DNA from: Sandaracinus sp.
GTDB lineage: Bacteria; Myxococcota_A; Polyangia; Polyangiales; Houyiibacteriaceae
NCBI GenBank assembly: GCA_002699025.1
Contig: PABA01000091.1
Location: 1-32,108, forward strand
Reading direction: 5' to 3'
Length of the DNA stretch: 32,108 bases
The position numbers and the translations under genes were made by a program. How positions within the stretch are numbered: position 1 is the first letter of the stretch; every line of letters starts with the position of its first letter. Shown here piece after piece: positions 1 through 32,108 of the stretch. The notes beneath the pieces were generated by a model. It was not told where the DNA came from, searched no databases, and was given only the letters and a program-made list of their open reading frames with translations.

Positions 1-611
1 AGGCCCTCGTCGACGGCGGCGCCGAGGCGCGCGTCGACGGCGCGTACGGTGCCGTCCACCGGGCTCTTCAGCGTGAGGGCGCCCCGCGCGCTCAGCTCGC
101 GCCGCTCCGCCGGCCCGACCCCCGCGCTCCGTAGGCGCGCCTCGGCGACGCCGAGCCGGGAGCGGAGCGCGGCCATGGCGTGCTCGACCTCGTGGAGCGC
201 GCTCGCCCGCACGAGGTTCTCGCCGCGGAGCGTGCGTAGGTTGGCGAGGCGCTCGGCATGCACCGCGAGCTCGGCCCGCGCGCCGCGCGCTTCGGCGACG
301 GCGAGGGCGAGCTCGGGCGCGAGCACCTCCACGAGCGGCGCGCCGGCCTCCACCCGATCGCCCGGGGCGACGTGCACGGCGCGGACGTGGGCGGGGAAGG
401 GCAGGCCCACGTCGGCGCCGGCGGCGGCGCCCCGGCCGACGACCCGGCCGAGGGCCCGGAGGAGCGTGGCGTCGCCCGGGGCGTGGACGCGGGCCCAGCC
501 GTGCCGGGCGCTCGGCGGCGCGCTCCGATCGGGAGCGGGCGGGGGCGCCGCGTCGGGTTCGCCGCAGGCGAGGGCGAGCAGGGCGAGGGCCGAGAGGAGG
601 GGGCGGTTCAT
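1..611 (-). CDS. HlyD/CzcB-type efflux periplasmic adaptor lipoprotein (partial, 3' end outside window)
   Basis: About 203 codons are visible and the frame is open to the left edge. The N-terminus MNRPLLSALALLALAC is a lipoprotein signal with the lipidated Cys at residue 16, followed by a Pro/Ala-rich linker. From about residue 60 a biotinyl-lipoyl-like segment is visible (PGDRVEAGAPLVEV), then an alpha-helical hairpin rich in Ala, Glu and Arg, then the returning lipoyl half (LTLKSPVDGTVRAVDARLG). This order is typical of membrane-fusion proteins that bridge an inner-membrane RND pump and a TolC channel. The ATG at 611 overlaps the TGA of the upstream tolC-like gene (ATGA), so the two are translationally coupled. 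By the usual gene order of czcCBA-type operons, an RND pump gene would be expected to the left. The substrate (metal or drug) cannot be told from this part. Confidence 0.85.
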   Translation of the reverse strand, partial: MNRPLLSALALLALACGEPDAAPPPAPDRSAPPSARHGWARVHAPGDATLLRALGRVVGRGAAAGADVGLPFPAHVRAVHVAPGDRVEAGAPLVEVLAPELALAVAEARGARAELAVHAERLANLRTLRGENLVRASALHEVEHAMAALRSRLGVAEARLRSAGVGPAERRELSARGALTLKSPVDGTVRAVDARLGAAVDEG

Positions 612-1876
612 CGTGCGTTCTCCCGGTGGAGGGCGCCCCGGAGCAGGGCGATGCGAGCGCGCGCCCAGCGGGCGTCGCGGAGGGCGAAGAGGGCGCGCTG
701 GCGCGCGGCGAGGAGCGCGCGGCGGGCGGCGAGCTCCTCGAAGACGGTGGCGGCGCCGAGCGCGCGGCGCCGGGCCCAGGCCTCGGCTGCGGCCTCGTGC
801 GCGGGGACGACCTCCTCTTCGAGCGCCGCGAGGGCGGCGTCGGCGGCGGCGCGCTCGGCCAGGCAGGCGCGCCAGAGCGCGCGGGCCTCGCGGAGCGCGC
901 GGGCCTCGGCGATGGCGGCGCCGGCGAGCTCGGCCGCGGCGCGGGAGCGGGCGCGCTGGTTGCGCTCGAAGGCCGGGAGCGTGACCGAGACGACGGCGAA
1001 GGCGGCGAAGCCATGCGGCGCCGCCGATTGCCCCGCGCCGCCGGGCTGATCGAGCTGCACCTGGGCGCCGAGGCCGAGCTGCGTGGCGCCGCTCGCGTCG
1101 GCCTCGTCGAGCCGCGCGGCGGCGGCTTCCCGCGCGGCGCGGGCGAGCTCGGCCGCGGGGAGCGCGGTGACGTCTTCCCGCGCGAGGGCGGCGTTCGGGG
1201 GCAGCTCGGGCTCCGGCGCCGGGCCCGCCGTGGCGAGGAGAGCGTCCGCGGGGGCGGCGACGCGCTCGGCCAGCGCGGCCCGCGCGGTCTGCAGCGCTCC
1301 CGCGTGACGGGCGCGGAGCTCGCGGGCCTCCGCCTCGGCCGCGCGCAGGCTGGCGGCGTCCGCGCGGGTCGCCGCGCCGAGCTCCTCGGCGCGCGTGAGC
1401 GAGGCGCGCCACTCGGTGAGGAGGGCGAGGTCCTCGTCGAGGCGCGCCATGCGCTCCTCCGCCGCGCGCAGATCGAGCCAGGCCCGCGCGGCCTCGAGGC
1501 GCGCGTGGAGCGTCTCGGCGTCCACCTGGCGGACCAGGGCCTCGCGCTCGGTCCGCGCGGCCTCGAGGCGCGCGCGCCCGTAGCCGCCGAGGCGCAGGTT
1601 CTGCACGAGTGAGGCCTGGAGCTCGGCGCCGCGCTCGTCGTCGCCGGCCGCGCGCCAGCCCGGCATGAGCGTGAGGGTCGGGTTCCCGCCGGCGCGGCTC
1701 AGGGCCGCGTCGCCGCTCGCGCGCGCCCCGAGGCGGGCGTCGGCCTCGGCGACTCGCGGGTGCGACGTCGCGCGCTCGAGCGCCTCGTCGAAACGCAGAT
1801 TCTGCGCTGTGGCGTGCCCCGGCGCGAACGGGAGCGCGGCGAGGAGCGCGAGCGCGAGCGGGAGCCGAAGGAGCAT
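608..1876 (-). CDS. TolC family outer membrane efflux protein
   Basis: 422 residues, the usual length for an outer-membrane factor. The ATG at 1876 gives a clear signal peptide (MLLRLPLALALLAALPFAPGHATA, cleavage about residue 24) and the mature protein opens with NLRFDEALERATSHPRVAEAD, the typical start of an outer-membrane-efflux domain. Two long Ala/Arg/Glu-rich helical stretches alternate with short strand segments (GNPTLTLMPGW, LGLGAQVQLDQPGG, FAVVSVTLPAFERNQRAR), matching the duplicated TolC fold. The 'P-x-F-E-R-N-Q' motif is characteristic of CzcC-like members. The frame stays open about 780 bp further upstream, but that stretch has no signal sequence and crosses the divergent promoter region, so it is not taken as coding. 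It is the first gene of the operon with the adaptor gene, with a 4-bp overlap. It likely forms the trans-outer-membrane exit duct. Confidence 0.9.
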   Translation of the reverse strand: MLLRLPLALALLAALPFAPGHATAQNLRFDEALERATSHPRVAEADARLGARASGDAALSRAGGNPTLTLMPGWRAAGDDERGAELQASLVQNLRLGGYGRARLEAARTEREALVRQVDAETLHARLEAARAWLDLRAAEERMARLDEDLALLTEWRASLTRAEELGAATRADAASLRAAEAEARELRARHAGALQTARAALAERVAAPADALLATAGPAPEPELPPNAALAREDVTALPAAELARAAREAAAARLDEADASGATQLGLGAQVQLDQPGGAGQSAAPHGFAAFAVVSVTLPAFERNQRARSRAAAELAGAAIAEARALREARALWRACLAERAAADAALAALEEEVVPAHEAAAEAWARRRALGAATVFEELAARRALLAARQRALFALRDARWARARIALLRGALHRENAR

Positions 1877-1908
1877 GGTCCCGGTGTAGCGATCCCGCCG
1901 CGGACGCC

Positions 1909-1940
1909 CCTGAGAGCTTCCTGAGAGGCTTCTCAGGAAG
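1909..1940. promoter_or_regulatory. Candidate operator: perfect inverted repeat with 11-bp-phased direct repeats
   Basis: CTTCCTGAGA (1917-1926) and TCTCAGGAAG (1931-1940) form a perfect 10-bp inverted repeat with a 4-nt centre. CCTGAGAG also occurs at 1909-1916 and again at 1920-1927, exactly 11 bp apart. The element lies 33-64 bp upstream of the tolC-like start, in the 251-bp divergent space shared with the DUF4266 gene at 2128. Direct repeats at one helical turn are typical of OmpR-family response-regulator sites, and such regulators often control RND efflux operons. That this is such a site is inference; no regulator gene is visible beside it. Confidence 0.55.
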
Positions 1941-2127
1941 GCGCGCGGACCCCTGCGAACGCGGGCCGTCGCGAAGGTGAGAATTCTCGCGCGGACCACG
2001 CTCGAGGCGCTCGAGGGGGGCGGCTCGCCCAGAGGGCCGCGAAGACGGGGCCCGCCAGGCGGCGCGTGCGCGGCCGGCGTGCGCCCTCGCGCGCTCTCTG
2101 GCTCGCTCCCTGCAACGCGCGAGGGCC

Positions 2128-2346
2128 ATGCTTCGCCTCCTCTCCGTCGCGCTCGGGCTCGGCGCCATCCTCGGTCTCTCGGGGTGCGCGACGACGCAGC
2201 CCTGGGAGCGCGAGTACCTGGCGCGCCCGGAGATGGCGCCCGACGACGACGCGGATCGGAGCGCGCTCCGGCAGCACTACCTGGGTACGCGCGAGGGCGC
2301 GGTCGGCGGCTTCGGCGGTGGGGGCGGAGGCTGCGGGTGCAACTGA
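2128..2346 (+). CDS. DUF4266 domain small lipoprotein
   Basis: 72 residues. The signal MLRLLSVALGLGAILGLSGC ends in a lipobox (LSGC, Cys 20), so this is predicted to be a lipoprotein. The short mature chain has WEREYLARPEM near its start and finishes in a Gly-rich, Cys-containing tail (GGFGGGGGGCGCN). Both are hallmarks of the DUF4266 family, whose members are small lipoproteins normally encoded next to DUF3570 proteins, as here. No biochemical function is established for the family. The stop codon overlaps the next gene's GTG start by 10 bp. It is the first gene of a four-gene plus-strand operon. Confidence 0.85.
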   Translation: MLRLLSVALGLGAILGLSGCATTQPWEREYLARPEMAPDDDADRSALRQHYLGTREGAVGGFGGGGGGCGCN

Positions 2347-3719
2347 GTCCGGAGGAGGGCGCCTGGGCTCGGTGTGGAGCCGCGCGCCTGCCGTGGGGGC
2401 TCGGCCTGCTGTTGGCGCTCGGCCTGGTGCTCGGCGTGGGCCCGGCGCTCGCGCAGGACGCCGTGGAGCCGCCCCCGGCTGCGGGCACCGCGGAGGAGCC
2501 AGACGCACCCGAAGACGCCGGTTCGGAAGACGCCGGTTCGGAAGGCGCCGGTTCGGAAGGCGCCGGGTCCGAGCACGCCGGCTCCGATGACGAGCTCGAC
2601 GACGCGGGCGCCGCGCCGCCGGCCATGCCGCTCGACGGCCGCCTCCGCGCCGCCACCGACGTGCTCGTCTACTCGGACGACAACGCCGTCCGCGTGGTCT
2701 CCCCCCAGCTCAGCGTCCGCTACGCCCTCGACGAGGACGGCGGCGAGATCTCCGCGCGCGCCGTCGTCGACGTCATCAGCGCCGCGAGCGTCGACGTCGT
2801 CACCCACGCCACGAACGGCTTCGACGAGGTCCGCTACGAGGCCGAGCTCGCCGCCTCCAAGGCCTTCGGCGACCACACCCCCTCGCTCGCCTATCGCGCC
2901 TCCCGCGAGCCCGACTACGTCTCCCACGGCGTCAGCGTCGGCCTCACGAGCCGCCTCGGGACCCCGGACAGCGTCCTCGCGCTCGGCTGGGGCGGCACCT
3001 TCGATCGCGTCGGCCGATCGGGCACCCCGCGCGACGCCTTCGAGGAGCACCTCCAGACCCACACGGCGAGCCTCGCCTACACCCAGACGCTCTCCCCCCG
3101 CCTCCTCCTCCGCGGCGCCTACAACCTCGTCTACCAGCGCGGCTACATGGAGAAGCCTTACCGCTACGTGCCGCTCTTCACGGAGGCGCAGGCCGCCGCC
3201 GCCGAGGCCTCGGGCGGGCTCGACCTCGACTCCTTCGACGCCTTCCGCAGCAACGTGCGTCCCCCGGAGGAGGTCCCGGACACGCGCGTCCGCCACGCCG
3301 CCGCCCTCCGCGCGCTCGCCTATTTCCCGGACACGCGCACCTCGCTGCGGCTCGACTACCGCTTCTACGCCGACGACTGGGACGTCCGCGCCCACACGCT
3401 CGAGCCCGTCGTGCGGAGCGCGATCCGCGAGCATTGGGAGCTCGCCGGCTGGCTGAGGGCCTACCGGCAGAGCGGCGCCTCCTTCTGGCAGCGCGCCTAC
3501 GTCGTGCCCGACCTCGGCACGCTCCCCCACTACCGCAGCGTCGACCGCGACCTCTCTCCCTACACGACGCTCACCTTCGGTCTGCGCACGACCTGGCGGA
3601 ACGAGCGCTGGGCCGTCTACCTCGACGCTGCGGTCGCGCAGACCTGGTACGACGACTTCCTCTACCTCGACACCCTGACCGCCTTGCTCGCCCAGGCCGG
3701 CGTGAGGATCACCCTATGA
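2337..3719 (+). CDS. DUF3570 domain outer membrane beta-barrel protein
   Basis: 460 residues from the GTG at 2337, chosen because it is preceded by a GGCGGAGG ribosome-binding sequence and gives a good signal peptide (LLLALGLVLGVGPALA, cleavage about residue 39). The frame extends further upstream but would overrun the DUF4266 gene. After the signal comes a low-complexity acidic linker with five 5-residue repeats (DAGSE-like). From about residue 100 many alternating amphipathic strands follow, ending with an aromatic-rich strand and a hydrophobic C-terminus, as in an outer-membrane barrel. The segments VYSDDNAVRVVSPQLSVRY and VVDVISAASVDVVTHAT match the DUF3570 signature (a 'VDxxSxASVDVxT' core). 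Function of the family is unknown. Its stop overlaps the next ATG (ATGA). Confidence 0.85.
   Translation: MQLSPEEGAWARCGAARLPWGLGLLLALGLVLGVGPALAQDAVEPPPAAGTAEEPDAPEDAGSEDAGSEGAGSEGAGSEHAGSDDELDDAGAAPPAMPLDGRLRAATDVLVYSDDNAVRVVSPQLSVRYALDEDGGEISARAVVDVISAASVDVVTHATNGFDEVRYEAELAASKAFGDHTPSLAYRASREPDYVSHGVSVGLTSRLGTPDSVLALGWGGTFDRVGRSGTPRDAFEEHLQTHTASLAYTQTLSPRLLLRGAYNLVYQRGYMEKPYRYVPLFTEAQAAAAEASGGLDLDSFDAFRSNVRPPEEVPDTRVRHAAALRALAYFPDTRTSLRLDYRFYADDWDVRAHTLEPVVRSAIREHWELAGWLRAYRQSGASFWQRAYVVPDLGTLPHYRSVDRDLSPYTTLTFGLRTTWRNERWAVYLDAAVAQTWYDDFLYLDTLTALLAQAGVRITL
2514..2588 (+). repeat. Five 15-bp tandem repeats in the DUF3570 linker
   Basis: Five degenerate copies of gacgccggttcggaa run head to tail, in frame, and encode DAGSE/GAGSE/HAGSD units in the linker between signal peptide and barrel. 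The unit is a multiple of three, so copy number can vary without breaking the frame. Confidence 0.85.
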
Positions 3720-4228
3720 GCCGCGCTGCCCTCGCCCTCGCCCTCGCCCTGCTCGCCGGCTGCCTCGGCTCCACGCCCGACGAGGCCGAGGCGGAGGCGC
3801 TCGGCGACACGGACCACCACTTCGGCGGCGAGCCCGGCCCCCAGCACCGGCCGGGCCAGCCCTGCCTGCTCTGCCACGGTTTCCAGCTCGCCGGCACGGT
3901 CTACCGCTTCGCGGACGATCGCGCCGGCGTGCCGGGGGCGCGCGTCCACGTGATGGACGGCGAGGGCCGGAGCTTCACCGCGACGACCAACTCGAGCGGC
4001 AACTTCTACGTCACCCGCGGGGGCGAGCTGGAAGAGGACGACGACGGCGAAGTCGAGCTGCCCTACGCGCTCGCCTATCCGCTGGAGGTGGAGATCGAGC
4101 ACGAGGGCATCGCCCGTCCCATGCGCAGCCGGATCTGGCGCGAGGGGAGCTGTGCCCACTGCCACGGCCCGGAGGTCGGCCCCGACTCGGCCGGCCGGAT
4201 CGTCCTCGAAGACGGGAGCGCGCCGTGA
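3716..4228 (+). CDS. Lipoprotein with two CxxCH c-haem motifs
   Basis: 170 residues. The ATG at 3716 overlaps the preceding TGA and gives a lipoprotein signal (MSRAALALALALLAGC, Cys 16). Two c-type haem attachment motifs are visible: CLLCH at residues 50-54 and CAHCH at 146-150. Between them is a carboxypeptidase-regulatory/transthyretin-like segment (AGTVYRFADDRAGVPGARV, with TTNSSGNFYV) of the kind found in envelope proteins. It is likely a periplasmic, membrane-tethered di-haem protein, possibly passing electrons to or from the other products of this operon. The electron-transfer role is inferred from the motifs only. It overlaps the next gene by GTGA. Confidence 0.75.
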   Translation: MSRAALALALALLAGCLGSTPDEAEAEALGDTDHHFGGEPGPQHRPGQPCLLCHGFQLAGTVYRFADDRAGVPGARVHVMDGEGRSFTATTNSSGNFYVTRGGELEEDDDGEVELPYALAYPLEVEIEHEGIARPMRSRIWREGSCAHCHGPEVGPDSAGRIVLEDGSAP

Positions 4229-4716
4229 ACGCTCGCCTCACCCTCGCGCTGGCGTGCGCGGCCCTCGCCTGTGGCCCCGAGGTCGGCTCCGATCCCATGA
4301 GCGCGCCCGACGTCGGTCGCTACGACGCGCTCCACCCCTACCTCGAGGCGCGCTGCGCGACCCTCGACTGCCACGGGGACGCGGGCCGGCCGCTCCGCCT
4401 CTTCTCCGAGACGGGCCTCCGCGCGCCGGGGGTCGAGCGCGACGCCGAGCTCCAGCCTCAGGAGCGCATGGCCAACGCCTGGGCGCTCGTCGGCGTCGAT
4501 CCCGGCGCCGAGCCGGAGTCGCACCTCTCGGTGCTCAAGCCCCTCGCCGAGCAGGCCGGTGGCATGCATCACGTCGGCGAGGCGGTCTGGGCGAGCGTCG
4601 AGGATCCGGGCTATCGCTGCCTCCTCGGCTGGCTCCGCGAGGACGGCGACGCCGCCTGGGAGGGCGCCTGCGCCGCAGCGCGCGAGACCTGGTCGGTCCC
4701 GCCGCCCACGCCCTAG
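4225..4716 (+). CDS. Cytochrome c-like lipoprotein with a CX4CH motif
   Basis: 163 residues from a GTG start that overlaps the previous stop by 4 bp. The signal MNARLTLALACAALAC ends in a lipobox (Cys 16). The sequence CATLDCHG at residues 44-51 is a CX4CH haem-binding-type motif within a context seen in cytochrome-like domains of large-genome bacteria (start 'YLEARCATLDCHGDAGRPLRLF'-like, later a Met/His-rich stretch around residues 112-116). It is the last gene of the DUF4266-DUF3570-cytochrome operon. Whether haem is actually attached at a CX4CH site depends on the host maturation system. It could also be a non-haem Cys pair. Confidence 0.7.
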   Translation: MNARLTLALACAALACGPEVGSDPMSAPDVGRYDALHPYLEARCATLDCHGDAGRPLRLFSETGLRAPGVERDAELQPQERMANAWALVGVDPGAEPESHLSVLKPLAEQAGGMHHVGEAVWASVEDPGYRCLLGWLREDGDAAWEGACAAARETWSVPPPTP

Positions 4717-4734
4717 CAAGTCGAAGAGCCAGCG

Positions 4735-4767
4735 CCCGTGCCCGTGCCCCTGCCCCTGCCCCTGCCC
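4735..4767. repeat. (CCCSTG)n hexamer array, G-quadruplex motif on the minus strand
   Basis: Six C3-C4 tracts separated by gtg/ctg/tg spacers begin 18 bp after the stop of the cytochrome-like gene. The complementary strand reads as G-tracts with short loops, a canonical G-quadruplex pattern. It pairs with the opposite array at 4959-4995 across the convergent intergenic region. Confidence 0.85.
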
Positions 4768-4958
4768 GCGAAGGGCCGATCGAGGGTCGAGGGCACGCGA
4801 TCGCCGGTCATCGAACGCGGCCGGGCTGCGCGTCGTGCGTGTCCTCGCGAGCCGGGGCACGCATCGAAGCCGCGGCCCCGATGCCCGCGAACGGCGGATC
4901 ACTCACGCGCCTCCCGAGCATCGAAGGCGAGTGGCCAGCGCGTGGTGCTCGTCCTCCC

Positions 4959-4995
4959 GGGCACGGGCACGGGCACGGGCACGGGCACGGGCGGG
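4959..4995. repeat. (GGGCAC)n hexamer array, G-quadruplex motif on the plus strand
   Basis: Seven G3 tracts, mostly separated by CAC, end two bases before the stop codon (4998-5000) of the minus-strand barrel gene. This is a perfect G3N3 repeat, the inverted counterpart of the array at 4735. Confidence 0.9.
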
Positions 4996-4997
4996 CG

Positions 4998-5714
4998 CTA
5001 GAACATCGCCGCGTACGCGACCTCGACGCCGTAGAGCCAGTTCTCGTCGCGCACGTCCTCGCCCTCGAGGTCGATCAGGCTCGCGTGCGACCACTGCACG
5101 AAGAACGCGGGGCGGATCAGGCCGGAGCGGCCGATCAGCACGTCGAGGCCGACGCGCGGCTTGGTGACGAAGCCCCAGTCGCTGCCGTTGTAGAGCACGC
5201 CCGCGCCGACGCCGCCCATCACCAGCAAGCGATCGGTGAGCGGCGCGTGCACGCTCAGGTCGACGAGGGCCGTCATGGCGAAGCGCGTCTGCTGCCCCGT
5301 CTTGCCGCCGAAGATCTCGTTGACGTAGCTGAGCTGGAGCCCGTCGGCGAAGAACCAGCCGATGGCGGGGGCGAAGCGCGCCGTCACGAAGTCGCGGCCC
5401 TTCAGGAGGGCGCCGGAGCCGCCGACCTCGAGCACGCCCGCCGAGCCGTAGGCCGTGGGCCCGCCCACCCCGACCTGCTCGACGACGTCGAGCGCCGCGT
5501 CCCGCCGCTCGAGCACGCCGGGCACGGGCGGTGTCGGGTCCGGATCCGCCGTCTGGAGCGACTCGTCGTCGTCGTGGGCGGCCTCGTGCTCCTGGGCGAT
5601 CTCGTTCGGCGAGGACGCGCTCGGCGGCGCGGTGCCCCGCGGGTCGCGCTGCGCCGCGGCGGTCTGCGCGAGGAGCGGGAGGAGGAGGGCGAGGGAGAGC
5701 GTCGTGCGTGCCAC
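4998..5714 (-). CDS. Predicted outer membrane beta-barrel protein
   Basis: 238 residues from a GTG start. The signal peptide MARTTLSLALLLPLLAQTAAAQ is followed by an acidic, disordered linker to about residue 70. Then come alternating amphipathic strands with Gly/aromatic turns (GSGALLKGRDFVTARFAPAIGW, LLVMGGVGAGVLYNGSDWG, RPAFFVQWSH) and a C-terminal strand ending in Phe (YGVEVAYAAMF), the classical outer-membrane insertion signal. It resembles small 8-strand porin-like or OmpA-like barrels in general design, but no specific family is recognised. The stop is followed immediately by the hexamer array. It is not clearly in an operon: 249 bp separate it from the next minus-strand gene upstream. 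Confidence 0.75.
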   Translation of the reverse strand: MARTTLSLALLLPLLAQTAAAQRDPRGTAPPSASSPNEIAQEHEAAHDDDESLQTADPDPTPPVPGVLERRDAALDVVEQVGVGGPTAYGSAGVLEVGGSGALLKGRDFVTARFAPAIGWFFADGLQLSYVNEIFGGKTGQQTRFAMTALVDLSVHAPLTDRLLVMGGVGAGVLYNGSDWGFVTKPRVGLDVLIGRSGLIRPAFFVQWSHASLIDLEGEDVRDENWLYGVEVAYAAMF

Positions 5715-5963
5715 GGTCTCCGTCGTCGCAAGCCGCCTGCCACGGCGCGGCGGTCTGCTCCTGCACGTCCATCCGTGACGTCTTGCCCCGCTCGCGGCCG
5801 TTCGCCTCCGCCGAACGGCGCGTCCTCCCGGCCTCCCGGCGGCTTCGGCGAAAGGTGCGTCCGCGGGACGGGACCGGAGATGGAGGGTCCCGCCCCGCGT
5901 CCGCGGCGGGCGGCTCGGGGTGGTGGGGGGGGTGGAGCGGCCCGCGTGAGTCGGCGGCGCTCC

Positions 5964-7091
5964 TCAGGCGCAGTCGAAGGTCGCGTCGATCGCGTCGGCC
6001 AGCGCGCCCGGATCGACGCCGCTCGGGTCCTCGTTCGAGAGCGCGTCGCGCAGGGCCGCGGCTCCGTCGCCGTCGCGCTCCGTGTAGCCGCGGTCGAGCG
6101 CCTGGCCGAGCACCTGGACGAAGGCCCAGTGGTAGAGCTGCTCGTCGCCGCTGGTGCGGCCGACCTCGCGCAGCCGCTCCGCGACGATGCGCGCCACGCC
6201 CGTGAGCACGGCGCGGTCGTGCTGCGCCCGCGCCCGATCGCGGAGGTCGAGCATGGTCGCCGTGTCCGCGTCGTCGAGGTCGCGCCAGCAGCGCACGGCG
6301 AAGATGCCGTCCCAGGCCCGGTCGTGGGCGTAGGGCGCCACCTCGCGCACGTAGCGGGCGAGGCCGATGCCGCCGCGCGCCTCCTCGCCCCCGGCGTAGT
6401 AGGCGTAGGCCGAGTCGCAGTCCTTCGCCGTCGTCGTGCAGCTGAAGGCCTCCTTGTAGGTGGAGGCGTAGAGGAACCAGAGCAGCGCGCCCTCGATGCG
6501 GGCCGCCTGGATGCGCGCGGGCGCCTCCTCGTCGATGCCCCGCATGAAGGCGTCGAGGAGGATGGGCTGGAGCGTCGAGGGGCCGACGCAGTAGTCCGGG
6601 AACATCTCCGGGCTGCCTTCGAGGGTGCAGTCCGTGCCCTCGGGCACCTCGAAGTGCGGGTCGTAGCGGCGCACGACGCGCGAATCGAGGCCCTCCTCCT
6701 CCTGGTAGATGCCGCGCGCCATCAGGAAGTCGTCGCTCGAGGGATCGCTCGTCGGGTCGAAGAGGAGCTCGGCGATCTCCTCGAAGCCGCGGACGCGCGC
6801 GATGGTGCTGATCGAGTCCTGGATGCGGACGTACTCGTTGCCGTCGGAGACGCACTCGGGCCAGGCGTCGTCCTCGCAGGGGGCGTAGTCGTCGGCCGCG
6901 GCCATGCAGCCGGCCGGCGCCTCGGGCCGCTCCGCGGCGGGGACGGGCATGCAGGCCATGGGTCCGGCGTCGTCGGTCGTGCCGGCGTCGTCGCCCACGG
7001 CGGCGTCCGGGTCGGTCGTGCCGTCGTCGTCGCCGCAGCCGAAGGCGAGCGATACGCAGAGGGCGAAGCTGGAGATCGTTCCGAATCGCAC
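5964..7091 (-). CDS. Unrecognised helical lipoprotein
   Basis: 375 residues from the GTG at 7091, which yields a compact lipoprotein signal (VRFGTISSFALCVSLAFGC, then GDDDG). A TTG at 7127 would add 12 residues and weaken the signal. The mature protein starts with an Asp/Ala/Gly/Thr-rich linker and then turns mostly alpha-helical, with many acidic residues and about ten scattered cysteines, some perhaps in disulphides (CMPV, AGCMAA, APCEDD, WPECV, GTDCTLE, PDYCVG, FSCTTTAKDCDSA, VRCWRD, FDCA at the end). The C-terminal 150 residues are Arg/Asp-rich helices. No catalytic motif is recognised. A distant resemblance in layout to helical imelysin-like lipoproteins was considered, but the GxHxxE motif is not seen. 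Confidence 0.75.
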   Translation of the reverse strand: MRFGTISSFALCVSLAFGCGDDDGTTDPDAAVGDDAGTTDDAGPMACMPVPAAERPEAPAGCMAAADDYAPCEDDAWPECVSDGNEYVRIQDSISTIARVRGFEEIAELLFDPTSDPSSDDFLMARGIYQEEEGLDSRVVRRYDPHFEVPEGTDCTLEGSPEMFPDYCVGPSTLQPILLDAFMRGIDEEAPARIQAARIEGALLWFLYASTYKEAFSCTTTAKDCDSAYAYYAGGEEARGGIGLARYVREVAPYAHDRAWDGIFAVRCWRDLDDADTATMLDLRDRARAQHDRAVLTGVARIVAERLREVGRTSGDEQLYHWAFVQVLGQALDRGYTERDGDGAAALRDALSNEDPSGVDPGALADAIDATFDCA

Positions 7092-7304
7092 GAAGGGATC
7101 GTCCCCGGTCCGGAGGGCGCGCGGCAATCCGGGGAAGCGCCCTTTCGGGACGAGGGGAAACCCTGGCTTCGGGCGCCATCGTTCGGCAGGCTCGTTTCCC
7201 GGAGGCCACGGTTCGGCGAGCCGGAAAGGTGGGTGGAACGATCGGTGGCGCGCGGCGACGATCCGACGCTCACTTCGATGTCGGGCTCGGCGTCCGAGCC
7301 TCCG

Positions 7305-7356
7305 CGTCGAACCTGAACGTCAGACTTGGACGTCGAACTTGAACGTCAGACCTGAA
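7305..7356. repeat. 26-bp direct repeat, two copies, across the regulator stop codon
   Basis: The unit at 7305-7330 (cgtcgaacctgaacgtcaga plus cttgga) recurs almost exactly at 7331-7356. The second copy contains the stop codon of the response-regulator gene (7346-7348), so the repeat lies half in the coding end and half downstream. Confidence 0.8.
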
Positions 7357-7969
7357 CGAGGCCGAGGCGCACGGCCGAACGCACGAGCCCCGCGACGTTC
7401 GACACGCCGAGCTTGCCCATGAGCCGGCTCCGGTGCCCCTCGATGGTCTTCACGCTGATGCCGAGGGCCCGCGCGATCTCCGGGCTCGAGCGCCCCTCGC
7501 CCACGAGCTGGAGCACCTCCCGCTCGCGGCTCGTCAGCCGCGCCTCGTCGGCCCCGCCGTCCGCGTCGAGCACGATCGCCGCCACCGCCGGGCTGAAGAA
7601 GGCCTCTCCACGCGCCACGGCCTCCACGGCCTTGCGCAGGTCGCCGAGCCCCGAGCCCTTCACCAGGTAGCCGCGCGCCCCCGCCCGGAGCGCCGGCCGC
7701 ACGTGGGCCGCCGTCGCGTGCATGCTCAGCACGACGACCTGCGTGTCCGGGCAGGCCTTCCGGATGCGCGCCGTCGCGTCGACGCCGTTCAGCTTCGGCA
7801 TGGCCAGGTCCATCACCACCACGTCGGGCGCGAGCTCCTCGGCCAGCGCCACGGCCTCGCGCCCGTCCGAGGCCTCCCCCACCACCTCGAAGTCGCTCTC
7901 CTCGGCGAGCAGGGCCCGGAGCCCCTCGCGTACGATGGTGTGGTCGTCGGCCAGCAGCACTCGGATCAT
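7346..7969 (-). CDS. NarL/LuxR-type response regulator
   Basis: 207 residues. The N-terminal receiver domain (1-120) has the acidic pair DD at 8-9, the phospho-acceptor Asp 54 (VVVMDLAMP), the conserved Ser/Thr position (VVLSMHA) and the Lys of YLVKG. A short linker leads to a LuxR-type helix-turn-helix at about 143-203 (LTSREREVLQLVGEG, SSPEIARALGISVKTIEGH). It is therefore a DNA-binding transcription factor activated by phosphotransfer from a HisKA_3 kinase. Its ATG overlaps the stop of the upstream kinase gene by ATGA, so the partner is very likely that kinase. It is the last gene of the binding protein-kinase-regulator run. Target genes cannot be told from this window. Confidence 0.95.
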   Translation of the reverse strand: MIRVLLADDHTIVREGLRALLAEESDFEVVGEASDGREAVALAEELAPDVVVMDLAMPKLNGVDATARIRKACPDTQVVVLSMHATAAHVRPALRAGARGYLVKGSGLGDLRKAVEAVARGEAFFSPAVAAIVLDADGGADEARLTSREREVLQLVGEGRSSPEIARALGISVKTIEGHRSRLMGKLGVSNVAGLVRSAVRLGLVQV

Positions 7970-9201
7970 GGCGTCTCCTCGATGGGCAGCTCGAGCAGGA
8001 TAGCCGTCCCTTCGCCCGGCGCGCTCGCGATCTCGAGCGAGCCGCCGAGGAGCTCGGCCCGCTCGCGCATGCCGCGGAGCCCGTGGCCGCCCTCCTCGAC
8101 GGCCGCGGGGTCGAAGCCGACGCCGTCGTCGCGCACCTCGAGGCGCAGCCGCTCGCCGAGCGCGAGGCGCAGCTCGATCCGCTCGGCGTCGGCGTGGCGC
8201 TGCGCGTTGTGGAGCGCCTCCTGCGCGACCCGGTAGGTCGCCGTCTCGAGGGCCGGCGCGAGGTCGAGCTCCGCCGGGGCCTCGAGGCGCACGTCGAGGC
8301 CGCTGGTCTCGCCGAGGTCGTCGCAGAGGCGGGCGAGCGCGTCCCCGAGGCCGACCTCGTCGAGCACCGAGGGGCCGAGCACCTCGACGGCGCCGCGGAC
8401 CTCGTCGATGACCTGGTCGACGAGGGCGAGGGGGCGCTCGGCGGCGGCCTCGCGGGCGGCGAGGAGCTGGAGCTGGAGTCGGATCCCCGTGAGCACCTGA
8501 CCGACGCCGTCGTGGAGCTCGCGGCCGATGGAGCGGCGCTCGGCCTCCTGGAGGGCGACGGCGCGCGCGCTGAGCTCGCGGAGGCGCCGGTCCCGATCCT
8601 CGAGGTCGGCGACGCGATCGGCGACCTGCCCCTCGAGGTCGGCGTTGAGGGCCTCGAGCTCGCGCTGGGAGGCGCGGAGATCGTCGATGAGGTCGCGGAT
8701 GCGCTGCTCGGCGGCCCCGAGGGCCCGGCGCGGGAGGAGCCAGAGGACCCCCGCGAGCAGGAGCCCGAGCGCGAAGAAGGGGAGGGCGAGGCCGAGGGCG
8801 GCGCGGCGGGCGCTCGCGAGCCCGACGGCGACCCAGACCTCGCCCGCGTCGCCGAGGGCAGCGCGCTCCCAGACGTGCGCCGGGGGCGCCCGCCCCGAGT
8901 CGGCGACCGGCACGCGGCGGTCGTCGTAGACGCGCACGGCGGCGGCGGCGGGCTCGGGCCGGTAGCGCCGGAGGTGCTCGACGACCTTCGGCGAGTCGTA
9001 GCGCCAGAGGATGGGCCGACGGGCGGCCTCGTGACCGAGCGTGGCGGCGAGCTCGCGGGCCACGCCGGCGCCGCGCTCCCGGAGCTCGTCGACGCGCACG
9101 ACGTAGTAGGCCGTGGGCGCGCTCGCGCCGACCACCGCGACCAGGGCGACCAGCACCGGCAGGCTCCGCGCCGCGAGCGTTCGAGAGAGGCCGAGGGGCA
9201 T
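7966..9201 (-). CDS. NarL-family sensor histidine kinase
   Basis: 411 residues. Two membrane segments (about 12-34 and 136-156) flank a periplasmic region of about 100 residues that is not recognised as a named sensor domain. A coiled-coil linker follows (about 160-215), then a HisKA_3 dimerisation box with the phospho-acceptor His 230 (RRSIGRELHDGVGQ). The C-terminal HATPase_c domain shows the N-box (AQEALHNAQRHADA) and G-boxes (DDGVGFD, GGHGLRGMRERA, GEGTAILLELP). The family autophosphorylates on His and passes the phosphate to a LuxR-type regulator, here encoded directly downstream with a 4-bp overlap. The ATG at 9201 shares one base with the stop of the upstream binding-protein gene (TGATG), so all three are probably made together. 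Confidence 0.95.
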   Translation of the reverse strand: MPLGLSRTLAARSLPVLVALVAVVGASAPTAYYVVRVDELRERGAGVARELAATLGHEAARRPILWRYDSPKVVEHLRRYRPEPAAAAVRVYDDRRVPVADSGRAPPAHVWERAALGDAGEVWVAVGLASARRAALGLALPFFALGLLLAGVLWLLPRRALGAAEQRIRDLIDDLRASQRELEALNADLEGQVADRVADLEDRDRRLRELSARAVALQEAERRSIGRELHDGVGQVLTGIRLQLQLLAAREAAAERPLALVDQVIDEVRGAVEVLGPSVLDEVGLGDALARLCDDLGETSGLDVRLEAPAELDLAPALETATYRVAQEALHNAQRHADAERIELRLALGERLRLEVRDDGVGFDPAAVEEGGHGLRGMRERAELLGGSLEIASAPGEGTAILLELPIEETP

Positions 9202-10301
9202 CAGTCGCGCCCTCCCACAACCCGTGCCCGTGCCCCTGCCCCTGCCCGTGCCCGAGTCCCCTCTCGGTCCCGACCCCGTCCCGCTCGAGCTCCGGCCCCG
9301 GCGCCCGCTCCGGCTTCTGCACCGGCTCCGGCTTCTGCACCGGCTCCGGCTTCTGCACCGGCTCCCGCTTCGGCTCCAGCTCCCGCTTCGGCCCCAGCTC
9401 CCGCTCCCGCTTCGGCTCCCGCTCCCGCGTCTGCACCGTCTCCCGCGCCCACGGCGTCTCCCGCCGCGCCCCGCGCTCCCACGCCCTCGTACCCCGCCTC
9501 CACCACGATCCCCCGCGCCACCTCCCCCTCCAGGAACGCCATCCACCCGCTCGCCCGCGCGTCACCCGCCCGCGCCGCCGCGATCAGCGGCTTCGTCACC
9601 CGCGTCGCCAACGCCACCGCCTGCGCCCGCGCCCCCCGCAGCCGCAGCTGCGCCGCGTCCGTCAGCCCGATCGCCCCCTCGACCTCGTCGAGCGCCCGCA
9701 CCATCGCGCCGTCCGTGTAGAGCACCTCGAAGCGCTGCGCGCGCACGGCCGCGTCGTGGGCCTCCGCGGCGCGCGGCCAGGTCTCCCGGAGCGCCCGCAC
9801 CGACGAGTCCCCGAGCTCCCGGAGCAGCGGCACCACCCGTCCCGCCTCCCCGCGGTAGAGGCGTACGAGCTCCTCCTCGCCCCAGGGCTCGGCGCGCCTC
9901 GGCGCCCGCGCGTTCGCCGCCAGCACGACCCGGGCCCGCGCGTAGGTCACCGTGCGCAGCCCCTCTCGCTCCGCCTCGCTCGGTGGCCGGGAGAGCAGGG
10001 CCACGTCGATGGCCCCGTCCCGCAGCGCGCGCACGCCGCCGCCCGATCCGATCGAGCCGTGCACCCGCACGCGCTCCCCGGTCTCCGCCTCGAAGGCGGC
10101 GGCGAGCCGGCGCGTCAGCGGGAGGTTGCTGCCCGAGCCGGCGAGCTGGAGCGCTTCTCCCGCGCGCCCGACCGGCGGCGGCGAGGCGGGCGCCACCGGG
10201 GGCTCCGGGCCGGCCTCGGCGCGGCGCGCCAGCGCCCAGGACGCGCCGAGCACCGCGACGACGACCAGCCCCGAGGCGATGACGGTCCAGGAGAGGCGCA
10301 C
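9201..10301 (-). CDS. Membrane-anchored PstS-like substrate-binding protein with Ala/Gly-rich tail
   Basis: 366 residues from a GTG start. Residues 5-25 form an N-terminal membrane segment with no lipobox and no obvious cleavage site, so it is probably anchored. Residues about 50-277 match a type-2 periplasmic phosphate-binding fold: AGSGSNLPLTRRLAAAFEAETG at the start, GSIGSGGGVRALRDGAIDVALLSR as the ligand-loop region, then a later GWMAFLEG helix. Residues 278-366 are a repetitive Ala/Gly/Glu tail (EAGAGA units) turning Arg-rich at the end. The first base of the downstream kinase's ATG is the last base of this TGA. No PstCAB permease is encoded nearby, so a sensory role, presenting a ligand to the kinase, is more likely than transport. 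This is inference from gene order. Confidence 0.8.
   Translation of the reverse strand: MRLSWTVIASGLVVVAVLGASWALARRAEAGPEPPVAPASPPPVGRAGEALQLAGSGSNLPLTRRLAAAFEAETGERVRVHGSIGSGGGVRALRDGAIDVALLSRPPSEAEREGLRTVTYARARVVLAANARAPRRAEPWGEEELVRLYRGEAGRVVPLLRELGDSSVRALRETWPRAAEAHDAAVRAQRFEVLYTDGAMVRALDEVEGAIGLTDAAQLRLRGARAQAVALATRVTKPLIAAARAGDARASGWMAFLEGEVARGIVVEAGYEGVGARGAAGDAVGAGDGADAGAGAEAGAGAGAEAGAGAEAGAGAEAGAGAEAGAGAEAGAGAGAGARAGRGRDREGTRARAGAGARARVVGGRD
9221..9253. repeat. Hexamer array (CCCSTG)n inside the 3' end of the binding-protein gene
   Basis: Six C3-C4 tracts with short spacers on the plus strand give a G-quadruplex motif on the coding (minus) strand, about 18 bp before the stop codon. 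In frame it encodes RARAGAGARAR. It is the same repeat type as those at 4735, 4959 and 14122. Confidence 0.8.
9307..9426. repeat. 18-bp tandem repeats encoding the EAGAGA tail
   Basis: The unit gctccggcttctgcaccg is exact at 9307-9324, 9325-9342 and 9343-9360 and then decays into cggctcccgctt-type copies to about 9426. On the minus strand it encodes EAGAGA hexapeptides of the binding protein's tail. Confidence 0.85.
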
Positions 10302-10350
10302 CGCCGGCCAGCTTGCGTCATGCGGCCGCGCGCAGAAAGCCCCGCGCGCG

Positions 10351-10965
10351 TCAGCCCTCGAGCTCGGGCACCTCGACGCCGAGGAAGGCCGCCGCCCGGA
10401 GCGCCGCGTCGAGGCTCAGCTTCGTCCCGCCGAGCGTGTTGCTCCGCGGGTCGATCACCACCTCCTCGGCGTCCCGGAGGTCCGCGCCGATCAGCGTCGT
10501 CTCCTGGAAGGTCGCCCCGGCGAAGCGCGAGCCGCGCAGGCAGGCGTCGCGGAGATCGGCCCCCGTGAAGACGGCCTCGTCGGCGACGCAGTCGCGCATG
10601 AGCAGCCCGCGCAGGCTCATCCCGGCGAAGCTCGCGTAGCGGAGCTGGCAGCCCTCGAAGGCGACCTCGAAGCCGAGGGCGTAGGCGAGGCTCCAGTCGA
10701 CGCCCATGAGCTTGCAGCGGGTGAAGCGGACGTCGCGGAAGGCGACGTCGTAGGCCGCGAGCATCGTCAGGTCGCAGCCCTCGAGCTCGCACTCGGTGAA
10801 GACCCCGCCGCGCAGCGTCGCCCGGTCCAGCGTGCAGCGCTCGAAGCGGCACCCCTCGAAGCGCTTCTTGCGCCACTCGGCGCCGCTCAGGCTCAGGTCG
10901 CGGAGCGTCTCGCCCTCGAGCTCGTCCGTTGCCTCCAGCGCCGCTTCGAGCTCCTCGCGGGTCAT
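10351..10965 (-). CDS. Pentapeptide-repeat protein
   Basis: 204 residues, no signal peptide. From about residue 20 to 180 the chain follows the A(D/N)LXX pentapeptide pattern: DLSLSGAEW, RFEGCRFERCTLDRATLRGG, VFTECELEGCDLT, FTRCKLMGVDW, ASFAGMSLRGLL, AVFTGADLRDACLRGSRFAGATF, TTLIGADLRDAEEV. These repeats build a right-handed quadrilateral beta-helix. Some family members (Qnr, MfpA, McbG) mimic DNA and protect gyrase; most have no known function, and nothing here selects a role. It lies 7 bp after the GT2 gene's stop and 49 bp before the binding-protein start, so it could be co-transcribed with both. Confidence 0.9.
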   Translation of the reverse strand: MTREELEAALEATDELEGETLRDLSLSGAEWRKKRFEGCRFERCTLDRATLRGGVFTECELEGCDLTMLAAYDVAFRDVRFTRCKLMGVDWSLAYALGFEVAFEGCQLRYASFAGMSLRGLLMRDCVADEAVFTGADLRDACLRGSRFAGATFQETTLIGADLRDAEEVVIDPRSNTLGGTKLSLDAALRAAAFLGVEVPELEG

Positions 10966-10972
10966 CGCGCCC

Positions 10973-11686
10973 CTACTTGCCGAGGTTGTACTTGGCGATG
11001 CAGTAGAGCGCGCGGACGCCGTCCTTCCAGCCGATCTTCTTGCCTTCGGCGTAGGTCCGGCCGCTGTAGGAGATGCCCACCTCGTAGATGCGCAGGCCCT
11101 GGCGCGCGAGCTTCGCGGTGATCTCCGGCTCGAAGCCGAAGCGGTCTTCTTCGATCAGGACCGCCTGGATCACCTCGCGGCGGAAGACCTTGTAGCAGGT
11201 CTCCATGTCCGTGAGGTTCAGGTTGGTCATCATGTTCGACATCAGGGTCAAGAACCGGTTGCCGACCATGTGCCAGAAGTAGAGGACCCGGTGCGACTCG
11301 CCGCCGATGAAGCGGGAGCCGTAGACCACGTCCGCGCGGCCGTCGACGATCGGCTCGAGCAGGCGCGGGTACTCGTTCGGGTCGTACTCGAGGTCCGCGT
11401 CCTGGATGATGACCACGTCGCCCGTGCAGGCCTGAAAGCCCGTGCGCAGCGCGGCGCCCTTGCCCTGGTTCCGCTCGTGCAGGATGACGACGACGTTGTC
11501 GTGGACCTTCTCGAGGGCCGCGAGCCGATCGCGCGTGCCGTCCGAGGAGCCGTCGTCGACGAGGATCAGCTCCTTGCCCTCGAAGGCCGAGGGCAGCTCG
11601 ACGGCCTGCACCCGGTCGACGATCTCGTCGATGGTCTGGAGCTCGTTGAAGACGGGGATGACGACGCTGAGACGCACCGAGCGCAT
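10973..11686 (-). CDS. GT2 family glycosyltransferase (dolichol-phosphate mannosyltransferase/GtrB-like)
   Basis: 237 residues from the ATG at 11686. The frame is open further upstream but the GT-A fold begins right after this Met ([12 protein letters not shown]). Visible motifs are VDDGSSDGT at 43-51, [12 protein letters not shown] near 73-83, the metal-binding DAD at 96-98 (QDADLEYDP), GSRFIGG near 125, and the acceptor-side [10 protein letters not shown]. The layout fits polyprenyl-phosphate sugar synthases, which move a sugar from a nucleotide donor to a lipid carrier at the inner membrane. There is no C-terminal membrane segment, as in the short Dpm1 class. It lies beside a GT-C membrane transferase that could use such a lipid-linked sugar. 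The donor sugar is not determinable from sequence. Confidence 0.9.
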
Positions 11687-11795
11687 GAAGCACAGATCCC
11701 CGCCCGGTGCCAGCGCTCGGGCTCGCTTCCCGCCGCCGCCCGGCTCCCTTCGGCGCGCGTTCCCGAGCGGCTCCCGGGCGCCCCGGGCGCGGCCC

Positions 11796-13322
11796 TCAGA
11801 GGGCGGCGCGGGCGTCGTCGGCGGCGGAAGGGCGGAGCGCGCGCCAACGGAGCCGGCCGAGCGCGCGGAGGGCCCGGCTCGAGGCGGCGACGACGAGGGC
11901 GAAGAGGAGCGGCTCGACGAGGAAGCGGAAGCGGTTGTTCTCACCGATCTCCACGACCGAGGAGACGAGCCAGACGTAGAGGGCCGTGCCGCCGAGGAGC
12001 GTGAGGGTGGCGCGCGTGGCGCGGCTCTCGGGGCCGGGGACGAAGGTCCGCCAGAGCGCCCAGAGCGCGGCGAGGAGCACGAGCGCGAGCCAGCCCCAGG
12101 CGACGTGTGGCCAGGAGCGGGGGCCCCAGGCGGCGCGCGTCTCGTCGCCGGCGAAGGCGTAGGGCACGCCCCAGAGCGCGTCGTAGATCCGCGGGAGCGG
12201 GCCGAGGTGGGCGCGGTTCGGGGCGAGGAAGGCGTAGTCCGTGGTCGGCTTCCAGAAGATCTCGGCCGCCTTGCGGACGCTCTCGCCGTAGACCTCCGGG
12301 TGGTCCTCGAGCATCACGCGCGCGTCGGCCATGAAGCGCTCGGCGATGCGCACGTAGGCGGCGTGGTGGTAGTTGGGGTGACCGTTCGACTTGTAGGGCG
12401 CGCGGATCACCGGGTGCTCGGGCCAGTCCGCGGGGACGGCGCGCCAGGCGGAGGGGTAGCGGCGGAGCTCGGCGAAGGGGCCGACGAGGGAGAGGCGGGA
12501 GAGCGCGCCCTCGCGCACCTTCGCGCGCCGGACGGGGCCGGGCGCCTCGGCGACGGCGAGCTTGGCGACGCTCATGCCGAGCCAGCTGCTCGCCGTCGGG
12601 CGCCCGTAGAGGGCGAGGTTCTTCGCCGGGACGCTGGCCGCGAGGAGCAGCCCCGGGAGCGCGGCCCAGAGGAGCGCGCGGCGGCGCGAGGGCCGCGCGA
12701 AGGCGAGCACGGTGACGAGCACCGCCAGGAGCCAGAGCGGGTGGAAGAGGCTGCGGACGAGGGTGACGAGCGCGAAGAGGACGAAGGCGAGGGCCGCGGC
12801 GCGGGCGCTCCCCCGGGCGACGGCGCGGTGCGCGAAGAGCGCGCCGAGGACGAGGAGGGCGGCGACGGGGAAGCTGTAGAAGACCCAGCGCTCGTAGAGG
12901 ATCGAGGCCGGGCTGAAGGCGAAGAGGAGGGTGGCCGTGGCGGCGCCGAAGCGGCGGGTGCCGAGGCGGCGGAGCAGGGCGTAGAGGCCGCCGTGGAGGA
13001 GGAGCGCGAGGGCGAGGCCCGAGAGGAGGAAGGCGAGCGCCGGGTCGTCCGCGCGGACGTGGGCGCCGAGGAAGAGGTTGTAGAGCGGGGGCTGGGCGTG
13101 GTCGTAGAAGACGCTCCGCCAGAGGTCGTGCTCGAGGAGCTCGGGATCGAGGAACTGCCAGAAGTAGGGCAGCGTGGAGAGGTCCGGGCGGACGCCGAGG
13201 GCGTGGTAGAGGAGCCGGCTGAGGAGCGTGCCGACGAGCACGAAGGGGAGGACGCGATCGCGGGCGAGGCGCGCCTGGGCGTGGGCCGAGGGAGCCGCGA
13301 GATCGCGGGCGAGCGCGCGCAT
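11796..13322 (-). CDS. Multi-pass membrane glycosyltransferase (GT-C/GT39-like)
   Basis: 508 residues with about ten hydrophobic segments. The first periplasmic loop carries [20 protein letters not shown] and [13 protein letters not shown]; the acidic residue followed by 'QPPLYN' is the classic PMT/ArnT-type loop signature. A long loop near 270-390 ([20 protein letters not shown]) precedes the last helices, and a conserved [14 protein letters not shown] element near the C-terminus is common in this group. These enzymes transfer sugars from polyprenyl-phosphate carriers onto lipids, proteins or glycans on the outer face of the inner membrane. It starts 4 bp after the methyltransferase stop and lies 109 bp before the GT2 gene, so the three genes form a probable surface-glycan unit. 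The acceptor is unknown. Confidence 0.85.
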
Positions 13323-13326
13323 GCCG

Positions 13327-14052
13327 TCAGGCGGGCTTCTGGGCGTGGCAGATCAGGCCGAGGCCGAGCGGCACGCGGAGGTGGTCCTCGAGGCGCACGA
13401 GGGGGACGAGCTTCTCGAAGGTGTGGACCTGCTTCGGGTCGGGCACGCGGCGGCGCAGGAGCTTGCCGTTGACCCACCAGCCGGCGAGGCCGAGGAGGTT
13501 CATGTACTCGAGGCGGTCGACGCGGAGGCCGGCGCCCTGCATGAGCGCGCGGAAGGCGCCGGTCGAGTAGCGGCGCCAGTGGCCGAGGGCCTCGTCCATG
13601 GGACCGAAGGCGAAGGCGCCAGCGGGGACGTAGGTGAGGAGCCAGCCGCCGGGGCGGAGCAGGTCCACGAGCTGGCGCACGGCGGCGGCGTCGTCGTGGA
13701 TGTGCTCGAGGACGTTCATGGAGATGACGACGTCGAAGCGGCGCGCGGCGAGGGCCGGGGGCGGCGGGTGGTCGAGGTCGAAGCGGTGGACCTCGGCGTG
13801 GGGGTGGGGGGCGAGCTCGGCGCGGAGCGTGTCGAGGTAGGCGTCCTCGACGTCGGTGGCGACGAGGCTGTCGGCGTCGCGGGCGAGGAGGCGGCTGATG
13901 TTGCCGATGCCGCTGCCGAGCTCGAGCACGTCGCCGCGGATGCGGTCGGCGAACTTGGCGTAGTACCAGGCGTTCAGGCGCGGCGTGCCGGCATGCATCT
14001 CGAGGACGCGGCTACCGGTGGGCTGGGCCTGCTCTCGCACCTCGCGGGACAC
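13327..14052 (-). CDS. Class I SAM-dependent methyltransferase
   Basis: 241 residues from a GTG start. Motif I is clear (DVLELGSGIGNISRLL, about residues 41-56), followed by the acidic end of strand 2 (LVATDVEDAYLD), motif II/III FDVVISMNVLEHIHDD and LLRPGGWLLTYVPAG. This is the Methyltransf_11/23 type. The C-terminal part (RYSTGAFRALMQGAGL, then LLGLAGWWVNG) is shared with methyltransferases found in glycan and lipid-modification clusters, which fits the glycosyltransferase genes 4 bp and about 1.6 kb downstream. The start is uncertain: there is no purine-rich ribosome-binding site before the GTG, and the ATG 18 codons later (MHAGTPRLNAWYY) also precedes the domain. The substrate is unknown. 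Confidence 0.9.
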   Translation of the reverse strand: MSREVREQAQPTGSRVLEMHAGTPRLNAWYYAKFADRIRGDVLELGSGIGNISRLLARDADSLVATDVEDAYLDTLRAELAPHPHAEVHRFDLDHPPPPALAARRFDVVISMNVLEHIHDDAAAVRQLVDLLRPGGWLLTYVPAGAFAFGPMDEALGHWRRYSTGAFRALMQGAGLRVDRLEYMNLLGLAGWWVNGKLLRRRVPDPKQVHTFEKLVPLVRLEDHLRVPLGLGLICHAQKPA

Positions 14053-14322
14053 GGGGAGGGGGAGTAGCAGGCCGAAGCGCGCGAAGCGAGCCCCGGCCGA
14101 AGCCCGCGAAGCGGGCGACGGCCCCCCTGCCCCTGCCCCTGCCCGTGCCCGTGCCCGCAGATCGGAATGGAGAACGACGGGGAGCGAGAGGAGCTCGAGC
14201 CCGAGCGATGAGCGCAGCCCGAGCGAGAGCCCATGCCCGAGCGAGAGCCCCCAGCTCCAGCCCGAACACTCCAGTCCAAGCCCCAGCTCCAGCCCGAGCC
14301 CCGAGCGCGAGCGGAGGGCCGC
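14053..14322. repeat. Intergenic repeat island
   Basis: Between the small lipoprotein gene and the methyltransferase gene the DNA is made of short degenerate repeats: gccgaag/gcgaagc units near 14071-14115, the hexamer array at 14122-14157, cccgagcgagagccc at 14218-14232 and again 14236-14250, and ccccagctccagcccga at 14249-14265 and 14281-14297. No gene is supported here. Confidence 0.7.
14122..14157. repeat. Hexamer array (CCCSTG)n, G-quadruplex motif on the minus strand
   Basis: Six C3-C6 tracts separated by tg/gtg spacers on the plus strand. The minus strand reads GGGCAC/GGGGCA repeats, a canonical G-quadruplex pattern, in the intergenic space downstream of the minus-strand lipoprotein gene and upstream of the methyltransferase. 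Confidence 0.85.
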
Positions 14323-14871
14323 TCAGGGGCGGGGCCCGTCCTCGGGACCGGCGCTCGGCGGCGCGTCGCCCGGCGGCGCGTCCTCCGTCGGCGCATCCGC
14401 CGGCTCCTCGGGCGCCTGCGCGGCCTCCTCCCGGCGCTGCCGTTCCCGGAGCGCGCGCGCCTCCGCCTCCAGTCTCGACGCCTCCTCTCGGGCGGCCTCG
14501 CGGCCGGCCGGGGTGTCCGTCACGCGCAGCGTCTCGTGCACCTCGCGCGGGCTCCGCGGGTCTCGCCGGTAGACGAGGGGAGCGTCCGCGCCGGGGAGCT
14601 CGAGCGTGAGCTCGTCTCCGTCCACGGAGACGCTCGCCGTGGTCTCCTCGCCATCGAGGGTCCAGCGCACGCGCCCGTCGTCGACGGCCTCCCACGTGCC
14701 GCTGCGAGGCGCGCCCTCGTCGACGAGCTCGAAGCGGTGGTCTTCGTGGAAGGCGACGGCGCGCCACTCCGCCGGGGCGCTCCAGCTCCCCACGTAGTCC
14801 GGCGAGCAGCCGAGGAGCGAGGCCGCGAGCGCCCCCCAGCCCAGAACCCGCGTCGCGGCGCGTCGCCTCAT
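14323..14871 (-). CDS. Small lipoprotein with beta domain and charged C-terminal helix
   Basis: 182 residues. The signal MRRRAATRVLGWGALAASLLGC has a lipobox (LLGC, Cys 22). Residues about 25-115 look like a small beta domain (YVGSWSAPAEWRAVAFHEDH, FELVDEGAPRSGTWE, RVRWTLDGEETTASVSVDGD, LTLELPGADAPLVYRR), of the kind seen in lipocalin-like or 'extracellular stress' lipoproteins that compare measured and expected values. Residues about 120-155 form a strongly charged helix (REEASRLEAEARALRERQRRE), probably a coiled coil, followed by a Pro/Asp/Ala-rich tail. No function is recognised. It lies downstream of the large GT-C gene on the same strand with an 83-bp gap. Confidence 0.75.
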   Translation of the reverse strand: MRRRAATRVLGWGALAASLLGCSPDYVGSWSAPAEWRAVAFHEDHRFELVDEGAPRSGTWEAVDDGRVRWTLDGEETTASVSVDGDELTLELPGADAPLVYRRDPRSPREVHETLRVTDTPAGREAAREEASRLEAEARALRERQRREEAAQAPEEPADAPTEDAPPGDAPPSAGPEDGPRP

Positions 14872-14954
14872 GGGGCGATTCTACCGCACGCCGGGCCGCC
14901 CCGCGGAAGCCGAGGGCTCGGTCGTCGTCGCGAGAGCGCGCGAGTCGCCATCGC

Positions 14955-17855
14955 CTACTCCACGAAGCCACCGTCGATCGCCACGGCGGCGCCGCGCCCG
15001 ATCAGCTCGAGCTCCACCGTGACCTCGCGGCCGGCCGCGTCCGGGGTCTCCACGCGCTCCACGTGGAGCGCGCCGTCGGGGGCGTCCGGCAGCTCGACGC
15101 GGCCGATGGGCTCGCCGTCGACGCGGAGCACGAGCTCTCCGCCGCCGCGCATGCCGTCGGGGACGGCCCAGATCAGCTCGAGCGCTTCCGTGCCCGCGAC
15201 GGCCGGCCAGCGCACGCGGCGGTTCCACGGGCCCTGGTTCGGCACGAGCAAGAGCTCCCGCGGCATGCCCCCGACCTCGATGGGCTCGGTCACGGCGAGC
15301 CCCACCATGCCGCGCACGCCGTGGTCCTTCGTGGCGCACTCCCAGTTCAGGTGCTGCCAGTTCAAGAAGTCGCAGGGCGCCTGGCCGAGGAAGACGTCGG
15401 CGTCCCGGAGGCCCCGCGCGGAGGCGAAGCGGAGCGGCGCCTGGGCGGCGCGGACCCGGGGGACGACGCCGGCGACGAGGAGCGCGAGGGCCAGCGCGGC
15501 GAGCCCGGCGGCCCGGAGGCGGAGCGGCGCCGCGAGCGCCCGCGCGCCGAGCGCGCCGAGGGCGCCGCAGAGCGCGGGCAGGGGCACGACGAGGGCCGCG
15601 AGGGCGAAGGGCGGCACGACGCGCTCGGCGGCGGCGGGGAGCAGCGCGGCGAAGGCGAGGGCGAGCGGGAGCGCGAGCTGGACGCGGCCCCGGCCCGCGC
15701 CCGGTCGGGGGCCGAGCAGGAGCCCCGCGAGGGCGGCGAGCGCGAGGATGGCGAGCGGCAAGCCCGCCGGCGCGTGGGCCGGGGCCGCCTGCGTGAGCGA
15801 CTCCCAGAGGGCGCTCGCGGGGAGGGGAGGGTGCTCGGGGGCGAGCGCCCGCGGCGTGGCGAAGGGGCCGCCGAAGAGCCAGAGGTTCACGCCCGCGGCC
15901 AGCCCGCCCACCACGAGGAACGCGACCAGCAGGCGCGCGAGCGGCCGCCGGCGCGGGCCCGGCGTGGCGACGAGCAGGCCCGCGGCGAGCGGGAAGACGG
16001 GGAGGGCCGCGCCCGCCGCCCACGGAGCCAGCGCGGCGAGCGCCCCGGTCAGCGCGCCCCGCCGCGCGCGCGCCGCCGCCAGGGCGCCGAGCGCGAAGAC
16101 GGCGACGAGGAGCCCGACGAGATCGGTCGACGCCCGCGAGGCGAGCCCGGGGAAGAGCGCGAGCGCGAGGGCCCCGGCGGCCGCCGTCGCCCCCGGCGCC
16201 GCCGCCTCCCCGAGCCGGGCCGTCGCCCAGGCCAGCAGCCCGAAGAGGAGCACCGCGAGCAGCGCCAGGCCCCGTTCGCCGCCGAGCGCGAAGGGCGCCG
16301 CCACGACCGAGACGACCGGCGAGACCCGCGCCAGCCAGCCGCCCCCGGCGCGCTCGCCCCAAGCGAGGCCGCGGCGCGGCGCGAGCTCGTGCTCGGGGAA
16401 GACGTTCCGGAGCTCGAGCTGGCCCTGCGCGAGCGCGGTCGCCCCGTGGTAGGCGCCGTCCTTCGGCCAGCGATCCTCGAGCCGGCCCCCGCCGACGAGG
16501 CTCGCGAGGAGCACGGCGCCAGCGGCCACGCCCACGAGCGCCGCCGGGCGCGGCCGGAAGCCCGCCGCCCGACGCCGGAGCCGCGCGAGGCCCGCCGCGA
16601 CCAGCTCGAAGCTCACCGCCAGCGCTGGGGTGAGCAGGGCGAAGGCGGGCCAGAGGAAGCGGTCCCCGTACCACTGGTACTTCGCGAAGATCCCGATGCT
16701 CAGCGCGAGCGCGAGCAGGGTCGCGAGCACGTAGCGCCAGCGGGTCCAGAGGCGCAGCAGGCCCGGCACGGCGAAGAACATCAGCGTGAGCCGATCGCGG
16801 ATCCCGAAGGGCCCGCTCCAGAGCGACTTCAACCCCTCGCCGAGCGGCACGGAGAAGGCGTTGGAGACGTCGGCCACCTGCGGCTCCCCGCCGACGACGA
16901 CGAGCACGCGGTTGTAGCCGGCCCACCAGGGCTTGCCGAAGAGCGCCCAGTTCGCGGCGGCGAGGGCGAGGAGCACCAGCGTGCCGGAGCCGAGCGCGCG
17001 GAGCAGCACGGGCAGGTCGCGGCGCCGCGAGGCGAGGATCGCGAGGGAGGGCAGGAACATCAGCGCCGTCGGCTTGAGGACGACGGTCCCGCCGAGGAGC
17101 AGCCCCGCCAGCCAGCCGCGCCGCGCCTTCAGCGCGACGAGGCCGGCGAGGAAGAAGAAGAGCAGCAGGATGTCGACGTGGTAGTCGTAGGCGTAGTCGC
17201 GGATGCCGGTCGCGAGCACGAAAGCGAGCCCCGCGGCGGCCGCCGCCCCCGGGGGCGCGAAGCGCCGGGCGAAGGCGAAGGCGAGGGCGCCGCAGAGCGC
17301 GAAGCCCAGCACGTTGAAGACGAGCGTGCCGTGGAGCCCCAGCGCCCAGAAGAGGGGCGTCGAGAGGATGGGCATCAGCACCGGGTGCTTGGGCAGGCGC
17401 CGTCCGTCCGTGCCGAGGGCGACGTTGCTCCAGCCGGCGTCGAGGTTGCGGTTCCAGCCCTGCTCGCCGTCGTACCAGCTCGCGCAGAATTCGCTCTGGT
17501 CGAGGCTCAGGTCCTCGACGAGGGTGACGTTGCAGTTCGTGTAGAAGCGCCCGTCGCGGTTGATCCAGGTGTTGGGCGCGTAGCGGGCCGCGACCTCCAT
17601 CACCGTCAAGAGGAGCGCGAGCGCGAGGAAGGCGAGGAGCGTCTCCCGGGCCGGGCCGGCGCCGCCCGGCGCGGGATCGGCCGGCGCGCGATCAGGCGGG
17701 GAGGGGTCGCGCGGGGGGCGGCCTCTCGGAGGTCGGCCTCGCGGAGAACGACCTCGCGGAGAATGTCCGTGCGGAGAACGACCGTGCGGAGAATGTCCGT
17801 GCGGAGAACGACCGTGCGGTGGCGTCGTGGGGCCTTTCGCGCGGGGCGGCGACAT
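14955..17855 (-). CDS. Very large GT-C-type membrane protein with an internal duplication
   Basis: 966 residues from the ATG at 17855; an upstream in-frame start is possible but gives only low-complexity sequence. Residues 1-70 are Pro/His/Arg/Gly-rich, including SPHGR/SPHGH repeats, and likely cytoplasmic. Residues about 72-490 carry about ten membrane segments, with a periplasmic first loop (WINRDGRFYTNCNVTLVED, CASWYDGEQGW) and RLPKHPVLMPILSTPLFWALG. Residues about 500-800 repeat the plan: a loop (AQGQLELRNVFPEHEL) followed by WLARVSPVVSVVAAPFALG and further helices. The final 160 residues are soluble and beta-rich (NQGPWNRRVRWPAVAG, VLRVDGEPIGRVELPD), perhaps a carbohydrate-binding-like module outside the cell. 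Substrate and acceptor are unknown. Confidence 0.8.
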   Translation of the reverse strand: MSPPRAKGPTTPPHGRSPHGHSPHGRSPHGHSPRGRSPRGRPPRGRPPRDPSPPDRAPADPAPGGAGPARETLLAFLALALLLTVMEVAARYAPNTWINRDGRFYTNCNVTLVEDLSLDQSEFCASWYDGEQGWNRNLDAGWSNVALGTDGRRLPKHPVLMPILSTPLFWALGLHGTLVFNVLGFALCGALAFAFARRFAPPGAAAAAGLAFVLATGIRDYAYDYHVDILLLFFFLAGLVALKARRGWLAGLLLGGTVVLKPTALMFLPSLAILASRRRDLPVLLRALGSGTLVLLALAAANWALFGKPWWAGYNRVLVVVGGEPQVADVSNAFSVPLGEGLKSLWSGPFGIRDRLTLMFFAVPGLLRLWTRWRYVLATLLALALSIGIFAKYQWYGDRFLWPAFALLTPALAVSFELVAAGLARLRRRAAGFRPRPAALVGVAAGAVLLASLVGGGRLEDRWPKDGAYHGATALAQGQLELRNVFPEHELAPRRGLAWGERAGGGWLARVSPVVSVVAAPFALGGERGLALLAVLLFGLLAWATARLGEAAAPGATAAAGALALALFPGLASRASTDLVGLLVAVFALGALAAARARRGALTGALAALAPWAAGAALPVFPLAAGLLVATPGPRRRPLARLLVAFLVVGGLAAGVNLWLFGGPFATPRALAPEHPPLPASALWESLTQAAPAHAPAGLPLAILALAALAGLLLGPRPGAGRGRVQLALPLALAFAALLPAAAERVVPPFALAALVVPLPALCGALGALGARALAAPLRLRAAGLAALALALLVAGVVPRVRAAQAPLRFASARGLRDADVFLGQAPCDFLNWQHLNWECATKDHGVRGMVGLAVTEPIEVGGMPRELLLVPNQGPWNRRVRWPAVAGTEALELIWAVPDGMRGGGELVLRVDGEPIGRVELPDAPDGALHVERVETPDAAGREVTVELELIGRGAAVAIDGGFVE
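17741..17815 (-). repeat. Five 15-bp tandem repeats in the GT-C N-terminus
   Basis: Alternating copies of gcggagaatgtccgt and gcggagaacgaccgt (last copy at 17801-17815, first and more diverged at 17741-17755) encode SPHGH/SPHGR/SPRGR pentapeptides in the cytoplasmic head of the large GT-C protein. Confidence 0.85.
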
Positions 17856-18099
17856 GAGGCGAGACGAGTGGGCGAGACGAGGCGGGTGAGGCGGGGCGCG
17901 GGCCCCTCCGCTCGAGCCCGAGCACGAAGAGCGGCGCGCCGGGGGTGATACCGCGTTTCGCCGCTGCGCGCCTCTCGGGTGCGGCACCGGGTCGCGGAGC
18001 TCCCGTCGGCTCGGTCGCGGTGCCTCTCGGGGGCGAGCCCAGGCTCGCGGCGGCTCGTGCGGTCGCGTCGGCGCGTCGGCGCGTCGCGGCGGCTCGCGG

Positions 18100-19212
18100 C
18101 TACTCGCAGCGCACGCGCCAGGGGCGCACGCCGCCGCCCGCGCCGAGCCAGACCCGCTCGAAGGGCCCGCCGGGCGCCGCCGCCGCGCCGACGTCGCCCG
18201 GCATGGTCTCGCCCTCGCCGAGGACCCGCAGCGTCGGACCGAGGTGCACCAGGGCCGCGAGCCCGGCGACGAGCGCCCGATCGCCGCGCACGAGCACGGC
18301 CCCGCCGGGGGACCACTCGCCCTCGTGGGCCAGGGCGCCCCAGGGCGCGAGCGTCCCGTCCAGCCGGAAGCGCTCGAGGAGCACCCCGTCGCCGCCGCCC
18401 ACGAGGAGCGCGTCCTCGGTCAGGGCGAGGGCCCGCGGGAAGGCGCGCCCCGGGAGGCTCCGCGAGCCGCGCGCCGTGCCGTCCGCGTCGAGCCAGCGGA
18501 GCTCGGTCTCGGGCCGCTCCGGCGTGCCTCGCTCGAGGAGCACGGCGAGGCCCGAGGGGCCGGCGGCGAGGCCGCGGAGCGCCCCTTCGAAGGAGATGGG
18601 GTCGCGCGCGACGGGTCGGTCCGGGCGCGCGAGGTCGACCGCGACCAGGGCGCTCCGACCCGCCTCGAGATCGCGCGACCCCACGAAGACGCGGTCGCCC
18701 CAGGCGGCGAGGAGGCGCTCGCCCGGGGGCACGGCGACGTCCAGGCGAGCGACCTCCCGCGGGCGGGCCGGGTCGTCGAGGGCGTAGACGCGCAGCGGCT
18801 CGTCCACGAAGTCGACGAGGCTCACGAGGTGCCCCGCCGCCAGCACGAGCCCGCCGGAGGCGGAGGCCCGCTCCTCGACGTGGCCGACCTCCACGGGCGG
18901 GTCGCCGTCCTCGACCCGGTAGACGTCGACGCCGATGGACTGGTGGTAGAGGTGGCCTCCCGCGAAGACCACCGGCCCGCGGCAGAAGCAGGGCTCGCCG
19001 AAGGTCTCGCCGACGGGCTCGAGCACGCAGCTCGGCAGCGCGCCGCCGTCGCTTCGGCCGCCGTCCTCGGCGAGGCCGGCGTCGGGGCCGCGCGCGCCGG
19101 CGTCCCGTAGCCCTCCGCCGTCCGGAGCCGCGGCGGCGTCCGCGTCGGCCAGCTCGAAGGAGCTCCCGCAGGCGGTGAGGAGCAGGAGGAGCGCGAGGTG
19201 TCGAGCGGTCAT
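18100..19212 (-). CDS. Lipoprotein with beta-propeller-like (LVIVD-type) repeats
   Basis: 370 residues. The lipoprotein signal MTARHLALLLLLTAC (Cys 15) is followed by an Asp/Ala/Gly-rich spacer to about residue 60. The rest is a chain of short beta repeats of about 40-45 residues, each of the pattern 'value-name-Asp': GPVVFAGGHLYHQSIGVDVYRVED, GLVLAAGHLVSLVDFVDEPLRVYALDD, ERLLAAWGDRVFVGSRD, SALVAVDLARPDRPV, GLAVLLERGTPERPETELRWLDADG, ALLVGGGDGVLLERFRLDG, AVLVRGDRALVAGLAALVHLG. This fits a 6- or 7-bladed propeller of the LVIVD kind, which is common and uncharacterised in myxobacterial lipoproteins. A Cys pair (CFCRG) sits just before the first blade. No enzyme motif is visible. It probably acts on the cell surface or in the periplasm. 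Confidence 0.8.
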   Translation of the reverse strand: MTARHLALLLLLTACGSSFELADADAAAAPDGGGLRDAGARGPDAGLAEDGGRSDGGALPSCVLEPVGETFGEPCFCRGPVVFAGGHLYHQSIGVDVYRVEDGDPPVEVGHVEERASASGGLVLAAGHLVSLVDFVDEPLRVYALDDPARPREVARLDVAVPPGERLLAAWGDRVFVGSRDLEAGRSALVAVDLARPDRPVARDPISFEGALRGLAAGPSGLAVLLERGTPERPETELRWLDADGTARGSRSLPGRAFPRALALTEDALLVGGGDGVLLERFRLDGTLAPWGALAHEGEWSPGGAVLVRGDRALVAGLAALVHLGPTLRVLGEGETMPGDVGAAAAPGGPFERVWLGAGGGVRPWRVRCE

Positions 19213-19362
19213 GGCTCCAGGGTCGCGCCCCGGGAGCCATCGCGCCCATGGATGTGCGCGACGTTTGCCATGTGCCCTGACTATGGCCCGCCCCTCGAGC
19301 GCGTCCGCCTCGACTTCGCTCGAGGAGGAGGCCGGGCCCGCTCCGGGAGCGGATCGCCGGGC

Positions 19363-21105
19363 TCAGGCGTCGTCGCCGTAGAAGACCCACATGTCGAAGC
19401 CCACTCCGTCCCCATCGATGGTCTGGGTCATGGCCGGGACGCCGTCGACCGTGCCGAAGCGGAAGCCGTAGTCGGCGCCGGCGGGGCAGCTCGTCGTGAT
19501 CGTCGTCGGGCCCTCCGCCGCGTCCAGCGTGCCGCCGAAGGAGATGTCCGTCTGGCTCCCGTCGCGGAGGTCGGCGGTCGGCGCGACGATGTGGAGCGCG
19601 CCGTCGATCTCGAGCGCGCCGCCGGCCGAGACGAGCTGCCCGGCGTAGGTGAAGTCGGCGAGGCTCAGCAGGTCGGCCGAGTCGCTCACGAGCACGAGCC
19701 GGTCGACGACGAAGTGCCCCTCGGGGAAGGCGCCCCCCGCGTCGAAGCTCGGGCCGCTGTCCGTGACCTCGCCCACCACCTCCGGCGGCGCGCCGACGGG
19801 CTCGGCGATGCAGGCGCCCGGCCGGTAGTCGAGCTCGGGGGCGCTCTCGCCGCAGAAGTCGGCCGTCGGCGGCGTGACGTAGGTGAAGGCGTAGCACATC
19901 TCGTCCTGCGTCCGCGGCCCGGCGGAGACGACCTCGTCCCGCGGGTTGTCGTACTCGCAGTGGACGGTGAGCGCGTCGCCGCGCTCGAGCTCGAGGGGCA
20001 GGTCGTAGAAGAGCTGCGTCTCGAAGGACCAGCTCTCGAGCGCGAGCACGTTCTCGCGGCGTCCGTCGCGCGTCAGGTCGAGGGCGAAGCGGCTGCCGAT
20101 CTCGTGCATGTGCGGCATGGAGGCGAGCACGCGCACGGGCTCGCGGACGGTGCAGGTGCGCTCGGCCGTGCCCTCGCTCCGCGCGGGGATCGTGAAGCCG
20201 AAGGCGCCCGGGCCCGGGTCGACCATGACGTACTCGTCGCCCTCGGGCGCCGTGACGTAGAGGCGGATACCGCTGTCGTCGACGGCGTCCTCGATGCCGG
20301 CGCCGTTGTTGTAGTGGATCTGCAGCCGGAGCGTGTCGTCCGGGCGGAGGCGCACGCCGCCCTCGGGGAACTCGATGGCGCCCGTGCCGGGAGCCCAGGC
20401 GTAGAGGTAGATCATGCCCGCGTCGCCCATGGCCGGGTCGCCGCGGCGGAGCGTGAGGTGGTGGAGCACGCGGCTCTCGTCGACGATGGCCTCGAAGCGG
20501 CGGATGAAGACGTCCTCCTCCGTGAGGTTCGTGAAGTCGAAGTCGACGTAGCGATCGAGGACGTCCGGGCCGACGGCGTAGTCGCCGGCCGTGAGCTCGA
20601 TGGTCTCGAGGCCGGTCGGGGGCTCGTCGGGGGCGCGGAAGGGCGGGCGGTTCGCGTCGACGCCGACCGGGCTCTCGACGCGCACGGCCCCGCAGGAGCC
20701 CCACTGGGTGAGCGTGTCGCGCTCCGTGAGCGAGGGCAGGGGCGCGCCGACGGGGGGCATGGTCCCGGCGGCGACCTGGCGCACCAGCTCGTCGACGACG
20801 CGCTCGCCTTCGGCGCCCGCGAGGAGCGCGTCGTAGTCGAGGAGCGAGAAGGGTGCGCCGAAGTCCGGCTCGGTGCCGTGGCAGGTGCCGCAGGCGTCCT
20901 CGACGAGGGGGCGCACGGCCTCGTCCCACTGGGCGCGCGAGGGGACGCAGTCGGCGGGCGGGGTCGCGGCGTCGCCGCTGGACCCCGCGTCGTCGCCCGG
21001 GCCGGTGGGGCCGTCGTCGTCGCCGCAGCCGATGAAGAGCAGCGCACAGAGAAGCCCCGGCAAGAGGTGCCGCACCCGAGAAGCCCGCATCATGCGCGCA
21101 AGCAT
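19363..21105 (-). CDS. Lipoprotein with c-haem motif fused to a PHM-type copper monooxygenase fold
   Basis: 580 residues from the ATG at 21105; ATGs at 21093 and 21090 are equally possible. The signal ends in LLFIGC (Cys 27) and a DAG-type spacer follows. Residues about 53-140 carry a c-type haem motif, CGTCH at 72-76, with a likely Met ligand in GTMPPVG. Residues about 165-420 match copper type II, ascorbate-dependent monooxygenases (PHM/DBM): the first copper site HH at 215-216 plus H264 (LQIHYNN), the second site H332/H334 (MPHMHEIGS) and Met 403 (DEMCYAF). All six copper ligands appear present. The C-terminal 150 residues are an unrecognised beta domain (VDRLVLVSD, ADFTYAGQLVS). The haem domain may feed electrons to copper in place of ascorbate; this is inference. 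Confidence 0.85.
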   Translation of the reverse strand: MLARMMRASRVRHLLPGLLCALLFIGCGDDDGPTGPGDDAGSSGDAATPPADCVPSRAQWDEAVRPLVEDACGTCHGTEPDFGAPFSLLDYDALLAGAEGERVVDELVRQVAAGTMPPVGAPLPSLTERDTLTQWGSCGAVRVESPVGVDANRPPFRAPDEPPTGLETIELTAGDYAVGPDVLDRYVDFDFTNLTEEDVFIRRFEAIVDESRVLHHLTLRRGDPAMGDAGMIYLYAWAPGTGAIEFPEGGVRLRPDDTLRLQIHYNNGAGIEDAVDDSGIRLYVTAPEGDEYVMVDPGPGAFGFTIPARSEGTAERTCTVREPVRVLASMPHMHEIGSRFALDLTRDGRRENVLALESWSFETQLFYDLPLELERGDALTVHCEYDNPRDEVVSAGPRTQDEMCYAFTYVTPPTADFCGESAPELDYRPGACIAEPVGAPPEVVGEVTDSGPSFDAGGAFPEGHFVVDRLVLVSDSADLLSLADFTYAGQLVSAGGALEIDGALHIVAPTADLRDGSQTDISFGGTLDAAEGPTTITTSCPAGADYGFRFGTVDGVPAMTQTIDGDGVGFDMWVFYGDDA

Positions 21106-21147
21106 ACATGGACGGGGACGCCCGCCGCACGGGCGAGCGCCCTTTCG

Positions 21148-21168
21148 GAGTCGGGGTGAGCCCGACTC
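21148..21168 (-). terminator. Perfect 8-bp hairpin, candidate terminator of boxC
   Basis: GAGTCGGG (21148-21155) and CCCGACTC (21161-21168) pair perfectly around a 5-nt loop, about 245 bp after the boxC stop and about 43 bp upstream of the next minus-strand gene. There is no U-tract, so it could instead be an mRNA leader structure or an operator. Confidence 0.35.
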
Positions 21169-21177
21169 GCGCAGTGC

Positions 21178-21259
21178 GAATCGGTGAATCGGTGAATCGG
21201 TGAATCGGTGAAGCGCAGGTCGCGGGGGAGTCGGTGCCCGGCGGAGTCGGTGCCCGGCG
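21178..21259. repeat. Two short tandem repeats (8 bp x4 and 16 bp x2)
   Basis: gaatcggt occurs four times without gaps at 21178-21209. gagtcggtgcccggcg occurs twice at 21228-21243 and 21244-21259. Both share the core 'TCGGTG', which suggests one origin by slippage. Confidence 0.85.
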
Positions 21260-21411
21260 CGCGCTCGGGGACCCCGCGGGGGACGGACGGCGGGAGGACG
21301 GACGGAGCCTCGCCGCGAGCGCGCGCCCGGACGCCGCCTCGCCGCGAGCGCTGCTCGATGCGCTTCTCTACCTCGACGGCCGACGCCGCCCTGCGCGCGC
21401 CGTCGCCACGC

Positions 21412-23046
21412 TCAGCAGCGGGCCCAGTCGAAGGTCGGGCGATCCGGCTCGCCGTACTTCGTGAGCGCGCCCTCCGGGCCGACGGCGTTCGGGCGCTGGA
21501 AGATCCAGTTCTGCCAGGCGCTCAGGCGCGCGAAGATCTTGCTCTCGATCGTCTCCGGCCCGGGGAAGCGGAGGCTCGCCTCCATGCCCGTGAGCGCGTC
21601 CGGCGAGAAGCTCGCGCGCTCCTCGATGGCGATGCGCACGTCGTCCTCCCAGTCGATGTCGTCGGCGATGATCGTGACCAGGCCGAGCTCGTCCGCGTCC
21701 TGCGCGGCGATCGGCTCCTTCACGGCGAGCGCCTTCTCGACCCGCTCGGGCTCGTGGAAGAAGTGCGTCTGCAGCCGGCTCAGGCCCGTGCCCATGGGCA
21801 GGGTGCCGCCGTTCGCGCTCGAGAGGGCGACGGTCACCTTCTCGTCGTCGTCCTCGAGCATGTAGGAGCGGTCCGCGGCGAGCGCGAGCTCGAAGAAGAC
21901 GCCGTGGAAGCAGCTCTCCTCGTCGACGATCGCGAAGAAGCTCCGCGAGGTGACGTCGAGGCGGCGGAGCACCCGCGCCTGGAGCCGGAGGATCTCGTTG
22001 GCCAGCCAGTGCTCGCGGTTCGCGTGCAGGGTCTCGTCGACCCGGCGCACGGCCTCCCCGTCGCCCCGCGTGTGGAGGAGCACCAGGCCGACCTCCGGGT
22101 AGTGGAAGCGGAGCTCGAGGATCGCCGCGTCGAGCTCGCGGAAGGCCCGGAGCGCCCACTGGTCCGCGCCGGCCGCCTGGATGCCCTCGGCGTCGGTCGG
22201 CTGGGGCTCGCTCGGTGCGTGCACCGTGAGCGTCGCGACGCGCTCGTCGGCGTCGAGCTCGAGCGTGACGTGCCGGTACTTCAGCGTGCTGCCCTCGCGC
22301 TCCGGGACGACCGGGTCGAGCGTGATGCCCGGGCCCTTCTCCACGTCCGCCGACTGGGCGGCGAGGGTCTTCGCGCGCTCGGCCACGGCCTCCTCGAACT
22401 TGCTGCGCGGGGCGATGGCGTCGACGAGGCCCCACTCCACGGCGCGCTTGCCGCGGATGCCCTCGCTGGTCGTGCAGAAGATGTCCGCGCGGTCGCGGCG
22501 CACGTTGCGCTTGTCGACGAGGCGCGTGAGGCCGCCCGTACCCGGGAGGACGGCGAGGAGCGGGACCTCCGGGAGGCTCACGGCGCTCGAGCCGTCGTCG
22601 ATGAGGAGCATCTCGTCGCAGGCGAGGGCGAGCTCGTAGCCGCCGCCGGCGCAGGTGCCGTTGAGGGCGGCGAGGAACTTGATGCCGCTGTGCGCGCTCG
22701 CGTCCTCGATGTAGAGGCGCGTCTCGTTGGTGAACTTGCAGAAGTTCACCTTGAAGGCGTGGGTCGAGCTGCCGAGCATGGGGATGTTCGCGCCGGCGCA
22801 GAAGCAGCGGTCGATGCCGCTGTCGACGACGACCGCGCGGACCTCCGGGTGCTCGAAGCGGATGCGTTGGAGGGCGTCGGCGAGCTCGATGTCGACCCCG
22901 AGATCGTAGGAGTTGAGCTTGAGGTCGTAGCCGTCCTTCAGGCCCCCGTCGCGCTGCACCTCCATGGTGAGGCGGGCGATCTCGCCGTCGAAGGCGAGCT
23001 TCCAGTGCTTGTAGCGGTCGGGGTGGGTGTCGAAGGAGATCTGCAT
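21412..23046 (-). CDS. boxC: 2,3-epoxybenzoyl-CoA dihydrolase (BoxC)
   Basis: 544 residues, the length expected for BoxC, a double-size member of the crotonase superfamily. It opens with MQISFDTHPDRYKHWKLAFD and contains LKLNSYDLGVDIELADALQRI, CFCAGANIPMLG, CKFTNETRLYIED and ALNGTCAGGGYELALACDE, the crotonase oxyanion-hole region. It ends with IFQRPNAVGPEGALTKYGE...FDWARC, a very characteristic BoxC terminus. The enzyme opens the ring of 2,3-epoxybenzoyl-CoA with two waters to give 3,4-dehydroadipyl-CoA semialdehyde and formate (EC 4.1.2.44), a step of aerobic benzoyl-CoA breakdown in the cytoplasm. The partner epoxidase genes boxA and boxB are not in this window. The start at 23046 is supported by the conserved N-terminus; the frame upstream is low-complexity. 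Confidence 0.93.
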   Translation of the reverse strand: MQISFDTHPDRYKHWKLAFDGEIARLTMEVQRDGGLKDGYDLKLNSYDLGVDIELADALQRIRFEHPEVRAVVVDSGIDRCFCAGANIPMLGSSTHAFKVNFCKFTNETRLYIEDASAHSGIKFLAALNGTCAGGGYELALACDEMLLIDDGSSAVSLPEVPLLAVLPGTGGLTRLVDKRNVRRDRADIFCTTSEGIRGKRAVEWGLVDAIAPRSKFEEAVAERAKTLAAQSADVEKGPGITLDPVVPEREGSTLKYRHVTLELDADERVATLTVHAPSEPQPTDAEGIQAAGADQWALRAFRELDAAILELRFHYPEVGLVLLHTRGDGEAVRRVDETLHANREHWLANEILRLQARVLRRLDVTSRSFFAIVDEESCFHGVFFELALAADRSYMLEDDDEKVTVALSSANGGTLPMGTGLSRLQTHFFHEPERVEKALAVKEPIAAQDADELGLVTIIADDIDWEDDVRIAIEERASFSPDALTGMEASLRFPGPETIESKIFARLSAWQNWIFQRPNAVGPEGALTKYGEPDRPTFDWARC

Positions 23047-23308
23047 GGGGCACGGAAAGTAAGGAAAAGCGCGGCGAACGGGCAGGGGGGCGCGTGTGGA
23101 AACCCACTGCCGGCGGGCGCCGGGTTCGCGGCGAGGGGAGGCGCCGCACGCCGGAGGGGGGCTCGAGGGCTGGCGCGACGCCCGGGACGGGGATCCCGGA
23201 GGCGCCGCGCGCCGGAGGCGGGTCCCGCGGGGCGTCCGGGGTGCGGCCAAACGTCACGGGACGGACACCTGGCGTTCCCGGCGGGCCGGCGCAGACTGCG
23301 TCGCTGCC

Positions 23309-24067
23309 ATGCTCACCCTCGCCCCGCCGCCCATGCCCCGCCCCGTCCGCCGCGCCCGCGCGCGCGCCCTCGCGCTCCTCGCGCCCCGCTCGCGCCGCGC
23401 CTTCTTCCTGCTCTGCGACGCGCTCCGGGACGAGGACGCGCTCGTCCGCGAGCATGCGGCCGGGGTGCTCGGGCGCCTCGGCGATCGGCGGGCCGTCCCG
23501 GCCTTGGAGCTGGCGCGCCCGAAGACGGCCGGGGCCTCGCGGCGGGCGATCGACGCGGCCCTCGAGGCGCTCGGCGAGCGGCCGCCGCTCGACGACGAGG
23601 CGCGGCTGCGCGCGGATCTGCGCGAGGGCCCGCTCGAGGTGCGCGTGGCCGCGGCGCGGAGCCTCGGCGCGCGGCGGGATCCGGCGAGCCGGCGCGCGCT
23701 CGAGGAGGCGCTCCGGGACGCGAGCGCGGAGGTCGGCGCCGAGGCCGCGAGGTCCCTCGGGCGGCGCGGCCGGGGCGCGGCCCGGGAGGCGCTCGAGGAG
23801 GTCGTGGCCGACGCGAGCTGGTTCCACGCGAGCGTGCGCGCGGCCGCCGTCGAGGCGCTCGGCGAGCTCGCGGATCGGCGCTCGCTGCCCCGGCTCCTCG
23901 ACGCCGTGCGCGACCCCGACGCCGACGTGAGCCGGGCCGCCGTGGAGGCGCTGGCCCGCGTCGGTGACGCGCGCGCCGTCCCCGTCTTCGAGCGCATCCT
24001 CGAGAACGAGGACGGCTACTTCGCCCCCGCCGTCCGCGAAGCCGCCGAGCGCGCCCTGGCCCGCTGA
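23309..24067 (+). CDS. HEAT-repeat protein
   Basis: 252 residues from the ATG at 23309; a second Met eight codons later is also possible, and the frame upstream is not protein-like. There is no signal peptide. The body is a series of HEAT/PBS-lyase-type helical repeats of about 31 residues: ALRDEDALVREHAAGVLGRLGDRRAVPALE, LREGPLEVRVAAARSLGARRDPASRRALEEAL, RDASAEVGAEAARSLGRRGRGAAREALEEV, ADASWFHASVRAAAVEALGELADRRSLPRLLDAV, RDPDADVSRAAVEALARVGDARAVPVFERIL. Such scaffolds bind proteins or, in phycobilin lyases, chromophores; no specific partner can be named. It is convergent with the LysR gene and has no operon neighbour. Confidence 0.85.
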   Translation: MLTLAPPPMPRPVRRARARALALLAPRSRRAFFLLCDALRDEDALVREHAAGVLGRLGDRRAVPALELARPKTAGASRRAIDAALEALGERPPLDDEARLRADLREGPLEVRVAAARSLGARRDPASRRALEEALRDASAEVGAEAARSLGRRGRGAAREALEEVVADASWFHASVRAAAVEALGELADRRSLPRLLDAVRDPDADVSRAAVEALARVGDARAVPVFERILENEDGYFAPAVREAAERALAR

Positions 24068-24118
24068 GCGGTCTCCTCGAGGTCTCCTCGAGGTCGCGGT
24101 CCCATGGCCGCGCTGTCC

Positions 24119-24138
24119 GCCGAGCGCGGCCGCTCGGC
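24119..24138. terminator. GC hairpin between convergent genes
   Basis: GCCGAGCG (24119-24126) and CGCTCGGC (24131-24138) pair perfectly with a 4-nt loop, in the 153-bp space between the HEAT-repeat gene and the LysR gene. Two copies of the palindrome CCTCGAGG lie just before it at 24075-24082 and 24086-24093. It could stop transcription from both sides, but no U-tract is seen. Confidence 0.4.
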
Positions 24139-24220
24139 CGCTCGGCCCGCGGATCGGCGCTCGGCCCGGGGGCCGCAGGTCCGGTCGCGCGCGCCGGCGG
24201 CGTACGCATCGGGCGCGCGC

Positions 24221-25120
24221 TCAGCCGACGTACGCCGCGAGCGCCTCCGCGAGGTGGTCGAGCACGACGCGGACGCGGGCGACGTGGCGGAGGTCCTCGT
24301 GGGTCACGAGCCAGACCTCGAGGGGGAGGCTCAGCCGTGGCAGCACGCGCACGAGGGCCGGCTCGCGGGCGGCGAGGGGAGCCTGGCAGGCACCGATGCC
24401 GACGCCCGCGCGGATCGCGGCGAGCGTGGCCAGGTCGTCGTCGGTGCGGAGCGCGTAGGCGCGGGCGCCGGTGGGCATTCCCGCGGCGGCCTGGGCGTCG
24501 AGCACGGCCCGGTCCCGGTCGGCGCCGATCAGCGCATGCCGCCCGAGGTCGCGTCGGCGCCGTGGCGGCTCACGCCCCGCGAGGTAGGCGGCGCTCGCGA
24601 AGAGGCCCACGTCGATGGTGCCCACGCGGCGGGCGACCAGCGCCTTCTGCGTCGGCCGCGTCATGCGCACGGCCACGTCCGCGTCCCGTCGCACGAGATC
24701 CTGCGCCGCGTTGCCGAGCGCGAGCTCGATCCGTAGGCCCGGTCGCCGCGCCCGGAGCGACGCGAGCATCGGCGGCAGCACCTCCACCCCCATCACGTCG
24801 CTGGCCGTGATCCGCACCGTGCCGCGCTCCGCGTCCCGGGCCGCCGAGACGGCTCGCGCCATCGCCCGCGCCGTCGCCGCCATGGCCTCCGCGTGGGGCC
24901 GCATCGCCCGCGCCGCCTGCGTGGGCACGAGCCCGTTCACCGCCCGCGTGAAGAGCACCACGTCGAGCGCCTCCTCGAGCGCCTCGACCCGCCGCCGCAC
25001 CGTGGGCTGCGCCACGCCCAACGACCGCGCCGCGGCGCTGAGGCTGCCGCCCTCCATCACCGCCAGGAAGGTCTCGTGGAGCGCCCAGCTGGGTGCGTCG
25101 GGGCCGCGGAGCGTGCTCAT
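24221..25120 (-). CDS. LysR-family transcriptional regulator
   Basis: 299 residues from the ATG at 25120; an in-frame start at 25147 would add nine residues and enter the probable operator. The N-terminal winged helix-turn-helix (about 10-70) reads LHETFLAVMEGGSLSAAARSLGVAQPTVRRRVEALEEALDVVLFTR, a standard LysR DNA-binding domain. A linker helix leads to the type-2 periplasmic-binding-like effector domain (from about 95: GTVRITASDVMGVEVLPPML, then VRMTRPTQKALVARRVGTIDVGLFAS, RTDDDLATLAAIRAGVGIGACQAPLA). These proteins act as tetramers and often control the divergently transcribed neighbour, here the DUF4260 gene whose start is 85 bp away. The inducer is unknown. Confidence 0.93.
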   Translation of the reverse strand: MSTLRGPDAPSWALHETFLAVMEGGSLSAAARSLGVAQPTVRRRVEALEEALDVVLFTRAVNGLVPTQAARAMRPHAEAMAATARAMARAVSAARDAERGTVRITASDVMGVEVLPPMLASLRARRPGLRIELALGNAAQDLVRRDADVAVRMTRPTQKALVARRVGTIDVGLFASAAYLAGREPPRRRRDLGRHALIGADRDRAVLDAQAAAGMPTGARAYALRTDDDLATLAAIRAGVGIGACQAPLAAREPALVRVLPRLSLPLEVWLVTHEDLRHVARVRVVLDHLAEALAAYVG

Positions 25121-25137
25121 CCATTCTTTATGAGCGG

Positions 25138-25151
25138 ATGAACGCATTCAT
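25138..25151. promoter_or_regulatory. Candidate LysR operator/promoter between divergent genes
   Basis: ATGAA (25138-25142) and TTCAT (25147-25151) form an inverted repeat with a 4-nt centre, contained in a T-N11-A-type site. A TACAAT -10-like hexamer overlaps it at 25151-25156 for rightward transcription. The stretch is markedly AT-richer than its surroundings. Recognition by the adjacent LysR protein is inferred from position. Confidence 0.45.
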
Positions 25152-25205
25152 ACAATCGTCATGAGCGCGGCCCCGGCGCAGAGTGGAGGCGAAAGGACGC
25201 CCGTC

Positions 25206-25598
25206 ATGACCCCCCGCCTCCTGCTCCGCCTCGAGGGCCTCGCCCTGCTCGCCGTGTCCACCACCGCCTACTTCGCCCTCGGTGGGACGGCGGGCTGGTT
25301 CGCGGCGCTCCTCCTCGCGCCGGACCTCTCCATGCTCGGCTACCTCGCCGGTCCGCGCGTCGGCGCCGCCGCCTACAACGCCGCCCACACGCAGCTCGGC
25401 CCACTCGCCCTCGGCGCCCTGGCGCTCGGCGCGGGCCCGCCCTCGCTCCTCCTGGGCGGGCTGATCTGGGCCGCTCACATCGGCCTCGACCGCGCCCTCG
25501 GCTACGGCCTGAAGCACGCGAGCGGCTTCCATCACACCCACCTCGGCCCATCCCACGCCCACGCCCACGCCCGTGCCCGCCGCCAACCGACCCCCTGA
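25206..25598 (+). CDS. DUF4260 family membrane protein
   Basis: 130 residues from the ATG at 25206, chosen because GGAGG and AAGGA sequences lie 6-17 bp before it; an earlier ATG at 25161 sits almost on the -10-like element. The chain has about four membrane helices and the family's hallmark sequences: LLRLEGLALLAVSTTAYFAL, APDLSMLGYLAGPRVGAAAYN, AAHTQLGPLALG, LIWAAHIGLDRALGYGLKHASGFHHTHLG. DUF4260 has no known function; its members are often encoded next to LysR or other regulators. The protein ends in an unusual His/Ala/Arg tail (HAHAHARAR) encoded by a hexamer array. It is divergent from the LysR gene. Confidence 0.9.
   Translation: MTPRLLLRLEGLALLAVSTTAYFALGGTAGWFAALLLAPDLSMLGYLAGPRVGAAAYNAAHTQLGPLALGALALGAGPPSLLLGGLIWAAHIGLDRALGYGLKHASGFHHTHLGPSHAHAHARARRQPTP
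25552..25578. repeat. CCCACG hexamer array at the 3' end of the DUF4260 gene
   Basis: Five CCC tracts with acg/gtg spacers make a G-quadruplex motif on the minus strand, 20 bp before the gene's stop region. In frame the array encodes the HAHAHARAR tail. It is related in form to the other hexamer arrays of the window. Confidence 0.8.
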
Positions 25599-25649
25599 AC
25601 GCTCTCCGAGCGGGACCGCCCGACACGACCCCGCCCTCTCGAGCGAACG

Positions 25650-26243
25650 CTACTCGAGCGTCGCGTCGCCCGGGGCCTCGGGCAGCTCGCAAGGCAGGGC
25701 GCAGGTGTCGAGCGCGTCGTTCGTCATGCACTGGCACCCCACCTCCACGAGGCGTCCGTCGACGCGCCACATGCGGAGGTGCGTGCTCGTGGTGAGCGCG
25801 GGGCCCTGGAGGGTCATCACCACGTCGCAGGAGCGCGGCCCGCAGGAGCGCTCCGTGTCCGCGACGATCCCCCGGGCCTCGGCCGCGACGCGGGCCAGAT
25901 CCTCGGCGTCCCGCGCGCTCTCGCTCACCGGATACCCGGCGCCGTAGGCCGGATCGTGGACGATGTGGGTGAGCACGAGGCCGATGGGGGCGCCTGCCGG
26001 CTGGGCTCCGGCGACCCGCACCTCGGCCCCCGGATCGCGGCGGGAGGCGGCCGCGGAGAGACGCTCCCGGCCGGCCTCGTCGAGGCGTTCGTACCCCGAA
26101 GGCACCGTGGCCCGGATCCCCGCGAGCTCGAGGGTCGTCTCCTCCCGCCGAGGCTCCGCGCGCCGCTCGCGCCGGGTCTCCCCGTCGTCCTTCGAGCAAG
26201 CCGTCAGGAGCACGAACGACAGCGCGACCAGAGCGAGCTTCAT
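25650..26243 (-). CDS. Unrecognised small lipoprotein
   Basis: 197 residues. The signal MKLALVALSFVLLTAC has a lipobox (LTAC, Cys 16), and a charged linker (DDGETRRERRAEPRREE) follows. Residues about 38-190 form one alpha/beta domain: LELAGIRATVPSGYERLDE, EVRVAGAQPAGAPIGLVLTHIVHD, VSESARDAEDLARVAAEARGIV, CDVVMTLQGPALTTSTHLRMWRVDG, LVEVGCQCMTND. This resembles the simple 'predict and subtract' domains of many envelope lipoproteins, but no named family is recognised. Six cysteines in the second half (CGPRSC, CQC, CALPC) may form disulphides. It is convergent with DUF4260 and divergent from the endonuclease III gene. Confidence 0.8.
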   Translation of the reverse strand: MKLALVALSFVLLTACSKDDGETRRERRAEPRREETTLELAGIRATVPSGYERLDEAGRERLSAAASRRDPGAEVRVAGAQPAGAPIGLVLTHIVHDPAYGAGYPVSESARDAEDLARVAAEARGIVADTERSCGPRSCDVVMTLQGPALTTSTHLRMWRVDGRLVEVGCQCMTNDALDTCALPCELPEAPGDATLE

Positions 26244-26274
26244 CGCCGAACCCTATCGCCGCTCGGGAACCAGG

Positions 26275-26338
26275 TCGAAGCGAGCTTCGAATCCGCCGAG
26301 CGGAGCCAGCCCCGACTCGGTTCTCGAATACCCGAGAA
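26275..26338. promoter_or_regulatory. Two inverted repeats in the lipoprotein/nth divergent region
   Basis: TCGAAGC (26275-26281) and GCTTCGA (26284-26290) pair perfectly around a 2-nt centre. TTCTCG (26321-26326) and CGAGAA (26333-26338) pair around a 6-nt loop. They lie in the 279-bp divergent promoter region. Any regulatory role is inference. Confidence 0.35.
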
Positions 26339-26522
26339 GCGCCCGACCCGCCCGAGCTCCCCGGCTCCCGCCGCGCGAAGCGAGGCTCGTCGCCGAAGGC
26401 GGCGAAACCCGGCCCCCGCGGCCGCCCACACCGGAGCTGTCCCCGCCGCGACGACGTCCGCCGGCGCAGACGACACAGCCGCGCCGTTGAGCCGGCGGCC
26501 GTCCTCGCGCAAGCTGCGCGCC

Positions 26523-27266
26523 ATGACCCGCGCCGAGAAGGCCGCCCGCATCGCCGAGCAGCTCGCCGAGCTCTACCCCGAGCCGCCCATCCCCCTCGAT
26601 CACACGGATCCCTTCACCCTCCTCGTCGCCGTCATGCTCAGCGCGCAGACGACGGACAAGAAGGTCAACGAGGTCACCCCCGCGCTCTTCGCCGTGGCGC
26701 CCACGCCCGAGAAGATGGCCGCCCTCGAGGTCGAGGAGATCCGCGAGCTCATCCGGCAGATCGGCCTCGCCCCCACCAAGGCGAAGAACCTGAAGAAGAT
26801 GGCCACGATCCTCGTCGAGGAGCACGGCGGCGAGGTCCCCCGCGACCACGCCGATCTCGTCGCGCTCCCGGGCGTCGGCAACAAGACGGCGCAGGTGGTC
26901 GAGGCCCAGGCCTTCGGCGTCCCGGCCTTCCCTGTCGACACCCACATCCACCGTCTCGCCGCCCGCTGGGGGCTCTCGAGCGGCAAGAACGTCGCGACCA
27001 CGGAGCGCGACCTCAAGAGCCTCTTCCCGGAGGAGCTCTGGAACGATCTCCACCTGCAGATCATCTACTTCGGCCGCGAGCACTGCCCGGCCCGCGGCCA
27101 CGATCTGAGCACCTGCCCCATCTGCGGCTGGGCGGCTTCCAAGAAGCGCATCGCCGAGGAGGCGAAGAAGAACGCGCCGAAGAAGCGGAAGAAGACGGCC
27201 GCGAAGAAAACGGCCGCGAAGAAGACGGCCGCGAAGAAGACCACCGAGAAGGCGGCCCGCTCGTGA
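26523..27266 (+). CDS. nth: Endonuclease III with lysine-rich tail
   Basis: 247 residues from the ATG at 26523. The helix-hairpin-helix glycosylase core is clear: LLVAVMLSAQTTDKKVNEVTP, then LPGVGNKTAQVV with the catalytic Lys 121 and PVDTHIHRLAARW with the catalytic Asp 139, both aligning with E. coli Nth Lys120 and Asp138. It removes oxidised pyrimidines from DNA and cuts at the resulting site. The C-terminal cluster region has only C188, C198 and C201; the residue aligning with E. coli Cys194 is Leu 195 and there is no match to Cys203, so the usual [4Fe-4S] cluster may be lost or altered. Residues 207-247 form a histone H1-like tail with three KTAAK repeats. The stop overlaps the next gene by GTGA. 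Confidence 0.92.
   Translation: MTRAEKAARIAEQLAELYPEPPIPLDHTDPFTLLVAVMLSAQTTDKKVNEVTPALFAVAPTPEKMAALEVEEIRELIRQIGLAPTKAKNLKKMATILVEEHGGEVPRDHADLVALPGVGNKTAQVVEAQAFGVPAFPVDTHIHRLAARWGLSSGKNVATTERDLKSLFPEELWNDLHLQIIYFGREHCPARGHDLSTCPICGWAASKKRIAEEAKKNAPKKRKKTAAKKTAAKKTAAKKTTEKAARS
27192..27236 (+). repeat. Three 15-bp tandem repeats in the nth tail
   Basis: aagacggccgcgaag is repeated three times in frame (27192-27206, 27207-27221 with one change, 27222-27236), encoding KTAAK units of the Lys-rich C-terminal tail. Confidence 0.85.
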
Positions 27267-27934
27267 GCGACCGAGCCGCGCCCACCCTCGAGCTCTTCTT
27301 CGACTACAGCTCGCCCTTCGCCTACCTCGCCTCCACCCAGGCCGAGCGCCTCGCCGCCGAGACCGGCGCCACCCTGGTCTGGCGCCCCTTCCTCCTCGGC
27401 GCCCTCTTCAAAGCCATCGGCACGCCGCTCGTCCCCATCGCCTCCTTCCCCGAGCCCAAGCGCCGCTACCTCCGCGCCGACATGGAGCGCTGGGCCGCCC
27501 ACTGGGGCGTCCCCCTCCGCTTCCCGAGCGGCTTCCCGCTCCGCACCGTCGACGCCCTCCGCCTCACCCTCGCCGCCGGCTGCCCGGCCCCGCTCATCCA
27601 CCGCCTCTTTCGCGCCCTCTGGGTCGAGGACCGCGCCCCCGACCGCGCGACCCTCGCGGCTTGCCTCGACGACGCCTGCCCCGAAGACGGCGGCCTCGAC
27701 CCGGCCCTCCTCGAGCGCGTCGACGAGCCCTCCATCAAGGACGCCCTCCGCGAGGCCACCCAGGCCGCCATCGACGGCGACGTCCCCGGCGCGCCCACCT
27801 TCCGCGTCACCCGCGGCGAGCGCGTCGAGCTCTTCTGGGGCCAGGATCGCCTCGACTTCGTCCGCGCCGCCCTCGAGGGCCGCGCCCCCTGGAACGACGA
27901 CGGCTCCCCGGCCTCCCCGCCGGCCGTGAAGTAG
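27263..27934 (+). CDS. 2-hydroxychromene-2-carboxylate isomerase family (DsbA/GST-kappa fold)
   Basis: 223 residues from a GTG start overlapping the nth stop by 4 bp. The opening LELFFDYSSPFAYLASTQ is the family hallmark, with the glutathione-activating Ser at about residue 17 in S-S-P-F. Then come WRPFLLGALFKAIG, RRYLRADMERWAAHWGVPLRFP, FRALWVEDRAPD and, near the end, VPGAPTFRV, the cis-Pro loop of thioredoxin-like folds, with LFWGQDRLDFV. Family members isomerise 2-hydroxychromene-2-carboxylate in naphthalene breakdown using glutathione, or act as general glutathione-dependent isomerases. No aromatic-degradation genes are adjacent, so the real substrate is open. Confidence 0.9.
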   Translation: MSDRAAPTLELFFDYSSPFAYLASTQAERLAAETGATLVWRPFLLGALFKAIGTPLVPIASFPEPKRRYLRADMERWAAHWGVPLRFPSGFPLRTVDALRLTLAAGCPAPLIHRLFRALWVEDRAPDRATLAACLDDACPEDGGLDPALLERVDEPSIKDALREATQAAIDGDVPGAPTFRVTRGERVELFWGQDRLDFVRAALEGRAPWNDDGSPASPPAVK

Positions 27935-27967
27935 CGCTCGGCGGCGCGCGACCCCAAAGTAGAGACC

Positions 27968-29344
27968 GTGCTCCTCCAGCTCCGGCTGTTCGGCGTCCAA
28001 GTCCGCATCCACCTGTGGTTCCTCGCCACGGGACTGCTCCTGTGGTGGATGGCCGGCTCCGAATACGGCGCCAAGTCGCTGCCGATCATGCTCCTGCTCG
28101 TCCTGCAGGGCGTGCTCTTCCACGAGCTCGGCCACGCGCTCATGGGCCGCCTCTTCGGGCTGAAGCCGACCATCGACCTGATGTTCTTCAGCGGCGTCAC
28201 CCGCTTTCAGGGCGGCGTCCGCGCGAAGCTCACGCCCGGCAAGAGCATGGCCGTCAGCTTCGCCGGCCCCTTCGTCGGCCTGGTCCTCGGCGGCGCCATG
28301 CTCCTCGCCGGCGCCTTCCTCGACATCGGCGACGAGGGCTCGCTCCGCCGCTGGGCCTGGGAGTGGTTCGTCTTCGTGAACCTCGGCTGGGGCGTGCTCA
28401 ACCTCCTGCCGATCATGCCGCTCGACGGCGGCAACATCATGGCCGCCTTCTTCCAGCTCTTCTCGCGCGAGAAGGGCATCCGCGCGGCGCGCTACGTCTC
28501 CCTCGTCTTCATCGCCGTGCTCCTCGTGCTCGCCTTCTGGGCCGAGGCGCCGCTCCTGGCCGTCTTCCTGGGGCTCTTCGCGATGCAGAACGTGCAGCTC
28601 CTCCGCGCGGAGAAGACGCTCCGCGACGCGGGCCTCGACGCCGTGCGCTCGCCGGAGGACCTGGTGAAGCTCGGCTACGAGGCGCTCGAGGAGGGCGACG
28701 GAGAGAAGACCTCGCAGATCGCCATGCTCCTCCTGCGGCATGCGCAGGAGGACACGGCGCGTGACGAGGCGCTCCACCTGCTCGCCTGGGGGCGCCTGCT
28801 CGCCGACGAGCCGGGGCAGGCGCGCGAGGCCCTCGACCGGCTGAGCGGGCAGCGCGAGCCGGACCCGGCGCTCGAGGGCGCGGTGCTCCTGGCGCTCGGG
28901 CGGGCGACGCTCTCCCTCGACCCGCTCGAGCGGGCCCTCGCCGCCGGGCCGAGCGCCTTCGTCACCAAGCGCTATGTGGACGCGGTCATCCAGAGCGGCG
29001 ACTACGGCCGCGCCGCCCGCTTCCTCGCGGAGCACGGCGAGGTGCTCCCCACCAGCTCGGTCTCGCGGCTCCAAGCGAGCGCGCTGCAGGCCGGCGACTT
29101 CATGGCGGCGCTGACCATCGGCGAGCGGGCCTTCGAGGAGACCGGCGAGCCCCTGACGGCCTTCAACGCCGCCTGCGCGCTGGCCCGGCTCGGGCGCGCG
29201 GACGAGGCGCTCGGCTGGCTCGAGCGGGCCCTCGACAGCGGCCTCTCGGACGTGCGCCTCCTCGACGACGAGGACGACCTCGATCCGCTCCGCGGCCTCC
29301 CCGGCTGGGCCGAGCTCCGCGCCCGCGCCGCCCGCACGCCGTAG
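27968..29344 (+). CDS. M50 (site-2-protease-like) membrane metalloprotease with C-terminal TPR domain
   Basis: 458 residues from a GTG start. Residues 1-215 are a multi-pass membrane domain with the zinc motif HELGH at 52-56 (VLFHELGHALMG) and the third ligand in NLLPIMPLDGGN (Asp 153), the M50 signature. Residues about 225-450 are soluble helical repeats of TPR type (LVKLGYEALEEGDGEKTSQIAMLLLRHAQ, LHLLAWGRLLADEPGQAREALDRL, AFNAACALARLGRADEALGWLERALD), ending in a TPR end-of-group element (LLDDEDDLDPLRGLPGWAELR). The family cuts proteins within or near the membrane, for example anti-sigma factors or precursors. Here the TPR module may recruit the substrate. It lies 33 bp after the isomerase gene and is probably co-transcribed. 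Confidence 0.9.
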   Translation: MLLQLRLFGVQVRIHLWFLATGLLLWWMAGSEYGAKSLPIMLLLVLQGVLFHELGHALMGRLFGLKPTIDLMFFSGVTRFQGGVRAKLTPGKSMAVSFAGPFVGLVLGGAMLLAGAFLDIGDEGSLRRWAWEWFVFVNLGWGVLNLLPIMPLDGGNIMAAFFQLFSREKGIRAARYVSLVFIAVLLVLAFWAEAPLLAVFLGLFAMQNVQLLRAEKTLRDAGLDAVRSPEDLVKLGYEALEEGDGEKTSQIAMLLLRHAQEDTARDEALHLLAWGRLLADEPGQAREALDRLSGQREPDPALEGAVLLALGRATLSLDPLERALAAGPSAFVTKRYVDAVIQSGDYGRAARFLAEHGEVLPTSSVSRLQASALQAGDFMAALTIGERAFEETGEPLTAFNAACALARLGRADEALGWLERALDSGLSDVRLLDDEDDLDPLRGLPGWAELRARAARTP

Positions 29345-29366
29345 CCCCGGAGCCGCGCCCCGAGCG

Positions 29367-29388
29367 CGCCGCCGCGATCTCGGCGGCG
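29367..29388 (+). terminator. GC hairpin after the M50 gene
   Basis: CGCCGCCG (29367-29374) and CGGCGGCG (29381-29388) form a perfect 8-bp stem with loop CGATCT, 22 bp after the M50 stop codon. No U-tract follows, so it may also act as an mRNA stabiliser. Confidence 0.45.
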
Positions 29389-29438
29389 TGAGCGCCATCG
29401 TAGCGGCGGACCCGCGCGGCCCTGCACGCTCGGGGGCG

Positions 29439-30182
29439 ATGAAGCACCCGACCCTCGACGAGCTCTGGGAGGCCGACCCACCGCCCCGCGGCCTCTTCGG
29501 CGACCACGCCATCGCGGCCCTGCCCCCGGCCGCGCGGCGCTACCTCCGGCATGCCATCGACGAAGACGCGCCCCTGGCGACGGCGGTGCGGCTGCGCATG
29601 CACGGCGAGATCAAGCTGAAGGGCTGGGTGCCCTTCGAGGCGGAGCAGGTGCTCCGGGCCGAGCGCGGCTTCATCTGGAAGGCGAGGGCGCGCATGGGCC
29701 TGCTCCCGGTGCGCGGGGCGGACCGGCTCGTGGACGGCGCCGGCGAGATGGACTTCCGGCTCTTCGGCGTGGTGCCGGTGATGACGGCCGAGGGCCCCGA
29801 GGTGACGCGCTCGGCGGCCGGGCGGCATCAGATCGAGTCGATCTGGTTGCCTTCGGCGCTGGTCGGGCCCGAGGTGGCCTGGACCGAGGAGGACCTCGCG
29901 CATCCGCACGTGCAGACGCGCATGGCGGACGAGGAGAGCGACCTTCGCTTCACCATCGACGAGGAGGGGCGCCTCGAGGCCTGCGCCATGGAGCGCTGGG
30001 GCAACCCGGAAGGCGAGGCCTGGCACTACGCGCCTTTCGGCGGGGTCGTGGAGGAGGAGCGGCGCTTCGGGGCCTACCGGGTTCCGTCGAAGCTGCGGGT
30101 GGGCTGGCACTTCGGGACCGAGCGCTTCGAGAGCGAGGGGGAGTTCATCCGCATCACGGTCGACGAGGCGACCTTCCGCTGA
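29439..30182 (+). CDS. DUF6544-like (DUF6920) protein
   Basis: 247 residues from the ATG at 29439, chosen because a GGGGG sequence lies a few bases upstream and an earlier GTG at 29388 falls inside the hairpin. There is no signal peptide. The sequence LPPAARRYLRHAIDEDAPLATAVRLRMHGEIKLKGWVPFEAEQVLRAERGFIWKARAR is the recognisable core of this family ('LP..vrRyL..a').  Later segments are VDGAGEMDFRLFGVVPVMTAEGPEVTRSAAGRHQIESIWLPSAL, VRFTIDEEGR-like and YAPFGGVVEEERRFGAYRVPSKLRVGWHFGTERF. The predicted fold is a mostly beta, lipid-binding-like barrel; function is unknown. It is separated from the upstream M50 gene by a hairpin and may be transcribed on its own. Confidence 0.75.
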   Translation: MKHPTLDELWEADPPPRGLFGDHAIAALPPAARRYLRHAIDEDAPLATAVRLRMHGEIKLKGWVPFEAEQVLRAERGFIWKARARMGLLPVRGADRLVDGAGEMDFRLFGVVPVMTAEGPEVTRSAAGRHQIESIWLPSALVGPEVAWTEEDLAHPHVQTRMADEESDLRFTIDEEGRLEACAMERWGNPEGEAWHYAPFGGVVEEERRFGAYRVPSKLRVGWHFGTERFESEGEFIRITVDEATFR

Positions 30183-30516
30183 GCCCCGACGGCGAGCGCG
30201 CTCCTCGCGGATTCCGATCGAGCGCTCGGACGTGGGCGTGTGGGCGGCGGGACGCGACGATCCTCGCGCGTCGTCCCCACGCATCGCCCCCACGCGTCGC
30301 CTCCACGCATCGCCTCCACGCATCGCCCCCACGCATCGCCCCCACGCATCGCGGACCGGTCGAGGCTCGCGGCGTGCTCTCTCCGAAGCGATTTGCCCGG
30401 ATGCACCCCGGCGCGGCGTGAGGATCGCGAGGGCGCGTCGACCGGTGACGAGTCCGGGCCCGGGCGAGCGCGCCGCAGTTGCCGAGACGGGCGCGCCTCG
30501 CCGAGCATGACGTTCC
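30183..30516. other. 334-bp intergenic region with 13-bp repeats
   Basis: No gene is supported between the DUF6544-like gene and the acyltransferase. The region holds the 13-bp repeat array at 30275-30352; elsewhere I see no clear promoter or hairpin. Confidence 0.7.
30275..30352. repeat. Six 13-bp tandem repeats
   Basis: ccccacgcatcgc or ctccacgcatcgc is repeated six times without gaps (30275, 30288, 30301, 30314, 30327, 30340), with one A-to-G change in copy two. The period is not a multiple of three and the array lies about 165 bp before the acyltransferase start, so it is non-coding. Confidence 0.9.
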
Positions 30517-32108
30517 GTGCCGTGGCTCTACCGCGTCGCGCGCCGTGTGTTCCGGCGCGCCGTCGACTTCTACTTCCTGGACGTGCAGGTCGCCGGCGCG
30601 GAGAACGTGCCGCGCGAGGGGGCCGTGCTCTTCGCGGCGAACCACCCGAACTCGATCCTCGACACGCTCGTGCTCGGCTCGCAGGTGCCGCGACCGATCC
30701 ACTTCCTGGCCCGGAGCGGGCTCTTCGCGAACCCGGCGGTGGGGTTCCTCCTACGCGGCGCCGGGGCCATCCCGGTCTACCGGCGGCAGGACGGCCCGGC
30801 GCGGCCCGGCGGGAACGAGGACGCCTTCGCGGCCGCGTGGGAGGTGCTCGGCGAGGGGGACGTGATCGGCATCTTCCCCGAGGGCCGGAACGCGCCCGTG
30901 CGCCACGTGCGGGACATCAAGACCGGCGTGGCGCGCATCGCCCTCGGGGCGGAGGCGGCGGGCGCGGCCGCGGGCGTGAAGGTGGTGCCGGTCGGGCTGA
31001 ACTACGAGGAGCGGGACCGCTTCCTCACGCGCGTGCTGGTGCGCTTCGGGAAGCCGATCGCGGCGGCGGAGTGGGCCGAGGCGCATGCGGAGGACCCGCG
31101 GGCGGCGGCGCGGGCGATGACCGAGCGCATCCAGGAGGCGATGCGCGAGCAGGCGGTGCACGTGCACGACGAGGAGCGGACACAGCTCCTGCACGACGTG
31201 GACGCGCTGGTGGGCGAGGAGCTGCAGGCCGAGCTCGTGGGGCAGGTGGATCTGCGCACCTTCGACGAGAAGCTCCTGCAGCGGGTGACGGGGCGCGGCG
31301 AGGAGCGGGAGGATCTCGACGGGCGCTTCAAGGTGCGCCAGTGGATCGCGGACGCGATCGCGTGGTTCGAGCGGGAGGAGCCGGAGACGCTGCGGCGGCT
31401 CGAGCGCGGCATCGATCGCTACAGCGATCACCTCGCGCAGCTACGGCTCAGGGCCGACTTCGCGGAGCGGCCGGCGAGGACCGTGTCGAAGCGGCGGGCG
31501 GCGATCGGGCTGAGCCTCTATGCGGCGCTGCTCGCGCCGGTGGCCGTGTGGGGGCTGGCGCACAACTTCGTGCCGTACCGGGTGACGCGGCGGTACGCGC
31601 TGGGGGCGCCGGAGGAGGCGATCCGGGGGATCCGCGCGGTGGTCGGCGGGGCGGGCTTCTTCGGGTTGGCGTACGCGCTCTACGGGTCGGCGGTGTGGGC
31701 GGGGACCGGGTCGTGGGTGGCGCTGACGCTCTATCTGATGAGCCTGCCGATCGCGGGCGTGTGGTTTCTGCGGTACGCGCAGCGGCTGGCGAAGTACGCG
31801 GACCGGATCCTGCTGCGGACGCTGTTCCAGACGCGGCGGAGGCTGCTGCGGCGGCTCTTGATCGAGCGGGAGCAGCTGCTGGTGCAGATCGACGCGATGA
31901 AGAGGACGTACCTCGAGCACGTGCGGGGAGGGGCGACCGGAGGCGGGGAGCGGGCGGAAGCCGGTCGAGCACCCGCCGGAGCGGAAGCCGCAGCCCGAGC
32001 CGAAGCGCCAGCCGGAGCATCAGCCCAAGCCGGAGCATCAGCCCAAGCCGGAGCATCAGCCCAAGCCGGAGCATCAGCCCAAGCCGGAGCATCAGCCCAA
32101 GCCGGAGC
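30517..32108 (+). CDS. PlsC-like lysophospholipid acyltransferase (partial, runs off right edge)
   Basis: The frame is open from the GTG at 30517 (a TGA at 30508-30510 rules out an earlier start) to the window end, at least 530 residues. Residues about 25-215 form a PlsC acyltransferase domain: NHPNSILD at 42-49 (the active-site H43 and D49), RSGLFANPAVGFLLRGAGAIPVYRR, FPEGRNAPV at 120-128, and KVVPVGLNYEERDRF. It probably moves an acyl group onto glycerol-phosphate-type or related lipids at the inner membrane. Residues about 325-425 hold two or three membrane segments, followed by a charged helix (LLRTLFQTRRRLLRRLLIEREQ) and, from about 469, an Ala/Gly-rich tail ending in AGASAQ repeats. The tail is unusual for the family. 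Confidence 0.88.
   Translation, partial: MPWLYRVARRVFRRAVDFYFLDVQVAGAENVPREGAVLFAANHPNSILDTLVLGSQVPRPIHFLARSGLFANPAVGFLLRGAGAIPVYRRQDGPARPGGNEDAFAAAWEVLGEGDVIGIFPEGRNAPVRHVRDIKTGVARIALGAEAAGAAAGVKVVPVGLNYEERDRFLTRVLVRFGKPIAAAEWAEAHAEDPRAAARAMTERIQEAMREQAVHVHDEERTQLLHDVDALVGEELQAELVGQVDLRTFDEKLLQRVTGRGEEREDLDGRFKVRQWIADAIAWFEREEPETLRRLERGIDRYSDHLAQLRLRADFAERPARTVSKRRAAIGLSLYAALLAPVAVWGLAHNFVPYRVTRRYALGAPEEAIRGIRAVVGGAGFFGLAYALYGSAVWAGTGSWVALTLYLMSLPIAGVWFLRYAQRLAKYADRILLRTLFQTRRRLLRRLLIEREQLLVQIDAMKRTYLEHVRGGATGGGERAEAGRAPAGAEAAARAEAPAGASAQAGASAQAGASAQAGASAQAGASAQAG
32011..32108 (+). repeat. 18-bp tandem repeats at the right edge, coding AGASAQ
   Basis: gccggagcatcagcccaa is repeated five times exactly (32011-32100) and a sixth copy is cut by the window edge. 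It is in frame with the acyltransferase gene. The full array length is outside the window. Confidence 0.95.

Follow-up and report, generated by a model that had tools for sequence, protein, structure and literature searches.

A strand-oriented, length-controlled 33-bp hexamer repeat at gene ends in a Sandaracinus genome without detectable Rho: a candidate transcription boundary

How do two genes that run toward each other end their transcripts when the gap between them holds a pair of complementary hexamer arrays and no U-tract terminator? We address this question for the window, a stretch of 32,108 nucleotides that makes up contig PABA01000091.1 (C102) of Sandaracinus sp. The plus-strand gene (4225..4716; 163 amino acids) ends with a TAG at 4714-4716, and the minus-strand gene (4998..5714; 238 amino acids) with a TAG that reads CTA at 4998-5000; neither has a Pfam or NCBIfam family. 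The 281-bp gap contains GCCCGTGCCCGTGCCCCTGCCCCTGCCCCTGCCC at 4734-4767 and CGGGCACGGG...GGGC at 4958-4992. The facing arrays recognized in the initial annotation are real: one element is present here in two inverted copies. Each copy is C-rich when read in the direction of its adjacent gene: the first (4735..4767, plus strand) in that of the plus-strand gene, the second (4959..4991, minus strand) in that of the minus-strand gene. A spacer of approximately 190 nt (4768..4958) separates them. Both consist of exactly five units plus CCC (33 bp), a detail absent from the initial annotation, and their variable letters read G,G,C,C,C and G,G,G,G,G, respectively. The CCCGTG repeats do begin 18 nt past the stop of the plus-strand gene, whereas the distance on the other side, given earlier as 2 bp, is 5-6 nt (array 4958-4992, core 4959-4991).

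The two arms form a 36-position inverted repeat with three mismatches and a 189-nt loop. The RNA of the 281-nt gap is predicted to fold with -177.5 kcal/mol in the plus and -184 kcal/mol in the minus direction (z approximately -5.7 against shuffles). This is not the short-loop, G+C-rich hairpin followed by a U tract that characterizes an intrinsic terminator: the loop is 189 nt long, and no U-tract terminator-like site was detected between 4600 and 5100, in agreement with the initial annotation. Rfam covariance models gave no match up to E = 1 in 4400-5300.

The element is dispersed over the genome. The assembly comprises 9.24 Mb in 238 contigs (4% missing), and the sampled sequence has 73.6% G+C. 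In a 2.62-Mb sample, with genes called by a codon-usage model, we find 189 copies of the consensus (CCCNTG)5CCC, exactly 33 bp, with at most four mismatches over its 28 fixed positions; 136 of them are perfect. A Markov genome of order 4 and equal size contains no copy at this threshold, and 70 tandem arrays in 1.57 Mb of real sequence compare with none in a Markov genome of order 5. In the window itself there are 16 overlapping matches to the hexamer core, against 0.02 expected per window by shuffling. A control with the reversed pattern is invalid for pure GGGCAC arrays, because a reversed pure hexamer array is an identical array. Since part of the 2.62-Mb sample was picked for the presence of arrays, we draw on it for position and orientation but derive no absolute frequencies from it. 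Contigs taken solely by number, 1.0 Mb in total, contain 21 loosely defined elements; long contigs are probably poor in elements, because several assembly breaks fall at arrays. Two further copies in the window are also exactly five units plus CCC. The third (9221..9253, plus strand) lies in a gap within a run of minus-strand genes, where a PBP-like ORF has a repeat-rich 3' end; the copy is either close to this end or part of it. The fourth (14124..14156, plus strand) lies in a gap between tandem minus-strand genes, 71 nt upstream of the next start. Both are G-rich in the sense of those genes.

Both the length and the sequence of the element are constrained. Counts for two to seven units are 59, 41, 35, 131, 8 and 2, and under another definition of unit number, five units occur in 146 copies, six in nine and seven in two. 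Across 113 independent loci, departures from the majority letter amount to 33% at N, against 1.9% at the fixed positions. Mismatches are about equally rare in the T and G loop letters (3-4%) and in the C tracts (2%). The flanks are partly conserved, with an A-rich stretch before the element and GC(A/G)GG after it. The smooth fall of length with unit number that a neutral microsatellite should show is not seen; a maximum at five units, together with variability that is private to N, rules out neutral slippage as a full account.

We are interested in where these copies lie relative to genes. Among intergenic gaps of at least 60 nt in the 2.62-Mb sample, 44 of 236 convergent, 51 of 735 tandem and six of 303 divergent gaps bear the element (convergent versus divergent, p-value = 1E-11), so the enrichment between convergent genes expected by the initial annotation is borne out. 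Its view that each outgoing transcript meets a C-rich copy first also holds: the copy nearest a stop codon has its C-rich strand in sense in 85 of 87 cases (85:2), and most of these copies start 3-48 nt past the stop. Within tandem gaps the two orientations are equally frequent, and G-sense copies lie a median of 64 nt from the next start, against 162 nt at random (p-value = 0.0004). With C-sense copies past stops and G-sense copies near the next starts, the C-rich strand points outward at both ends of genes. The same rule in tandem gaps means that the element is not specific to convergent genes. Where neighbouring copies have opposite orientation, the C copy precedes the G copy in 30 of 31 cases, in ten of ten such pairs among the matches listed for relatives, and in six of seven in named genomes, where a looser search found arrays mainly in Myxococcota and in some Actinobacteria (an exact search of the named genomes for the flanked motif gave no match). 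The culturable relative Sorangium cellulosum So0157-2 carries at least one array. On the contigs, 220 overlapping matches lie on the forward and 250 on the reverse strand; the element is tied to gene orientation, not to one chromosome strand. The same repeat thus sits at many gene ends, nearly always in the same orientation, which suggests that it is probably a directional transcription boundary. It is not the general terminator of this genome, for few gene ends carry it (among contigs taken by number, it is present in five of the 102 convergent gaps).

The initial annotation had placed the point of the design in its symmetry, with an inverted pair giving one long RNA stem in either transcript. 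Such a stem could act as a bidirectional hairpin terminator or as a protector of 3' ends. The stable fold described above is in favour of this, as is the finding that long-loop inverted repeats scoring at least 14 are present in convergent and tandem gaps but absent from divergent gaps. Pairs of other sequence with the same geometry exist as well (GTGCTC at C22:55080; TCCGC heptamers), and gaps tend to contain C and G copies together (p-value approximately 1E-7, in a sample partly selected for arrays). However, a C-then-G pair is present in only 16 of 45 convergent and 13 of 59 tandem array-bearing gaps, and in none of the few occupied gaps of the contigs fetched by number. Nor does a permutation support co-evolution of the arms, which match no better within a locus (24.4) than between loci (23.6; p-value = 0.07). 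The loops of approximately 70-300 nt are long for a terminator, the U tract is absent, and the 30:1 order of C before G is unneeded, as a pair with the G-rich arm first would fold equally well. What the occupied gaps have in common is a single copy that points outward. With pairs in a minority of these gaps, arms that match no better within loci and a stem indifferent to arm order, pairing appears to be a by-product or an optional extra. The long stem therefore survives as a possible structure and fails as a common feature, most occupied gaps having a single orientation, and we consider it doubtful that the stem is what the element is for.

A C-rich, weakly structured RNA just past a stop codon (-0.7 kcal/mol for the core) is what one would look for in a Rho loading (rut) site, with transcripts ending 100-300 nt downstream, and six C tracts would suit a hexamer. 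However, the RNA-binding domain of Rho (PF07497) is absent from the window's genome, where TIGR00767 gives only weak matches to ATPase paralogues; one of these, on examination, is a type III secretion ATPase. Only one of 37 close relatives has Rho above the cut-off, and among the order members of the phylum sample a full Rho is found only in G027, G050 and G071 (relatives numbered G001-G143). Most genomes of other classes in the phylum pass the cut-off, with 640-730 bits. An assembly gap is an unlikely reason, because Rho is missing in many genomes, one of which is complete in a single contig. The equal frequency of G-sense and C-sense copies in tandem gaps also speaks against Rho loading. With Rho not found in the genome or in most of the order, the rut reading is close to refuted and we regard it as highly improbable. 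Across the phylum, at least ten matches to the array occur in seven of 47 genomes without Rho and in one of 140 with Rho (hand count, p-value = 3E-4), a link between Rho loss and array abundance that is suggestive only, because phylogeny and GC content confound it. As Rho was not found in the genome and the gap has no U-tract terminator, transcripts would have to end here by another route.

Could the element simply be a dispersed repeat without a job, minisatellite-like and driven by slippage or recombination, that is tolerated at the 3' ends of genes and purged from promoters? This is the main rival. Many gaps hold two to five copies, 65-90 nt apart, with spacers that are similar within a locus and dissimilar across loci. 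Between tandem copies of one locus, N differs at 39% of sites and the spacers at 11%, so that the cores have been reshuffled by slippage or conversion while their other letters stayed fixed; such exchange clearly happens within tandem copies. The arrays are patchy across the order, where they are often pure or longer, and the orthologues of the 4998..5714 gene in relatives end without an array, which excludes a conserved locus and counts against a boundary function as well. Tolerance alone would also yield the depletion in divergent gaps. It leaves unexplained, however, why the strand rule is 85:2, why unit number stays near five, why 28 positions are nearly invariant beside a free N, and why two unrelated repeats tend to a similar rule (see below). 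The simplest reading of the 28 fixed positions is purifying selection; biased homogenisation is a possible alternative, and recombination among copies may be partly behind the conservation of the element. We judge a repeat without a job to be possible but rather unlikely.

Two kinds of dispersed bacterial repeats resemble the element in part. REP sequences and BIMEs are small extragenic elements that favour the 3' ends of genes and often form inverted pairs. In contrast to those that go with RAYT transposases, the 33-bp element is not a palindrome, and the Y1 transposase domain (PF01797) is absent from the window's genome, which rules out a REP/RAYT identity. The MIRU-VNTR minisatellites of mycobacteria are tandem intergenic modules of approximately 50-100 bp; here, genome-wide sharing is limited to the 33-bp core, and the spacers are private to each locus.

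A sequence-specific protein might also bind the hexamers, as DNA or as RNA, for another purpose, e.g., chromosome organisation or mRNA stability. Conservation of both TG and CCC beside a free N is as expected of a recognition motif, and some units (GGGCAGGG) presumably match the KOPS consensus, which we count in favour of this possibility. On the other side, no candidate protein was identified, and the element follows the orientation of genes rather than one strand of the chromosome; we think such a role improbable.

We return to the directional boundary. From its rules of sequence, length, position and orientation, it is tempting to hypothesize that the element is a polar transcription-boundary element, a tentative assignment in which our confidence is somewhat short of even. 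A polymerase that exits a gene, either past the stop codon or backwards from the 5' side, would read a template strand that contains six GGG tracts, and its RNA would be C-rich. It might then pause and be released at the element, through the G tracts of the template or through a protein bound to the repeat. Facing copies between convergent genes would give a boundary in both directions, and a long RNA stem, as an optional extra, could trim or protect 3' ends. The bias among gap types, the C-sense copies past stops, the G-sense copies close to the next starts, the preference for five units, the contrast between fixed positions and N, and the lack of both Rho in the genome and a U-tract terminator in the gap all argue for such a boundary. 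Against it are the small fraction of gene ends that bear the element, a conservation that may partly stem from recombination among copies, the array-free orthologous gene ends, and the case of Xanthomonas, whose similar repeats are of opposite polarity and lack a proven function (PMC4692102). A mechanism through quadruplexes only would not require T and G to be nearly as conserved as the C tracts.

Other repeats in this genome tend to the same rule. TCCGCNB, another family of imperfect 7-nt repeats scattered over the genome (approximately 101 copies in 2.62 Mb; e.g., C5:58535, C22:30460 and C49:44057), and a GTGCTC family (16 copies) both tend to be more frequent in convergent and tandem than in divergent gaps, with the C-sense copy nearest the stop; their C-then-G pairs number 4:0 and 2:0, respectively. 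This common tendency favours a boundary function, and as the two families have no GGG tracts, it also speaks against quadruplexes as the only mechanism.

The closest precedent is the GGGAATC heptamer repeat of Xanthomonas campestris and X. axonopodis, for which no function has been established (Rehm et al. 2015, PMC4692102). It prefers four units, forms 70-75 inverted pairs per genome, is mostly intergenic at approximately 28 nt from the preceding ORF, and is under-represented in divergent gaps; transcripts start or stop more often at quadruplex-capable repeats (PMC4692102). Both systems have G/C-rich tandem units of 6-7 nt with free positions, lie mostly in intergenic regions near a stop codon, form inverted pairs, favour convergent over divergent gaps, prefer one unit number, and have been linked by proposal to transcript ends. 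Each copy contains six GGG tracts separated by 3-nt spacers, and in this respect the element is a repeat of the Xanthomonas type (tandem G-rich units of 6-9 nt with at least four GGG tracts). They differ in the unit (hexamer CCCNTG here, heptamer there), in number (five units plus a sixth tract versus four units), in the conserved flanks found here, and in polarity: downstream of ORFs the coding-sense strand is C-rich here and G-rich in Xanthomonas. The genome studied here also lacks a detectable Rho, and several unrelated repeats in it tend to one rule. The heptanucleotide repeats GGGGA(C/T)T of Nostoc and other cyanobacteria (PMC4692102) are likewise short, tandem and dispersed between genes in genomes without Rho, where most transcript ends lack the features of intrinsic terminators (PMC13289151). 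However, those genomes have a much lower G+C content, the unit is different, and few inverted pairs have been reported.

The wider question is how transcription ends in bacteria that are very GC-rich and have no Rho, and a strand-oriented, length-controlled repeat offers a concrete, testable candidate. For a tandem repeat in bacteria, both the 85:2 strand rule and the separation of invariant from free positions are exceptionally clear-cut, which argues against writing off such arrays as neutral microsatellites. A polarity that mirrors that of Xanthomonas constrains any model based on G-quadruplexes. A bolder proposal is that, in a large lineage without Rho, the 33-bp sequence-specific repeat, together with unrelated repeats of the same layout, would form a directional, U-tract-free boundary that insulates genes at both ends, a class of terminator not described before; we advance this with considerable doubt.

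Several other repeats deserve mention. In the relative G030, pure CCCGTT/CCCGTC arrays lie on many contigs, often at contig ends, which suggests that a different hexamer fills the same niche there. At C22:55080-55383 (L102) there is a near-perfect inverted CGTGCT/CGAGCA pair (score 34, loop 109 nt) that has no GGG tracts, yet shows the same layout past a stop codon. Another convergent gap, at C8:55827-56422 (L087), holds an imperfect inverted repeat of 111 positions (score 45, loop 346), which is not made up of arrayed hexamers. In the window, the 3' end of the ORF with the PBP-like domain crosses approximately 280 bp of GCTCCN and CCCNTG repeats (9201-9485); this gene may have extended into an intergenic block of repeats or may have arisen from one. 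Finally, a perfect 18-nt tandem repeat of 5.5 copies (32010-32108) reaches the end of the contig.
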